Positions 1 to 64,000 of a stretch of 64,000 nt of DNA are shown in pieces. The stretch's first letter is position 1. Every line of letters starts with the position of its first letter. Source of the stretch: Paenibacillus sp. JJ-223 (GTDB lineage Bacteria; Bacillota; Bacilli; Paenibacillales; Paenibacillaceae); the NCBI RefSeq assembly GCF_927798175.1, contig NZ_CAKMMP010000006.1:1-64000 (forward strand), read 5' to 3'. The translations under genes and the position numbers were made by a program. Below the pieces are notes generated by a model. That model saw only the letters and a list, made by a program, of their open reading frames with translations. It was not told where the DNA came from and did no database searches.

Positions 1-19
1 CGTCGTCCGCTCCAAATAT

Positions 20-96
20 GCGCCCTTAGCTCAGCTGGATAGAGCGTTTGACTACGAATCAAAAGGTCGGGAGTTCGAATCTCTCAGGGCGCGCCA
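20..96 (+). tRNA. tRNA-Arg (ACG)
   Basis: Seven-base acceptor arms at 20-26 and 86-92 pair, and the 3' CCA is encoded (94-96). The anticodon stem TTTGA/TCAAA encloses the loop CTACGAA, giving anticodon ACG. The T arm carries GTTCGAAT. It is the first of three closely spaced tRNA genes ending at the hairpin near 277. Confidence 0.97.
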
Positions 97-109
97 TTTA
101 ATTAAATAA

Positions 110-190
110 GCCGGTGTGGCGGAATGGCAGACGCGCTCGACTCAAAATCGAGTGGGGAGACCCGTGGAGGTTCGAGTCCTCTCACCGGTA
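110..190 (+). tRNA. tRNA-Leu (CAA)
   Basis: A class II tRNA with a long variable arm. Acceptor arms 110-116 and 183-189 pair, with a G-U first pair. The anticodon stem CTCGA/TCGAG encloses CTCAAAA, giving anticodon CAA, which reads UUG. No CCA is encoded, unlike the preceding Arg gene. Confidence 0.96.
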
Positions 191-195
191 TTTAA

Positions 196-269
196 CGGGA
201 TGTAGCTCAGCTTGGTAGAGCACCTGGTTTGGGACCAGGGGGTCGCATGTTCAAATCGTGTCATCCCGA
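196..269 (+). tRNA. tRNA-Pro (TGG)
   Basis: Acceptor arms CGGGATG (196-202) and CATCCCG (262-268) pair. The anticodon stem CCTGG/CCAGG encloses TTTGGGA, giving anticodon TGG. The T loop is TTCAAAT. No 3' CCA is encoded. It is followed at once by a terminator hairpin. Confidence 0.96.
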
Positions 270-276
270 TCTTTCG

Positions 277-311
277 AAAGACGGACTATCATAATAGATA
301 GTCCGTCTTTA
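277..311 (+). terminator. Terminator of the tRNA cluster
   Basis: A perfect 14-bp inverted repeat (277-290 with 297-310) with a six-base loop, ending in CTTTATTG. It lies eight bases after tRNA-Pro and should end the tRNA transcript. The U tract is short. Confidence 0.75.
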
Positions 312-342
312 TTGTTTTCCATGAGAGAAACTGTTTTATTTT

Positions 343-372
343 GCATAAAGCTGAGCCCTTTCGGTCACAATA
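343..372 (+). promoter_or_regulatory. Sigma-G-like promoter for bofC
   Basis: GCATA (343-347) and CACAATA (366-372) are 18 bases apart. They resemble the forespore sigma-G elements GYATR and CATNHTA, with one mismatch in the -10. The -10 ends about 30 bases before the bofC start. In B. subtilis bofC is a sigma-G gene, so position and function agree. The call rests on inspection of short motifs only. Confidence 0.5.
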
Positions 373-401
373 TCCTTAAAACAGGGATAGAAGGGGTTCA
401 T

Positions 402-1103
402 GTGAACACATTTAAGCTCAGAAAACAATTAAAGCGACGTTGGCGTCGATGGAAACGCACAGCATGGATGGCTGTAGCTTTGATAACGATCACGGTGTTG
501 GCGGGTAGTGGATTGTCCATCTCTTCGCATGTTCAGCGGCTGCTGACAACCCATTTCGGTGAGGCTAAGGCTGTTATGGGGCTTGCCGAACCGGAAGCAC
601 AGGTGACGGAAAAAGCGCAAATGGTGTTGAAGCAATTGGGAACGGACCCAGATCGGTTAACTCGGGTTGTCCTCGAGACACGTTATATTTGCGGGATTGA
701 AACGGAGCAGTTGGGGCGTTTAACGAATTCGCAGCTAGAAGCATTGTTGCTTCAGCATCCTGAATGGGAGCCCGAATTGAAAAGTACTGATCTTGTTCAA
801 GTCAGTCAACAGATTGACGATCTTTCACCGTTGTGCAAAGAGAAGGCGTATATCAGCGTCGATGCCGTAGGGAATTTAAATTTATATGAAGGACGTCCAA
901 CCAAGGAGAAAGTCATCCGGACATTTTTTCAAATGGATGTGGGTTCCCTCGAATCTTCTTTGCCGGAAGGGGTATTGGAACAATTGCAGCAAGGGATACG
1001 CGTACAGGACAAAGATGAATATAACAGTGTGATCTCCACATTTAGCGATTATGCCCTCGATCGGGAGTATGAAGCAGCACAGCCTGTGCAAAGCGGCGGG
1101 TAA
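402..1103 (+). CDS. bofC: BofC, forespore intercompartmental signalling protein
   Basis: In B. subtilis, BofC is secreted from the forespore and restrains the SpoIVB protease, which times pro-sigma-K processing in the mother cell. Here GTG 402 follows AAGGGG with five-base spacing; upstream codons in this frame run back into tRNA-Pro and are not likely to be translated. The 233-residue product starts with a very basic segment (KLRKQLKRRWRRWKR) and one hydrophobic stretch of about 20 residues, a signal or anchor sequence. The C-terminal half (ETRYICGIETEQLG to the end) carries the BofC-type domain. It is longer than the B. subtilis protein (about 170 residues). The position before ruv matches B. 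subtilis. Confidence 0.85.
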   Translation: MNTFKLRKQLKRRWRRWKRTAWMAVALITITVLAGSGLSISSHVQRLLTTHFGEAKAVMGLAEPEAQVTEKAQMVLKQLGTDPDRLTRVVLETRYICGIETEQLGRLTNSQLEALLLQHPEWEPELKSTDLVQVSQQIDDLSPLCKEKAYISVDAVGNLNLYEGRPTKEKVIRTFFQMDVGSLESSLPEGVLEQLQQGIRVQDKDEYNSVISTFSDYALDREYEAAQPVQSGG

Positions 1104-1134
1104 AAACAAACCAACATAATAGGTGGAGTGTGCC

Positions 1135-1158
1135 AAGGCATCGTCGGATGCCTTTTTT
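1135..1158 (+). terminator. bofC terminator
   Basis: AAGGCATC (1135-1142) pairs with GATGCCTT (1147-1154) around a GTCG loop, followed by a T run. It separates bofC from the ruv operon. Confidence 0.85.
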
Positions 1159-1210
1159 GCATTGTTGAAAATGATCGAAACTCATCAAATGATGCGGCAT
1201 CATCGTCTCG

Positions 1211-1252
1211 ACAAAGTTTTTCCTGCCGCAGGATCATAAACTTTGTTATAAT
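1211..1252 (+). promoter_or_regulatory. Extended -10 promoter of ruvCAB inside an inverted repeat
   Basis: TGTTATAAT (1244-1252) is a perfect extended -10 (TGnTATAAT). No good -35 lies 17 bases upstream. The -10 overlaps the 3' arm of a nested inverted repeat: ACAAAGTTT (1211-1219) with AAACTTTGT (1238-1246) outside, and TCCTGC/GCAGGA (1221-1233) inside. The repeat could be an operator or a relic hairpin. Confidence 0.55.
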
Positions 1253-1261
1253 GAAATGAAC

Positions 1262-1275
1262 GATACATATGTTCG
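1262..1275 (+). promoter_or_regulatory. LexA-like SOS box before ruvC
   Basis: The 14-mer GATACATATGTTCG resembles the Gram-positive SOS box CGAACRNRYGTTCG. The right half GTTCG and the central ACATATGT fit; the left half is degenerate. It lies just downstream of the ruvC -10, where a bound repressor would block initiation. ruvAB is SOS-regulated in B. subtilis, so the placement makes sense. Confidence 0.55.
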
Positions 1276-1293
1276 CTTTATTGTAAGGGAGAG

Positions 1294-1803
1294 ATGGTTT
1301 TGCGTTTTTTGGGGATCGACCCGGGGATAGCGATTGTCGGCTTTGGTTTTGTGGACAAAATCGGAAGCCAGGTAAAGCCTGTGCAGTACGGCTGCATTCA
1401 AACCGAGGCTCATACGCCCGAAGAAGAACGGCTGCTTCATGTGTATGAGGGCATGGTGCAGTTGATTGATAAATATAAACCGGATGCGATTGCGCTGGAG
1501 AAGTTGTTTTTTAACCGAAACGTGACGACAGCCATGTCTGTCAGCCAAGCGAGAGGGGTCATGGTGCTTGCAGCAGCTCAGAAAGGGCTGCCGATCGCGG
1601 AATATACGCCAATGCAAATTAAACAGGCCATCGTGGGTTACGGCAAGGCGGAGAAACGCCAGGTGCAGGAGATGGTTCGTATGTTTTTGCGTTTGCAGGC
1701 CATTCCGAAACCGGACGACGTGGCGGATGCGCTAGCCGTAGCCGTTTGTCACGCCCACTCATACACACTAAATAACAAGTTGAATGAGGTATTGCGAAAA
1801 TGA
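1294..1803 (+). CDS. ruvC: RuvC, Holliday junction resolvase
   Basis: RuvC is the endonuclease that cuts four-way DNA junctions bound by RuvAB. The 169-residue protein has the RNase H-like fold signatures: LGIDPG near residues 6-11, ALEKLFF near 68, and DDVADALAVA near 141-150, which supply the four acidic catalytic residues. ATG 1294 follows AAGGGAG closely; TTG 1300 has a better-spaced ribosome site and would give the more usual short N-terminus, so the exact start is uncertain. The last codons overlap ruvA in an ATGA junction, implying translational coupling. B. subtilis lacks a canonical ruvC at this place and uses RecU, so this gene is a difference from that species. Confidence 0.93.
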   Translation: MVLRFLGIDPGIAIVGFGFVDKIGSQVKPVQYGCIQTEAHTPEEERLLHVYEGMVQLIDKYKPDAIALEKLFFNRNVTTAMSVSQARGVMVLAAAQKGLPIAEYTPMQIKQAIVGYGKAEKRQVQEMVRMFLRLQAIPKPDDVADALAVAVCHAHSYTLNNKLNEVLRK

Positions 1804-2414
1804 TAGATTTTCTTAGAGGACAGTTTGTGCTTGTGGAGAATGAATATATTGTGTTGGATGTGCATGGAGTGGGGTATCGCGTGTTCTGCCCTAATCCCTT
1901 TGTTTTTGCCAAACAAGAAGGGGAAATCACGGTGTATATTCATCACCATGTACGTGAAGACGCAATCCTTTTGTTTGGTTTTGCATCCCGGGATGAGCAG
2001 CGTCTTTTCCGCAAATTGATTGAGGTATCCGGCATCGGGCCGCGGGTTGCATTGGGGATTCTGGCAGGGGGAACGCCTGAGCATGTCGTTACGGCGATTT
2101 ATCAAGAGAACATTACGTTCCTGACCAAATTGCCGGGAATCGGCAAAAAGACGGCACAGCGCATGATTTTGGACCTGAAGGACAAATTGGACGGCTTCGG
2201 TACGGCTGCATTGGCGACAGGGTTGTTTGCCCCTCCGTCGGAGGAACAGGGCAGCGGGTCTGCGTGGGATGAAGCTCGAGAAGGCTTGAAGGCATTGGGT
2301 TACACGGACAGCGAGCTGGATAAAGTATGGCTGAAGCTCAAAAAAGACGCCACTGCGGCAGATTCGGTGGATGTGCTGATGAAGCGGGCGCTGCAGATGC
2401 TGTTTAAAGGATAG
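1800..2414 (+). CDS. ruvA: RuvA, Holliday junction DNA-binding subunit
   Basis: RuvA holds the Holliday junction in a square-planar form and recruits the RuvB motors. At 204 residues it has family length. An N-terminal OB-fold begins MIDFLRGQF. Two helix-hairpin-helix motifs follow (VSGIGPRVALGIL near 77-89 and LPGIGKKTAQRM near 110-121). A C-terminal three-helix domain that contacts RuvB (EAREGLKALGY onward) comes after an acidic linker. ATG 1800 overlaps the ruvC stop. Confidence 0.97.
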   Translation: MIDFLRGQFVLVENEYIVLDVHGVGYRVFCPNPFVFAKQEGEITVYIHHHVREDAILLFGFASRDEQRLFRKLIEVSGIGPRVALGILAGGTPEHVVTAIYQENITFLTKLPGIGKKTAQRMILDLKDKLDGFGTAALATGLFAPPSEEQGSGSAWDEAREGLKALGYTDSELDKVWLKLKKDATAADSVDVLMKRALQMLFKG

Positions 2415-2488
2415 CGAGCTGATCGGTGACAGACCATTTCAGACAACCAAGTCAACCAAGCAGCCAGCAAAGAAGGTAGGGATATAAC

Positions 2489-3499
2489 ATGGAAGACCGG
2501 ATTATTTCCGCCAACCTGATGATGGAGGACCAAGCTGTGGAGCTGAGCCTGCGTCCCCGGTATTTGAACGAGTATATCGGACAGAATCAGGTCAAGGAAA
2601 ATTTGAAAATATACATCGAAGCCGCAAAAATGCGTAATGAAGCGTTGGACCACGTGCTGTTGTACGGTCCTCCCGGACTGGGGAAAACAACGCTGGCCAA
2701 TATTATCGCGAACGAGCTCGGCGTGAATCTAAGAACGACGTCGGGCCCTGCGATTGAACGTCCAGGAGACTTGGCTGCGCTTTTGACCAACCTGCAGGAA
2801 GGTGACGTCTTGTTCATTGACGAGATTCACCGCTTGCATCGTACCGTGGAAGAAGTCATGTACCCGGCCATGGAGGATTTTGCGCTGGATATTATGATCG
2901 GCAAAGGCCCGAGTGCACGTTCCGTGCGTCTGGATTTGCCTCCATTTACGCTGATCGGTGCAACGACGCGTGCGGGATTGTTGTCGGCTCCGCTCCGCGA
3001 TCGTTTCGGCGTGATCAGTCGTTTGGAATTTTACACGGTGGATGAACTTGCGTTTATCGTGTCGAGGGCTTCGGAAATTCTTGGCGTCGACATCGTGGGC
3101 GATGCGGCAGAGGAGATTGCCCTTCGTTCTCGCGGTACGCCGCGGATTGCTAACCGTCTCTTGAAAAGGGTACGGGATTTCGCCCAAGTGCGGGGGGACG
3201 GCATGATCACGCAGGCTTTGGCAGAAGAGGCGTTGAAACGTTTGCAGATCGACCCGAGAGGGTTGGACGAAATCGACCATAAGATGCTCAAATCCATGAT
3301 TCAAAGTTTCAAAGGAGGCCCGGTCGGGCTGGATACGATAGCTGCCACCATCGGGGAAGAGAGCCAAACGATTGAGGACGTATACGAGCCTTATTTGCTG
3401 CAGATCGGCATGCTTCAACGAACTCCGAGGGGCAGGGTGGTCACGGATTTGGCGTATCACCATCTGGGCATTCCCCTTCCGCCAAGGGACGGGAAGTAA
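2489..3499 (+). CDS. ruvB: RuvB, branch migration ATPase
   Basis: RuvB is the hexameric AAA+ motor that drives branch migration with RuvA. The 336 residues match the family. Walker A is GPPGLGKTT (near 60-68), Walker B is LFIDEIHRL (near 108-116), and GATTRAG is the sensor region. The C-terminal winged helix includes [16 protein letters not shown]. It lies 74 bases after ruvA, so it is probably co-transcribed with ruvCA. Confidence 0.98.
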
Positions 3500-3605
3500 T
3501 GGTTGGATGGAGCATCTGACGCAACATCAACGATAAAAAGAAGCTCATAAGCAGGACGCATATTTCCGATAATCCAATGGATATAGCATGGAGAGGAGTT
3601 TGATT

Positions 3606-5693
3606 GTGGGAAGAGCGAGGAATACAAACAAGTGGAGCAGACGCATTAAGGTTTTTGCGGCGGCATTGCTGACTGCGGGATGCCTGCAGTTGCCTGCCTA
3701 TGCGGCAGAAAGCGACGGCCAAACGATCCGGGTTGCGATGTTTGCGAACCTGGGAAGCACGTACAAATCGACAACACCGCTTATTACGCTGGAATCCACG
3801 GGAAAATGGAGCATTGGTTCTGACAGCGGAGCCAACTTAAGCATCCCTGCAGGGCAAATCCGATTCAGCGCGGACGGTTATAGGGTTAAAGTGTTGGAAA
3901 CGACCGATTTCCAAACGGCGTCGGCTGCGGCTAAACGGTTACAGGCCACTGCGGACACGCCGCTGCTGTTTACAACAACGGTCAACGGCAAAGAGACCTA
4001 TCAGCTGTATACAGGCAATTATGCGACAGCAGCGCAGGCCGGACAAGCCGTAGCCCGTGTCCAAAACACGGCTGCAGCCCAACTTGGCGGCCAGAAACCG
4101 GTGGTTACCGGAAGCAAACGGCTGACGACGGGCACGTACAGTTCGCTTGAGGAGGCGCAGGCAGCACAGGCGACTTTGCTGTCGGCAGGCATTACGGCTT
4201 ATCCTGTGCTCCAATTGGGGGCAAATGCTTCGGGATACGCGGTTTGGGTGGGCGAAGCCTCCACGGATGCAGAGCTTGCGGCACTGAAAACAACGGTTGA
4301 TGCTCAAGCACCTGGTTTGAGTTTATCTACAGTGAATGACGGTCAACCCGGGCTGATCATCCGTACGGATGCAGGACTCAGCCTGGATGCTCTCAAAACG
4401 GCAGCACATTATACGATGGCAGGCACCAATGCCAAAGCTTTGGTACAGGGAGACGGCAGCGGAATCAAAGTCGCGGAGCGTTCACAGCGGACCTACCGCG
4501 GCGATATGGAAGTCAGCATCGTTAACGGGGACCTGGCTCTGGTCAACGTTGTACCGCTGGAGCAATACCTGTATTCAGTCGTGGGCGCAGAAGTGTATTC
4601 CTCGTGGCCGGCAGAGGCGTTAAAAGCTCAGGCTGTAGCAGCGCGTTCCTATGCGCTTCAGCAGGGTGACCGCTTCAAGATTGCCAATGTCGTGGATACA
4701 ACGCTCAGCCAGGCCTACAACGGAATGGGATCCGAGAATGACAAAGTAAACAGCGCCGTCGATGCGACCGCGGGCGAAGTGGTCAAGAGCGGCGGAAAAA
4801 TCGTCGAGGCTGTGTTCTCGTCCAATGCGGGCGGGCAGACGGCGCATCCTTCCGAAGTTTGGAACGGCGCAGAAGGTGTATTCAACACGGTTGACAGCTC
4901 GGGAGATATTGCGGCGCAGGCAGGACTGCACACGTGGTATCACGTGTTTCTAAGCTCGGGGGTCAGCGGATATATACGCGAAGACAACGTGAAGGAACTC
5001 TCTTCCCAAACGAATGCAGGGCTATCCAAAGTAACGGTTACGGCCCAAAATACCAACGTGCGACCGATTCCGATGATCCAGTCCAATGTGAACCCGGTGG
5101 CAAAAATGAATCCAGGCAACGAAGCCGTAGTTTTGGCGAAAGTGCCTGAATCAAATACGTATTCCTGGGTAAGAGGCCCGTTTACTTCAGCTCAACTAGT
5201 CAAAACCCTTCAAGGCAAAACGACATCCTCGGTACCGTCAGCCATCTCCACGTTGGAGGTAACGAAACGGGGGCCGTCGGGAAGGGCGCTCGAAGTCAGT
5301 GCCAACGGACAGCCGATGACCGTGAAGTATGCGGACACCTATCGTTCTGCATTGGGCGGGTTGCCGAGCACATTATTTGATATTGCCGGTACCGGAAGTT
5401 ATACTGTATTAGGCGCTGACGGCGTGCAAGCCAGCAAAACCGGGGCGAACGGCGCAGCCGTGTTATCGGCTTCCGGGACGGGCACATCGTCCGGAAACGC
5501 ACTCGTCGTCATGAGCGGGGACGGAACGGCCAGAGCCGTAACCCAAGGCCAAACCTTCATGTTTATCGGTCAGGGCAATGGCCATGGTCTGGGGTTGTCC
5601 CAGTGGGGTGCCAAAGGCATGGCGGATGAAGGGTATGATTACCAGGCCATTTTGAAACACTATTACCAAAATGCGACTATTGTTAAGGAATGA
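3606..5693 (+). CDS. SpoIID/LytB-domain protein with a SPOR-like region
   Basis: The start chosen is GTG 3606, seven bases after an AGGAG; the ATG at 3588 lacks a ribosome site. A basic N-terminus and a hydrophobic segment ending AYAAES form a signal peptide. Residues of roughly 80-200 hold two stretches rich in alternating Ala and aromatic residues that resemble SPOR or sporulation-repeat modules, which bind denuded glycan. The SpoIID domain follows: [40 protein letters not shown], and the terminal [15 protein letters not shown]. SpoIID-family enzymes are lytic transglycosylases for peptidoglycan without stem peptides; the acidic residue of GAEV is the likely catalytic one. At 695 residues it is about twice the size of sporulation SpoIID. 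The gene runs with ruvB and queA. Confidence 0.85.
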
Positions 5694-5700
5694 ATTTAAG

Positions 5701-6729
5701 ATGAATGTGGATCTATATAATTTTGAACTGCCGGAAGAGCTGATCGCGCAGACGCCGTTGCTTGAGCGCACGGCGTCCCGGCTGCTTACGTTGAACAAGG
5801 AAACGGGCGAGGTTCACCACCGCAAGTTTCCGGATATTATCGACTTTTTTGAGCCGGGAGACACGCTTGTTTTGAATGATACCCGTGTCCTCCCTGCACG
5901 GTTGTTCGGAACAAAGCAGGACACCGGAGCCAAAGCCGAAGTGCTTTTGCTCAAAAATGTGGAGGGAGACCGCTGGGAAGCGCTGGTCAAACCAGGGAAA
6001 AAGCTGAAAGCGGGATCGGTCATCGTATTCAGCGATGAGCTGAAGGCCGTGATCGACGAAGAAGGCGAAATGGGTGCCCGAATGCTCACTTTTATGTATA
6101 CCGGCATTTTTCAGGAGATTTTGGACCGCTTGGGAGAGATGCCGCTTCCTCCATACATCAAGGAGACCCTTGATGATCGGGAGCGGTACCAGACGGTATA
6201 TGCGAAGCATGAAGGATCGGCTGCGGCACCGACGGCGGGCCTGCATTTTACGGATGAACTGCTCGACCGCATCCGCGCGAAAGGCGTCAACATTGCTTTC
6301 ATCACGCTGCACGTCGGTTTGGGAACATTCCGGCCGATGTCCGTGGATGTCGTTGAAGAGCATGTGATGCATGAGGAGTACTATTCATTGTCTCAGGAAA
6401 CGGCCGATTTGATCAATGACACGAAAAAGAGGGGTAACCGCGTATTCGCCGTTGGCACGACGAGTTGTCGTACGCTGGAAACGGTAGGCAGCCAGTCCGA
6501 GGACGGCTTGCTTAAGGAAAGCAGCGGCTGGACGAGCATTTTCATTTATCCGGGCTATTCCTTCAAAGTCATTGATGGCATGCTGACAAATTTCCATTTG
6601 CCGAAGTCGACGCTGGTCATGCTGGTCAGTGCGCTTGCCGGCAGGGAACACATTATGGATGCATACGCGGAAGCGATCCGCGAGCGGTATCGGTTTTTCA
6701 GTTTTGGCGACGCCATGCTGATCTATTGA
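5701..6729 (+). CDS. queA: QueA, S-adenosylmethionine:tRNA ribosyltransferase-isomerase
   Basis: QueA transfers and rearranges the ribosyl part of SAM onto preQ1 in tRNA, giving epoxyqueuosine at wobble position 34. ATG 5701 is chosen because the product then starts [17 protein letters not shown], typical of the family, with AAGGAA ten bases upstream. The 342 residues equal the B. subtilis length. Conserved blocks seen are [35 protein letters not shown] and [15 protein letters not shown]. It is followed by tgt, the preceding enzyme of the same pathway. Confidence 0.97.
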
Positions 6730-6770
6730 TTCGGCGGAATTTACGAATATTTTTCAGAGGATGATTATAA

Positions 6771-7910
<1,140 letters not shown>

Positions 7911-7974
7911 TCGGGTTTTGCGGAACCTGGGAGCCACGAACGAATTGGTGAAAAGCTGATAAGGGGGAGTCCAT

Positions 7975-8286
7975 ATGTTTCAAGGAATGACTGCGAGCGC
8001 AGCGGCAGGCGGAGGCGGAATTCTCGGCCTGATCGTGCCACTGGTGCTCATGGTGGCCATTTTCTACTTTCTGATGATTCGTCCTCAGAACAAAAAACAA
8101 AAAGAACGCAACGCCATGTTGGGCCGTCTGAAAAAAGGCGACAAGATCGTAACGATTGGCGGCCTGCACGGCACCATTGCCGAAATCACGGATGATACGG
8201 TTGTATTGCGTGTAAACGATGTCACGAAGCTGACGTTTGACCGCAATGCCATCAGCAGCGCCGTAAGCCGGGAAACTGCGGAATAA
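7975..8286 (+). CDS. yajC: YajC, Sec translocon accessory subunit
   Basis: YajC is a small single-span membrane protein of the SecDF-YajC complex. The 103 residues have a short Gly/Ala-rich N-terminus, one transmembrane helix (near 15-38, ending FYFLMIRPQ), then a cytoplasmic domain beginning KKQKERNAMLGRLKKGD with VTIGGLHGTI, the family hallmark. GGGGG precedes the ATG. It ends the ruv-queA-tgt transcript, just before a strong terminator; secD and secF lie 3.6 kb downstream. Confidence 0.95.
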   Translation: MFQGMTASAAAGGGGILGLIVPLVLMVAIFYFLMIRPQNKKQKERNAMLGRLKKGDKIVTIGGLHGTIAEITDDTVVLRVNDVTKLTFDRNAISSAVSRETAE

Positions 8287-8309
8287 AGCAGACAGGCATT
8301 TTTATGAGA

Positions 8310-8346
8310 GAAAGGGAACTCCTCGGGAGCTCCCTTTCTTTTTTTG
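8310..8346 (+). terminator. Terminator after yajC
   Basis: GAAAGGGA-A-CTCC pairs with GGAG-C-TCCCTTTC (8310-8338) with one mismatch, then a long T run. It ends the ruvC-yajC transcript ahead of the opposing membrane gene. Confidence 0.9.
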
Positions 8347-8409
8347 TTTGTGATGAACGTTTGATAGAAAATGATCTGACGACTTTCCCCGCCGCTTTCG
8401 TCGTTTATT

Positions 8410-8802
8410 TCATGATTTGCGTATATTTACTCCAAAGATGCCACCCAGAGCGGAAATGACGAACGCGCTTGCGAGCTGTAGTCCGTCTTTCCAGTTAATC
8501 ACGGCATCCAGTGCCAAAAAACCGATCAACAACACGATAACACCATAAATAATACCGGTAATTCCGCCATGGTACCACCCCTTTTCGCCAGAGCGTTTGC
8601 CGGCCAGAAAACCACCGATCAATAAGGAGACGGCGTGAACGATGTAAGTATACCTGGAGAGGTCTTGTTCCCGCATGTCCGTCATCCAGAGGAAACAAGA
8701 GAGAATCAACGCCCCCAGAAACATCCACACGAATGCATGACAAAGACCGGACAAAATCGGATTGGTCAATCGGAACGGATTCATTCGTCGAATCAGCTGC
8801 AT
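8410..8802 (-). CDS. TIGR04086-type small membrane protein (YrzE-like)
   Basis: A 130-residue protein with four predicted membrane helices separated by short loops: LCHAFVWMFLGALILSC, YIVHAVSLLIGGFLAG, IIYGVIVLLIGFLAL and ASAFVISALGGIFG. The arrangement and the position after yajC fit the YrzE/TIGR04086 family, whose function is unknown. The start at 8802 follows AAGGGGG on the minus strand. It is transcribed towards yajC. Confidence 0.75.
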   Translation of the reverse strand: MQLIRRMNPFRLTNPILSGLCHAFVWMFLGALILSCFLWMTDMREQDLSRYTYIVHAVSLLIGGFLAGKRSGEKGWYHGGITGIIYGVIVLLIGFLALDAVINWKDGLQLASAFVISALGGIFGVNIRKS

Positions 8803-8982
8803 AAAGCAACCCCCTTGTACAAGTTTAAATTAATACAGTTTATGGTCAAGCCTCCCCACTTATGAACTGATTTTCCATTATATGAACAATCGAAAAACTG
8901 CATCAGCATGTGAGGTTCAGGCCAAAATAGGGATTACGCTCCAGGCTTCACTACAACTTATAATTAAGGGAGGAATCCTGTT

Positions 8983-9729
8983 GTGAACCTTTCAGATATC
9001 GGAGTACATATTTTTAGAACGATCCTGATGTATTTTATTGTTTATGGCGCCATTCGCGTCATGGGCAAACGTGAAATCGGGAAGCTGTCCATGTTTGATC
9101 TGGTCGTCTCGATCATGCTTGCTGAAATTGCCGCATTTGTTATCGAAGACACGGATAAGCCGTTGTTCCACGGCATTGTGCCCATGCTGACGGTGCTTGT
9201 GATGCAGATCGCCATGGCCTACATGAGTCTCAAAAGCCGTGGTTTGCGTTTGATGATCGACGGCAAACCCGTGGTGTTGATTTCTAAAGGCACGTTGAGT
9301 CGCGATGAAATGCGCAAACAGCGTTATAACCTTGATGATTTGCTGCTGCAGCTTCGAGAGCAAAATATAGATAGTATCAGCGAAGTGGAATACGCCATTT
9401 TGGAAACGACAGGCAAGCTTACCGTTTTCCCGAAAAATCAGAACGGGAGCGTGTCTGCAACAGGGGGCAATTTAAATTCCAACAGTATACAGAAACCGAG
9501 AAAAGATAAGGTGGACGGTTTTCAAAACATTAAATACGAAGGTTTGCCACTGCCTCTGATCATGGACGGGAAAGTTCAGGACCAGAATCTGGAGTTGATT
9601 CAGAAAACCAGATTCTGGCTCAAAAACGAGATTCAACAGAAGGGTATACTTGATTTCAAGGACGTTTTCATTTGTTCCATTGACCATAACGGAAAAATTT
9701 ACGTAAGTCCCAAAGAGGATCCGAAGTAA
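8983..9729 (+). CDS. DUF421 (YetF/YrbG-type) membrane protein
   Basis: GTG 8983 follows GGGAGGAA with good spacing. The 248-residue protein has about three N-terminal membrane helices, then the DUF421 cytoplasmic domain: GKREIGKLSMFDLVV, GKPVVLISKG, LLLQLREQNIDSISEVEYAILE and GKLTVFPK. A second variable C-terminal portion ends in a small soluble domain (FWLKNEIQQKGILDFKDV). The family is widespread in spore formers and unassigned in function. The B. subtilis homologue yrbG lies at the equivalent place. Its stop is two bases from the convergent spoVB stop. Confidence 0.85.
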   Translation: MNLSDIGVHIFRTILMYFIVYGAIRVMGKREIGKLSMFDLVVSIMLAEIAAFVIEDTDKPLFHGIVPMLTVLVMQIAMAYMSLKSRGLRLMIDGKPVVLISKGTLSRDEMRKQRYNLDDLLLQLREQNIDSISEVEYAILETTGKLTVFPKNQNGSVSATGGNLNSNSIQKPRKDKVDGFQNIKYEGLPLPLIMDGKVQDQNLELIQKTRFWLKNEIQQKGILDFKDVFICSIDHNGKIYVSPKEDPK

Positions 9730-9731
9730 AG

Positions 9732-11351
9732 TCATTTCCGCAAACGGCGATTGAACCACGAACCAATGATGGGCGCGCGGGACAGATCGTGAAAGTCGAT
9801 CATGCGGGTCAAGCCCATGACGATAAAGTAAACGATCAAACCTGCGATCGAAGCCATAATCAGCCTGAGCCACAAAGGAAACAGCACAACGGTTTGCTCG
9901 TAAACGAGCAGCGTCGCCGCACCCATAATAAACATGCCTGCAATGGTTTTGGTCCAGTCCATAAGCTTGAAACGAAAAGCGAGCAGTTTGCGAACACTGC
10001 CGGCATGAAGGAACGTGACGATGGTGGAGTTGACGCAGATGGCGATAACCGCGCCAATTATGCCAAATTCCGGACGGGAAGCGAGCAGCAAAATCAGAGA
10101 GATTTTGATCACCGCCCCGATGAATGTATTGAGCAGCGCCTTGCCCGGCCGATCAAGGGCCTGAAGAGCCGCTTGCAGCGGTGGCTGAATATAAATGAAC
10201 AGGGCAAAAGGAGCCATTAATTTCAGCATGTTGCCAATCGAAGCGTCATTGTATAACAGAAGGCACAGCGGTTCCGCAAGCACGTACATGAATACCGAGA
10301 ACGGAGCCCCTGTGACCAGAGCCAGACGCAAAGCCTGGTGCATGCGCTTATGTATGAGTGCGCGATCGCCTTGGGCGGATGCTTCGGACAAAGAAGGCAC
10401 AAGAGAGGTCGCCAGCGAAGACGTCAGCGCGCCGGGCAGGAGCAGCAAAGGAATGATCATGCCTTGAAGCGCGCCGTACTGGGCCGTGGCCAGTCCTCTG
10501 GATAACCCCGCAAGGGCGAGGCTTTGCGCGGTAACGATCGTTTCGGCCAAATAAGAAAGGGATCCGACCAACCGTCCTGCGGTTACGGGAACCGAAATGG
10601 CGAGCAGTCTGCGAATCAGCCCTTTTTGAGAGGCTGCCGAGTCGATGGGCGTTTTGCCTGTGGTTTCGTCTTGGTTTTGGAGGGGGGATTTCGGTTGCAC
10701 TTCTGTTCTCTTCTGTTCTTTCTTGGCCCTGCCGTAATTCCAAAGCAAAATGAGCATTCCTGCAAACTCGCCGACAAGCGCCCCCAGCATGGCGCCGGCT
10801 GCAGCCCGTTCAATGCCTTGGGGAACCAGCAGCCAGGAAAACCAAATGACGCAGACAATGCGTACAATCGTCTCGGTGATGGAAGAAGCTGCGCTGGGGA
10901 TCATGTTCTGTTTGCCCTGAAAGTATCCCCGGTACACGGCAGACACCGCTATGATCGCAATCATGGGACTCATGCTGACGAAGGTGTGGTATACACGCTC
11001 GTCCGTGAGAACGTAACGCGTTACCCAAGGGGCAAAAACGATGCAGAGAAACATGAACAAAACGCCCAGCGTTAGCGTGAAGCTTAAGCTGACCTGCAGG
11101 ATGCGCTGCGGAGAATAACGATTTGCTCCCGTATCCGCTTCGGCTACAAGCTTGGCTATGGCGAGCGGAATGCCTCCGGTGATCAGGGTGACCAGCACAA
11201 TAAAGAAAGGATAGCTCAGTTGGTACAGGCCCACCCCTTCTGCACCGATGACTCGCGGCAGCGCGATGCGCGGGATAAAGCCCAATACCCGGTTAATAAT
11301 GCCAGCAGCGAGTAGGATCATGGCTCCTTGGATAAATGTCTGCTTTTTCAA
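9732..11351 (-). CDS. spoVB: SpoVB, MATE-like flippase of spore cortex formation
   Basis: SpoVB belongs to the polysaccharide/lipid II flippase branch of the MOP superfamily and is needed for spore cortex synthesis. The 539 residues form about 14 membrane helices, with family features GIINRVLGFIPRIALPRVIG, GIPLAIAKLVAE and YRGYFQGKQNMIPSA. A hydrophilic loop rich in Lys, Gln and Thr lies near residues 205-235. Start is TTG at 11351, preceded by AGAGGGG. Its position between yrbG-like and comN genes is as in B. subtilis. Confidence 0.9.
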   Translation of the reverse strand: MKKQTFIQGAMILLAAGIINRVLGFIPRIALPRVIGAEGVGLYQLSYPFFIVLVTLITGGIPLAIAKLVAEADTGANRYSPQRILQVSLSFTLTLGVLFMFLCIVFAPWVTRYVLTDERVYHTFVSMSPMIAIIAVSAVYRGYFQGKQNMIPSAASSITETIVRIVCVIWFSWLLVPQGIERAAAGAMLGALVGEFAGMLILLWNYGRAKKEQKRTEVQPKSPLQNQDETTGKTPIDSAASQKGLIRRLLAISVPVTAGRLVGSLSYLAETIVTAQSLALAGLSRGLATAQYGALQGMIIPLLLLPGALTSSLATSLVPSLSEASAQGDRALIHKRMHQALRLALVTGAPFSVFMYVLAEPLCLLLYNDASIGNMLKLMAPFALFIYIQPPLQAALQALDRPGKALLNTFIGAVIKISLILLLASRPEFGIIGAVIAICVNSTIVTFLHAGSVRKLLAFRFKLMDWTKTIAGMFIMGAATLLVYEQTVVLFPLWLRLIMASIAGLIVYFIVMGLTRMIDFHDLSRAPIIGSWFNRRLRK

Positions 11352-11573
11352 AGCGACCCCTCTTTCCCGGTTGAAAAGTAACAGGTTGGTTACGCGGACA
11401 GGACAAAGCCTGGTTGTCTCATTCTATGCTAGTCCATGACCTTCTCATGACACGATCGGGCGATTTACAAAAAGAACCAAACCAATCAAAGAAGGAATAT
11501 GGCATGTGGAAGTCGAATGTTGTATCAAGGATGCCGCAGAAAGGTTTTTGAGCAAGGAAGGGAGGCGCTCCCC

Positions 11574-11822
11574 GTGGAAGAAATGAACGATACGGAACTG
11601 GAACAGTCCATCGAGCTGCTCTGCCAAAGCAAAGCAGAGGAGTTACGGCTTGTGGGATACGAGTATGTGACAAGCAAAGATGTATGGAACTGCGTCAGTC
11701 ATAAATATGAGAAGCAGGGCATTCCGCCCCTGCACCAGCTGGTGAACGACATATTGTCACTGAAAGCAACGAGCTTTATGAACTTTTTGACCGTAGCTGC
11801 TTACCGGGGGTCCTCTTTCTAA
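11574..11822 (+). CDS. comN: ComN-like post-transcriptional regulator
   Basis: An 82-residue protein starting at GTG 11574, eight bases after GGAGG. The segment ELEQSIELLCQSKAEELRLVGYEYVTSKDVWNC and ILSLKATSFMNFLTV match the ComN/YrzD family, which in B. subtilis acts on comE mRNA in competence. The place between spoVB and secD is conserved. The stop codon lies in the loop of the terminator hairpin, so the two overlap. Confidence 0.8.
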   Translation: MEEMNDTELEQSIELLCQSKAEELRLVGYEYVTSKDVWNCVSHKYEKQGIPPLHQLVNDILSLKATSFMNFLTVAAYRGSSF

Positions 11823-11841
11823 TCGAAAGGGATCTTTTTTT
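11809..11841 (+). terminator. Terminator overlapping the comN stop
   Basis: GGTCC(T)CTTTC (11809-11819) pairs with GAAAGGGATC (11825-11834) with one bulged base, then seven T. The comN stop sits in the loop. Confidence 0.8.
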
Positions 11842-11849
11842 GTTGAAAA

Positions 11850-11878
11850 TTGACTGCATTTTACGGCATCGCTATAAT
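11850..11878 (+). promoter_or_regulatory. Sigma-A promoter of secDF
   Basis: TTGACT (11850-11855), 17-base spacer, TATAAT (11873-11878). This is near-consensus and starts nine bases after the terminator T tract. secD begins 36 bases downstream. Confidence 0.85.
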
Positions 11879-11914
11879 AGGAATATTGAGAATGAAAGGG
11901 GATCTAGGAACGGC

Positions 11915-13165
11915 ATGAAAAGAATTGTCAGTTTCATTCTGGTCGTGCTTGTCACCGCTGGCGTGATGGTGGGGACAAGTCCGGAGCTGCTGAAAAATAT
12001 GCGCTTGGGCCTTGACTTAAAGGGAGGCTACGAGATCTTATATGAAGCAGAGCCGCTGGAACAAGGACAGCAAGTTTCCAAGGCTTCTCTGGTGCAAACC
12101 GCAAGAAGTTTGGAAAGTCGTGCCAACGCGCTCGGAACCAGCGAGCCAGAGGTCACAACGGAAGGAACGAACCGCATCCGTTTGAAACTTGCCGGAGTTA
12201 CCGACGAGGCCGAAGTTAGGGCCAAAATGAAGGAGCCGGCCGTTTTGACGTTCCGCAGTAAAGGCGAGAACGACAAAGAAGGCGAGTACAGCAAAATCGA
12301 ACTTCGCGGTAACGAATTCGTCGAGAACGGCGCAAAAGTGGTGTTTAACCAACTGAACCAACCGATGATCGACATTCAGGTGAAGGACAAAGCCAAATTT
12401 GCGGAAATTACGAAACGTTTGGTTGGACAGCCTTTGGCGATCTACTTGGATGATCAACTGTTGTCCGCGCCAGAAGTTAAACAAGCGTTAACCGACGGTT
12501 CTGCCCAAATTTCGGGCAGTTACACGCGCGAGGAAGCGAACCAGCTGCGCGATACGATCAACTTGGGCGCTTTGCCGTTGAAGCTGACCGAGAAGTATTC
12601 GCAAAGCGTTGGCGCAACGCTGGGTAAACTTTCCTTGAATCAAACGATTAAAGCGGGGCTTATCGCATCAGTCATTATTCTGGCGTTCATGATCGCAATG
12701 TACCGTATACCAGGCCTTGTCGCAAGTTTCTCGCTGATAGTGCACACATGGCTTGTGCTGGCCATCTTCTATTTGGGAGAATTCGTGCTCACGCTGCCAG
12801 GGATCGCGGCCTTTATTCTCGGGATCGGGATGGCGGTCGACGCCAACATTATTACGTACGAACGGATCAAAGAGGAGATGCGGAGCGGCAAGTCCGTGAT
12901 GTCGGCAGTGAAGGCCGGCGGGAAACACTCGTTCCGCACAATCATCGACTCCAACATCACTACAATCATTGCTGCTGGCGTCATGTTTTTCTTTGGTACC
13001 GGGGCGGTCAAAGGTTTTGCACTCGTGCTGATCTTCGACATCGTGACCAGCATCATCACGAATATTTACTTCTCCCGTTTCTTGCTCAGCCTGCTCGTTA
13101 AAGCGAACTTGCTGAAGAAACCGAAGTATTTCGGAGTAAAGGAGAGTGAAATTCGTGCGCTTTAA
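11915..13165 (+). CDS. secD: SecD, protein-export membrane protein
   Basis: SecD with SecF uses proton motive force to complete protein translocation through SecYEG. ATG 11915 follows CTAGGA and gives a 416-residue protein with an N-terminal membrane helix, then LGLDLKGGYEILYEAEP, the large extracellular P1 domain, and a C-terminal five-helix RND domain including GIGMAVDANIITYERIKEE. The extracellular part is short compared with Gram-negative SecD. In B. subtilis secD and secF are fused; here they are separate and overlapping genes. Confidence 0.95.
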   Translation: MKRIVSFILVVLVTAGVMVGTSPELLKNMRLGLDLKGGYEILYEAEPLEQGQQVSKASLVQTARSLESRANALGTSEPEVTTEGTNRIRLKLAGVTDEAEVRAKMKEPAVLTFRSKGENDKEGEYSKIELRGNEFVENGAKVVFNQLNQPMIDIQVKDKAKFAEITKRLVGQPLAIYLDDQLLSAPEVKQALTDGSAQISGSYTREEANQLRDTINLGALPLKLTEKYSQSVGATLGKLSLNQTIKAGLIASVIILAFMIAMYRIPGLVASFSLIVHTWLVLAIFYLGEFVLTLPGIAAFILGIGMAVDANIITYERIKEEMRSGKSVMSAVKAGGKHSFRTIIDSNITTIIAAGVMFFFGTGAVKGFALVLIFDIVTSIITNIYFSRFLLSLLVKANLLKKPKYFGVKESEIRAL

Positions 13166-14063
13166 TTGGAACTATGACTACATCAAAGGCAGCAAATTTG
13201 CTTATACTTTCTCCATTCTGTTAACGATAGCGGGGATCGTCAGCTTGCTTGCTCTTGGATTGAACTATGCGGTGGATTTCCGTGCAGGTTCAAACGTCGA
13301 CATCACCGTATCCAAAGCGATTACAGCGGAACAAATCAATCCGATCATCAAAGACATTGGTGCAGATAACGGGGATGTCCAAATAACAACGGGAACTGAC
13401 CGAGTAAACGTACGTTTTTCCAAAGAGCTTGATGAAACTCAGGAAAAAACGTTCAAGGATGAATTCAGCAAATTGGATTCCACCGCTTCTTACGAGGTGA
13501 ATACCGTTGATCCGGAGATGGCCAAAGAATTGGAACGGAATGCCATCTACGCTGTGCTGATCGCAAGTATCGGGATCATGATCTACGTTGCGATCCGGTT
13601 TGAATGGCGATTCGGCCTTGCCGCCGTCATTTCGCTTTTCCATGACGCATTTGTCGTCATCAGCGTGTTCTCCATTTTCCGGTTGGAAGTGGACCTGACG
13701 TTCATTACAGCCGTACTTACCGTTGTCGGCTTCTCCATCAATGATACGATCGTTATTTTTGACCGGATTCGTGAAAACATGCGGTTCGCCAAAAAAACGT
13801 CGAAGGCCGATTTGCGTCAGGTGGTAAACAACAGTTTGGCTCAAACGATGACTCGTTCCCTGAATACAACGTTCACCGTTTTTGCCGCTTCCATCTGTTT
13901 GTTCATTTTCGGCGGGGAGTCCATTCGTATGTTCTCGCTCGCCATGGTCATCGGAACACTGTTCGGCGCGTATTCTTCCATCTTTATTGCTGCACCGCTC
14001 TGGCTGGTTCTGAAAGGCAAACAAATCAGCAAGCCAAAAGCGGCTGCCAAAGCATCCAACTAA
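13155..14063 (+). CDS. secF: SecF, protein-export membrane protein
   Basis: SecF partners SecD. GTG 13155 is chosen because GGAGAG lies eight bases upstream; GTG 13146 is too close. The product of 302 residues begins VRFNWNYDYIKGSKF, with a first helix, a short P4 region containing LNYAVDFRAGSNVDI, then the RND block ending with TVVGFSINDTIVIFDRIRE and SLNTTFTVFAASICLFIFGG. The first 11 bases overlap secD, so translation is coupled. Confidence 0.95.
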   Translation: MRFNWNYDYIKGSKFAYTFSILLTIAGIVSLLALGLNYAVDFRAGSNVDITVSKAITAEQINPIIKDIGADNGDVQITTGTDRVNVRFSKELDETQEKTFKDEFSKLDSTASYEVNTVDPEMAKELERNAIYAVLIASIGIMIYVAIRFEWRFGLAAVISLFHDAFVVISVFSIFRLEVDLTFITAVLTVVGFSINDTIVIFDRIRENMRFAKKTSKADLRQVVNNSLAQTMTRSLNTTFTVFAASICLFIFGGESIRMFSLAMVIGTLFGAYSSIFIAAPLWLVLKGKQISKPKAAAKASN

Positions 14064-14075
14064 ACATGTATGTTC

Positions 14076-14100
14076 AAGCCGCGCTTCCATGCGCGGTTTT
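14076..14100 (+). terminator. Terminator after secF
   Basis: AAGCCGCGC (14076-14084) pairs with GCGCGGTTT (14091-14099) around TTCCAT, with a short T tract. It may be only partly effective, as the next gene has no clear promoter. Confidence 0.6.
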
Positions 14101-14134
14101 GTAACTTTAGGTACACGTACAAGGGGGATTAAGC

Positions 14135-15094
14135 ATGACCAGAACTCGTATTCCAACTGTTCGCACTGCGGCATGGAGCGGCATCGCCGGGAATATGGTT
14201 CTCGCAGTGATCAAGGCTGGGATTGGATATATTTCAGGAAGCAAGTCTTTGCTTGTCGATGGTTTATATTCGGCCTCGCAGGCGGCATCCTCACTGACGG
14301 ACTTGTTTCCGGCCAAGGTTGAAAAGACTGGGAATCGAATCCGAGGAATGGCTTCCGGGGATCATGTGCGCGTAGCCGGGCCAGGGACTTCGGTCGTGTT
14401 GTCTGTGCTTGTTCTTTTGGGCGGGTTGCAAATTGCTTTTTCGGCACTGTCGGCATTATCGGGCAGCGTACCCGAAATGAAGGGACAGTGGGCCCTTGTT
14501 ACCGTTCTAGTTGCCTTGGCCATCCGGGAAGCGATATTTCACTTTCAGTACAGATATTACCGCAAACGAAACCAGCCGCAAGCCTTGGCGTATGCGCAGC
14601 AGCATCGCCGCGCATTATATTGCTCGCTTGTCGTTATGATCGGCATTGCCGGTTCCTTGACCGGGGAAATGATGGGTTGGGACGCGCTGCTGTACATGGA
14701 TCCGGCCGCATCTTTGATTGCTTCTTTCTTTGTGCTGCATCAGGGATACCGCATGATCGTGGATACGGTGTACGGTTCGCTCGTGCAGGAACTGGAACAG
14801 GAAGAGTCCATTGACTTTCAGGAAACGGTTCAACGCGTGCTTGGCGTGATTACGATTGATCATTTGTCTGCAAGAAACCAAGGGCATTACGTTGCCATCG
14901 ACCTTATCATTACCGTTAATCCGAGAATCACCATTCTGGAGGCGCAAGAAATAGCTAACCGTGCCAAAACATTGCTAATGACCCGTTTCGACCATGTTAG
15001 GGAAGTGCAGGTTCAGGCGATTCCTTATGACCCTGGTTATCCCTATAAATCCAATCATGAGCTGCCTGATCACGAAGCGACATTGATCCAATAG
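14135..15094 (+). CDS. CDF-like membrane protein with degenerate metal site
   Basis: The 319-residue protein has the cation diffusion facilitator layout: helices 1-2 (GNMVLAVIKAGIGYISGSKS), a basic loop, helices 3-6, and a C-terminal cytoplasmic ferredoxin-like domain (VQRVLGVITIDHLSAR to VREVQVQAIPYDPG). Active members carry D-x3-[HD]-x3-D type ligands in helix 2 and H-x3-D in helix 5. Here helix 2 reads VDGLYSASQAASS, keeping only the first Asp. Helix 5 reads ALYCSLVVMIGIAG with no His or Asp. Proton-coupled zinc or manganese export is therefore doubtful. GGGG precedes the ATG. In B. subtilis other genes (yrvCD) occupy this slot between secDF and recJ. Confidence 0.75.
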   Translation: MTRTRIPTVRTAAWSGIAGNMVLAVIKAGIGYISGSKSLLVDGLYSASQAASSLTDLFPAKVEKTGNRIRGMASGDHVRVAGPGTSVVLSVLVLLGGLQIAFSALSALSGSVPEMKGQWALVTVLVALAIREAIFHFQYRYYRKRNQPQALAYAQQHRRALYCSLVVMIGIAGSLTGEMMGWDALLYMDPAASLIASFFVLHQGYRMIVDTVYGSLVQELEQEESIDFQETVQRVLGVITIDHLSARNQGHYVAIDLIITVNPRITILEAQEIANRAKTLLMTRFDHVREVQVQAIPYDPGYPYKSNHELPDHEATLIQ

Positions 15095-15133
15095 TGACGC
15101 TTGATCGTGCAGCGCAGGAAAGGAGCGTTATCA

Positions 15134-17542
15134 TTGCTTTATTCGCAATACCGGTGGAGTACGCCGGATATCGAACCGGAGGCGGCTGCGGGACTCTCGC
15201 AGGCGCTTTCCGTTTCCCCGCTCGTCGCACGTTTGCTCGTGGGCCGTGGAGTGCTCACAGAGGCAGAGGCGGAACGGTTTTTGCATCCGGACCTGAGCCA
15301 GATGCATGATCCTTATTTGCTGCATGGCATGGATAAGGCCGTACCACGCATCCAACAGGCGCTGGAGCGCGGCGAGCATATTTTAATTTATGGAGATTAC
15401 GATGCCGACGGTGTATCAAGCACTTCACTCATGATTCATTTGATGAGGCATTTGGGCGCCTCGTACGATATTTATATTCCTCATCGATCCAATGAAGGGT
15501 ACGGGCTGCATAATCATGCCTTGGATTGGGCACACCAGCAGGGAGTCACGCTGATCATTACCGTCGATACCGGGATCAGCGCAGTGGAGCAGATCGCGTA
15601 TGCCTCATCGCTGGGCATGGAAGTCATCGTGACGGATCACCATGAACCGCCTGAAGTATTGCCGGAAGCCTATGCTTTAATCAATCCGAAGCTCCCGCAA
15701 TGCAGCTACCCGTTCAAGGGGCTGGCAGGTGCAGGAGTCGCCCTGAAGTTGGCCCAAGCGCTGATTGGGGAAGTTCCGCGCGAATGGATGGAGATTGCAT
15801 CCATTGGCACGGTAGCGGACCTCATGCCCTTGGAGGGGGAAAATCGGGTCATCGTAAGTTACGGCGTCGAATCCATGCGCGATACGCGCCTTCCCGGAGT
15901 AAGTGCCTTATTGGAGATCAGCGGGGTTACACAGGAACAGGTGACCTCTGTGAACATTGCGTTTGCAATGGCTCCTCGAATCAATGCCAGCGGGCGTCTG
16001 GATCACGCGGGGCGTGCGGTGTCCCTTCTTACGACAGACAATCTGGATGAGGCGCATATGCTCGCCGGTCAACTCGATCTGTTGAACAGGGAACGCCAAC
16101 AAGTGGTCGAAAGCATCGTGCAGGAAGCGGTGGCGATGCTGGAGCACAAAATTCAGAGCCAAGGCTCGGTTCCTCATGTCATTCTGTTGGCAGGAGAGGG
16201 CTGGAACGTGGGTGTGGTTGGTATTGTGGCTTCCAAATTGCTGGAACGATATTATCGCCCTACGCTTATTCTGGGCATTGACCCTGAAACAGGGATGTGC
16301 AAGGGATCGGCCCGATCCATCGACGGGCTCGACATCTACGAGGCTCTAACCGCGTGCAAGCATACGCTAGACCATTATGGAGGCCATCCCGCAGCTGCGG
16401 GCATGACGCTCCATCGGGACCAGCTCGTGGAGCTGGAGCGAGGCTTGAACGATTATGCCGCTGGCGTTTTGAAAGAGGAAGATTTCATTCCACGACGCCT
16501 CGCTGACGATAACTGTTTGATCAGTGACGTGCCGCTGAAAGTCATTCAGGAAATAGACAGACTGCAGCCGTTCGGCATGAGCAATCCATCGCCACGTTTT
16601 GTGCTGAATAAGGTCACTATTAAAGAAACCCGAACGATGGGCCGCGAGAAACGCCATCTGAAGCTGGTGCTGGAGCAGGAGGGCTGGCAGCTTGAAGCTG
16701 TTGCGTTTGGCAAAGGGGCTTTGGCGGACTTCCTGCTTCCCGGAACCGTCATCGACGCGATGGGCGAACTTTCCATTAACGAGTGGAATGGCACGCGAAA
16801 GCCGCAATTTATGCTGCATGATCTGGCAGTGAGCGAGGCACAGGTTTTCGATCTACGCGGCAGTGCCGATCCATTAAATGGAATGAAACAGTTTATGCGT
16901 ACCTTCGAAGTTCATCTGAGGTATACAAGCGGCTCGATCGGCGTTATCGTCCGTCAAGAAACGAATGTTTCTATAGGAAATTCATTGTATGAACCATGCC
17001 TTTGGGTATATGATAGGAAGGTCGGGTTGTTACCCCGTAATGCTGCCGCGCAGCACTACGGACAGGAGCAGGTCCGGACGTTATTTGTGTTTGATACGCC
17101 GGAAACTCCGGAACAGCTTGATGCGATGCTGAAGTTGTTCAGCGGAGCCGAGAATATCATCCTTCTGCATGGATCGGGCCACAATCGCCGAGATCGACTT
17201 CAGATGCCTTCCAGAGAGCTCTTTAAGCGCATGTATGTGCTGGTGTCCAAATGGGGAGCTGAACCGGTGGGTGAACAGGAAATTACGCCTGTACTCAGTC
17301 GGCAGTGCAGCTGCTCTGTACGCATGATTACGATGATGCTTGATGTGTTTGAAGAACTGGGCTTCATTCACCGGCGAGACGGCAACATCGAGTTTGTTGC
17401 CAATCCGCCCAAACGGGATCTGGCAACATCGCGAAATTATCGAGCCATCGAAAGCATGGCAGAAACCGAGCAGGTGATGTTGGATGCACCCACGTCTCAG
17501 CTTACACAATGGATGATAACCCGGATGAAGGGCGTATCTTAG
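15134..17542 (+). CDS. recJ: RecJ, single-strand-specific 5'-3' exonuclease
   Basis: RecJ resects single-stranded DNA 5' to 3' in recombination and mismatch repair. TTG 15134, eight bases after AAAGGAG, is preferred over the upstream ATG in the previous intergenic space. The 802-residue protein has the DHH phosphoesterase motifs ILIYGDYDADGVSS, TVDTGIS and VTDHHEPP, then the DHHA1 domain with YGGHPAAAGM, and an OB-fold. A C-terminal extension of about 220 residues, as in Bacillus RecJ, follows. It is followed by apt with a 37-base gap. Confidence 0.95.
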   Translation: MLYSQYRWSTPDIEPEAAAGLSQALSVSPLVARLLVGRGVLTEAEAERFLHPDLSQMHDPYLLHGMDKAVPRIQQALERGEHILIYGDYDADGVSSTSLMIHLMRHLGASYDIYIPHRSNEGYGLHNHALDWAHQQGVTLIITVDTGISAVEQIAYASSLGMEVIVTDHHEPPEVLPEAYALINPKLPQCSYPFKGLAGAGVALKLAQALIGEVPREWMEIASIGTVADLMPLEGENRVIVSYGVESMRDTRLPGVSALLEISGVTQEQVTSVNIAFAMAPRINASGRLDHAGRAVSLLTTDNLDEAHMLAGQLDLLNRERQQVVESIVQEAVAMLEHKIQSQGSVPHVILLAGEGWNVGVVGIVASKLLERYYRPTLILGIDPETGMCKGSARSIDGLDIYEALTACKHTLDHYGGHPAAAGMTLHRDQLVELERGLNDYAAGVLKEEDFIPRRLADDNCLISDVPLKVIQEIDRLQPFGMSNPSPRFVLNKVTIKETRTMGREKRHLKLVLEQEGWQLEAVAFGKGALADFLLPGTVIDAMGELSINEWNGTRKPQFMLHDLAVSEAQVFDLRGSADPLNGMKQFMRTFEVHLRYTSGSIGVIVRQETNVSIGNSLYEPCLWVYDRKVGLLPRNAAAQHYGQEQVRTLFVFDTPETPEQLDAMLKLFSGAENIILLHGSGHNRRDRLQMPSRELFKRMYVLVSKWGAEPVGEQEITPVLSRQCSCSVRMITMMLDVFEELGFIHRRDGNIEFVANPPKRDLATSRNYRAIESMAETEQVMLDAPTSQLTQWMITRMKGVS

Positions 17543-17579
17543 GCAGAGTTGTGTTATTTATTTTAGGAGGAGATTAATT

Positions 17580-18092
17580 TTGGATTTCAAAGATTATATT
17601 CGTGTCATTCCGGATTTTCCGCAGCCGGGAATCAGCTTCAAGGACATTACCACGCTGTTGAAGGATGGAGAAATGTATCGCAAGGCGATCAATGAACTGA
17701 AAACGATGGTTTCCGATCTGAAAATCGATGTCATTGCCGGACCGGAAGCGCGTGGTTTCGTTGTGGGTGCTCCATTGTCCTATGCTCTTGGCGTTGGTTT
17801 TGCGCCGATCCGCAAAAGCGGGAAGCTGCCTGGTGAAACGATCGAAGCCGGTTATGACCTCGAATATGGCAAAGATACGCTCGCTATGCATATCGATGCG
17901 ATCGAGAAAGGACAAAACGTGCTGATTGCCGATGACCTGTTGGCAACCGGCGGCACCATCGCTACCTCCGTCAAATTGATTGAGCAATTGGGCGGCAACG
18001 TGGTTGGCGCTGCGTTCCTGATTGAGTTGGATGAACTGAACGGGCGGGCTAAGCTGCCGAATATCGACGTGTTCACGTTGATGAATTACTAA
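17580..18092 (+). CDS. apt: Apt, adenine phosphoribosyltransferase
   Basis: Apt salvages adenine with PRPP to AMP. TTG 17580 lies seven bases after AGGAGGAG. The 170 residues start MDFKDYIRVIPDFPQPGI, typical of Apt, and contain GPEARGFVVGAPL and the PRPP loop VLIADDLLATGGT. It ends the recJ transcript at a bidirectional hairpin facing the uracil permease gene. The recJ-apt-relA order is conserved, but here the permease gene is inserted between apt and relA. Confidence 0.97.
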   Translation: MDFKDYIRVIPDFPQPGISFKDITTLLKDGEMYRKAINELKTMVSDLKIDVIAGPEARGFVVGAPLSYALGVGFAPIRKSGKLPGETIEAGYDLEYGKDTLAMHIDAIEKGQNVLIADDLLATGGTIATSVKLIEQLGGNVVGAAFLIELDELNGRAKLPNIDVFTLMNY

Positions 18093-18146
18093 ACCAAACC
18101 TATTGCTCCCGTTTCCCGGGAAATAATACATGGCATGAATGACTGA

Positions 18147-18197
18147 AAAAAAGCCAGTTCGCTGCCTCCGTAAAGGAGGGAGTGAACTGGCTTTTTT
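18147..18197. terminator. Bidirectional terminator between apt and uraA
   Basis: AAAAGCCAGTTC pairs with GAACTGGCTTTT, with an inner CCTCC/GGAGG pairing, A-rich on one side and T-rich on the other. It serves both convergent genes. Confidence 0.88.
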
Positions 18198-18214
18198 ACA
18201 TGTTACGGATGAAA

Positions 18215-19531
18215 TCAGTCAGGCGTTTTCTCGGTCAGAATCGCCTTATCTTCTTTGTCATTCGACCAGCCAAGCACTTCGAACAATTTGAACAACAGGC
18301 TGAGCAAGATGCCCAAGATGGTTGCCAGTGCCATACCTTTCAATTGAACGCCGTAGAAGGTTACTTGAGTGCCGCTAAGTCCCACAACCAATACCAAAGT
18401 CGTTAACAGCAGATTGGTCGGTTTGGCGAAATCCACCTTTTGTTCGACCAGGATGCGAAGACCGGAAGCTGCAATGACACCGAACAGAAGCAAGGACACA
18501 CCTCCCATGACCGGAACGGGAATGTTCGCAATCAATGCCGAGAATGTCCCGGAGAACGAAAGAATAACAGCAATGATCGCAGCGCCGCCAATAACATAGG
18601 TTGAGTATACTCGGGTCAAAGCCATGACACCGATGTTTTCGCCATATGTCGTGTTAGGCGTTGAACCGACGAAACCGGAAAAGATGGTGGAAATCCCATT
18701 GCCGAGAAGGGAACGATGCAAACCAGGATCTTTGGAAAGGTCTTTGCCCACAATGCTGCTTGTGACAAGCAAATGTCCGATATGTTCGACAATAACGACC
18801 AAGGCTACAGGTAGAATCGTTAGAATAACGGACCAGTCGAAGGTAGGCGTCGTAATGGTAGGCATGGACACGAAATCGGCATTGGCAATTTTATCGGTTT
18901 CCACTTGGCCCATAGCGTACCCGAGCAGGTAACCGACTACAATCCCGATCAGAATGTGAATGATCTTGGGAAATCCACGGAACGTAACCGCTCCGATGAC
19001 TGTAACCCCCAATGTGACCATGGATAAAATAATGGGCTGTGCGGTAGGCACCCAATCCGGATTATTCACGGGGTCCGAGTTGATGATTCCTGCCATTCCG
19101 GCAGCAACCGGAACCAATTCCAAACCGATCAGCGCGACGATCGCGCCCATGACTGCGGGAGGAAATACGACGTTAATCCAGCCTGTACCCGCATATTTGA
19201 TGACCAAGGCAACGATGCAAAATACGATGCCCGTTACGATGAACGCGCCAAGCGCCATCGAATACCCGTTCTCCGGATGTTTAAGCAGGACGGAGGATAC
19301 CGGGGCGATAAAGGCAAAGCTAGAGCCGAGGTAAGCCGGAATTTTGCCTTTGCACATCAGAATGTACAGCAATGTCCCGATCCCGTTCATCAACAGAATC
19401 ATGCTTGGATCGACGCCGAACAGGTTAGGCACGAGAACCGTGCTCCCAAACATGGCGAAAAGGTGCTGCAAACTTAATAAGAAGCCAGGTCCAAAAGGCA
19501 TTTTTTCATTTACCTGAATTTCACGCTGCAC
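18215..19531 (-). CDS. UraA/PyrP-type uracil permease
   Basis: A nucleobase-cation symporter-2 (NCS2) transporter, 438 residues from GTG 19531, with 12-14 membrane helices. Family motifs are MPFGPGFLLSLQHLFAMFGSTVLVP at the start (only part quoted needed: QHLFAMFGSTVLVP), VEHIGHLLVTSSIVG and GSTPNTTYGENIGVMALT. The last is the helix 10 substrate motif typical of uracil rather than xanthine carriers. The ribosome site AAAGGAG lies 11 bases before the chosen start. It is not joined to pyr genes here, and no PyrR attenuator was recognised in the leader. Confidence 0.88.
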   Translation of the reverse strand: MQREIQVNEKMPFGPGFLLSLQHLFAMFGSTVLVPNLFGVDPSMILLMNGIGTLLYILMCKGKIPAYLGSSFAFIAPVSSVLLKHPENGYSMALGAFIVTGIVFCIVALVIKYAGTGWINVVFPPAVMGAIVALIGLELVPVAAGMAGIINSDPVNNPDWVPTAQPIILSMVTLGVTVIGAVTFRGFPKIIHILIGIVVGYLLGYAMGQVETDKIANADFVSMPTITTPTFDWSVILTILPVALVVIVEHIGHLLVTSSIVGKDLSKDPGLHRSLLGNGISTIFSGFVGSTPNTTYGENIGVMALTRVYSTYVIGGAAIIAVILSFSGTFSALIANIPVPVMGGVSLLLFGVIAASGLRILVEQKVDFAKPTNLLLTTLVLVVGLSGTQVTFYGVQLKGMALATILGILLSLLFKLFEVLGWSNDKEDKAILTEKTPD

Positions 19532-19571
19532 GAAATGCTCATCTCCTTTTTCCGAAACACAAATCTTCAAT

Positions 19572-19600
19572 ATAGTACAGACTTTCCGAAGAATAAGCAA
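19572..19600 (-). promoter_or_regulatory. Possible promoter of the uracil permease gene
   Basis: On the minus strand TTGCTT and TACTAT are 17 bases apart, with a TG one base before the -10. Only three and four of six positions match consensus. It lies about 40 bases before the start. Confidence 0.35.
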
Positions 19601-19696
19601 TAACATTTTTTGCGAAAATCGCCGAATTGTTCGTTTTTACGTTAATATCAAGTGAGTGAAATCACGATCCTGATAGAAATGGTACTATATATAGGG

Positions 19697-19724
19697 TTGG
19701 TTGGTGATTTGTAATCCGTATATT
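19697..19724 (+). promoter_or_regulatory. Possible relA promoter in a long leader region
   Basis: TTGGTT and TATATT are separated by 16 bases. If used, relA mRNA would carry a leader of about 280 bases. The rest of 19532-20015 shows no terminator or known riboswitch to me. The relA frame happens to be open back to 19758, but no good ribosome site supports an earlier start. Confidence 0.3.
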
Positions 19725-20015
19725 GTGGCAAGGTGTGAAAAAGACGAATAATGCAAAATGAATGGCTTACCTATTCTAATTCTTCGGCAAACGGCTATAC
19801 TGTATTACAATAAAGAAGGTTGGCATTTTCATCGAGCAGCCTTTATTCGACAAGCCTTTCGCACAAGTCATCATCATCTTCTCGCCCATTCGTCAGCAGT
19901 TGACGGAAAACGGGTGAAGCGTCATAATTATAGGAAATCACTTTTACGGGGAACCTGTGTAGATGCAAATGTCACGGGTTCCATTTTGTATAGAAAGGAC
20001 ACGGAACAGATCAGA

Positions 20016-22193
20016 ATGGGCATAGAGCAATTACTTGAGAAGGCCGGGGCCTACATCAAAGAAGCCGATCTGGTGCGCATACGTGAAGCTTACGAATTTG
20101 CTGATCAGGCCCACCACGGACAGACGCGAAAATCGGGAGAGCCATATATTCTGCATCCGCTTGCGGTTGCTGATATCGTTGTGAACATGCAGATGGATAC
20201 GATTTCCATTATTGCAGCGCTTCTTCATGATGTCGTGGAAGACACGACAGTGTCGCTGGAGGAGATTCGCAACCAATTCGGCAATACGTGCGCCATGCTT
20301 GTCGATGGTTTGACGAAGCTGGAGAGAATTCAGTTCCGTTCCAAAGAAGAGCAGCAGAACGAGAACTATCGCAAAATGTTCATTGCCATGGCACAGGACA
20401 TCCGTGTCATCGTGATCAAGCTGGCAGACCGCCTGCATAACATGAGAACCCTCAAATTCCAGTCGGAGGAGAGCCAGCGCCGGATTTCCTACGAAACGCT
20501 GGAAATTTTCTGCCCCATCGCCAATCGTCTCGGGATATCCGCGATCAAATGGGAGATGGAGGATATTGCTCTGCGCTATCTGAACCCGCAGCAGTATTAC
20601 CGAATCGCCAACCTGATGCACAAAAAGCGGGCTGAGCGGGAACAGTACATCGATACGGTCATGGACGGAATCAAAGCCAAGCTTGATGAAATGGGCATTC
20701 AGGCGGACTTGTCCGGCCGTCCCAAGCATATCTATAGCGTGTTCAAAAAAATGACGACCAAAAACCGGCAGTTCAATGAAATATACGATCTGCTGGCGAT
20801 TCGTATTATTGTGGATAATATCAAGGACTGTTATGCCACGCTCGGCATCATTCATACGTTGTGGAAGCCGATGCCCGGGCGTTTCAAGGATTATATCGCA
20901 ATGCCGAAGGCGAACATGTATCAATCGCTCCATACGACGGTGGTGGGACCGAACGGGGAACCGACCGAGGTTCAGATTCGAACATGGGACATGCATCGCA
21001 CGGCCGAGTTCGGTATTGCGGCACATTGGGCTTATAAGGAAGGCGTTGCGTCCGTCAACAATTTCGAAGACAAAATCACGTTTTTCCGTGAGATTCTTGA
21101 GCTGCAAAACGAAACCAAAGACGCGTCCGAGTTTGTCGAATCGCTCAAAATGGATTTCTTTTCGGATCTTGTATTCGTATTTACGCCAAAAGGCGAAGTC
21201 ATCGAGCTTCCGGCAGGATCCGTGCCGCTCGATTTCGCTTACCGCATTCATACCGAAGTGGGCAATCGCACGATTGGTGCCAAGGTCAATGGACGGATCG
21301 TTCCGCTGGATTACAGCCTGAAAACCGGGGATATCATTGAAATCCTGACGTCCAAGCATTCCTACGGCCCAAGTCAGGACTGGCTCAAAATCGCCAAGTC
21401 GTCCCATGCCCGTTCGAAGATCAAGCAATGGTTCAAGAAGGAACGCCGTGAAGAAAACGTTGAAAAAGGCCGTGAGGGCATTGAACGCGAGCTGAAGCGA
21501 ATGGGGCTGGAGCCTTCCGTATGGATGAGCGACGAGAAACTCCTGGAGGCCGCCAAGAAATTTGCCTTTAACGACATTGAGGACATGCTTGCAGCGATCG
21601 GATTCGGTGGAATCACTGCCGCGCAGATCGTTACAAAAGCCACCGAGAAGCTGCGCCGGGAGCAGGAAGAAAACAGCCTGCTGGAGCTGAACTCGGAGAT
21701 GCGTGAGCTGAAGCCTGCGCCGGAACGCAAAAACCGCCCAACCAACGGCATTCGCGTCAAAGGCATTGACAACCTTCTCGTTCGTTTTGCGCGTTGCTGC
21801 AACCCTGTGCCCGGAGATGACGTGATTGGTTATGTCACGCGTGGTCGCGGCGTGTCCGTGCACCGCAGGGACTGCCCGAACATTCCTTCAGGCTCGGACG
21901 GGGATGAGGCAGCTCGCGTGATCGAGGTGGAGTGGGAAGAAAATATCGAAGCCAACTACAGCGTCGACATTGAGATTACGGGCCACGATCGCAATGGTTT
22001 GCTCAATGAAGTGCTGCAAGCCGTTTCGGAAAGCAAAACGAATATTTCCGCCGTTACCGGACGGACAGACAAAAACAAATTGGCATTGGTGCATGTTACC
22101 ATTTTGATTCGAAATACGGAACACCTGCATTCGGTTGTGGAACGGATCAAACGAGTGAAGGACGTTTACTCCGTACATCGCATCATGCAGTAA
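20016..22193 (+). CDS. relA: RelA/SpoT-family bifunctional (p)ppGpp synthetase/hydrolase
   Basis: Makes and degrades the stringent-response alarmone. ATG 20016 gives [13 protein letters not shown], which aligns with known N-termini, and 725 residues. The HD hydrolase domain has [12 protein letters not shown]-like [12 protein letters not shown] and LLHDVVEDT with intact His-Asp. The synthetase domain has RLADRLHN-like [10 protein letters not shown], then [24 protein letters not shown] domain ([14 protein letters not shown]), a Cys-rich zinc-finger region ([28 protein letters not shown]) in two short parts, and a C-terminal ACT domain follow. Both catalytic centres look complete. dtd follows 11 bases later. 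Confidence 0.97.
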
Positions 22194-22204
22194 GGAGCTT
22201 AAGC

Positions 22205-22666
22205 ATGAGAGTGCTTGTACAACGTTGCAAAGAAGCCAGGGTTACCGTCGGGGACGAAGTGACCGGACAGATCGAATCCGGCCTGATGCTGCTGGTCGGC
22301 ATCACGCATGAGGATACGGAAAAGGATGCCGTTTATCTGGCCGACAAAATCGCCGGTTTGCGGATCTTCGAGGATGAGCAGGAGAAAATGAATCTCAGCC
22401 TGATTGACGTGGGCGGAGCCGTTCTGTCGGTCTCCCAGTTCACCTTGTACGGCGACTGCCGTAAGGGCAAGCGCCCCAGCTTTGCGGCTGCGGCAAGACC
22501 TGAAGCGGCGGCTGCATTGTATGAAACATTCAACCAATTGCTGCGGGATAAGGGCATTCAGGTCGAAACCGGACGTTTCGGGGCTATGATGGATGTGACC
22601 TTTACCAATTGGGGACCGGTGACGCTCATGGTGGAAAGCCCGATTCGTCAGGAAGGCCAGGCATAA
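22205..22666 (+). CDS. dtd: Dtd, D-aminoacyl-tRNA deacylase
   Basis: Dtd hydrolyses D-amino acids, and also glycine from tRNA-Ala, off mischarged tRNAs. The 153-residue protein begins [15 protein letters not shown] and has both active-site motifs: [10 protein letters not shown] near 76-85 and [10 protein letters not shown] near 135-144, whose Gly-cis-Pro excludes L-amino acids. The gene follows relA at 11 bases, as in other Bacilli, so the two are co-transcribed. Confidence 0.96.
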
Positions 22667-22687
22667 TCCCGGCGGGGAAAGGCCATA

Positions 22688-22912
22688 ATGAAGGATATGT
22701 TGAAATCTGCAGCCCGTAGCAGGGCAAAGGAGCACGCCATCATTATGCGCCAATCCACGAAGGAAAGCCGTTCGCGCATGGAACCTCTGCTTCCTCCGGG
22801 CAGCATGCATGAATCGCTTCAGTTGGCCCGGGCGGCAGCGGATTGTGTTGCAGCGATCTGGTTCGTTCAAGAGAAGGATAAGGGCAAACCGCCGCGTCTC
22901 CCACGCGTTTGA
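22688..22912 (+). CDS. Small hypothetical basic protein after dtd
   Basis: A 74-residue frame starting at ATG 22688 with AAAGG seven bases upstream, ending six bases before a terminator hairpin. The N-terminal half is basic (MKDMLKSAARSRAKEH), and the rest shows a short Ala-rich helix. I do not recognise a family. Its fit between dtd and the terminator favours a real gene, but its length allows chance. Confidence 0.4.
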   Translation: MKDMLKSAARSRAKEHAIIMRQSTKESRSRMEPLLPPGSMHESLQLARAAADCVAAIWFVQEKDKGKPPRLPRV

Positions 22913-22923
22913 GGATGCCACAG

Positions 22924-22955
22924 CAAAAAGCCATGACTCGAATCATGGCTTTTTG
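22924..22955 (+). terminator. Terminator of the relA-dtd transcript
   Basis: CAAAAAGCCATGA (22924-22936) pairs with TCATGGCTTTTTG (22943-22955). The symmetrical A and T tracts could work in either direction. Confidence 0.88.
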
Positions 22956-23163
22956 TTGTTTCCGCAAATAACGATATGGTGGAAGAAGCCGACCGTTCAC
23001 TCAGGACCTGTTATAAAAGAAGCTTGTTAGGGTAATAACAAACTAGGCACAAGCGCTTTACTTTTGCAGTAAGACGCCTGAAAAAAGCGACCATGGTTTC
23101 CAGACATGAAACGAACCGCAGGAAATCAACGGGGTTGACCAGTGTGAAAGGAGAGCATGACCA

Positions 23164-23670
23164 ATGAGCAAAATCGCATTTTTGTTGGCAAACGAGTTCG
23201 AGGATTCGGAAATGCAGGTACCTTACGATGAGGTCAAGCAAGCCGGACACGATGTCGAAATTATCGGCCTCAAAGCCGGAGAAGTGTTGAAAGGCAAGAA
23301 CGGCAAGGCAACATACACGACGGATAAAGCCATTGCAGACGCTGTTGCAGCCGACTATGATGCCGTGGTCATTCCCGGGGGATCGTCCCCGGAAAATTTG
23401 AGAACCGATGCTCACATTTTGAAATTCGTGACGGAGATCGACAGCGCCAAAAAACCGATTGCAGCCATCTGCCATGGACCGCAAATTTTGGCAAGCGCCA
23501 ATCTGTTGAAGGGACGCACGATTACCGCATACCCGCCGCTGAAGGACGACATGGTCAATGCAGGAGCCGAATTCCAGGATCATGAAGCGGTTGTGGATGG
23601 AAATTTCATTACGTCGCGAACGCCGAAGGACGAACCGGCTTTCGTTCGCGAACTGTTGAAGGTTATCTAA
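23164..23670 (+). CDS. PfpI/DJ-1-family protein (GSP18-like)
   Basis: A class I glutamine amidotransferase-like protein of the PfpI branch, 168 residues. VIPGGSSPENLR and AAICHGPQILA (nucleophile elbow with Cys near residue 103 followed by His) are visible. A conserved acidic residue near position 12 (EFEDSE) completes the usual DJ-1 active site. Members are described as deglycases or chaperones with debated activity; the B. subtilis relative YfkM is a general stress protein. GAAAGGAG precedes the ATG by some 12 bases. An inverted repeat TTGTTA-N6-TAACAA lies 120 bases upstream. Confidence 0.85.
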   Translation: MSKIAFLLANEFEDSEMQVPYDEVKQAGHDVEIIGLKAGEVLKGKNGKATYTTDKAIADAVAADYDAVVIPGGSSPENLRTDAHILKFVTEIDSAKKPIAAICHGPQILASANLLKGRTITAYPPLKDDMVNAGAEFQDHEAVVDGNFITSRTPKDEPAFVRELLKVI

Positions 23671-23778
23671 CCGTTTCATTACGAAGCAGGAGCAGGGCAG
23701 CCTAATGCTCCTGTTCCCGCATCATAATCAGCCCGGATGGAATGGAGCATTTCGCCGAAATGAAAAGGAGGGATTGGC

Positions 23779-24225
23779 ATGGCAAAGCATATTCAGGCTT
23801 ATTTTCGTACCGAAGATGACGCAGAGGGAGCAAGAACGTCATTGCAGACGTTTCGCACGGAGCAATTGGAGGTAGGGCAGCTGGACGATGCGATCGGAAG
23901 GGACCAAAAGCTGATGGTACCCCTGGTTCCTTACAACACGGCTGGCGCAGCGGGCACGAACGGCGCAATGGGGGTGGGTTCTTCTCCCGGAGTTCCGGCG
24001 AGCGAGAACGTGATTCCCGTCGTGGCCCCGGTGGACCGCGATGCCGATGGGGGAACGAGGGAGCGCGTAAATGAGGATCATGACATGTTGAATGCATCCA
24101 ATATATCCACAACTGATTTTGGAGATCTGCGCTATGTTCTTTCGGCCAAGGTGAATGACGAGGATTATAACGAAATCATTCACAAGCTGAGAAGCAATGG
24201 AGCGTACGTGGAGGAATTAAATTAA
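23779..24225 (+). CDS. Hypothetical two-half acidic protein
   Basis: A 148-residue protein with a very good ribosome site (AAAGGAGGG) before ATG 23779. Residues 4-36 (HIQAYFRTEDDAEGARTSL onward) and 115-148 (LRYVLSAKVNDEDYNEIIH onward) each look like a strand-helix-strand unit with similar spacing. Between them lies a Gly/Ala/Pro-rich then acidic linker. The halves might pair into one ferredoxin-like fold, as in some YflT/GSP17M-type stress proteins, though I cannot assign it firmly. It lies 108 bases after the PfpI gene, so the two may form a stress-related pair. Confidence 0.7.
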   Translation: MAKHIQAYFRTEDDAEGARTSLQTFRTEQLEVGQLDDAIGRDQKLMVPLVPYNTAGAAGTNGAMGVGSSPGVPASENVIPVVAPVDRDADGGTRERVNEDHDMLNASNISTTDFGDLRYVLSAKVNDEDYNEIIHKLRSNGAYVEELN

Positions 24226-24329
24226 AGCGCTATCATTTTTGTAATGATCCTGTAACATTGGATTCATGGGTCTTTAACATAGCCTGTTTATAATAACAGA
24301 CATGACCCCCTTTTTTATATATCTTTTGA

Positions 24330-24358
24330 GCCTGCACACGGTGTGCAGGCTTTTTTTT
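24330..24358 (+). terminator. Terminator upstream of the hisS leader
   Basis: GCCTGCACAC and GTGTGCAGGC form a perfect palindrome (24330-24350) followed by eight T. It isolates hisS from the preceding gene. Confidence 0.92.
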
Positions 24359-24379
24359 GCTTCCTTTGAGCGTTAGCTC

Positions 24380-24408
24380 TTGACTTTAGTACTGCGGTTC
24401 ATTACAAT
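24380..24408 (+). promoter_or_regulatory. Sigma-A promoter of the T-box-hisS transcript
   Basis: TTGACT, 17-base spacer, TACAAT: five of six positions match in each box. The leader RNA would start near 24415. Confidence 0.8.
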
Positions 24409-24475
24409 CAGGAAATAAATTAACTTTTAACGTCATATTATAATGTTAAAACTGATGAATCGACGATTCGATGAC

Positions 24476-24810
24476 GGGACCAAGTAATCCGAACCCACAA
24501 GAACAGAGAAGAATCCCCAGGCTGTAAGGATTCTCTTGATGAGCGGATGAATGACTTCCCCGAGAACAGGCGGCGAACACAGCGGAGCTTCTCCGGTGGC
24601 CAGTAGCCGAACTGCGCAGGACGTGCGTTATACGTGGAGCGGAATGAATGACTGATGAGGTGACCTCACGCATCGGTTCAGGACAAACTTGACTGGTCTG
24701 TGTGGCGTCGGGTGTTCCGGAATGTGGGTGGTACCACGGGTGAATGTTAAACACAATCTCTCGTCCCTTTGTTTGCCGATGATTCGGCAAGCAGGGCGAG
24801 GGATTTTTTT
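24476..24810 (+). promoter_or_regulatory. T-box riboswitch for tRNA-His before hisS
   Basis: The antiterminator core GGGTGGTACCACGG (about 24726-24739) is a clear T-box sequence. Downstream, TCTCTCGTCCCT pairs with AGGGCGAGGGA around an inner hairpin and ends in seven T (24804-24810), the regulated terminator. Upstream, AGTA (24482-24485) fits the specifier-loop 5' side. GAACACA near 24573-24579 fits the 3' side with specifier CAC, a His codon. Uncharged tRNA-His should favour read-through into hisS. Confidence 0.88.
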
Positions 24811-24846
24811 GCTATATAGAGAACTAAAATGATGGAGGGATGAATC

Positions 24847-26100
24847 ATGGCATTTCAAAAACCAACAGGAACGCAGGATTTGCTGCCTGGTGTTGTCGAG
24901 AAATGGCAGGCCGTTGAGGAAAAAGCACGCGACTTGTGCCGCCGGTATAATTACCGCGAAATTCGTACCCCTATATTTGAACAGACAGCTTTGTTTGTTC
25001 GCGGCGTAGGCGAAACGACGGATATCGTGGAAAAGGAAATGTACACGTTTGATGATAAAGGGAACCGCAGCATGACGCTTCGTCCCGAGGGCACTGCGGG
25101 CGTGGTTCGCTCTTACGTGGAAAACAAACTGTATGGCGAACCTGATGTCAGCAAATTGTATTACATCGGACCGATGTTTCGTTATGAGCGCCCGCAGGCA
25201 GGACGTCAGCGCCAATTCCACCAGTTTGGCGTGGAAGCGATCGGGGCGGTCGATCCGTCGATCGACGCAGAAGTGATCGCGCTTGGTTATCAGCTGTGCG
25301 TGGAGCTTGGACTGCAGGATGTTAAAGTGGAGATCAACTCCGTCGGCAACCCGGCAAGCCGGGCGGCTTATCGCGAGCAGCTGCTGTCGTTCCTCAGACC
25401 GATGAAAGACAGCCTGTGTAAAGACTGTCAATCCCGGATGGAGCGCAACCCGCTTCGCGTGCTCGACTGCAAGGTGGATCAAGACAAATTCACAGGCGCA
25501 CCGTCCATTTTGGACAGCCTGGATGAAGAGTCCCTGAATCACTTTGAAACATTGAAGTCATATCTGGAAGACTTCGGCGTGGACTATGCCGTGAATCATC
25601 GTTTGGTTCGTGGACTGGATTATTACACATTGACTGCGTTCGAATTGAAGGCACAAGGCATTGGCGCAATCGATACGGTCGGCGGCGGCGGCAGATACAA
25701 TGGACTCGTCGGCGACATCGGCGGACCGGATCAGCCTGGCATCGGTTTCGGTATCGGCCTGGAACGCATCCAGCTTATTCTGGAGCACCAGAATATCGAA
25801 GTTAGCAATCTTGCTCCGCTGGACGTGTACTTTGTTGCCCTCGGCGAGGCTGCGGATCGCGAAGTCAATCGTTTGTTGTTCAAGCTGCGTCAATCCGGGC
25901 TGTCCGGCGAGCGCGATTATCTAGGCCGCAAAATGAAAGCCCAGATGAAATCGGCAGACCGTTTCAAAGCCCGTTATACGGCCATCCTTGGGGATGACGA
26001 GCTGGAGCGCGGCGAGATTGCGCTGAAAGCGATGGAAACGGGAGAACAACGGACCGTGAAGCTGGATGACCTGGCTGCTGCGGTAAGAGGAAGCCACTGA
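24847..26100 (+). CDS. hisS: HisS, histidyl-tRNA synthetase
   Basis: A class II aminoacyl-tRNA synthetase of 417 residues. It starts FQKPTGTQDLLPG, contains TLRPEGTAGVVR, motif 2 (MFRYERPQAGRQRQFHQFG), the His-specific LVRGLDYYTLTAFE and motif 3 (GIGFGIGLERI), then the anticodon-binding domain. Expression is controlled by the T-box just upstream. The gap to aspS is 146 bases without a terminator, so the two are probably co-transcribed, as in B. subtilis. Confidence 0.98.
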   Translation: MAFQKPTGTQDLLPGVVEKWQAVEEKARDLCRRYNYREIRTPIFEQTALFVRGVGETTDIVEKEMYTFDDKGNRSMTLRPEGTAGVVRSYVENKLYGEPDVSKLYYIGPMFRYERPQAGRQRQFHQFGVEAIGAVDPSIDAEVIALGYQLCVELGLQDVKVEINSVGNPASRAAYREQLLSFLRPMKDSLCKDCQSRMERNPLRVLDCKVDQDKFTGAPSILDSLDEESLNHFETLKSYLEDFGVDYAVNHRLVRGLDYYTLTAFELKAQGIGAIDTVGGGGRYNGLVGDIGGPDQPGIGFGIGLERIQLILEHQNIEVSNLAPLDVYFVALGEAADREVNRLLFKLRQSGLSGERDYLGRKMKAQMKSADRFKARYTAILGDDELERGEIALKAMETGEQRTVKLDDLAAAVRGSH

Positions 26101-26246
26101 ACCGCTAAACATTCATCCAGAATCGGAAACGAGCTGGAAAGGTTTGCGGCTAAATTAACGTTATTCACACAACCGAACTGGAACGGGCGGCCTTGAGCGG
26201 CTGCCTTCGTACAGGGAGGGAATTTCAAATAATAAGGAGTCTGATT

Positions 26247-28025
26247 ATGAAAAGAAGTCATCATTGCGGCGCTTTGACGAACGCACACATCGGTGAAACC
26301 GTAACACTGAACGGCTGGGTTCAAACCCGTCGTGACCTTGGAGGCGTCCTGTTCATCGATCTGCGCGACCGCAGCGGCATCGTGCAGGTGGTATTCAACC
26401 CGGCATATTCCGGCGAAGCCCTTGCCATTGCGGACAGAGTTCGCAGCGAGTACGTCATTGCCGTATCCGGTAAAGTCGTGAAGCGTGATGCCGAAACGGT
26501 AAACCCGAACCTGCCTACAGGTGAAATCGAAGTGCAAGTGACCGAAATCGAAGTGCTGAATGCGGCCAAAACACCTCCGTTCTTCATCGAAGACGGCGTT
26601 GAAGTCGATGAGTCTCTTCGTTTGAAATATCGTTATTTGGACCTGCGCCGCCCGGAAATGTTCGATACGCTGAAGCTGCGTTCCAAAGCAGCCAAAGTAT
26701 TCCGCGACTTCCTGGATGGCGAAGAGTTCATCGAAGTGGAAACGCCGATCCTGACCAAGAGCTCGCCGGAAGGCGCGCGTGACTATCTCGTGCCGAGCCG
26801 CGTGCATGAAGGCGAATTTTTCGCCCTGCCTCAGTCCCCGCAAATTTACAAGCAGTTGCTGATGGTCGGTGGACTGGAGCGTTACTATCAGATCGCCCGC
26901 TGCTTCCGTGACGAGGATCTGCGTGCTGACCGCCAGCCGGAGTTCACGCAAGTCGACATTGAAACGTCCTTCATGCAACAGGATGACCTGCTGCCGATGA
27001 TGGAACAATTGATGGCGAAATTGCTGCGCGAGACGAAAGGCATTGAGCTCGAACTGCCATTCCAACGCATTACTTATGCGGATGCCATGGGCAAATACGG
27101 CTCCGACAAGCCAGATCTGCGCTTCGGCATGGAATTGATCGAAGTGAACGACATCGTTGCGACCAGCGGCGTCAAAGTATTTGCTTCCGTCATCGAAAAA
27201 GGCGGCGAAGTGAAAGTGCTGAACGCGAAAGGCTGCGGCACATGGAGCCGGAAGGAAATCGACGACCTCGGACCGTTCGCTGCACGTTATGGCGCCAAAG
27301 GTCTGGCTTGGATTCAAGTGAAAGACGGCGAATTCAAAGGGCCAATCGTGAAGTTCTTCACGCCGGAAGAGATCGAAGCGCTCAAAGAACGTACTGGAGC
27401 CGAAGAAGGGGACTTGCTGCTCTTCTCTGCCGACAACAAAAAAGTCGTTGCCGACGTGCTCGGCAACCTGCGTCTCAAAATCGGCCGCCAGCTTGGCCTG
27501 ATCGATGACAGCAAATTCAAATTCGCTTGGGTTGTGGACTTCCCACTGCTCGGTTATGATGAAGAAGCAAAACGTTATGTAGCTGAACACCATCCGTTCA
27601 CACGTCCGAAAGACGAGGATCTGCACCTGTTCGACAGCAATCCGGGCGAGATCCGCGCCCAAGCGTATGACCTCGTATTGAACGGTTACGAAGTCGGCGG
27701 TGGTTCGATGCGTATTTACAAACGCGACGTACAGGAAAAAATGTTCGACGCACTGGGCCTTTCTCCGGAAGTGGCGAAAGAAAAATTCGGTTACTTGCTT
27801 GAAGCATTCGAATACGGAACACCACCACACGGCGGGATCGCCTTTGGTTTCGACCGTCTCGTCATGCTGCTGGCTGGACGCACTAACCTGCGCGAAACGA
27901 TTGCGTTCCCGAAAACGGCAAGTGCAACGGATCTGCTCATGAACGCTCCATCCGAAGTAGATCTGGATCAACTGGAACAGCTGCATATCCGCGTAGCCCG
28001 CAAACCGGTGGCGGAAAAGAAATAA
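26247..28025 (+). CDS. aspS: AspS, aspartyl-tRNA synthetase
   Basis: ATG 26247 follows AAGGAG by seven bases; the frame is open upstream but lacks a ribosome site. The 592 residues equal the B. subtilis length. The N-terminal anticodon-binding OB-fold has [20 protein letters not shown]. The catalytic core has [19 protein letters not shown], the bacterial GAD insertion, and motif 3 [14 protein letters not shown]. It sits in the T-box-hisS-aspS-tcdA unit. Confidence 0.98.
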
Positions 28026-28044
28026 AGGAGGCATCTGATTCTCA

Positions 28045-28806
28045 ATGCTCCATCAATTTTCAAGAACAGAGCTCGCAATCGGACCTGAAGGTCTTGAAAC
28101 GATGAAAAACAGCACCGTTGCAGTGCTCGGCATTGGCGGCGTCGGCTCCATCGCGGTGGAGGCCCTCGCCCGTACCGGCGTTGGACGCATCATCCTGATC
28201 GACAAGGATGTCGTGGACATCACCAACATCAACCGTCAGATCCATGCCTTGACCACGACCGTGGGCCAAAAAAAGGCAGACCTGATGGTGGAACGGGTCA
28301 AGCTGATCAATCCCGAGTGCGAAGCGATCGCGCTGAACATGTTCTATACCGAAGAGACGTATGAAGAATTGTTCAAATACGAGCTGGATTACGTGGTGGA
28401 TGCTTCGGATACGATCATTTACAAAATCCATCTCATCAAGGAGTGCCTGAAGCGCGGCATTCCGATCATTTCCAGCATGGGTGCGGCCAATAAAATGGAC
28501 CCGACGAAATTCCAGGTGGCGGACATTTCCAAAACGTCCATGGACCCGATCGCCCGCGTCGTGCGCACGAAGCTGCGCAAAGACGGCATCAAAAAAGGCG
28601 TGAAGGTGGTATTCTCCACCGAGGAGCCGATGAAACCTCGCGCGGACGTTACGGAGAAGATCGTTCCCGAGAACGCTCCGGAAATCCGCAAAGCCAAGCA
28701 GCCGCCGGCAAGCAACGCCTACGTCCCTCCGGTGGTCGGACTGATCATGGTCAGCGTCGTGGTCAAAGAGCTGCTTGAAATCGCCGAGAAAAAGAAGAAA
28801 AATTAA
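28045..28806 (+). CDS. tcdA: TcdA, tRNA threonylcarbamoyladenosine dehydratase
   Basis: TcdA is an E1/ThiF-like enzyme that uses ATP to cyclise t6A37 to ct6A in ANN-decoding tRNAs. The 253-residue protein has the nucleotide-binding GIGGVGSIAVEALARTG near 30-46, DKDVVDITNINRQ, VVDASDTI, and a C-terminal membrane-associated hydrophobic segment PPVVGLIMVSVVV. AAAGGAGG lies ahead of the start. It ends the hisS-aspS operon at a terminator. Confidence 0.93.
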   Translation: MLHQFSRTELAIGPEGLETMKNSTVAVLGIGGVGSIAVEALARTGVGRIILIDKDVVDITNINRQIHALTTTVGQKKADLMVERVKLINPECEAIALNMFYTEETYEELFKYELDYVVDASDTIIYKIHLIKECLKRGIPIISSMGAANKMDPTKFQVADISKTSMDPIARVVRTKLRKDGIKKGVKVVFSTEEPMKPRADVTEKIVPENAPEIRKAKQPPASNAYVPPVVGLIMVSVVVKELLEIAEKKKKN

Positions 28807-28822
28807 GCTTTTCATAAAAAGC

Positions 28823-28852
28823 GCAGGTGCCGTTACGGTGCCTGCCTTTTTT
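28823..28852 (+). terminator. Terminator after tcdA
   Basis: GCAGGTGCCG and CGGTGCCTGC form a 10-bp stem with two G-U pairs and a TTA loop, then CTTTTTT. Confidence 0.88.
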
Positions 28853-29027
28853 GTGAAATTCGACTGCAATCCGCGATGTATCACCGATGTTCGCAATCCC
28901 GAAAAACCTTCCAAGCGTCAAGCGTACGTCATGTACTTCAACAACAAAAGCGTGTATGATATGGGGTGCTGCGCGTCATGCTGAATACATAGGGAACTGC
29001 AGCGTCAGAGAGGGGAATAGAAATCAG

Positions 29028-30326
29028 ATGAAACAAGGATGGATGACCAGACGCCTCGGATTGGAGCCGGGGAACCAGTGGAAAAAGGAACTGATCGCGG
29101 GAGCGATTTCCTATTTTGCCGTGGTATACATCGTCATGGTCAATGCTACAATTTTGGCGGATGCCGGCATGCCGCTGCAGGCGGCGATGGTTGGCACGCT
29201 GCTGACGTCCATCGCAGGCTGCCTGCTCATGGCGTTCTGGGGCAAATCCCCGATCGTGGTTGTGCCGGGCATGGGGATCAACGCGTTTTTTACATATACC
29301 TTGGTGCATTCCATGAAGCTGAGCTGGCAGGAGGCACTGGCCGTCGTCACCGTTACGGGCATTCTGTTTGCGGTCGTTGCTTTTACATCGTTATATAAAA
29401 TGGTCAGCGAAGCCATACCCAAAAACTTGCAGCATGGCATTACCGTAGGCATCGGGCTGTTTTTGACCTTTATCGGCCTGCAAAAAAGCGGGATCGTGAT
29501 CGCGCACCAGACGACGTTTGTGACGATCGGGCATTTTGGCGAACCGGGGGTCATCACCGCATGCGTCACGCTGGTCATCGCGCTGATATTATTCATTCGC
29601 AACGTGCCGGGCGGCCTGCTGATCAGCATATTGGCGGGAACGGCGTTGGCCTATGTGCTTGGAGCCGTGCAGCCGGGAGAGCCGGTGTCAGCCGGAGCAG
29701 CGATCCGCCAATACGGCGGCCTGTTCGCCCAGCTGTCGTTCGATCATTTGGCGCAGCTCGCCTTTTGGATCGCGGTATTCCTGTTGTTGTTGATCGTTGT
29801 ATTCGAAAATATCGGCCTGATCACTGCGCAGACGCAGTTGATCGGCCGTCCGGAACGGTTCAAAGGCAGTTTGCGTGCCCTGTCCGTAACCAATGTGTTT
29901 GCAGGCATCTTCGGCAGCAGCCCGGCTGTGGCAGCCGCGGAAACGACGGCAGGCATCGCCGCAGGCGGGCGTTCGGGCCTTACGCCGCTCGTGACGGCCG
30001 TGCTGTTCGGCGCGACCTTTTTCTTCATTCCGCTGCTCGGTTATATTCCGGACAGCGCGATTGCGCCTATTTTGATCATCATCGGGGGCTTGATGGTTCA
30101 GGACGTAAGGCAGATGGATTTTCGCGATTTTACCGAAGCTTTCCCGGCATTTCTGATCATGGTCATGATTCCTTTTACGTACAGCATCGTGGACGGCATG
30201 GCGTTTGGATTCATCGCTTATCCGCTCGCAAAGCTGGCTGCAGGACAAGGAAAAAACGTTCCGGGGGTCATGTACGGCATCTCCATTCTGTTCTTGGCCA
30301 ATTTCATTTTGCACGGCATTTTGTAG
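29028..30326 (+). CDS. AzgA-family adenine/guanine/hypoxanthine permease
   Basis: A NCS2-superfamily purine permease of 432 residues with 12-14 membrane helices. Hallmarks are WKKELIAGAISYFAVVYIVMVN, VVVPGMGINAFFTYT (two short parts), and the GSSPAVAAAETTAGIAAGGRSGLT region, which in PbuG/PbuO shapes the substrate site. ATG 29028 is preferred, with GAGGGG 11 bases upstream; the frame before it lacks a site. No purine riboswitch was seen in the 220 bases upstream. Confidence 0.9.
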   Translation: MKQGWMTRRLGLEPGNQWKKELIAGAISYFAVVYIVMVNATILADAGMPLQAAMVGTLLTSIAGCLLMAFWGKSPIVVVPGMGINAFFTYTLVHSMKLSWQEALAVVTVTGILFAVVAFTSLYKMVSEAIPKNLQHGITVGIGLFLTFIGLQKSGIVIAHQTTFVTIGHFGEPGVITACVTLVIALILFIRNVPGGLLISILAGTALAYVLGAVQPGEPVSAGAAIRQYGGLFAQLSFDHLAQLAFWIAVFLLLLIVVFENIGLITAQTQLIGRPERFKGSLRALSVTNVFAGIFGSSPAVAAAETTAGIAAGGRSGLTPLVTAVLFGATFFFIPLLGYIPDSAIAPILIIIGGLMVQDVRQMDFRDFTEAFPAFLIMVMIPFTYSIVDGMAFGFIAYPLAKLAAGQGKNVPGVMYGISILFLANFILHGIL

Positions 30327-30422
30327 CCTAAAAGACATCATCAAGCAAATCCGAATCCGAGAAACGAAATGGGGCGTTCAGTCGTATGATTGAGGTGTGA
30401 ATGAAGGGTAAGGAGGAGGACC

Positions 30423-32216
30423 ATGCAAGATACGGAGCAAAAGAAGCAAACAGAACCTAGATTGGGGAAAAAGGGATTCAAGGATTTCGCAAAACTGATC
30501 GCCTCGACTCAGCCGCCGAAGCTGATTCTCATCGTGGCCCTGATCCTCACGCTGATTCAGACGACGGCCGGATTGATCGTGCCGCTCATGACCAAAGGGC
30601 TGATTGACGGACTGACGATGTCCGCATTGAATAAATCCGTCATCATCATGCTCATTGGCGCTTTTGTCATTCAGGCGATCGCAGCGGGAATCAGCATTTA
30701 TTTGCTGAACTATGCGGGACAACGGGTCGTCGCAACGCTCCGCACCAAGTTGTGGAACAAGGTGTTATCGCTGCCGATGCCGTATTTCGACCGCAACCGC
30801 ACAGGGGATACGATGAGCCGCATTACCAACGATACGAGTCAAATTATGACGCTGATCGCCGATTACCTCGTTTCGTTCATATCAAACATCGTGGCGGTGG
30901 TCGGCGGCGTGGCTCTCCTGTTTTACCTGGATTGGGTCATGTCGTTGATCATTCTGAGCCTCGTTCCGCTAACATTGCTGATCCTGCTGCCCGTTGGCCG
31001 GAAAATGTACCAGATCTCGAAGAAACAGCAGGACGAGATGGCGGGTTTTACGTCGGTGCTGAGTCAGGTCATCGGTGAAATCCGTCTCGTAAAAGCATAC
31101 GGTACCGAAAAGCAAGAAAGCGACGCGGGCAGCTCCCGAATCGGTAAAATGTTTGCTTTTGGTCTGCAGGAGGCGAGGATACTGGCGCTGATCGGACCGC
31201 TGTTCACGTTTGTCATGACCGCGGTGCTGGTCGTCATTCTCGGCGTAGGAGGCATGCGCGTGGCATCGGGCCTGCTGTCGGCCGGGGAGCTGGTTGCATT
31301 CATTCTGCTGTTGTTCCAAGTCATCATGCCGATGGGGCAATTCACGACGCTATATTCTCGTTTGCAAAAAGTGGTAGGAACCACCGAGCGCATCCAGGCC
31401 ATATTGGCCCACGAGGAGGAGCCGCGCGATCAGACCGAAGAGGCTCCCAAAGGCAATGAAAACATTGCGTTCAACAACGTGCGCTTCTCGTACGTGACCG
31501 GAGAAGAAGTGCTGCACGGCATCGATTTGATGCTGCCTGCACGCAAAGTGACCGCGATCGTGGGGCCGAGCGGCAGCGGCAAATCGACCATTTTTTCTTT
31601 GCTGGAACAGTTTTATCGCCCCGAGGCAGGCAGCATCACCTACGGCGGGAAATCAATAACGGCCTATTCGTTATCTTCGTGGCGCAGCAAAATCGGTTAC
31701 GTCTCCCAAGAAAGTCCGCTCATGGCTGGCACGGTGAAGGACAACATCACCTACGGCTTGGGACGTGAAACCAGTGTGGAGGAGATCCGGCGGGCGGCCG
31801 AGATGGCCTATGCCAAGGAGTTTATCGAGAAGCTGCCGCAAGGATACGACACCGAGGTAGGGGAACGCGGCATCAAGCTGTCGGGGGGACAACGCCAGCG
31901 AATCGCTATTGCGCGCGCTTTGCTGCGCAGCCCTGACGTGCTGCTGCTGGACGAAGCAACCTCAAGCCTGGACAGCACATCGGAGCATGAAGTGCAGCAA
32001 GCTTTGTCCAACCTGATGCAGGGGCGCACGACGGTGGTCATCGCGCATCGGTTGTCCACCGTGGTGGACTCGGACCAAATCGTTGTGCTGGAGCACGGCC
32101 ATGTGACCGGAACGGGCACGCATGCGGAGCTGCTTGGCAGTCACGAGGTGTACCGCGAGCTGGCGCAAAAACAGTTCGTGTCGCAAACGGAAGAGGCCGG
32201 CGATGCGACATCGTAA
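30423..32216 (+). CDS. ABC exporter, half-transporter (BmrA/LmrA-like)
   Basis: A single polypeptide with an N-terminal six-helix ABC type-1 membrane domain (about residues 30-320) and a C-terminal ATPase domain. Walker A is GPSGSGKST, the Q-loop is IGYVSQESPLM, the signature is LSGGQRQRIAIARAL, Walker B is VLLLDEATSSLD and the H-loop is VIAHRLST. The protein works as a homodimer, and the closest well-known relatives export drugs or lipids. AAGGAGGAGG precedes the ATG. It lies 97 bases after the purine permease gene, with no terminator seen in between. Confidence 0.93.
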   Translation: MQDTEQKKQTEPRLGKKGFKDFAKLIASTQPPKLILIVALILTLIQTTAGLIVPLMTKGLIDGLTMSALNKSVIIMLIGAFVIQAIAAGISIYLLNYAGQRVVATLRTKLWNKVLSLPMPYFDRNRTGDTMSRITNDTSQIMTLIADYLVSFISNIVAVVGGVALLFYLDWVMSLIILSLVPLTLLILLPVGRKMYQISKKQQDEMAGFTSVLSQVIGEIRLVKAYGTEKQESDAGSSRIGKMFAFGLQEARILALIGPLFTFVMTAVLVVILGVGGMRVASGLLSAGELVAFILLLFQVIMPMGQFTTLYSRLQKVVGTTERIQAILAHEEEPRDQTEEAPKGNENIAFNNVRFSYVTGEEVLHGIDLMLPARKVTAIVGPSGSGKSTIFSLLEQFYRPEAGSITYGGKSITAYSLSSWRSKIGYVSQESPLMAGTVKDNITYGLGRETSVEEIRRAAEMAYAKEFIEKLPQGYDTEVGERGIKLSGGQRQRIAIARALLRSPDVLLLDEATSSLDSTSEHEVQQALSNLMQGRTTVVIAHRLSTVVDSDQIVVLEHGHVTGTGTHAELLGSHEVYRELAQKQFVSQTEEAGDATS

Positions 32217-32458
32217 AGTATATTGGGGATTCATGCGGTGCCCGAATCATGCCTGTCAAGGCTTGAAGAGGGTGTCGTATTTTTTTGCGTCCAATTCCTC
32301 TTATTGACAGAAATTGAGGCTTGCTTTTAGATTGCCGGCTTCCTTTAAATCGCAAGGATATATAGCTTTCGCGCTGTCAATGTGATATAGTAAATATCCT
32401 TTTGTGTCGTCCGTAAACGGCTATGCAAAATAACATATTCTTAGGAGGTAACTGAAAC

Positions 32459-34642
32459 ATGTCAGAAAGCTTTCAAAGTGCCTATCAAGAAGAAGAAAAC
32501 AGGTTGAAGCGAACGATGGAAGAAGTGGACCGCCAGTTGGAACGGTTGAGAAACATTCCGGTCTATACCGGCCACGATTTCACGGAGCAAGTGCTGGAGG
32601 CGGGACGTGAGGAACGCCGCAGCAATCTGGCCAAGAGCGCGCAGCAACCCTATTTCGGGCGTCTTGATTTTGAAGAACAGGGCAGCGATGAACGAAAGCC
32701 GCTGTATATCGGCAAAATCGGGGTGGACCGCGAAGAGGTGGGTGAGCATCCGCTCGTGATCGATTGGCGCGCACCCGTTGCCAGCCTGTTTTACTCGTTT
32801 ACCGGCGGAGAAGCCATGGCGACGTATGAAGCGCCGGAAGGGCTTGTCGAAGGGCTCGTTTACCTGAAACGGAACGTAGTTATTCGCCAGCGCATTTTGG
32901 AACGGGTGGCGGATACATATAACCGCGAAGGCGATCAGCCGGCGGTTTCGGATGAATTTTTGGTATATCGGCTCGGCGAAAACAAGGACAATAAGCTCCG
33001 GGATATCGTATCGACCATCCAGGCGGAGCAGGACCAGATCATTCGCGCCGCCAAAAACACCGCATTGATCATCCAGGGCGTGGCAGGCTCGGGAAAAACG
33101 ACCGTGGCCCTGCATAGGCTGGCCTTTTTGCTGTATCAGTATAAGGAGCAGGTATCGGCAGAAAAAATGGTCATTTTTGCGCCCAACCATATGTTTCTCG
33201 ATTATATCTCGGACGTCCTGCCAGAATTGGGCGTGGGCGATATCCAGCAAAGCACGTTCCCGGATTGGGCGGTGAACCTGCTGGGACTGGAGCTGCCGCT
33301 GGCAGACTCGCAGGAAACCTTGCAGGCGTGGTTCGAAACGCCGGATGCCAAGCCGGAGCTGAACGATGACGTGCCTGGGAGGTACAAGGGTTCGATCCGT
33401 TTCATGGAGCTGCTGCGCGAGTGGTTGACCGGCATGGAGGCCAGTGCGGTACCGGATCTGGATTTCAGTCCGTGGGACGGAGCCGTGCTCGCGAAAAAGG
33501 AAATCGATGGCTGGTTCAGCGACGAATACAAGCATTACCCGCTGGCTAAACGCAAGGAACGGGTGATGGCGCGGATTCATCGCTGGATCGAAATGGAACT
33601 CAAGAAAACCTCCTCCGAATCACTGCGCAAGGAGCGCAAAAAGAAGGCGGCCACCCGCGAGAAGGCATATGCCAAAAAGTGGGCGGAGTATGAACCGCTG
33701 ACGCTGTACAAACAGCTGTTCAAGGCATCCAAAGGAAGAACCGTGCCAGAAGGGATCATGGCGCGCATTCCGAAGAACGTGCTTAAACAGACGGCGGCCG
33801 ACCTGAAACAAAACGTGATTCGCGAAGAGGACCTGCCCGCGCTCGTGTATATCCACACATTAGTTCACGATATTGACGGCGCTGCGCGGTTCGATCATGT
33901 GGTCATCGACGAAGCGCAGGATTTCTCCCCGTTCCATGTGGCCTTGCTGGATTTGTACGTCAAAGGACATTCGTTTACCATTTTGGGTGACCTCTCCCAA
34001 GGGATTCACGAATACCGCGGCGTCCATGCTTGGAATGAGATGAGCTCGCTGTTTGCCGAGGAACATAATGCCTATTTCGCCCTGACTCGAAGTTATCGCT
34101 CGACGATGGAGATCATTGACTATGCAAACACGATTCTCGAGCAGGGGGTTCGAAGTGGTATTACGGCCATCCCGGTCTTCCGGAGCGGTGACCCGGTGCG
34201 TGTGTTACCGTACGAACAGACGGGAAGGACCGCGAGTTTGGAACGTGCATTGAAATGGCTCACAAGCAAAGACTACCGCACGGTTTCGATTCTGACCCGG
34301 ACGCTGCATGAAGCGATTGAACTGCATCGCGAGCTGGAGCAGGCAGGATGGGAGCTTAACCTCATCGACGGGGGCGAAAAGCAGTATGCTGGCGGCCATT
34401 CGGTTCTGCCGGTCTATCTTTCCAAAGGGTTGGAGTTCGATGCGGCCATCGTGGCCGACGTGGACGGAGCGCACTACTTGCCAAATGCGGGTGACGCCAA
34501 GCTGTTATACGTCGGCTGCACGCGGGCGCTGCATGAACTGTGGCTGTTCCATGACGGAGCGCTGCCCGAATATGCTGCGGCAACGCAAAATCCGGAAGGT
34601 GACGTGGTCAGCGTACAAGGGTGGCCTGACGATTCGATATAA
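32459..34642 (+). CDS. helD: HelD, RNA polymerase recycling ATPase
   Basis: HelD is a UvrD/Rep-like motor that enters stalled RNA polymerase and releases nucleic acids; relatives can protect the enzyme from rifampicin. The 727-residue product has the N-terminal coiled coil (EEENRLKRTMEEVDRQLERL), IDWRAPVASLFY, Walker A GVAGSGKTTVALHRL near 205-219, FDHVVIDEAQDFS, GDLSQGIHEYRG, LTRSYRSTMEI and the C-terminal YLSKGLEFDAAIV. It is close to the 774 residues of the B. subtilis protein. AGGAGG precedes the ATG. An extended -10 TGATATAGT (32383-32391) is a candidate promoter. Confidence 0.93.
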   Translation: MSESFQSAYQEEENRLKRTMEEVDRQLERLRNIPVYTGHDFTEQVLEAGREERRSNLAKSAQQPYFGRLDFEEQGSDERKPLYIGKIGVDREEVGEHPLVIDWRAPVASLFYSFTGGEAMATYEAPEGLVEGLVYLKRNVVIRQRILERVADTYNREGDQPAVSDEFLVYRLGENKDNKLRDIVSTIQAEQDQIIRAAKNTALIIQGVAGSGKTTVALHRLAFLLYQYKEQVSAEKMVIFAPNHMFLDYISDVLPELGVGDIQQSTFPDWAVNLLGLELPLADSQETLQAWFETPDAKPELNDDVPGRYKGSIRFMELLREWLTGMEASAVPDLDFSPWDGAVLAKKEIDGWFSDEYKHYPLAKRKERVMARIHRWIEMELKKTSSESLRKERKKKAATREKAYAKKWAEYEPLTLYKQLFKASKGRTVPEGIMARIPKNVLKQTAADLKQNVIREEDLPALVYIHTLVHDIDGAARFDHVVIDEAQDFSPFHVALLDLYVKGHSFTILGDLSQGIHEYRGVHAWNEMSSLFAEEHNAYFALTRSYRSTMEIIDYANTILEQGVRSGITAIPVFRSGDPVRVLPYEQTGRTASLERALKWLTSKDYRTVSILTRTLHEAIELHRELEQAGWELNLIDGGEKQYAGGHSVLPVYLSKGLEFDAAIVADVDGAHYLPNAGDAKLLYVGCTRALHELWLFHDGALPEYAAATQNPEGDVVSVQGWPDDSI

Positions 34643-34659
34643 ACGATAAGATAAATAGT

Positions 34660-34690
34660 AAAGCATGGTGCCGGGGGCGCCATGCTTTTT
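34660..34690 (+). terminator. Terminator after helD
   Basis: AAAGCATGGTGCC pairs with GGCGCCATGCTTT (34660-34688), followed by T residues. Confidence 0.88.
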
Positions 34691-34784
34691 CTGTATGTTT
34701 ATGGCAAGGGTGATGTACTACACGGAACAGGTTGTTTTTGGCTTGCAAATGAATACGAGGTCGACATTCCGTGTTTTCTCTTTT

Positions 34785-35738
34785 CTATCCTTTGGATGGC
34801 CGAGGCGAGATGAATTTCGATGGGATCTTCTTGTCAGAAGCGCTTCCTTTGCGGTTAACCAAATAAATGCCGATGCAGACGCAAGCGGCTCCAACGCCCA
34901 TAACCCATTGCACCCGTTCTCCAAGCAGGACCCAGCTGCAAGCAACACCGAATAACGGCGCGAGGAACAGAAACGAGCTGGTGCGTGCAGGGTCGCTATT
35001 GTGCAGCAAATAGAACCAGAGCGAAAACTGCACCATCGAGCAGGCCAGCACCAGCCATATCAGTACTATAATCGAGGTTGCGTTTAGCGCAAACGCGGGT
35101 TGCTCGGTAAATGCGCTCAGCATCAGTAAGGCGATACCGCCCGCAAGCATTTGATAGGAAGTGAGTACGTAGGTATTTTGTGCGCTTCCCCAACGTTTGA
35201 CCAGTATGGTGGAAATGGCGAAAAAGACGGCGCCCGCCAATCCGATCAGCGTTCCCGGGCTAAAGCTGAGTTGAAAGCCAAAACCGATGGCAACACCCGC
35301 GATGCCAAGGAGTACGCCGCTCCACTGACTGAGCCGGTATGATACGCCATCCAGCAATGTGCTAAACAGAATGAACAGCAGCGGGCTCGTAAACGTGATG
35401 ATCGCGGATTCCCCCGAAGTGAGCCAGTTCATGCTGTAATAGGCACAGCCCATGACCCCTGCGGATTGAAACAAGCCGATAATGGCTGTTTGCATCCACT
35501 GCTTCCAGCCTTTTGGTAATGGTCGCTTTCTGACGATCCACGCCAGCAAAGCGCCTGCCAGCACATAACGAAGTCCCATCAGCAGAAAAGGAGGGGCGTA
35601 CGCCATGCCGATTTTGCCGACGGGGAACGACGTGCCCATAATCAGCGTTGTGAGCAAAATCAAAACAACGTACTTTAATGGTTTTAATCCTTTGGCTCGA
35701 TCGTCAACATTTCCTTTAACTTGTTCACCAACGCTCAT
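34785..35738 (-). CDS. EamA/DMT-family transporter
   Basis: A ten-helix drug/metabolite transporter of 317 residues, made of two EamA repeats (LLTTLIMGTSFPVGKIGMA in the first; GLAGAVFFAISTILVKRWG in the second). Substrate is unknown; relatives export amino acids or metabolites. Its ATG overlaps the stop of the SDR gene in an ATGA junction, so the two are translationally coupled and probably act together. The ribosome site lies inside the end of the SDR gene. Confidence 0.9.
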   Translation of the reverse strand: MSVGEQVKGNVDDRAKGLKPLKYVVLILLTTLIMGTSFPVGKIGMAYAPPFLLMGLRYVLAGALLAWIVRKRPLPKGWKQWMQTAIIGLFQSAGVMGCAYYSMNWLTSGESAIITFTSPLLFILFSTLLDGVSYRLSQWSGVLLGIAGVAIGFGFQLSFSPGTLIGLAGAVFFAISTILVKRWGSAQNTYVLTSYQMLAGGIALLMLSAFTEQPAFALNATSIIVLIWLVLACSMVQFSLWFYLLHNSDPARTSSFLFLAPLFGVACSWVLLGERVQWVMGVGAACVCIGIYLVNRKGSASDKKIPSKFISPRPSKG

Positions 35739-36478
35739 AACGTTTGACCCGCGTCGACCGTGATGAGCTGTCCGGTCATGGACGGCTGCTCCAGCGCGGC
35801 AACGATCATATGGGCAATATCCTCAGGAGAGGATATGCGCTGCAATAACAGTTGTCCGCCCAATTGTTCCATACGTGCCTCGTTGCCTGCCCACCAACGC
35901 GTGGAAACCGCTCCAGGAACGATGGCGTTAACCCGGATGTGGGGAGACAGTGCATGGGCAAGAGAGCGGGTCAACCCATGCACGCCGGCTTTGGATGCCG
36001 CGTAAGGGACGGAGGAGCCTGATCCGGTCATGCCGGCAATGCTGCCAAGGTTGACGATCGCGCCATGTCCGGCCTGCCGCATGCCTTTGGAGACAGCCCT
36101 TGCGCAATAAAACATGCCTTTGACATTGACGTTATAAAGCGTGTCCCATGCGTCATCGTCGACGGCATCCAGATCTTGCAGCGGAATATGTCTCGTGATG
36201 CCCGCATTGTTGACCAGTGCCGTTATGGGGCCATGTTCACGTTCAATGCCGGCAACCATCTGACGTACTGCCTGATCATCGGCGATGTCGGCTTGCACGG
36301 CAAAAGCGCGTCCGCCGGTGTCCCGTATCTGCTGCACGGTCGCCTCGGCTTCCAGCCGGGAACGCGAATAATTGACTGCTACGGTTGCCCCGTGCCGGGA
36401 CAGCAGCACGCTGGCGGCTCTGCCGATTCCTGTGCCGCCGCCAGTTACGATCGCTACGGTTTGTTCGGATATTTTCAT
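35735..36478 (-). CDS. Short-chain dehydrogenase/reductase (FabG-like)
   Basis: A classical SDR of 247 residues that uses NAD(P)H. Motifs are the cofactor loop TGGGTGIGRA, LVNNAGITR, the catalytic Ser in NLGSIAGMTG, and YAASKAGVHGL with Tyr and Lys. The C-terminus ITVDAGQTL resembles FabG-like 3-oxoacyl reductases, but it is not near fatty acid genes. It is the first gene of the pair divergent from the LysR gene. Confidence 0.9.
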   Translation of the reverse strand: MKISEQTVAIVTGGGTGIGRAASVLLSRHGATVAVNYSRSRLEAEATVQQIRDTGGRAFAVQADIADDQAVRQMVAGIEREHGPITALVNNAGITRHIPLQDLDAVDDDAWDTLYNVNVKGMFYCARAVSKGMRQAGHGAIVNLGSIAGMTGSGSSVPYAASKAGVHGLTRSLAHALSPHIRVNAIVPGAVSTRWWAGNEARMEQLGGQLLLQRISSPEDIAHMIVAALEQPSMTGQLITVDAGQTL

Positions 36479-36570
36479 GGTTACACTCCTCTTGATGAAT
36501 TGGATTCAGTGATGTTGGCAAACCGGCTTGCCTGTTACACTGATTGTAGCGCCGAGCGAGCATGCTGTAT

Positions 36571-36607
36571 AATGATTGTTAATGAACCAGAAATCATTTT
36601 GAATGAT
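36571..36607. promoter_or_regulatory. Repeated ATCATT half-sites between SDR and LysR genes
   Basis: AATGATT (36571-36577), AATCATT (36592-36598) and AATGAT (36602-36607) form two overlapping inverted repeats, one with only a TTG spacer. Their position between divergent SDR and LysR genes fits a LysR-type operator. No binding data exist. Confidence 0.4.
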
Positions 36608-36650
36608 ATCAAAAACGGGATCAAGGTAGTATCGGAAGGGGCGGTTGTCC

Positions 36651-37535
36651 ATGGAAAGCGGAGATTTGCGCATATTTCAGTGCGTTGCACAGGAGGGAAA
36701 CGTGACCAGAGCAGCGGCAAGGTTAGGGTATGTTCAGTCCAATGTGACCGCAAGAATCCGGCATTTGGAGAACGAATTGGTAACGGCTCTCTTCATTCGG
36801 CATAACCGGGGCATGACGCTGTCTCCGGCCGGGGAGCTTCTATTGACTTACGCGGACAAAGTCGTAGGGTTGCTTGAAGAAGCAACGAAGGCGCTTCAAG
36901 CCACCGGGACGCCGTCCGGACCGCTGCGCATCGGTTCGACGCAGACTGCGGCTGCGGTGCGTTTACCCGAGCTTTTTTCGCTCTATTACAAGAGCCATCC
37001 GCAAGTATCGTTGTCTTTGACGACCGGCAACTCTCAGGTATTGATCGATCAGGTCGTTGGCTACGAACTGGAGGGGGCGTTCATCGGCTGTGCTTGCGAT
37101 CATCCCGATTTGCGCGCGATTCCGGTATTTAACGAGCGAGTGTTTATCGTATCGTCCGGCATGAATGCCGATCAGGAAGAGTTGTACGCCAAGCCGATTC
37201 TGGTCTATAGCCGCGGGTGCTCCTATCGCGAAATATTGGAAAACTGGCTGAGGGAAAGCGGTGTTCACCGCCCAGCGATCATGGAGTTCGGCACGTTGGA
37301 GGCCATTATTAGCGGAGTGGCTTCAGGTATGGGGATTTCCCTCCTGCCCGAGATTGTCGTGCGGCAGCAGATTGCCGGCGGCATGCTTCGCAAGCATTCG
37401 CTCCCTGCAGGAAAGGATCATATGACGACGTATTTCATTACGCGCAAGGATGCGTTCATCAGCAGCGCCATGCGGGCGTTTATCGATTTGATCGCGCAGG
37501 AATATGGTATGATAGAGAGCAGGCCAATCAGTTAA
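36651..37535 (+). CDS. LysR-family transcriptional regulator
   Basis: A 294-residue regulator. ATG 36651 is preferred to TTG 36645 because GGAAGGGG then has normal spacing. The N-terminal winged helix-turn-helix reads LRIFQCVAQEGNVTRAAARL (residues 6-25) then QSNVTARIRHLENEL. The C-terminal effector domain has two Rossmann-like halves joined around residues 165-170 and resembles the CzcR/YtlI-type group. Divergence from the SDR-EamA pair suggests it regulates them. Confidence 0.92.
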   Translation: MESGDLRIFQCVAQEGNVTRAAARLGYVQSNVTARIRHLENELVTALFIRHNRGMTLSPAGELLLTYADKVVGLLEEATKALQATGTPSGPLRIGSTQTAAAVRLPELFSLYYKSHPQVSLSLTTGNSQVLIDQVVGYELEGAFIGCACDHPDLRAIPVFNERVFIVSSGMNADQEELYAKPILVYSRGCSYREILENWLRESGVHRPAIMEFGTLEAIISGVASGMGISLLPEIVVRQQIAGGMLRKHSLPAGKDHMTTYFITRKDAFISSAMRAFIDLIAQEYGMIESRPIS

Positions 37536-37546
37536 GGAAGTGAATA

Positions 37547-38854
37547 ATGATGGATTTGTTTTCGTTTCAACAGGATGCGGAGCCGAAGGCGAGACTGCTT
37601 GCCGATCGGATGCGTCCGGAGAAGCTTGAAGAATATATCGGGCAAGAGCATATCATCGGGCCGGGCAAGCTGCTTCGCCGCGCCATCGAGGCCGACCAGA
37701 TTTCGTCCATACTGCTGTATGGTCCTCCAGGATGCGGCAAAACCACGTTGGCGCATATCATATCCAAGCACACGCAGGGTAATTTCGTTCGGCTGAACGC
37801 GGTGGATGCGTCCGTGAAGGACGTTCGTGAAGTGATCGAGCAAGCCCAGACGAACAAGCAGCTGTACGGCACCAAAACGATTCTGTTTCTGGACGAGGTG
37901 CACCGCTTCAACAGCTCGCGGCAGGATGCGCTGCTGCCTGCGGTGGAACAGGGCACCATTATTTTTATCGGGGCGACGACGGAGAATCCGTTTCATTACG
38001 TGAACGGGGCCTTGATGAGCCGCTCAACGCTGTTTCAACTGGAGCCGCTGAACAAGGAGCACTCGCTGATTGCCATGCGTCGTGCCCTGCAAGATGCGGA
38101 CAAGGGCCTCGGTTTCATGGAACTGAAGGCGGACGAAGAGGCGCTATCGCATATCGCGACGATGGCCAACGGGGACATTCGGCGCGCGCTGAATGCCCTG
38201 GAACTGGCCGCACTGACCACGCCGCCGGAAACGGACGGTTCCATCCATATTACGCTCGCGGTTGCGGAAGAATCCATTCGCCGTCCCATCGTGCGCGCGG
38301 ACGAGTCGACGCAATACGACGTGTTGTCGGCGTTTCACAAAAGCATTCGCGGTTCCAGCGATGCCGCCCTGTTCTGGTTTCTGTACGCGGTGGAAAAGCT
38401 GGGCATGGACCCGATGGTGTTTATTCGCCGTTTGATCGCGGCGAGCAGCGAGGATATCGGCCTTGCCAATCCTCAGGCCATGACGCAGGCCATCGGCGCG
38501 CTGGACGCGTATCGCAACAACGGCTGGCCGGAGGCCAAACTCAACATTGCGCAGGCGATCCTGTTTGCGGTGGAAAGTCCGAAATCGAATGCCGTGTATA
38601 CGGCCATTTCCAAAGCGATGGAAGCGATCGAGGAAGTGAAGTCGGCGGAGGTGCCGCTGCATCTTCGTGATACCCATTACGCCGGAGCGGCCAAGCTTGG
38701 GCACGAGGGGTACCTATATCCGCACAACTATCCGGGACATTACGTGAAGCAGGAGTATTTGCCGAAACAGCTGTCGCGCCGCATTTTCTATGAGGCGACC
38801 GAGCAGGGGAACGAATCCAAGATTCGCCTCAACCAGCAGCGTCGGAGAGGGTAA
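37547..38854 (+). CDS. rarA: RarA (MgsA), replication-associated recombination ATPase
   Basis: RarA is a AAA+ protein related to clamp loaders that works at stalled replication forks. The 435-residue protein has LADRMRPEKLEEYIGQEH, Walker A GPPGCGKTTLAH, Walker B LFLDEVHRFN, sensor GATTENP, and the C-terminal tetramerisation and SSB-binding region ending with YLYPHNYPGHYVKQEYLP. AAGGAAGTGA precedes two tandem ATG codons; the first is used. The LysR gene ends 11 bases upstream. Confidence 0.95.
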   Translation: MMDLFSFQQDAEPKARLLADRMRPEKLEEYIGQEHIIGPGKLLRRAIEADQISSILLYGPPGCGKTTLAHIISKHTQGNFVRLNAVDASVKDVREVIEQAQTNKQLYGTKTILFLDEVHRFNSSRQDALLPAVEQGTIIFIGATTENPFHYVNGALMSRSTLFQLEPLNKEHSLIAMRRALQDADKGLGFMELKADEEALSHIATMANGDIRRALNALELAALTTPPETDGSIHITLAVAEESIRRPIVRADESTQYDVLSAFHKSIRGSSDAALFWFLYAVEKLGMDPMVFIRRLIAASSEDIGLANPQAMTQAIGALDAYRNNGWPEAKLNIAQAILFAVESPKSNAVYTAISKAMEAIEEVKSAEVPLHLRDTHYAGAAKLGHEGYLYPHNYPGHYVKQEYLPKQLSRRIFYEATEQGNESKIRLNQQRRRG

Positions 38855-38926
38855 CGGATGTGAATGTCTACGTGTCTGGTTACCTTAAGGAATGAGTAGA
38901 ATGTAATATGTGGTTTGTGCACGATA

Positions 38927-38963
38927 AGCTGCTTTCAGTATTCTCTGAATGCGGCTTTTTTCT
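38927..38963 (+). terminator. Terminator after rarA
   Basis: AAGCTGC-TTTCAG pairs with CTGAAT-GCGGCTT around TATTCT, with one mismatch, then TTTTTTC. Confidence 0.82.
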
Positions 38964-39063
38964 TTTTCTGCAAAGCTCGTGCTGCTTTATTTCATAGTTT
39001 CATAATAAGCTAGAAAGAGCTGTGGATTAACATCGTCGGTTTCAAAGTATAATGATGATTCGC

Positions 39064-39121
39064 TGATCAGGTTAGAGGATTTTTAACAGCAGGCTTGATC
39101 TGACCCCAAAATAGTTAGAGG
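39064..39121. repeat. Possible IS3-family end remnant and short direct repeats
   Basis: Positions 39096-39121 contain TGATCTGACCCC then AAAATAGTTAGAGG, which resembles terminal inverted repeats of IS3/IS150-type elements (TGA-CCCC-AAAA-GTTAGA). A shortened copy, TGATCAGGTTAGAGG, lies at 39064-39078. No transposase frame is nearby. The stretch 38964-39219 is otherwise AT-rich and empty apart from a promoter-like sequence. Confidence 0.3.
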
Positions 39122-39141
39122 CTTCTTGTAATTCCAAATTA

Positions 39142-39170
39142 TTGATTTGATTGAATTGAGATAGTAATAT
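39142..39170 (+). promoter_or_regulatory. Possible promoter of the E1 genes
   Basis: TTGATT, 17-base spacer, TAATAT: four of six matches in each box, in an AT-rich stretch 50 bases before the E1-alpha start. Confidence 0.4.
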
Positions 39171-39219
39171 AGTAAATTGATGTAATAGAACTTGAATCCG
39201 ACTTTAGGGGGGCACTTTC

Positions 39220-40230
39220 ATGAGCGAAACTGGCATAGCGGGAGAACGTGTTCTTCATCATTCACTGGGATTGACCGATGAAGAGGCTGTTGACATGTAT
39301 AAAACGATGGTAATGGCACGGAAATTTGATGAACGCAATTTGCTGCTTCAGCGCGCAGGTAAAATTAATTTTCATGTTTCAGGCATTGGACAAGAAGTGG
39401 CACAGGTCGCTGCAGCATATGCCCTCAACAAGTCGACGGATTACTTCCTCCCGTACTATCGCGATTATGGCCTCGTCCTATCGCTAGGCATGAGCATCAA
39501 AGAATTGATGCTGTCCGTATTTGCCAAAGCGGAAGACCCCAATAGCGGAGGCCGTCAAATGCCTGGCCACTTTGGATATAAAAAGCTTCGGATCGTAACT
39601 GGTTCCAGTCCGGTTACTACGCAGGTGCCCCATGCCGTTGGCATAGCCCTGGCGGCAAAAATGAAAAATGAGAAGTTAGTGAGTTTTGTAACCTTTGGGG
39701 AAGGATCCAGCAATCAAGGAGATTTTCACGAAGGCTGCAATTTTGCGGGGGTTCACAAACTTCCGGTCATTTTGATGTGTGAGAATAATCAGTATGCGAT
39801 TTCCGTGCCGATCCATAAGCAGCTTGGTGGACGGGTTGTTGACCGTGCGCGAGGCTATGGGATTGCAGGTGTACGAGTGGATGGGAACAACGTATTTGAG
39901 GTTTACAAAGCCGTAAAGGAAGCTCGGGAGAGAGCGATTCGCGGGGAAGGGCCAACGCTCATTGAAGCCATGTTATACCGACTTTCGCCGCACTCCACTG
40001 CCGATAATGATTTATTGTACAGGACGAAGGACGAAGTAGAGGAGAACCGGGCTAAGGACGGAATTCCCAAGTACCAACAATATTTGATCGATTGCGGAAT
40101 ATGGAGTGCCGCTCATGAGGAAGAACTGCAATCTCAGCTCAAAAAACAAATCGATGATGCGATAAACTATGCGGATAAGGCCCCGTTGCCAACGCCGGAG
40201 TCTTCGTTGGACCATGTATATGCAGAATGA
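39220..40230 (+). CDS. 2-oxoacid dehydrogenase E1 alpha subunit (BkdAA-type)
   Basis: The thiamine-diphosphate-binding half of an alpha2-beta2 E1. The 336-residue protein has YKTMVMARKFDERNLLLQR, FLPYYRDYGLVLSLGM, GRQMPGHF, and the ThDP/Mg motif GEGSSNQGDFHEG to ENNQYAIS. SPHSTADND in the phosphorylation-loop region points to branched-chain 2-oxoacid substrates rather than pyruvate. AGGGGGG precedes the ATG. E1-beta follows 21 bases later, but no E2 or E3 gene does. Confidence 0.88.
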   Translation: MSETGIAGERVLHHSLGLTDEEAVDMYKTMVMARKFDERNLLLQRAGKINFHVSGIGQEVAQVAAAYALNKSTDYFLPYYRDYGLVLSLGMSIKELMLSVFAKAEDPNSGGRQMPGHFGYKKLRIVTGSSPVTTQVPHAVGIALAAKMKNEKLVSFVTFGEGSSNQGDFHEGCNFAGVHKLPVILMCENNQYAISVPIHKQLGGRVVDRARGYGIAGVRVDGNNVFEVYKAVKEARERAIRGEGPTLIEAMLYRLSPHSTADNDLLYRTKDEVEENRAKDGIPKYQQYLIDCGIWSAAHEEELQSQLKKQIDDAINYADKAPLPTPESSLDHVYAE

Positions 40231-40251
40231 ATTAGAGGGGGAGTAGAGTCA

Positions 40252-41235
40252 ATGGCAATCATGAATTATGTATCGGCGATCCGCCTTGGGATGCAGGAAG
40301 AATTGGCGAGGGATGAGAACGTTTTTGTATTGGGCGAAGATGTCGGAGTCAAGGGGGGAGTCTATACAACGACAAAAGGGCTGATCGACATGTTTGGCGA
40401 AGAACGAGTTTTGGACACGCCGCTTGCCGAATCGGCGATTGCCGGGGTAGCGATCGGTGCGGCCATGTATGGAATGAAGCCGATCGCCGAAATGCAGTAT
40501 TCCGATTTCATGTTTCCGGCAACGAACCAGATTATCAGCGAAGCAGCCAAAATCCGCTATCGTTCCAACAATGATTGGAGTTGTCCGCTTGTGATTCGTG
40601 CTCCCATCGGAGCCGGCGTCTTCGGTGGACTCTATCATTCCCAATGCGCAGAATCGGTGTTTTTCGGAACCCCGGGCCTTAAAATCGTAGCCCCTTATAG
40701 ACCTTACGATGCAAAGGGTTTGCTGAAAGCCGCGGTCAGAGATCCCGATCCCGTACTGTACTTCGAGCACAAGAAATGCTTCATGCTGGTGAAGGGTGAA
40801 GTGCCGGAAGACGACTATACGGTACCCATCGGCAAATCCAATGTGCTTCGCGAGGGGACCGATATAACTGTAATAAGTTACAGCATGCCGCTTATGTTTA
40901 TAGAACATGCTGCAGAAGAACTTGAAGAAGAAGGGATTTCTGCACATGTGCTCGATTTACGAACACTCCAACCTTTAGATAAAGAAGGGATATTGGAGGC
41001 TGTCCGGAAAACGGGAAAGGTGCTGATTGTGCATGAAGACAACAAAACAGGAGGTATTGGGGCAGAGGTATCGGCCATCATTGCCGAAGAACTGCTCTTC
41101 GATTTGGACGCACCCATCATGCGGCTGTGCGGCCCGGATACTCCAGCCACGACGTTCCATGCGCCGGGAGAAAAATACTTCCTGTTGAATAAAGATAAAG
41201 TAAAAGAGGCCATGAAGAACCTGGCGTTATTTTGA
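40252..41235 (+). CDS. 2-oxoacid dehydrogenase E1 beta subunit (BkdAB-type)
   Basis: The 327-residue partner of E1 alpha. It contains FVLGEDVGVKGGVYTTTKGL with the Glu that activates thiamine, DTPLAESAIAGVAIGAAM, EMQYSDFMFPATNQI, and the transketolase C-terminal domain with TVISYS and LDLRTLQPLDKEGI. Together with E1 alpha it should decarboxylate branched-chain 2-oxoacids and load the acyl group on a lipoyl E2, which must be supplied from elsewhere. A fluoride-channel gene follows after 138 bases. Confidence 0.9.
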   Translation: MAIMNYVSAIRLGMQEELARDENVFVLGEDVGVKGGVYTTTKGLIDMFGEERVLDTPLAESAIAGVAIGAAMYGMKPIAEMQYSDFMFPATNQIISEAAKIRYRSNNDWSCPLVIRAPIGAGVFGGLYHSQCAESVFFGTPGLKIVAPYRPYDAKGLLKAAVRDPDPVLYFEHKKCFMLVKGEVPEDDYTVPIGKSNVLREGTDITVISYSMPLMFIEHAAEELEEEGISAHVLDLRTLQPLDKEGILEAVRKTGKVLIVHEDNKTGGIGAEVSAIIAEELLFDLDAPIMRLCGPDTPATTFHAPGEKYFLLNKDKVKEAMKNLALF

Positions 41236-41373
41236 TCCGCATTTGCCAGCGTGAGAAATTCAGCTTCCGACCGCCTTTTCCCTTGTACCTGCGGGACCCC
41301 ATGGTTTAAATCTCGATAATCCACTATCATTAGGGAGAAGGAAAAAGTATAACGTCTGGAGATGTCTTGCGTC

Positions 41374-41775
41374 ATGAAGGAACTTGTTTATGTTGGGCTT
41401 GGCGGCATTGCGGGCACGTTGACCCGTTACGGCGTCCAGCTGTGGATACCGCAGGACAATGGGGGGTTCCCTTGGGGGGTGCTGCTGATCAACGCGGTGG
41501 GCAGCCTGTTTCTGGGGTGGTTTTTCACGGTAGCCGTACCTCACAAAATTTCGGCTGAGCTGCGCCTGGCCATCGGCACGGGGTTTACCGGCGCGTTCAC
41601 GACCTTTTCAACCTTTGCGCTCGATATGGTGCGATTGGCGGAAGGCGGACATTGGATAAGTGCGGCTGCGTATGTATTCACTAGCATCGCGGCAGGGCTC
41701 TTGCTTTGCTCGGTCGGTATCCGCTGGGGAGAGCAAATGTTGAGAAGGGATGGAAGGGGCGGTGCGCAGGCATGA
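41374..41775 (+). CDS. crcB: CrcB/Fluc fluoride channel subunit 1
   Basis: Fluc channels export fluoride passively as antiparallel dimers. ATG 41374 gives 133 residues; ATG 41362 is adjacent to the GGAG and too close. Four helices are visible. Motifs are GGIAGTLTRYG, FPWGVLLINAVGSLFLGW with the pore Asn, and TGFTGAFTTFSTFALD with the Phe-box and sodium-site backbone. It ends in an ATGA overlap with the second channel gene. A fluoride riboswitch was sought upstream and not found. Confidence 0.9.
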   Translation: MKELVYVGLGGIAGTLTRYGVQLWIPQDNGGFPWGVLLINAVGSLFLGWFFTVAVPHKISAELRLAIGTGFTGAFTTFSTFALDMVRLAEGGHWISAAAYVFTSIAAGLLLCSVGIRWGEQMLRRDGRGGAQA

Positions 41776-42131
41776 TCATCTGGATCGGTGCAGCAGGCAT
41801 GATGGGTTCGATACTGCGGTATTCGCTGGGACGATGGGTGTCTGCCCGGTTAGGCACTTCGTTTCCATGGGGAACATGGCTGATCAACATCAGCGGTTCG
41901 CTGCTGCTTGGAATGCTTTATGGCTGGCACGCGTCTGCAGCCATTTCCGATATGCTGTGGGTCATCGTAGGTACAGGATTTTGCGGTGCATACACGACCT
42001 TCTCCACATTTGGTTATGAGACCATGGGTCTAATAAGCCGGAAACGGTATGGTAGAGCGGTCCTTTACGTCGTCAGTTCGGTCATCGTGGGCACGTTGGC
42101 CTCATTTTGCGGCACGTGGATCACTGCATAA
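41772..42131 (+). CDS. crcB: CrcB/Fluc fluoride channel subunit 2
   Basis: A second Fluc subunit, 119 residues from ATG 41772, which overlaps the previous stop by four bases. It keeps GAAGMMGSILRYSLGRW, FPWGTWLINISGSLLLGM and GTGFCGAYTTFSTFGYE. Paired crcB genes are usual in Bacilli, where the two products can form a heterodimer with opposite topology. It is followed by a bidirectional terminator. Confidence 0.9.
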   Translation: MIIWIGAAGMMGSILRYSLGRWVSARLGTSFPWGTWLINISGSLLLGMLYGWHASAAISDMLWVIVGTGFCGAYTTFSTFGYETMGLISRKRYGRAVLYVVSSVIVGTLASFCGTWITA

Positions 42132-42169
42132 ACCGGGTATTCGGATTTTTTTGCAGGGAAAAGAAGGAA

Positions 42170-42210
42170 AAAAGCCATCCTCCATGGTATACATGATAGG
42201 GATGGCTTTT
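42170..42210. terminator. Bidirectional terminator between crcB and mnmA
   Basis: AAAAGCCATCC (42170-42180) pairs with GGATGGCTTTT (42200-42210); A-rich and T-rich flanks allow use in both directions. Confidence 0.85.
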
Positions 42211-42270
42211 ATTGGCTTTTGTGCTTGTGTAGAAAGCTCCATACATACAGGTATGGAATTCGTGGACTGA

Positions 42271-43461
<1,191 letters not shown>

Positions 43462-43726
43462 TAACCGGACCCAACTTACGATACACCCGGGGAACTTTGG
43501 ATACTGTCCACTCCAGGCGCACAGATTAATTGCCATCCATGTTTCCTTTGGGCATGCAGTTATGTTAACATTAGGCGAGGGTTATGATCGGAATACGGAG
43601 GTTTAAGGAACATGGGCCGTTTTTTCATATCCCGCTGTGGCGAATCAGTGACGGGAAATCATGGCCACATGTGCTGAGCGAACAAACACTAAACAGGTTT
43701 TCTGAAAATTGAAAGAGGTGACTCCT

Positions 43727-44146
43727 TTGAAAATATCGACAAAAGGCCGTTATGGCCTTACCATCATGATGGAGCTGGCTGCCAGAACCGGCGAAGGCCC
43801 GACTTCCCTGAAGAGCATTGCGGAGCGCAATCAGCTCTCGGAGCATTATTTGGAGCAATTGATCGCTCCCCTGCGCAATGCAGGACTTGTTAAAAGCATT
43901 CGCGGAGCGTACGGCGGCTATATTCTGGCCGGCGATCCGGCCAGCGTGACTGCAGGTGACGTCATTCGTGTGTTGGAAGGCCCGATCTCCCCGGTGGACT
44001 TCACCGAGGAAGACGATCCGGCCAAGCGGGACCTGTGGCTGCGTATCCGCGACAGCATTGCCGAGGTGCTGGATTCGACGACGCTGCAAGACCTGATTTC
44101 GTATCAGGACCAGGAGCAGAAGGACAGCTACATGTTCTACATTTAA
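43727..44146 (+). CDS. cymR: CymR, Rrf2-family regulator of cysteine metabolism
   Basis: CymR represses sulfur-acquisition genes, together with CysK, when cysteine is plentiful. TTG 43727 follows AGAGGTGA and gives 139 residues, nearly the B. subtilis length; the upstream ATG at 43709 overlaps the ribosome site. The winged helix includes STKGRYGLTIMMELA, LSEHYLEQLIAPLRNAGLV and RGAYGGYILA. There is no cysteine, so unlike IscR or NsrR it cannot hold an Fe-S cluster, which supports CymR. It neighbours the desulfurase gene, as usual. Confidence 0.9.
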   Translation: MKISTKGRYGLTIMMELAARTGEGPTSLKSIAERNQLSEHYLEQLIAPLRNAGLVKSIRGAYGGYILAGDPASVTAGDVIRVLEGPISPVDFTEEDDPAKRDLWLRIRDSIAEVLDSTTLQDLISYQDQEQKDSYMFYI

Positions 44147-44272
44147 TTTTCAGGTATGGGATTTAATAAATCCTTGATGCAAGGGTTTTGGCTTCATTAC
44201 TGGGGCCAAACTTTCAGTTAAATGATTAACATTTTGATCGAGGCTGCGACACGCATACACGGCAAAAACATT

Positions 44273-44295
44273 AAAGCCCCCAAATTGGGGGCTTT
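44273..44295 (+). terminator. Hairpin after cymR
   Basis: AAAGCCCCC and GGGGGCTTT form a perfect nine-bp stem with an AAATT loop. The T tract is only three bases, so termination may be partial. Confidence 0.6.
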
Positions 44296-44433
44296 CGCGT
44301 GCAAATGGCATTTTTATAAGGCTTGTTGGTTGAGCTAAGTCGAAATACTAACAACATATGCAACAATGGCTGTTAACGGTCTATGTATGAAAATCGCAAA
44401 TCTCGGCCTGGAATTTTAAGCCCGGCTATTGGA

Positions 44434-44808
44434 CTAGCGATTTTTGAGGGTTTCGATGTCAGCCTCCATTCGCAGCTGGCGGCGATTCAAAATATCAATG
44501 CTGTGTTGATGGGTATTCAATTCGGCCGTAACCTTGCGTTCGAAGCTTGCCTGGTTTTCTTCCAGGCGTTTGGTGATTTCAAGGGTTTCCAGCACCGCTT
44601 GCTTGAGCAGCGGAATATCTTTGGTTTGCTGTTCGATGGTATCCAATCTGCCTTCAATATGATCGAAACGACCATCCATGCTATCCAGACGTCCATCCAT
44701 GCCATCCAGATGTCCATCCATGTTGTCCAAACGCTGATCTATATGATCAAAACGTTTGTTCATCTGCTGCAACTGGTTCAAAATTTGTTCAAGTACGGCA
44801 TCGCTCAT
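44434..44808 (-). CDS. Heptad-repeat coiled-coil protein
   Basis: A 124-residue protein starting at 44808, with AAGGAGGAAGAG on the minus strand before it. Nearly the whole length is predicted helix. Residues of about 19-53 are five seven-residue units of the form R-(L/F)-D-x-(M/I)-(D/E)-G, such as RLDNMDG, HLDGMDG, RLDSMDG, RFDHIEG. This is a regular acidic coiled coil without a signal peptide. I do not recognise its function; similar proteins are annotated only as hypothetical. It is divergent from the desulfurase gene with 114 bases between them. Confidence 0.75.
   Translation of the reverse strand: MSDAVLEQILNQLQQMNKRFDHIDQRLDNMDGHLDGMDGRLDSMDGRFDHIEGRLDTIEQQTKDIPLLKQAVLETLEITKRLEENQASFERKVTAELNTHQHSIDILNRRQLRMEADIETLKNR
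44648..44752. repeat. Five 21-base tandem repeats inside the coiled-coil gene
   Basis: Units at 44648-44668, 44669-44689, 44690-44710, 44711-44731 and 44732-44752. The middle three share CCATCCATG and differ by a few bases; the outer two have diverged. Each unit encodes one heptad on the minus strand, so copy number can change in frame. Confidence 0.75.
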
Positions 44809-44922
44809 AACACTCTTCCTCCTTATCAAATGTAGTGATTCCATTATACTTGAAGTTGCATTACAAAAACATTCGATTTGATTTCCAATTCCATTATAGC
44901 GATTACGAGGTGAAAGATTAAC

Positions 44923-46074
44923 ATGAATAGAATTTATTTGGACCATGCTGCATCCACGCCTGTGCATCCACAGGTCGCACAAACAATGATGGATATCATG
45001 ACCGGGCAATTCGGCAATGCCTCAAGCATCCATGCCTTCGGTCGAGAAGCGAAACGAACCGTCAATGGAGCCAGGGATGCCATCGCTGCCTTGCTTGGCT
45101 GTTTCCCTGACGAATTGGTATTTACCAGCGGAGGCACGGAAAGCGATAATTTGGCGATCTTCGGCGCAGTCGCGGCCCGGAAAGACAAAGGGCGGCATAT
45201 CATTACGTCGGCCGTCGAACACCACGCGGTGCTGCATACTTGCGAGGAACTGGAGCGCCAAGGTTATGACGTGACTTATTTGGGCGTGGACGAGCATGGA
45301 AGAATCCGCATGGAGGAATTGCGGCAGGCCATTCGTCCGGATACCGTACTGATCACGATCATGTACGCTAATAATGAAGTCGGCACGCTCCAGCCGATTC
45401 GGGAGATCGGTGAACTTGCCCGCGAACGCGGCATTCTGTTTCACACGGATGCGGTACAGGCGCTGGGGACGCAGCATATTTCCTGCAAAGACATGCCTGT
45501 CGACATGATCAGCTTGTCCGCGCACAAAATTAACGGTCCGCAGGGCGTCGGTGCGCTGTACGTGCGCAGGGGCACGATGCTGGAAGCAAGGGCGCATGGA
45601 GGGCTGCAGGAACGTCAGCGGCGTGCGGGAACCGAAAATATGGCAGGTATTGCCGGTTTTGCCGAAGCGCTCAAAATAGCCGTGTCGCAGGCAGAAAAAC
45701 GCTATGAGCATGATCTTCTTTTACGCTCCCTGTTGTTGGAACAGTTGGAGAAGCATGTTGGCGCCGAGCATTTTCATGTGAACGGCCACCCCGATTATAC
45801 ACTTCCGCATATCCTTAACGTCAGCTTCCCGGAAGTGTCGACAGAAACGATGCTCATGAACCTGGACATGGAAGGCATTGCGGTGGCGAGTGGGTCGGCA
45901 TGCACCTCGGGGTCGCTTGAAGTGTCCCATGTACTCAAAGCGATGAACCTTCCGGAAGCTTTATTGCACTCTGCGATTCGTTTTAGCTGGGGGTTGGGTA
46001 ATACTACGGAAGAAATGATAAAAACGGGCGAAAAAATTGGAACCATTCTTTTGCGACTTCGTAATAGACTTTGA
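44923..46074 (+). CDS. Cysteine desulfurase (YrvO/IscS-like)
   Basis: A PLP enzyme that removes sulfur from cysteine as an enzyme persulfide. The 383 residues have YLDHAASTPVHP, FTSGGTESDNLAI, AVEHHAVL, HTDAVQALG, SLSAHKINGPQGVG with the PLP lysine, and ASGSACTSGSLEVSHV with the active-site Cys. Its place after cymR matches B. subtilis YrvO, the dedicated sulfur donor of MnmA. No scaffold or other Fe-S gene is adjacent, which supports a tRNA thiolation role. Confidence 0.93.
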   Translation: MNRIYLDHAASTPVHPQVAQTMMDIMTGQFGNASSIHAFGREAKRTVNGARDAIAALLGCFPDELVFTSGGTESDNLAIFGAVAARKDKGRHIITSAVEHHAVLHTCEELERQGYDVTYLGVDEHGRIRMEELRQAIRPDTVLITIMYANNEVGTLQPIREIGELARERGILFHTDAVQALGTQHISCKDMPVDMISLSAHKINGPQGVGALYVRRGTMLEARAHGGLQERQRRAGTENMAGIAGFAEALKIAVSQAEKRYEHDLLLRSLLLEQLEKHVGAEHFHVNGHPDYTLPHILNVSFPEVSTETMLMNLDMEGIAVASGSACTSGSLEVSHVLKAMNLPEALLHSAIRFSWGLGNTTEEMIKTGEKIGTILLRLRNRL

Positions 46075-46116
46075 GGGTCTCTTTATCTGCGGAACAGAAG
46101 GAGGGGAGGAGTTCCA

Positions 46117-46185
46117 ATTTATCGGTTGAATGGAGCGGTCTGGGGCGACGGTGAATGGTTTTTCGTTCATTCGGGGAATACCTAA
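46117..46185 (+). CDS. Possible 22-residue peptide with ATT start
   Basis: A very strong purine-rich ribosome site (GAAGGAGGGGAGGAG, 46098-46112) lies in the space after the desulfurase gene, too far from the next ATG to serve it. Five bases later an in-frame ATT would open a peptide reading IYRLNGAVWGDGEWFFVHS and ending GNT before TAA. TTG 46126 is an alternative start. The evidence is only the unexplained ribosome site and the open frame. Confidence 0.2.
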   Translation: MYRLNGAVWGDGEWFFVHSGNT

Positions 46186-46237
46186 ATTCAATGATGCCGC
46201 GTCTGTTTCACGATAAGATGATGAGGAGGACACTGCG

Positions 46238-46759
46238 ATGAAGCTTCAGGAAATGATCGGTCTTGCCGTTTTTGATGTGGAAGGCGGAAAACAGGTCGGG
46301 AAAATCCAGGATTTCATTGTGAGCGACGATTGGAAAATTGAAGGCATTGAACTTGAAAGCAAAGGCCTGTTTACCAGTCATGTCAAAATCGTGCAGTGGC
46401 AAGATATCGTTGCCTACGGCGAAGATGCCGTCATGATCCGTAATCAACAGGCTGTCCGCAAGACGGGAGCCGACAACATAAAACATACGTACCTCCTCGG
46501 TCAGTCCAAATTAAAAGAGATGTCGGTGTTGACCGGCGACGGTTTGCTGCTTGGACGCGTCTCTGATGTTTATTTTGACCAGGAGTTGGGAAATACAATA
46601 AAAGGGATCGAAATTACGGACGGTTTTGTGTCCGACTTGATCGAAGGCCGCAAATGGCTGCCATGTACAAGTGATATGTCCATTGGAGAGAGTGCTGTAA
46701 TGGTGCCCCCGCTGAGTGAACAGCGCTTGGAAAATGCCATTCATTCTGTGAACGGATAG
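46238..46759 (+). CDS. PRC-barrel domain protein (YrrD-like)
   Basis: A soluble 173-residue protein with two PRC-barrel units: MKLQEMIGLAVFDVEGGKQVGKIQDF in two short parts near the start, and VLTGDGLLLGRVSDVYFD near 92-109. PRC barrels occur in RNA-processing and photosynthetic proteins and in spore formers as YlmC/YrrD-type proteins of unknown role. GATGAGGAGG precedes the ATG. The zinc-ribbon gene follows four bases later, so both are translated together. Confidence 0.85.
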   Translation: MKLQEMIGLAVFDVEGGKQVGKIQDFIVSDDWKIEGIELESKGLFTSHVKIVQWQDIVAYGEDAVMIRNQQAVRKTGADNIKHTYLLGQSKLKEMSVLTGDGLLLGRVSDVYFDQELGNTIKGIEITDGFVSDLIEGRKWLPCTSDMSIGESAVMVPPLSEQRLENAIHSVNG

Positions 46760-46763
46760 GTGA

Positions 46764-46979
46764 ATGAATATGAAATGTCCAAACTGTAGTTCCAAAGATA
46801 TCGGTAAAATCGGCTCCCATCAGTTTTATTGCTGGGGATGCTTTATTGAATTGAACGTCAACGGCGACAAGATGTCCGTATATCAAGTGGAGGAGGATGG
46901 TACGCTTAGCTCGCTGGACGATTTGTTTTTTGGCGAAGAGCTGCCGCAGGATTTTCCCCATTTGCACGCTTCTTCTTAA
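46764..46979 (+). CDS. Small zinc-ribbon protein
   Basis: A 71-residue protein starting MNMKCPNCSSKDIGKIG. CPNC (near 5-8) and CWGC (near 23-26) form a four-Cys zinc ribbon; the rest is acidic and ends HLHASS. ATG 46770 is an alternative start. Proximity to the PRC-barrel gene suggests a shared role. A small gene is also found between yrrD and yrrI in B. subtilis, but I cannot confirm the match. Confidence 0.75.
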   Translation: MNMKCPNCSSKDIGKIGSHQFYCWGCFIELNVNGDKMSVYQVEEDGTLSSLDDLFFGEELPQDFPHLHASS

Positions 46980-47147
46980 TTGCAAACAAAACTTCGTTTA
47001 CATGCGGTTTTGTGACAATATCAGGCGCCGGGCACCAAGGTGCAACCTGCAAGGGTTACATTACGATATGCATTCGATCGAAAGGCTTGTACTCGCGTAT
47101 CGCATTACTTTATCGTATGCAGAGGCGAAGTGCAAGATGCATCGGAT

Positions 47148-47181
47148 ACGTCTCCTTTATAGTAAAGGAGGCGTCTTTTTT
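47148..47181 (+). terminator. Terminator in the space before the AI-2E gene
   Basis: ACGTCTCCTTTA pairs with TAAAGGAGGCGT (12 bp, one G-U) around TAG, then CTTTTTT. The 3' arm contains a perfect AAAGGAGG. Apart from this hairpin and a short frame at 47183-47269, I see nothing in 46980-47340. Confidence 0.85.
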
Positions 47182-47340
47182 CATGTTCTCCGAAAAACGC
47201 AGCGCGCTATCAGACCTGCTTCGAGATGGCAGAAGATCTTTCGGCCAAAGGCAGCTTCCCAAAAACTGAAACAATTAATAAATACTCCCGCTCCTACATA
47301 TACTGACTTTCAGAGCCAGTCCAAAGAGGAGTGAGGCACT

Positions 47341-48408
47341 GTGGAGCAATTAACCAAAAACAAGCTGTTCCGTTATGCCATCTGGCTGCTGCTTGGCTTG
47401 ATCATTTTGTATTTTATCTGGCTGCTGCGGCCATTGCTGCTTCATATATATGGATTTCTGAAAACCGTGCTGGCGCCGTTTGTCATTGCGCTCATCATTT
47501 CGTATGTGCTTAACCCGATCGTCAGCATGCTGGGCGGGCGCAAAGTGCCGCGTTCCATCGCGGTACTGTTGATCTATGCGTTTTTCCTGACTTGTATCGG
47601 AGTCATCCTGGTTAACGTGATCCCGGTGCTGATGGAGCAGTTGGAGGAACTGAACGAACACATGCCCGAATTGTCGATGCGCGCCCAGAGTCTGATGAAT
47701 AACATGGACAACAAACTGATGCCGCCGAGCGTTCGTTCGGGCATGAACAGCTGGTTTTATCAAATGGAGGATCGGCTTAGCCAAGGAATTACGGTGTTGA
47801 TGGACAATATCGGGGCGACGATTAACGTGTTGTTCAACATTTTTATCGTGCCGTTCCTCATTTTTTACATGCTCAAAGATTTTGAGGTGTTTGAACGGAC
47901 TGTCGTGGCTTATCTTCCGCGTTCCCGGAGAAAAGCAATCGTTACGGTCATGAAAGAAATCGATGCTGCGCTTGGCAACTACATTCGCGGCCAGTTCATC
48001 GTCTGTGTGATCGTAGGCATTTTCGCGTATATCGGATATATCATCATTGATATGCCTTATGCCCTGCTGCTGGCGAGCATTGTGGCGGTGTTCAACATCG
48101 TGCCTTATCTTGGTCCCTTCCTTGGCGCGGCCCCGGCTGTGGTGATGGCATCGACGGTATCGTTTAAAATGATGATGCTGGTTGTCGTCGTGAACATGCT
48201 GTGCCAGGTGCTGGAAAGCAACATTATCTCTCCGCAGGTGGTTGGGCGAACGCTTCATCTGCATCCGCTTTCGATTATTTTTGCCCTGCTTGTCGGCGGG
48301 GAAATTGCGGGCATCTTCGGCCTAATTTTGGCCGTCCCTGTATTTGCGGTGTTAAAAGTCATTGTCCAGCATTTTTTCGCATACTATATTAAGCGAAGAA
48401 CGGACTGA
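47341..48408 (+). CDS. AI-2E-family transporter (YrrI-like)
   Basis: A 355-residue membrane protein of the AI-2E/PerM family, with about eight helices. GTG 47341 follows GGAGTGAGG. Typical segments are FVIALIISYVLNPIVSML, FIVPFLIFYMLKDFE, and VPYLGPFLGAAPAV. The family includes sodium/proton antiporters and signal exporters, so no substrate can be named. It sits upstream of alaS, as yrrI does in B. subtilis. ytvI at 60858 is a second member in the window. Confidence 0.88.
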   Translation: MEQLTKNKLFRYAIWLLLGLIILYFIWLLRPLLLHIYGFLKTVLAPFVIALIISYVLNPIVSMLGGRKVPRSIAVLLIYAFFLTCIGVILVNVIPVLMEQLEELNEHMPELSMRAQSLMNNMDNKLMPPSVRSGMNSWFYQMEDRLSQGITVLMDNIGATINVLFNIFIVPFLIFYMLKDFEVFERTVVAYLPRSRRKAIVTVMKEIDAALGNYIRGQFIVCVIVGIFAYIGYIIIDMPYALLLASIVAVFNIVPYLGPFLGAAPAVVMASTVSFKMMMLVVVVNMLCQVLESNIISPQVVGRTLHLHPLSIIFALLVGGEIAGIFGLILAVPVFAVLKVIVQHFFAYYIKRRTD

Positions 48409-48440
48409 TACAAGCTGCGATGGACGGCTGCTGCCTTCAT

Positions 48441-48469
48441 TTGACAGGCATTGACGTTGCCGATATAAT
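48441..48469 (+). promoter_or_regulatory. Consensus sigma-A promoter of alaS
   Basis: TTGACA, 17-base spacer, TATAAT: both boxes are perfect. The T-box leader starts about seven bases downstream. Confidence 0.93.
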
Positions 48470-48475
48470 GAAAAA

Positions 48476-48772
48476 AGTATGTTTGTATAATGAAATCGAT
48501 GATGAAATGAAGTACGCCGGGCGTTCCTTTCTCAGAGAAGAGACTCCTTCGGTAGCAGGGTTATTCTGCTGCTGATGGCTGGAAGGGTCTTGAAAGTTGA
48601 AGCGGCGGAAAGCTGATTTCGGAGTGCAGGACAACCCTGCCGGGAGCGACCGTTACTCGCGTCAACAAGGCGATTGCTTGCACGTTCCCTCCGTTACGGA
48701 TGGATTGGACGCAGGCAATAACCAGGGTGGTACCGCGATAACATCGTCCCTGAATACTCAGGGGCGTTTTTT
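48476..48772 (+). promoter_or_regulatory. T-box riboswitch for tRNA-Ala before alaS
   Basis: AGGGTGGTACCGCG (48724-48737) is the T-box core. The terminator CGTCCCTGA/TCAGGGGCG with six T (48745-48772) follows. Upstream AGTA (48511-48514) fits the specifier-loop 5' strand, and GGAAAGCTGAT around 48608-48618 gives candidate specifier GCT (Ala) at 48612-48614. The gene downstream confirms Ala; the specifier is a manual reading. Confidence 0.88.
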
Positions 48773-48844
48773 GTTGTTGTATCGGAACAAACCGGGCGAT
48801 TCCGCACCGGACCAACATATCTTTTTCAAATGGGGGCAGCCAGT

Positions 48845-51466
48845 ATGAAAGCCAGTGAAATCCGATCCAAATGGATAGAGTTTTTTGCAAGCAAAGGTCA
48901 CAAAATCGAGCCGAGCGCCTCGCTCGTGCCGCACAACGATCCTTCCCTGCTGTGGATCAATGCGGGTATGGCACCGCTCAAGCCGTATTTTGACGGCCGC
49001 GAGAAACCGGAGAACCCGCGCCTCGCGAATTCCCAGAAGTGCATCCGTACCAACGATATCGAAAACGTCGGCAAAACTCGCCGTCACCATACGTTTTTCG
49101 AAATGCTGGGCAACTTCTCGATCGGAGACTATTTCAAGGAAGAGACCATCACATGGGCATGGGAATTCCTGACAAGCAAGGAGTGGATCGGTTTCGATCC
49201 GGAGCGCCTGTCCGTGACGGTATATCCCGAAGACGAAGAAGCATTCAAACTGTGGAACGAAAAAATCGGCATTCCTGCCGAGCGCATCATCAAGCTGGAG
49301 GACAACTTCTGGGATATCGGCGAAGGCCCGTGCGGACCATGTACCGAAATTTTCTATGATCGCGGCGAAGCTTACGGCAGCGACATGAACGATCCCGAAA
49401 TGTACCCGGGCGGGGAAAACGAACGTTACCTGGAAGTGTGGAACCTCGTGTTCTCCCAGTTCAACCACAACAAGGATGGCAGCTATACGCCGCTTCCGAA
49501 CAAAAACATCGATACCGGTGCAGGCCTGGAGCGCTTTGCGTCCATTCTGCAAAACGTGGATTCCAACTTCGATACCGACCTGTTCCAGCCGATGATCCAA
49601 AGAACGGCTGCGCTCGCCGGCGTGAAGTACAATGACAGCGTCGAAACGGACGTTGCGCTGAAAGTCATTGCCGACCATATCCGCACCGTTGCTTTTGCCG
49701 TGGGTGACGGAGTTCTGCCAAGCAATGAAGGCCGCGGTTACGTCATTCGCCGTCTGCTGCGCCGCGCGGTTCGTTACGGCAAAGTGATCGGCCTGGACCG
49801 CCCGTTCCTGTATGAACTTACAACAACGGTAGGCGAAGTGATGGGCGTATACTATCCGGAAGTGGTCGACAAGCAGGAATTCATCGCCAAAGTGATCAAA
49901 ACGGAAGAAGAACGTTTCCATGAAACGCTCAGCGACGGGCTGGCGATCCTGGCTGACATCAGCAGCACAGCCAAAGCGGAGGGACGCACCGTCATCAGTG
50001 GTCCGGAAGCGTTCAAGCTGTACGATACGTACGGTTTCCCGTTTGACCTCACCGAGGATTATGCGCTGGAACACGGCATGACCGTGGACCGCGAAGGTTT
50101 TGACGCCTCCATGCAGGAACAGCGCGACCGCGCGCGCGCAGGGCGCCAGGAAAGCGAGAGCATGAAGGTACAAGGCGGCGCACTTGCCGACCTGGAGGTT
50201 AAAAGCGAATTTGTTGGGTATACTGAGCTGTTGACGGAATCGAAAGTGCTTGCCATCGTTGCAGGCGATGCGCTTGTCGATTCGGCAAGCGAAGGACAGA
50301 TCTGCCAAGTCATCTTGGACAAAACCCCGTTCTATGCAGAGAGCGGCGGCCAGGTCAGCGACCAGGGACTGCTGCGCGGAGCAAACATGACCGCGAAAGT
50401 CCAAGGGTTGTTCAAAGCACCGCTGGGACAGCATGTGCATGTCGTGAACGTGGAAGCCGGCGAACTTCGCGTCGGCGATGTCATCAAGGCGGAAGTGGAT
50501 GCTTCCAAACGCGGGGATATCATCAAAAACCATACGGCAACCCACTTGCTACACAAAGCGCTCAAGGATGTGCTGGGCTCCCATGTCAATCAGGCTGGAT
50601 CCCTTGTTGAACCGCAGCGTCTGCGCTTCGACTTCTCTCATTTCGGCAGCATTACGGCTGAAGAATTGACGGAAATCGAACGCCAGGTGAATGAGCAAAT
50701 CTGGAATCATCTGAACGTGAACATCGAGCTGAAACCGATCGATGAAGCCAAAGCGATGGGTGCAATGGCCTTGTTCGGTGAAAAATACGGAGATATCGTT
50801 CGCGTCGTTCAGATCGGAGACTACAGCTTGGAACTCTGCGGCGGCTGCCACGTAAACAATACGTCGGAGATCGGTTTGTTCAAACTGGTGAGCGAAAGCG
50901 GAATCGGATCAGGCGTGCGCCGGATCGAAGCCGTTACGGGCCGTGGCGCATATATGTATATGGAGAGCCAGTTGGATCTGCTCAAACAGTCGGCAGCTTT
51001 GCTTAAAGCCAATGTAGCTGACGTCCCTAAACGCATCGATGGCTTGAATCACCAATTGAAAGAAGCGGCAAGAGAGAACGAATCGCTGCAAGGCAAGCTG
51101 AGTGCCATGGAAGCCGGCCAATTGACGGATCAGGTCGTTCAAGCAGGCAATACGCAAGTGCTCGCCGCTCGCGTTGATGCGCCAAGCATGGATGCACTGC
51201 GTACGATTGCGGACGAGTTGAAAGTGAAGCTGCCTGAGGCTGTGCTAGTACTGGGTGCGGCTGTAGACGGCAAAGTCAATTTCGTTGTTGCCGTGCCGGC
51301 CGAGCAAGTGAAACAAGGCCTGCATGCAGGAAAAATCGTCAAGGAAGTTGCCGCGGTATGCGGCGGCGGCGGCGGCGGCCGTCCGGACATGGCGCAAGCC
51401 GGAGGTAAGGACGCATCCAAGCTGGATGAAGCGCTCAAATTGGCTGTTTCGCTGGTTAGCAAATAA
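48845..51466 (+). CDS. alaS: AlaS, alanyl-tRNA synthetase
   Basis: A class II synthetase with editing activity. ATG 48845 gives [19 protein letters not shown] and 873 residues. The core has [38 protein letters not shown] (quoted short: [16 protein letters not shown]) and GAGLERF. The editing domain has zinc ligands HTATHLLH and CGGCHV. The C-terminal oligomerisation domain has a run of seven Gly-coding codons (ending [12 protein letters not shown]), normal for AlaS. A T-box controls expression. It leads the ireB-ruvX-yrzB region. Confidence 0.98.
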
Positions 51467-51506
51467 CAGACAAGCAAAAAACATATTTGTCGGGTCCTTT
51501 ATTTAC

Positions 51507-51535
51507 TTGTAGGAGTCAGAATATGTTATTATAGA
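51507..51535 (+). promoter_or_regulatory. Possible promoter of ireB/yrzL
   Basis: TTGTAG, 17-base spacer, TATAGA, 60 bases before the ireB start. No terminator follows alaS, so this may be an internal promoter. Confidence 0.45.
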
Positions 51536-51595
51536 AGCAGTAATCAATTCGGCAGAACATGGTCCCCATGTTCATGCAGAAGTGAGGTGTCATCA

Positions 51596-51856
51596 ATGGA
51601 CTCCATGGATAAGACGGTTAAATTCAACGTGAAGGGTGATGAGCAGGAAGCTTCCTCCAAAGAGATTCTGCTCACGGTGTATGATGCCCTGGTGGATAAG
51701 GAGTACAATCCGATCAACCAGATCGTCGGGTACCTCATTTCGGGTGACCCCGCCTACATCCCTCGTCACAATAATGCGCGCAGTCTGGTCCGAAAAAAAG
51801 AGCGCGATGAGCTCATTGAAGAGCTTGTTCGTTCTTATCTGGCCAATCACCGGTAA
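51596..51856 (+). CDS. IreB-family regulatory protein (YrzL, UPF0297)
   Basis: An 86-residue protein with the family features [33 protein letters not shown] in short parts, [19 protein letters not shown]. In Enterococcus IreB is a phosphorylation target of the kinase IreK in cell-wall stress; the Bacillus homologue is unassigned. ATG 51596 has GTGAGGTG upstream. alaS-yrzL-ruvX-yrzB is a conserved order in Bacillota. Confidence 0.93.
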
Positions 51857-51980
51857 AGGATATCGCTCTTTCTGCATTGCATCCAAGCAGGCAGGAAGAG
51901 CATAACCGACAGAAGACAGCCTGGAGCTTGAGAAGGGAAGGCGTTTTCCCCTAAGCAGGCTTGAGGATGGGAGAGCATCG

Positions 51981-52397
51981 ATGAAAATACTAGGTTTGGA
52001 TTATGGGGACCGAAGAATCGGAGTTGCCGTCAGTGACGCCTTCGGTTGGACTGCCCAGGGATTGGAAGTGCTTGAACGCCGCCGTGATGAAGGCGAGTTT
52101 GGTCGAATTGCCGAGCTTGTGCGTGAGCACGAGATTGGTGAAATCGTCGTAGGGCTCCCCAAAAACATGAACGGCACCGTAGGGCCGCGTGGCGAACTTT
52201 GCATGGCGTTTGCCGAGCGCCTGCGTGGCGAATTGAATTTACCCGTTCACCTTTGGGATGAACGGCTGACAACGATGGCAGCAGAACGAACGCTGCTCGA
52301 AGCGGATGTCAGTCGCAAAAAACGCAAGCAGGTTGTAGATAAGATGGCTGCCAGCTTGATTTTGCAAAACTATTTGGATGCAAACAGTACAAGGTGA
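51981..52397 (+). CDS. ruvX: RuvX/YqgF, RNase H-fold nuclease for pre-16S rRNA
   Basis: The 138-residue protein starts MKILGLDYGDRRIGVAVSD with a catalytic Asp in LDYG, followed by EIVVGLPKNMNG, VHLWDERLTTMAAE and KRKQVVDKMAASLILQ with the last Asp. YqgF proteins process the 5' end of 16S rRNA; a Holliday resolvase role has also been proposed. Here a true ruvC is present as well. GGGAG precedes the start, and yrzB follows 12 bases later. Confidence 0.93.
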   Translation: MKILGLDYGDRRIGVAVSDAFGWTAQGLEVLERRRDEGEFGRIAELVREHEIGEIVVGLPKNMNGTVGPRGELCMAFAERLRGELNLPVHLWDERLTTMAAERTLLEADVSRKKRKQVVDKMAASLILQNYLDANSTR

Positions 52398-52409
52398 GGG
52401 GGATCAACA

Positions 52410-52709
52410 ATGGCTGAAGATCGACTGGGTATGGAAGAAGAATCGGAGATTATTTACATCGCGGATGATGAGGGTAATGAAGAGGAATTCGAAGTCATCA
52501 TGAAATTTGAGGTGGACGGTTCGGAGGCCAAGTACATGATGGTTGCTCCGGTTGAACCCGAAGATGGCGAAACGGATGTTTATGCATTCCGTTACGAAGA
52601 AGAGGGAGACGACATTAAACTTTTCGTGATCCAGGACGATGCCGAATGGGAAATCGTTGAGGAAACCTTTAATACATTTCTTGCAGAAGATGAAGAGGAA
52701 GCGAACTAA
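52410..52709 (+). CDS. DUF1292 protein (YrzB, UPF0473)
   Basis: A very acidic 99-residue protein: EEESEIIYIADDEGNEEEF, then MKFEVDGSEAKYMMV and EPEDGETDVYAFRYEEEGDD. This is the complete UPF0473 pattern. Function is unknown. Its stop codon directly abuts the next gene's ATG, a second member of the same family. Confidence 0.93.
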   Translation: MAEDRLGMEEESEIIYIADDEGNEEEFEVIMKFEVDGSEAKYMMVAPVEPEDGETDVYAFRYEEEGDDIKLFVIQDDAEWEIVEETFNTFLAEDEEEAN

Positions 52710-53024
52710 ATGACAGAATACAGCCGCAAAGACCTAAAATGGACAGATTCGCTGCGTTTGGCTTATGGTGCCCACGTTGAACTTGAAGAAGAGAACGGTA
52801 AATCGCATCCGTATGACTTGCTGGCTGAATTTGAGGTGAAGGGTCAGCAATATGCGGTGCTTCGCAGTTCACTGCGGCCATACGACGAGGTAGAGCTCTT
52901 GCGGGTTTTGCCTGCCAAAGAAGGCCAGGTCATGCCTGAACTGGTTACCATTGACGATGATGACGAGTGGGAGAACATTTCGGAGCTGTATGATGAATGC
53001 ACACTTCCGATTGATGAAGATTGA
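52710..53024 (+). CDS. Second DUF1292-like protein
   Basis: A 104-residue protein with ATG 52710 following the yrzB stop without a gap. LRLAYGAHVELEEENGKSH, YDLLAEFEVKGQQYAVLRS and a terminal acidic EWENISELYDECTL mirror the layout of its neighbour with much divergence. It is probably an old tandem duplicate under coupled translation. A terminator follows 23 bases later. Confidence 0.8.
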   Translation: MTEYSRKDLKWTDSLRLAYGAHVELEEENGKSHPYDLLAEFEVKGQQYAVLRSSLRPYDEVELLRVLPAKEGQVMPELVTIDDDDEWENISELYDECTLPIDED

Positions 53025-53047
53025 TCAGCTTCAAATTGTAGAAACCG

Positions 53048-53074
53048 AAAGGGCGGAGCAGTCCGCTCTTTTTG
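53048..53074 (+). terminator. Terminator after the DUF1292 pair
   Basis: AAAGGGCGGA (53048-53057) pairs with TCCGCTCTTT (53062-53071) with one G-U, then T residues. It lies close before mltG, which may still receive read-through. Confidence 0.85.
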
Positions 53075-53099
53075 GTTGTGTAGAGGAGTTGTGTCTTTT

Positions 53100-54140
53100 T
53101 TGAAAGGAAAAGCGATTATAGTCATTCTGCTTATTATCATCATTGCCGCGGGAGGGGCCGGCACATATGCCTGGAGTTTGACACGCCCAGTCCAGGCTTC
53201 GGAAACGCCGATCACGCTGGAGATTAAGAGCGGTTCGGGAACTTCGGCCATTGCGGACCAACTGCAGCGGGAGGGGTTGATCCGGAGCTCGCTTGCATTT
53301 AAAGCCTATTTGAAATGGAAGAACCAGGGTTCAAATTTCATGGCAGGCACGTACGCGATGAATCCCGGCGTGACCTTTGATGAAATTATTAGCAAGCTCA
53401 GCAGCGGTGATGTTGTGCCCGAGGAAATGGTGAAATTCACCATTCCCGAGGGTTACACGATACTGCAAATGGCGGACAAGCTGTCCGAGGAGGGCATCGT
53501 GAACCGGGAAGAATTCATTACATTGGCCAATGAGCCGTCCGCATTCGACCTGGACCTCATCAAGGGTGCTCCTGTGGACGAAGAACTGCGTTACGTGTTG
53601 GAAGGATATCTTTTTCCCGAAACGTATGAGGTGAAAAAGGATAGCTCCACCCATGACGTCATGCAGCGCATGATGGAAGAGCTGGAGACCCGGCTGCAGA
53701 CGATTCCCGATCTGGAAGCGAAGCTGAAGGAGCGGAACTTGTCTCTGCATGAACTGTTGACCGTTGCCTCGCTCGTTGAACGGGAAGTTGTAGTGGACAA
53801 GGAACGCGCGCTTGTGGCCGGCGTGATCTATAACCGGATCAACCGGGACATGAAGCTGGAGATCGATGCGACGGTGCAATATTTGTTGGACAAACCGAAG
53901 GCAAGGCTGCTCTTTGCCGATCTGAAAGTTCAGAGTCCTTATAATACGTACCTGAATAAAGGACTGCCGCCGGGACCGATTGCGAGCCCAAGCTTGGCGT
54001 CCATTAAGGCGGCACTGGAACCGCAAGCTTCGGACTACTTGTTCTATGTGACCAAGAAAGACGGCTCCTCGGAGCATCTGTTTGCCAGAACGTACAAGGA
54101 ACATCAGCAAAATATAGCCAAAAGTAAGGCTGCGCAATAA
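53100..54140 (+). CDS. mltG: MltG, endolytic murein transglycosylase
   Basis: MltG cuts nascent glycan strands and so sets their length. TTG 53100 lies 11 bases after GAGGAG; GTG 53091 is only two bases from it, so either start is possible (346 or 349 residues). A single N-terminal helix (AIIVILLIIIIAAGGAGTYAW) anchors it. A LysM-like region follows (FTIPEGYTILQMADKL). The YceG domain has LEGYLFPETYEV, LTVASLVEREV with the catalytic Glu, and NTYLNKGLPPGPI. Position matches B. subtilis yrrL. Confidence 0.94.
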   Translation: MKGKAIIVILLIIIIAAGGAGTYAWSLTRPVQASETPITLEIKSGSGTSAIADQLQREGLIRSSLAFKAYLKWKNQGSNFMAGTYAMNPGVTFDEIISKLSSGDVVPEEMVKFTIPEGYTILQMADKLSEEGIVNREEFITLANEPSAFDLDLIKGAPVDEELRYVLEGYLFPETYEVKKDSSTHDVMQRMMEELETRLQTIPDLEAKLKERNLSLHELLTVASLVEREVVVDKERALVAGVIYNRINRDMKLEIDATVQYLLDKPKARLLFADLKVQSPYNTYLNKGLPPGPIASPSLASIKAALEPQASDYLFYVTKKDGSSEHLFARTYKEHQQNIAKSKAAQ

Positions 54141-54154
54141 GCGGAGGGATGGAA

Positions 54155-55084
54155 ATGAGTAACAGACATGAGCTGCTTGTCACGGCAGCCAATGTAAAGG
54201 AAGCGGAGGCTCTTCTTCAGGCCGGGGCGGATGCCCTGCTCATCGGAGACGATCGGTTCGGGATGCGCCTTGCGGGGAGCTTCAGCCTCGAGGAAACGGC
54301 AGAGGTGGTTCACATCGCCGCCAAACACAATGCCCGTGTGGTTGTATCCATGAACAACCTGATGTCGAACGAGCTTTTGAAGGAAATTCCCGAATATGTG
54401 CAGGCTCTGGGGCAAATCGGCATTCATGCGGTGGAGTTTAACGATCCGTCCGTGCTCCGCGCCGTGCGCGAGCTTGCTCCGCACATCAAGCTGCATTGGA
54501 ACGCCGAGATGACTTCCACAAACTATGCGACCTCCAACTATTGGGGAAGCAAAGGGGCTAGCCGTGTCGTCTTGGCACGCGAGCTGAACATGGACGAAAT
54601 CACCGAGATGATGCCTTATTTGAAGGTGGAAGCCCAAGTGCAGGTTCACGGCATGACGAATATTTATCATTCGAAGCGCAGCCTGGTACAGAGCTACATG
54701 GCTCACCAAGGCCGTCCCGTGGAAGGGGATTTGGGCAAAGAAAGAGGCCTTTTCCTGATTGAGGCAGAGCGCCGCGATGAGAAATTCCCGATTTATGAAG
54801 ATCTGAACGGTACACATATCATGAGTTCGGAAGATATCTGCATTTTGGAGGATTTGCATCTGCTGATGGAGGCGGGGGTGCATAGTTTCAAAATCGAAGG
54901 CATCCTCAAACCTCTCGCTTATAATGAAGCGGCCGTACGTGCCTATCGTGCGGCAATCGACAGCTATCAGGCTGATCCTGAAGGTTATGAATATCGGGAT
55001 GAATGGCTGGAGCGGGTGCGTGAGCTGCAGGACCCCGAGCGGGAGTTGTCTTTTGGCTTTTTCTATAAGGAACAGGTGTATTAA
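54155..55084 (+). CDS. U32-family protein, YrrN/TrhP1-like
   Basis: A 309-residue U32 protein. ATG 54155 follows GGAGGG by six bases; the ATG at 54149 is too close. LLQAGADALLIGDDRFGMRL and HSFKIEGILKPLAYNEAAV fit the fold. It lacks the U32 cysteine cluster: at the equivalent place it reads VHGMTNIYHSKRSLVQSYM. In B. subtilis YrrN and YrrO together support prephenate-dependent hydroxylation of tRNA U34. The order mltG-yrrN-yrrO fits, but the methyltransferase gene yrrM (trmR) normally between is absent. The last base overlaps an ATG of the next frame. Confidence 0.88.
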   Translation: MSNRHELLVTAANVKEAEALLQAGADALLIGDDRFGMRLAGSFSLEETAEVVHIAAKHNARVVVSMNNLMSNELLKEIPEYVQALGQIGIHAVEFNDPSVLRAVRELAPHIKLHWNAEMTSTNYATSNYWGSKGASRVVLARELNMDEITEMMPYLKVEAQVQVHGMTNIYHSKRSLVQSYMAHQGRPVEGDLGKERGLFLIEAERRDEKFPIYEDLNGTHIMSSEDICILEDLHLLMEAGVHSFKIEGILKPLAYNEAAVRAYRAAIDSYQADPEGYEYRDEWLERVRELQDPERELSFGFFYKEQVY

Positions 55085-55101
55085 TGAAAGAGGTGAACGT
55101 T

Positions 55102-56430
55102 ATGGAAGCAGTGGCGGTCAAACGCAAATTTTCAGGCAAACGGAACCGCCTGGACAAACCGGAGCTGCTCGCTCCGGCAGGGAATTTGGAAAAATTGAAA
55201 TTCGCCATCCACTACGGCGCGGATGCGGTATACATCGGCGGTCAGGCCTACGGTCTGCGCTCCAACGCCGACAATTTCAGCTTCGAGGAAATGCGCGAAG
55301 GCGTGGAGTTCGCTAACAAATACGGTGCGAAGGTATTTGTGGCGACTAACATCTATGCGCATAACGAAGATATCGAGGGCATCGAGGAGTACCTGCAAAA
55401 CCTGTACAACGCGGGCATTGCTGCCGTCATCGTGGCCGATCCGGCCATTATCGAAGTGGCTCAGCGGGCGGTTCCGGGCCTGGAGGTGCATTTGAGCACC
55501 CAGCAGTCGACGCTGAATTGGCAGGCGGTGAAGTTTTGGAAAGAGGAAGGATTGCCGCGTGTCGTCCTTGGGCGGGAAACCAGCTTTGAGGAAATCGAAG
55601 AAATCAAAGCCAACGTGGATATCGAGATTGAGGCATTCATCCATGGAGCGATGTGTTCTTCATATTCGGGACGCTGCGTATTGTCCAACCACTTTACGGA
55701 TCGCGATTCCAACCGGGGCGGATGCTGCCAGTCTTGCCGCTGGAAATATGACCTGTTCGAGGATGCGCGCGAAGACGCGGTATGGGTTAGCGAAGAGGAG
55801 ATGCAGATGAAATCGCCTGCGCCATTTAAGCTGGGTGAAAATCAACTGCCGCTCTTCCAGGAAAATGATAATGCATTCTCGATGGGGTCGAAGGATTTGT
55901 GCATGATCGGGCATATTCCCGAGTTGATCGATGTCGGCGTCGACAGCTTCAAAATTGAAGGACGCATGAAATCGATCCACTATGTGGCGACGGTCGTTAA
56001 CGTATATCGGCAAGCGATTGACGCCTATATGGCTGATCCGGAAAACTACGTGCTGAAGCCGGAGTGGGTCGAAGAAATAAACAAGGCAGCCAATCGTCCG
56101 CTGAATACCGGCTTTTTCTATGATACGCCGGATCATGAGGATCATATCTATGAGCCGGAAGAAAAAGCGGTGCCTTATGATTTTGCCGGACTGGTTTTGG
56201 ATTACGACGCCGCTACGGGCATCGCAACCATTCAGCAGCGCAATCATTTCAAACCTGGGCAAGAAATCGAATTTTTCGGTCCAGGGGGCACGTTTTTCAA
56301 ACAGGTGGTCGGTGAGCTTCGCGACGAAGAGGGCAATGTTCTCGATGCGGCACGCCACCCGCTGCAGCCTGTCAAAATGAAGGTGGATCAGCCTGTATCC
56401 TATTTTGACATGATGAGAAAAAAGAAATAG
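55102..56430 (+). CDS. U32-family protein, YrrO/TrhP2-like
   Basis: The larger U32 partner, 442 residues from ATG 55102 with AGAGGTGAA upstream (an ATG at 55084 overlaps the previous stop but lacks a site). It starts with LDKPELLAPAGNLEKLKFA and has the U32 signature EAFIHGAMCSSYSGRCVLS followed by a CCQSC motif. Those cysteines probably bind an Fe-S cluster. SFKIEGRMKSIHYVA and a C-terminal barrel end it. Predicted role is tRNA wobble uridine hydroxylation; older databases call it a collagenase-like peptidase. Confidence 0.92.
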   Translation: MEAVAVKRKFSGKRNRLDKPELLAPAGNLEKLKFAIHYGADAVYIGGQAYGLRSNADNFSFEEMREGVEFANKYGAKVFVATNIYAHNEDIEGIEEYLQNLYNAGIAAVIVADPAIIEVAQRAVPGLEVHLSTQQSTLNWQAVKFWKEEGLPRVVLGRETSFEEIEEIKANVDIEIEAFIHGAMCSSYSGRCVLSNHFTDRDSNRGGCCQSCRWKYDLFEDAREDAVWVSEEEMQMKSPAPFKLGENQLPLFQENDNAFSMGSKDLCMIGHIPELIDVGVDSFKIEGRMKSIHYVATVVNVYRQAIDAYMADPENYVLKPEWVEEINKAANRPLNTGFFYDTPDHEDHIYEPEEKAVPYDFAGLVLDYDAATGIATIQQRNHFKPGQEIEFFGPGGTFFKQVVGELRDEEGNVLDAARHPLQPVKMKVDQPVSYFDMMRKKK

Positions 56431-56459
56431 GCTGTATTTCCTATGAATAAACAAAATAA

Positions 56460-56474
56460 TGTTATAAAATAACA
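56460..56474. repeat. Palindrome TGTTAT-AAA-ATAACA
   Basis: A perfect 15-base palindrome, with a third half-site TGTTAT at 56481-56486. It lies between the U32 gene and its terminator, some 190 bases before the chemoreceptor gene, and could be an operator or chance in AT-rich DNA. Confidence 0.35.
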
Positions 56475-56497
56475 ACATTGTGTTATAAATTGCGCTG

Positions 56498-56538
56498 AAA
56501 AGACCTCCGTATATCGGCAAACGGGGGTCTTTTTTTTA
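56498..56538 (+). terminator. Terminator after the U32 pair
   Basis: AGACCTCCGT pairs with ACGGGGGTCT (10 bp, one G-U), flanked by A and followed by eight T. Confidence 0.9.
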
Positions 56539-56661
56539 TAGAAAAATAGGAAAAAAGTTGTAAAGAAATTTTACAAAAGGAGAGGGGAAAGGGGAAAGTT
56601 GTCGAATAAATAAACATTATAGGGGAGAGAAAAAATACAACAAGTAAAAACTGGCAGGTGA

Positions 56662-58944
56662 ATGGGATTGGTCCAAAAGAAGCAGAAAGACAGCGGGGAA
56701 CAATTAGGTAAATCGGTACAGGAGAAGAGGGAGAAGAACACAAAGACACCCAAAGAAAATATATTCAAGAAGGTGAAGCTGTTCAAAGGCAAGGCAACGG
56801 GTGATGGACAGAGCCCGAACGAAAAGCCTCTTAAATCAGGCTTGGGCAAGCTTCGCTTGAACAAGATCGAATGGAAACAGGTGGGGGGGACGACGTTTTC
56901 ACAGATCAAAAAAGCAAACCCGATCAAATCGGTGGGCGTGAAGCTGTTTTTGGTCTTTTTCACGGCCATTATGGTCTTTGTGGTAAGCTTGGGCCTATTG
57001 TCCTATTCCAAGGCAAAGGGCACGATTGAAGAAAACGCTTCACGGGCAAATCAGGAAACGATCGATCAGACCAAGGAGAAAATGGATATCATTCTGGAGC
57101 GGTTCGTGGATACGTCCACGCAGATTTTCTTTGATCCGGAAATGCAAAGTTTGCTGCAAAAAATGGGCGATAAAAATTTGTCGGCCTACGATAGTTTCAT
57201 CAATTCAAGCTCCATCAATAAACAGTTGTCCAACGTTGCATTTACAAACAAATCCATGGAAGCGATTTATCTGGTGCCCACGGATGAAACGAAATCGACG
57301 ATGGGCACGGGCGGCAACAGTTCCAGCGTGGCCAATATCCGCAATGAACCTTGGTATGCCGAGATTACCGAATCCGGCGGATATCGCTGGCTTCCAACGG
57401 AAGTTCCGGAAGACGGAGGCACACCAACGTTCCGCATCGCCCGTTCCATGAAAAACCTGCAGGGCTCCAGTTTGTCTTATGTGCTCATCATTGAGCTGAA
57501 GCTGGAAGTGCTCGAAGAGCAGCTGAAATCGCTCAACCTGGGTGAAGGGGCCATTCTGCAGCTGATTGCTCCCGACAACAAAGTGGTGGCATCCAGCATT
57601 TCCGACCGAACTGGAAAGGAAACCGAATTATCCTTTGTGAAGGACCTGACCGAAAATACCGGAAGCGTTAATGCTTCTTATACGCTTGACGGAAAATCCA
57701 CGGAAATGCTCGTTGTGTACAGCACGATGGACACCTCGGGTTGGAAACTGATCGGCATGGTGCCAACGTCCATGCTGGTCAAAGACGCCAAAGGCATTCT
57801 GACGACGACGCTGTGGATGGCTTTGGTTGACGCAGCCATTGCGGTATTGATCGGCATGTGGATGGTACGCATGATTGCCCGTCCGCTCGCCAAATTAAAG
57901 GATTTGATGCAAGAAGGAGCGAAGGGAAATCTGAGAGTGCGAACACCATTCACTTCGCGTGATGAAATCGGCCAATTGTCGTCCGCCTTCAACCTCATGA
58001 TGGAGCAGATTACCAATCTCGTCGAGCAAACCAACCGTTCGGCCCGCGAGGTATTGGATACCGCTACCGAATTGAGCAGCGCTTCGAAGAAAACGGCGAT
58101 TTCCGCTTCGGAAATTGCTGTCGCCACGGAGGAGATTGCCGGCGGAGCGAGCAGCTTGGCTACTGAAGCCGAGCGTGGCAATGAATTGACCGATAACATT
58201 TCGACCCAGATGGCCAGCGTGATATCGGCTAACGAACAGATGGGGCAATCCGCTCGCCATGTTGAACAGTCCAGCGAGCAGGGAACGCGGCATTTGAATC
58301 AGCTCATGACCAAAACGCAGAAGACCGAAGAAATGATTGGCGCACTCGTCAAAAAGGTCGATTCCCTTAAAGATAGCACGTCGTCCGTGCTCAAAGTGCT
58401 TGAAGTACTGCAAAACATTACGAAGCAAACGAATATTTTGTCCTTGAATGCGACCATTGAGGCCGCCCGAGCCGGAGCGGCAGGCAGAGGATTCATGGTT
58501 GTGGCGGACGAGGTTCGCCAGCTTGCGGAGCAATCCAGAAAATCCATCGACATGGTCGGCGAGATTGCCGACAACATTATGAACGAGATGAATGCAACGG
58601 TGGAAGCACTGTCTGCCGCGTATCCTTTGTTCAAAGAGCAAATGGATGCCGTTAAAGACACCAACGTCATTTTTGACTCGGTTCAGCAGCAAATGGGTGC
58701 TTTCGTTGAACGTCTGGATTCCGTGACGGATTCCATCGAGGATTTGAATGAAGCTCAAACGACGTTGTCCGAAGCGATGAGCAACGTAAGCGCAGTGGCA
58801 GAACAATCTTCGGCAACGTCCGAAGAGGTTGCTTCACTGAGCAGCGAGCAGCAAAACATCAGCAACCAACTGGTGAAACTGTCCGAGAAGCTGGAGAACG
58901 TCTCCGCCGAACTTAAAGATACATTGTCCCGGTTTACAGTCTAA
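56662..58944 (+). CDS. Methyl-accepting chemotaxis protein with long N-terminal extension
   Basis: A 760-residue chemoreceptor. Residues 1-90 are a Lys-rich, hydrophilic extension ahead of the first membrane helix (LFLVFFTAIMVFVVSLGLL). An extracellular Cache-type sensor of about 270 residues follows, with NEPWYAEITESGGYRW. The second helix (MALVDAAIAVLIGMWMVRM) leads to a HAMP domain and the signalling domain with hairpin tip NILSLNATIEAARAGAAGRGF and VVADEVRQLAEQS. Ligand is unknown. No sigma-D promoter was recognised upstream. The N-terminal extension is unusual for the family. GGCAGGTGA is a weak ribosome site. Confidence 0.92.
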   Translation: MGLVQKKQKDSGEQLGKSVQEKREKNTKTPKENIFKKVKLFKGKATGDGQSPNEKPLKSGLGKLRLNKIEWKQVGGTTFSQIKKANPIKSVGVKLFLVFFTAIMVFVVSLGLLSYSKAKGTIEENASRANQETIDQTKEKMDIILERFVDTSTQIFFDPEMQSLLQKMGDKNLSAYDSFINSSSINKQLSNVAFTNKSMEAIYLVPTDETKSTMGTGGNSSSVANIRNEPWYAEITESGGYRWLPTEVPEDGGTPTFRIARSMKNLQGSSLSYVLIIELKLEVLEEQLKSLNLGEGAILQLIAPDNKVVASSISDRTGKETELSFVKDLTENTGSVNASYTLDGKSTEMLVVYSTMDTSGWKLIGMVPTSMLVKDAKGILTTTLWMALVDAAIAVLIGMWMVRMIARPLAKLKDLMQEGAKGNLRVRTPFTSRDEIGQLSSAFNLMMEQITNLVEQTNRSAREVLDTATELSSASKKTAISASEIAVATEEIAGGASSLATEAERGNELTDNISTQMASVISANEQMGQSARHVEQSSEQGTRHLNQLMTKTQKTEEMIGALVKKVDSLKDSTSSVLKVLEVLQNITKQTNILSLNATIEAARAGAAGRGFMVVADEVRQLAEQSRKSIDMVGEIADNIMNEMNATVEALSAAYPLFKEQMDAVKDTNVIFDSVQQQMGAFVERLDSVTDSIEDLNEAQTTLSEAMSNVSAVAEQSSATSEEVASLSSEQQNISNQLVKLSEKLENVSAELKDTLSRFTV

Positions 58945-58972
58945 TGTGAGCTGTTAACCATTTCATTTCACG

Positions 58973-59003
58973 CCGTTCCGGCATCATCCGGAACGGTTTT
59001 TTT
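58973..59003 (+). terminator. Terminator after the chemoreceptor gene
   Basis: CCGTTCCGG and CCGGAACGG form a perfect nine-bp stem with a CATCAT loop, followed by seven T. Confidence 0.93.
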
Positions 59004-59073
59004 CTTTTCCGAATAATCCCAGTTTGGATGATGGATACTATCCCAAATGATGAGCGGAAGGCAGGGGATGATT

Positions 59074-60882
59074 ATGGAACGGCAGCGGAGAATTTGGATC
59101 GGATGCATGATGTTGACGGGGTTGATCGCATTGCTTGTGCTCCGGCTCGGGTGGATTCAAACGATACAGGCCAATCGGGTCGTACCGGGCTTTCAACATA
59201 CGCTGCGGGAAATGTCCGTATTGCAGCGGGAGCGCGGGGTTATGCTCGATTCGGGAAGGGGGCATTTCACGGATTTCCAAGGCAGGCCGATCACGGGAAA
59301 TATGCATTGGGGGCTCGTGCTTTTTCCATCCCCCAACCCGTCGGAAAAGAAAGCTGCTGCTTCTGCAAACCATCTCGCCGCAGTGAAGTTGGCGAATATT
59401 TTGCATACCGCCCCTGAACAAATCTTAAGCGAATGGGAGCAAGGATATGCTCCCCATTTCTGGACGGCAGGCAAAAATGCTCCCGCTCCGTTAAATGAGC
59501 GGCAAATATTGCGCATTCGCCAATTGAAACCGGCCAACGCAGAGGTTTATCCGATGATGACGCGTTACGAAGGATTACAACGTTCAGGCATGCAGTGGCT
59601 CGGCTATTTGGCTGAACTGCCAAACGAGGCTGGAAAGCTGCAAGGTCACCGGGATGAGGTCAGGCAGCCTTTTGCTTTAAAACGAGGTGCAGCCGGACTG
59701 GAACGGACGTTGGAGCCGTTGTTGATGGGGGTCGGTCCCACGTTGTTGACCAGAATGGTGAATGGAGCGGGGGAAGCCATTCCAGAACTCGCTCCTCGCG
59801 TGATTGCACCCCATAACGGCCATTATCCGTTAAAAGTCGAAACGACCATCGATGTAGAAATGCAGCATAAACTGGAGCAGATGGCCGAGCGCTCCGGCAT
59901 GAAAGAGGGGGCTGTTGTTGTATTGGATGCGGCGAACGCCGATGTACGCGCCATGGTGTCCATGCCGTTCTATAATGCTGCCCACGTCGATCCTGGGCAA
60001 TCTTTCTGGGCCAATCGTGCCGTAAAGGAGGCTGCGCCCGGTTCCATCTTCAAAATCGTGACGGCGGCGGCAGCGCTTGAAACCCATGCCGTATCGGGCA
60101 AAGAGAAATTCCATTGCGAAGGCGATTGGGGGAAATACGGCCTTTCCTGCTGGAAAGAACACGGGCATGGTACGCTCAATCTGGAGCAGGGGTTTGCCCG
60201 CTCCTGCAACATCGTTTTTGCCGAGACGTCCGAACGACTCACGATGAAACAGCTTGAACGTACTGCGGATGAGCTTGGTTTGGCCCGAACAGTTGGATGG
60301 GAACATAAGCAAATGGCAGGCATGCCGCTCTTGCGCCATTTTGACCACGAAGATGCGGGCAGGGTCAGTCTGCCGACGGTTGTCGCGGATGATGAGGGGG
60401 CTAGGGCACAAACGGCAATCGGGCAGCGAGACACCCGGGTTACCCCGCTCCAAGCGGCCAACCTGGTCGTAACATTACTGCATGACGGCGAAGTGAGAGC
60501 CCCGCGACTGGTCCAGCGCATTCGTTATGCCGATGGAGGAACCATGCTGGACATGCCCCTGCAAACGTCGCCGTCCCGCTTCGGGCGCATCTCCCCGTCG
60601 ACGGCGCATCGCCTGCTCACATGGATGGGCAAGGTGGTCAGCGATGGAACGGGAAAATCCCTGCAGCGCGCCAGGTGGCATGTTGCAGGGAAGTCGGGCA
60701 CCGCTCAGGTTGTAAGGAAGGGCGAGAAGTTGAATCATCAATGGTTTATAGGCTACGGACCTGTGGAGCAACCGCGATATGCCGTTGCCGTATTGGTTCA
60801 GCATGTGAAGCCAGGTGGTCGCCATCAAGCGACGGATTTGTTCCGTCAAGTGATGGATTATTTGTCCGAATCCTCTTCATGA
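59074..60882 (+). CDS. Class B penicillin-binding protein (PbpI-like transpeptidase)
   Basis: A peptidoglycan DD-transpeptidase of 602 residues. ATG 59074 has GGGG six bases upstream; earlier ATG codons lack sites. An N-terminal helix (WIGCMMLTGLIALLVLRLGW) anchors it outside. The catalytic motifs are PGSIFK (SxxK), RSCNIV (SxN) and AGKSGTAQ (KTG box). The dimerisation region is short, as in the sporulation protein PbpI (YrrR) of B. subtilis, which also lies near the yrrNO genes. Its last 25 bases overlap the 3' end of the opposing ytvI gene. Confidence 0.9.
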   Translation: MERQRRIWIGCMMLTGLIALLVLRLGWIQTIQANRVVPGFQHTLREMSVLQRERGVMLDSGRGHFTDFQGRPITGNMHWGLVLFPSPNPSEKKAAASANHLAAVKLANILHTAPEQILSEWEQGYAPHFWTAGKNAPAPLNERQILRIRQLKPANAEVYPMMTRYEGLQRSGMQWLGYLAELPNEAGKLQGHRDEVRQPFALKRGAAGLERTLEPLLMGVGPTLLTRMVNGAGEAIPELAPRVIAPHNGHYPLKVETTIDVEMQHKLEQMAERSGMKEGAVVVLDAANADVRAMVSMPFYNAAHVDPGQSFWANRAVKEAAPGSIFKIVTAAAALETHAVSGKEKFHCEGDWGKYGLSCWKEHGHGTLNLEQGFARSCNIVFAETSERLTMKQLERTADELGLARTVGWEHKQMAGMPLLRHFDHEDAGRVSLPTVVADDEGARAQTAIGQRDTRVTPLQAANLVVTLLHDGEVRAPRLVQRIRYADGGTMLDMPLQTSPSRFGRISPSTAHRLLTWMGKVVSDGTGKSLQRARWHVAGKSGTAQVVRKGEKLNHQWFIGYGPVEQPRYAVAVLVQHVKPGGRHQATDLFRQVMDYLSESSS

Positions 60883-62063
60883 GCTTGGGACGCTGCAGGG
60901 AACTCGGCTTGATCACCCTCAGTCCCGGCTCTGGTTCCGCTCTCGTGAACAGGGGTGTCCATGACCAGAGGGGACGAATCGAACTCGTCTTTAGGCAGGT
61001 GAATCCATCGTTGAAGGTAGCCCTGCTGCAGCAGCTCTTTGAGCAGGATCAACAGCACCGGAGACAGGACCACCCCGGCTATGCCGAAAATCGAGAGCGA
61101 GATCAGCATGAAGGAAAGCATCAAATACGCGGAAGATACCCCGATGGAATTTCCGGATATTTTGGGCTCCAGCAGTTGGCGTGTCAGCATCGTCACGGCC
61201 AGCAATACGATTAACCCTATGGCTAGCGAACTGTCCCCCACTACGAAAAGATAGGCAATCCAGGGAATGAACACAACGGGCACGCCGAGCAGAGGCACAA
61301 GATCGACGACCGCGCATATAGCTGCAATGGTGAATGCGTTGTTCGTTCCCAGAATGAGCAGTCCAACGTAAATAATCACAAAGGTGATCAGCATCATGAC
61401 GACCTGTGCCTTCAGGTAAGCACGAATCGTTTTGAAGACGTGGTTCCGCATGAAATCCACGGCATTCTTTAACGTTTTTGGCGTCTTGGTTCGCGCAAAA
61501 TTGCGCCAGGATTCAATCTCGATGCTAAGGAAAAAGGCCAAAATGATCGCAATTCCAAAATTGGTGATAAACGTGGAAAATGACGTCAAAAATCCGATGA
61601 TGTACTGTGCACCGTTCGTGACCCAACCCGAGAGAAGGCCTGTCAGCGTAGCAAAGTAATCGTTGATTTTTTCCATGATTCCGTCGGGCAACGCATCAGA
61701 CGTATCCTGCGTCCAGATGACAAGGCTGGTAAATTCTTTTTGAAGCATCGCGATGTACGTAGGGAAGCTGCCTTGCAGATTGGCAATTTGCGACACAATA
61801 ATCAACCCGATCCCAAAAAAGGCAGCCACAATCAGAGCCAAAAATAACAAAACCGAAATAGCAGAACCGGCAGCCTTGGGCAATCCCTTCCGGTGCAAGA
61901 ACCTCGCCAAGGGTTCGATCATCCAATATACAAGAAAGGAAAGGAATACCGGTGCGGCGAGCTGATATAATCGACTAAAACCGTACATGATAAAATACAC
62001 TGTCAATATCAGAAGTGCGATGTCAAACACGGTTCGTCCATATTTTCGGTACAACGGAAGCAT
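60858..62063 (-). CDS. ytvI: YtvI-like sporulation membrane protein (AI-2E family)
   Basis: A 401-residue AI-2E/PerM-type protein with about eight helices. It starts MLPLYRKYGRTVFDIALL, and has FLVYWMIEPLARFLHRKGLP, TNFGIAIILAFFLSIEIESW and VDLVPLLGVPVVFIPW. This fits the YtvI subfamily linked to sporulation. AAAGGAG precedes the start by nine bases. The final 40 residues are an acidic tail, which is the part overlapping the penicillin-binding protein gene. Confidence 0.85.
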   Translation of the reverse strand: MLPLYRKYGRTVFDIALLILTVYFIMYGFSRLYQLAAPVFLSFLVYWMIEPLARFLHRKGLPKAAGSAISVLLFLALIVAAFFGIGLIIVSQIANLQGSFPTYIAMLQKEFTSLVIWTQDTSDALPDGIMEKINDYFATLTGLLSGWVTNGAQYIIGFLTSFSTFITNFGIAIILAFFLSIEIESWRNFARTKTPKTLKNAVDFMRNHVFKTIRAYLKAQVVMMLITFVIIYVGLLILGTNNAFTIAAICAVVDLVPLLGVPVVFIPWIAYLFVVGDSSLAIGLIVLLAVTMLTRQLLEPKISGNSIGVSSAYLMLSFMLISLSIFGIAGVVLSPVLLILLKELLQQGYLQRWIHLPKDEFDSSPLVMDTPVHESGTRAGTEGDQAEFPAASQAHEEDSDK

Positions 62064-62228
62064 GGGCTTTACTCCTTTGTCATGTCGTTAATCCATTTAT
62101 TGTACACGATAGCCTTGTTTTTGGAAATCGGCATTCAAGAAAAGCGTGAACTGTGATAAAATTAAAGGTGGTTTACTTTTCATAGTCATCATTTAGGCAA
62201 TTCAGCATTAGAAGCGGGGAATTCAAGC

Positions 62229-63635
62229 ATGACAAATTTACTTCAGAGCATTTTGCTGTGGCTTTTGTACATCTCAACGTTCTATGCCTTTATTCCGAGC
62301 CTGATCAGTCGCATCTTCGGTTTGCGGGTATTCAGGCGTGGCAAAAGCGATACGGATTTTTCCTTGACTTTCGATGACGGGCCAGATCCCGTTTATACGC
62401 CAAGGCTGCTTCGGCTGCTGAAACAATATGACGCCAAGGCAACGTTTTTTGTCGTAGGGGAGCATGCTGCCAATCATCCGCAGCTGATCCGGGATATTTA
62501 TGAGGAGGGACATCTTCTCGGCATTCATAACTATATCCATAAAACCAATTGGTTAATGCGGCCTCGTACAGTTCAGGAACAGATTCGGCGTACCGGTCAG
62601 ATCATTGAGGAGATTACCGGGGAAAAAACGTGTTTTTACCGTCCACCGTGGGGCATTATGAATTTGTTTGATTTCTTCAGCAAAAAGGATCGTCAGATCG
62701 TTCTATGGTCATCCATGTTCGAGGATTGGAAAAGCCGTGTAGGTGCCAAAAAGCTGACAGAACGCATGCTCAAGGAACTGCGCGCCGGTGAAGTCATGCT
62801 GCTGCATGATCGCGGCACGACATTCGGAGCGGACGCGAATGCTCCGGAACAGATGCTGCAGGCGCTTGAGGTCGTATTGCAGAAGGCGCAAAAGCAGGGA
62901 CTGCGAAGCGTGCGCATCGATACGTTGATGAGAGGGGGGAAAGAAGTGGCGGTATCCCGAAATGGACAACAGGAGTCGGCCAAACCACTCACCTTATGGA
63001 AACGCGTGATCGTTGCTGCTTGGTTAGGTTGGGAGAAATTGTTCCACTGGGTTTACCATTTGCGGACGGCATCGCCGAAGGACCCCATGCTTCATTATCG
63101 AACACGGGTGTATCATGGGGCACAGGTCGAGTTAGAAGGCGGAAAAAGGCTCCGCAATGGCGATCCGATGATCGAGCTGCATTTCGACAACAAAAAATTG
63201 TTCGAATTGGGCAGCACCTCTCGCTCCAGCATGCATTTAGCCATACGCATGATCCGTACGATGGAACAACAGCTTCCGGATCTGGCGCGCCAGATCGCGG
63301 CCGATCCCGAACTTTCATCCGCAAAAGCGTTGTATGGCGTGAGCATGATCAATCGCGGACCGGAGAAGTTTGGTTTTACGATTCGCGATTTGCCGCCAGG
63401 GCCGTTCAGTTCCGCCTCCAAAGTTTACCTCAAGCTGTTGCTAAGCGTCATTCATCCTTCCGGTACAAAGCGGCTGCGCGAGCGATCGGAAAAGCTTGTG
63501 CCCAAGTTGATTGTGATTCCCGTAGAAGACCTGCTGCAACGTTACGGCCAGACGGAATTTGTTGCAGCGAAGGCGAAGGAAACGGAAGAAGAGTTTGTTG
63601 CTCCCGAAAACGATATACTGGCAGAGCGGAGCTAA
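62229..63635 (+). CDS. Polysaccharide deacetylase with YkoP-like C-terminal domain
   Basis: A 468-residue protein. An N-terminal hydrophobic segment (LLQSILLWLLYISTFYAFI) anchors it. The NodB (CE4) domain follows: LTFDDGPDPVYTP with the metal and base Asp pair, GIHNYIHKT (H-x3-H), RPPWGIMN, and VMLLHDRG. After about residue 240 comes an extra domain of some 220 residues (RTRVYHGAQVELEGGKRL, NRGPEKFGFTIRDLPPG) without known catalytic motifs, like the YkoP-type extension seen in some spore formers. Likely substrate is cell-wall polysaccharide or a lipid-linked sugar. Confidence 0.85.
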   Translation: MTNLLQSILLWLLYISTFYAFIPSLISRIFGLRVFRRGKSDTDFSLTFDDGPDPVYTPRLLRLLKQYDAKATFFVVGEHAANHPQLIRDIYEEGHLLGIHNYIHKTNWLMRPRTVQEQIRRTGQIIEEITGEKTCFYRPPWGIMNLFDFFSKKDRQIVLWSSMFEDWKSRVGAKKLTERMLKELRAGEVMLLHDRGTTFGADANAPEQMLQALEVVLQKAQKQGLRSVRIDTLMRGGKEVAVSRNGQQESAKPLTLWKRVIVAAWLGWEKLFHWVYHLRTASPKDPMLHYRTRVYHGAQVELEGGKRLRNGDPMIELHFDNKKLFELGSTSRSSMHLAIRMIRTMEQQLPDLARQIAADPELSSAKALYGVSMINRGPEKFGFTIRDLPPGPFSSASKVYLKLLLSVIHPSGTKRLRERSEKLVPKLIVIPVEDLLQRYGQTEFVAAKAKETEEEFVAPENDILAERS

Positions 63636-63665
63636 AGCACGCTGCCCCTGCGCTGAACAGACGAA

Positions 63666-63702
63666 AAAGGCTGCCCTTCATTCTGATGAAGGAGCAGCCT
63701 TT
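63666..63702. terminator. Terminator between the deacetylase gene and ilvD
   Basis: AAAGGCTGC-CCTTCAT pairs with ATGAAGG-A-GCAGCCTTT around TCTG. A-rich and T-rich flanks suit both strands. A further 8-bp hairpin GAAGCGGA/TCCGCTTC lies at 63722-63747 without a T tract. Confidence 0.82.
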
Positions 63703-63752
63703 GTTCGTTCCGGTGTGTTGTGAAGCGGACCCCTAAAGATCCGCTTCGCCGA

Positions 63753-64000
63753 TTAAATTTTCAATACACCGCCGTTGCTGGCGTTGGTTACGAGTTTGGA
63801 GTAACGGGCCAGATAACCGGTTTTTACTTTCGGTTCAAAGCCTTTCCAGCCAGCGCGGCGAGTTTCGAATTCTTCGTCGCTGATGTGCAATTGGATCACG
63901 CGGTTATTCAGGTCAAGCTCGATGATGTCCCCATCCTCAACAAAGGCGATCGGACCGCCTTCAGCCGCTTCCGGAGAGATATGACCGATGCTGATGCCGC
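63753..64000 (-). CDS. ilvD: IlvD, dihydroxy-acid dehydratase (3' end only)
   Basis: Translation of the minus strand from the window edge gives the last 82 codons of a dihydroxy-acid dehydratase: [38 protein letters not shown], then [19 protein letters not shown] and stop at 63755-63753. The enzyme makes 2-oxoacids in valine, leucine and isoleucine synthesis and carries an Fe-S cluster. The 5' part lies beyond the window. Confidence 0.93.

Follow-up and report, generated by a model that had tools for sequence, protein, structure and literature searches.

In Bacillus subtilis, the mltG-trmR-trhP2-trhP1 operon serves the mo5U34 pathway, wherein TrmR methylates the 5-hydroxyuridine (ho5U34) that is formed at the tRNA wobble position. 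Paenibacillus sp. JJ-223 resembles B. subtilis in the order of mltG, trhP2, and trhP1 and in carrying these hydroxylase genes plus TrhO, but trmR is absent from the locus. What, then, becomes of ho5U34 in this organism? The locus lies in the window, by which we mean the whole 64,000-nucleotide stretch of DNA that was analyzed, and comprises the following features.

53076 to 54140, plus strand: mltG, an endolytic transglycosylase of the YceG family (TIGR00247, 256 bits, cut-off 103.4; Pfam YceG).
54141 to 54154, plus strand: 14-base gap with the trhP2 ribosome-binding site; the position of trmR in 15 of 18 fetched Bacilli loci from outside Paenibacillaceae.
54155 to 55084, plus strand: trhP2 (yrrN-like), a peptidase U32 protein and partner of the prephenate-dependent tRNA U34 hydroxylase (PF01136, 207.5 bits; gene order as in other Bacilli and similarity to their trhP2).
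55084 to 56430, plus strand: trhP1 (yrrO-like), a peptidase U32 protein with a U32_C domain (Pfam; conserved cysteines).

The names trhP2 (yrrN) and trhP1 (yrrO) follow Sakai 2019 (PMC6599085). The original prediction held that the yrrN-like gene follows mltG after 14 bases with trmR missing between them, and the sequence bears this out: the TAA stop codon of mltG occupies positions 54138 to 54140, and the ATG start codon of trhP2 lies at 54155, downstream of GGAGGG at 54143 to 54148. Use of an alternative in-frame ATG at 54149 would reduce the gap from 14 to 8 bases, but we prefer the start at 54155 because its ribosome-binding-site spacing is better. By Pfam, TrhP2 is without the C-terminal U32_C domain that is present in TrhP1. 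The nearest named TrhP2 records, among the best 80 of 533 candidates, are 84 to 88% identical (P. pabuli 88%, P. taichungensis 87%), which would place the window near these species within Paenibacillus. Upstream of mltG are two tandem DUF1292 genes (52410 to 52709 and 52710 to 53024) with zero gap between them, and a methyl-accepting chemotaxis protein gene (56662 to 58944) comes after trhP1. Of the 80 named loci (again the best 80 of 533 candidates), 77 have a relative of this chemotaxis gene on the same strand, downstream of trhP1. Two of the three exceptions come from shorter records (L090 and L143), the second of them also with a different numbering, such that the relative was possibly missed.

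The missing gene is not a peculiarity of this strain. Among the 80 named loci that were fetched by TrhP2 as the best 80 of 533 candidates, all 80 carry mltG, trhP2, and trhP1 in a row with an mltG-trhP2 gap of −4 to 311 bases, and none yields a TrmR or OMT match at 1e-3. A search for trmR remnants in 34 of 91 gaps, namely those of at least 60 bases between match ends, returned nothing beyond chance matches of 10 to 18 residues. The start of trhP2 in one locus (L120, Paenibacillus sp. D2_2) matches as a separate piece, which suggests a frameshift or a sequencing error.

For a wider comparison, a profile was built from the 15 TrmR proteins encoded directly before trhP2 in other Bacilli. We define TrmR grade as the range of 158.5 to 351.7 bits on this 15-member profile, which is reached by 103 of the 151 Bacilli in our class sample. 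TrhP2 is present in 113 of 118 sampled Paenibacillaceae, and TrmR in none of the 118, the best score being 154.6 bits for a protein that scores 265.7 bits on the OMT2 profile (see below). At a threshold of 1e-80, TrhP2 is missing in G196, G215, G224 (g95), and G244 (g82), besides G158; G196 has two TrhO matches and one OMT2. In the class sample, all 12 Paenibacillaceae have TrhP without TrmR, and in all 12 mltG is followed by trhP2 without an intervening methyltransferase. Outside the family, TrmR accompanies TrhP in 80 of 81 TrhP-bearing Bacilli. The comparison loci were the 18 best-matching ones of the class sample outside Paenibacillaceae; in 15 the TrmR gene directly precedes trhP2, and in the remaining three (L018, L027, and L029) TrmR is encoded elsewhere in the genome. 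The TrhP count leaves out nine genomes whose only U32 match is weak (1e-23 to 1e-27), all of which carry TrmR and TrhO. Absence of trmR is thus a property of Paenibacillaceae in these samples, and neither chance nor local damage. The pattern fits one old loss of trmR, presumably a single ancestral event.

The original prediction named a trmR orthologue elsewhere in the genome as the finding that would refute it, and the search for one came out negative. No protein of TrmR grade was found in the JJ-223 genome (a draft of 6.95 Mb in 46 contigs with a computed completeness of 100%), nor in the 118 sampled Paenibacillaceae, such that B. subtilis differs from this family in the genome-wide presence of trmR as well as in the locus. 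Two PF01596 methyltransferases are encoded, OMT1 and OMT2, both of which lie outside the TrmR subfamily and have B. cereus OMT 3dul as their nearest solved structure. OMT1 (L001, 228 amino acids) scores 110.9 bits on the TrmR profile, whereas the OMT2 match is weaker than an E value of 1e-30. In a maximum-likelihood tree of 78 proteins, 29 TrmR sequences split from 49 DADK-type sequences with 100/100 support, and the DADK-type clade includes OMT1, OMT2, and the proteins of genus g86; the placement of one long branch (L036) is unsure. We rejected OMT1 as a TrmR candidate, given its position in the DADK clade and its 286.7 bits for 3dul compared with 61.9 bits for B. subtilis TrmR (5zw3). The g86 proteins (L033 to L035), which at 142 to 155 bits are the best in the family on the TrmR profile, were likewise rejected because they carry the DADK motif and score 262 to 268 bits on the OMT2 profile.

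The original prediction also raised cmo5U as an alternative modification. The E. coli cmo5U34 pathway (TrhP/TrhO, CmoA, CmoB, and CmoM) shares with Paenibacillaceae the two hydroxylation routes to ho5U34, but CmoA (TIGR00740) and CmoB (TIGR00452) each exceed their cut-offs in 0 of 59 Paenibacillaceae genomes, JJ-223 included, and cmo5U is therefore unlikely. The best CmoB match in JJ-223 reaches 51.4 of 275 bits, and there is no CmoA match at 1e-12.

The hydroxylases themselves have been kept. Tandem U32 genes are present, one with U32_C and the conserved cysteines, as is characteristic of TrhP1 and TrhP2. All 110 aligned copies of TrhP1 have cysteines 191, 198, 214, and 218, which argues that the hydroxylase is under constraint. 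Beyond the earlier prediction, a second hydroxylase, TrhO, is encoded in addition to TrhP1/TrhP2, as judged from a UPF0176_N match (PF17773) of 96.1 bits (cut-off 26.2) at G000:C2:271040-271312. TrhO is found in 34 of 59 Paenibacillaceae genomes. We also considered whether the missing enzyme is encoded near TrhO and rejected this: the adjoining gene in JJ-223 is a helix-turn-helix regulator, and the open reading frames there other than TrhO itself are unmatched in nine other TrhO loci except for one match in L187. With the hydroxylases kept and TrmR, CmoA, and CmoB not found, ho5U34 is to be expected, but without a known finishing enzyme.

The tRNA set indicates how much depends on this nucleotide. 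By the tRNA family search there are 77 tRNAs, and ARAGORN reads 77 in the same stretches, one of which is without a clear anticodon; the initial scoring covered 150 of 251 candidates in this draft genome. The anticodons in the boxes of interest are as follows.

Val: 3 UAC.
Thr: 4 UGU.
Ala: 1 UGC.
Pro: 5 UGG, 1 GGG.
Ser: 1 UGA, 1 GGA, 1 CGA, 2 GCU.
Leu: 3 CAG, 2 UAG, 3 CAA, 2 GAG, 1 UAA.

In this draft-genome scan, U34 tRNAs appear to be the only readers of the Val, Thr, and Ala four-codon boxes, and this raises the stakes of the missing finishing step. Boxes of this kind are served in B. subtilis by G34 tRNAs as well. In 11 genes of the window, codons that end in C occur often (GTC 83, GCC 130, and ACC 61).

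From gene content, the known finishing methylase appears to have been lost, and JJ-223 would either stop at ho5U34 or use a different candidate enzyme. We tentatively favor the former, without putting it at even chances: an ancestor of Paenibacillaceae would have lost trmR and kept its tRNA U34 hydroxylases, and ho5U34 itself would serve as the working wobble base. TrhP1/TrhP2 (the prephenate pathway) and TrhO (the oxygen pathway) would convert U34 to ho5U34 in tRNAs of the Val, Ala, Thr, Pro, Ser, and Leu boxes, with their action on U34 presumed by analogy to B. subtilis and E. coli. The product would then remain as it is, its 5-oxygen already widening decoding; its status as the end product is what we infer. 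No organism is known to us in which ho5U34 is the final state of normal tRNA. Sakai 2019 (PMC6599085) describes E. coli without cmoB as accumulating ho5U34 with a slightly increased doubling time, and B. subtilis short of AdoMet as carrying ho5U in place of mo5U, which together indicate that such an endpoint is workable at some cost. The cost is apparent in UCG decoding in E. coli, for which the same report finds that ho5U34 outperforms plain U34 yet falls short of mcmo5U34, with more frameshifting. We found no literature that links trmR with Paenibacillus. Also against this reading, the terms mo5U, ho5U, hydroxyuridine, and methoxyuridine have no match in the main text of the one LC-MS survey we found that includes a Paenibacillus (PMC8818000). 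An endpoint at ho5U34 leaves one observation as coincidence or shared ancestry, namely the presence of OMT2 in 28 of 29 hydroxylase genomes of the class sample that are without TrmR.

This observation speaks for a different outcome, in which OMT2, the best candidate for another finishing enzyme, took over from TrmR and would methylate ho5U34, yielding mo5U34 by use of S-adenosylmethionine and a metal ion, which would make it a second, separately recruited synthase of the same superfamily. We regard this as possible, though doubtful. The gene in JJ-223 is as follows.

G000:C12:212516-213136, minus strand: OMT2, a catechol-OMT-like protein (PF01596).

At 1e-10, a PF01596 protein is encoded in 58 of 59 Paenibacillaceae, and all 58 have an OMT2-type copy by profile coverage (match end at least 198), a rough criterion that some OMT1 proteins also pass; sequences support OMT2-type status for 21 of the 58, and OMT2-profile scores for a further 5. 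Eighteen OMT2 copies are 57 to 70% identical to that of JJ-223. The gene adjoins an RlmL-like gene of rRNA-methyltransferase type (domains UPF0020, THUMP, and RlmL_1st) in 17 of 20 fetched regions, our own included, and this conservation and synteny is a housekeeping pattern. The sole Paenibacillaceae genome of the 59 without PF01596, G158, at the thresholds applied also has neither TrhO nor TrhP2; shared loss or assembly gaps (3.1 Mb, 190 contigs) may explain these joint absences.

In the class sample, the two methyltransferases together cover nearly all hydroxylase genomes. TrmR or OMT2 is present in 131 of 132 Bacilli with a hydroxylase, compared with 4 of 19 without one, all four of which have OMT2. 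OMT2 occurs in only 13 of the 103 hydroxylase genomes with TrmR. The OMT2 set consists of 45 genomes after 3DUL-type proteins were excluded by re-scoring; G089, G109, and G131 belong to it by profile score only (240 to 256 bits), and G071, which has TrmR, was left out with a 93-position OMT2-like fragment of 102.7 bits that would make the last count 14 of 103. The one hydroxylase genome with neither enzyme, G082, is a 420-contig assembly whose U32 gene is closer to trhP1 than to trhP2, and it was kept in the counts as an exception. Sixteen other Bacilli have TrhO without TrhP or TrmR, and all 16 score as OMT2 carriers, as follows.

Family f6: G006, G030, G063, G078, G092, G103, G114, G125, G147.
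Family f17: G017, G098, G109, G131, G142.
Family f30: G038, G070.

The OMT2 contrast holds when Paenibacillaceae are excluded (Fisher p 3e-11 and 1e-5, with genomes as units that are not independent). With families as units in a hand count, 4 of 4 or 4 of 5 compare with 5 of 29 (p 0.003 or 0.012; 0.005 or 0.019 if the G071 fragment is counted), and two doubtful genomes decide where in the range of 0.003 to 0.019 the p value falls. However, the TrmR-less lineages may be related, and the OMT2 counts are therefore not independent. Also against a takeover are the 4 genomes with OMT2 but no hydroxylase and the 13 with both OMT2 and TrmR. Moreover, of the seven OMT2 neighbors outside Paenibacillaceae that were run against Pfam, six belong to other kinds of family and one is without a match, and by eye none of the other neighbors is RNA-modification-like.

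The protein itself also speaks against this role. OMT2, which forms a clade separate from TrmR, has D at the column of TrmR A132 (DAAK) in 37 of 37 sequences and V at that of K208 in 35 of 37, and is without R/K178 and mostly without R/K173. For its structural model, the nearest match is to B. cereus OMT 3duw, a small-molecule methyltransferase (Z 29.9, rmsd 2.1, 210 aligned, 44% identity), rather than to TrmR 5zw4 (Z 23.8, rmsd 2.5, 206 aligned, 22% identity). Net charge fails to separate OMT2 (mean −7.5) from TrmR (−5.8). With the bacterial catechol O-methyltransferases Rv0187 and 3duw it shares the fold, the DADK motif, and 39 to 44% structure-aligned identity, but differs from that class in being a near-universal, mostly syntenic gene in Paenibacillaceae. 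The relative Rv0187 is reported to make mo5U from free ho5U nucleoside, but to have no significant activity on ho5U-containing tRNA, the latter with data not shown there (PMC6543040).

It is unlikely that an unrecognized enzyme outside PF01596 and CmoAB alkylates ho5U34. Searches of the kind used here cannot list every methyltransferase by its substrate, which leaves room for such an enzyme, but none was recognized beside trhP1/trhP2 in the window or beside TrhO in JJ-223. Least probable is that TrhP1/TrhP2 and TrhO of Paenibacillaceae act elsewhere and leave U34 plain, an idea for which there is precedent in RlhA, another U32 protein, which hydroxylates 23S rRNA (Sakai 2019, PMC6599085), and whereby the tRNA role could have gone along with TrmR, but against which stand the kept trhP2-trhP1 tandem, the kept TrhP1 cysteines, and the finding that TrmR occurs in 0 of the 19 hydroxylase-less genomes among 139 sampled outside the family, which ties the hydroxylase genes tightly to the U34 pathway in the class.

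Whether ho5U34 is the endpoint or is finished by another enzyme, there is a real, family-wide gap in the known pathway, composed of known parts in a new combination. The modification mo5U34 is described as the major Gram-positive one of its type (PMC10516636), and a large family with the hydroxylases but neither known finishing route breaks this rule. Paenibacillaceae would thus offer a natural system for the study of ho5U34 decoding on its own, or a lead to a new enzyme.
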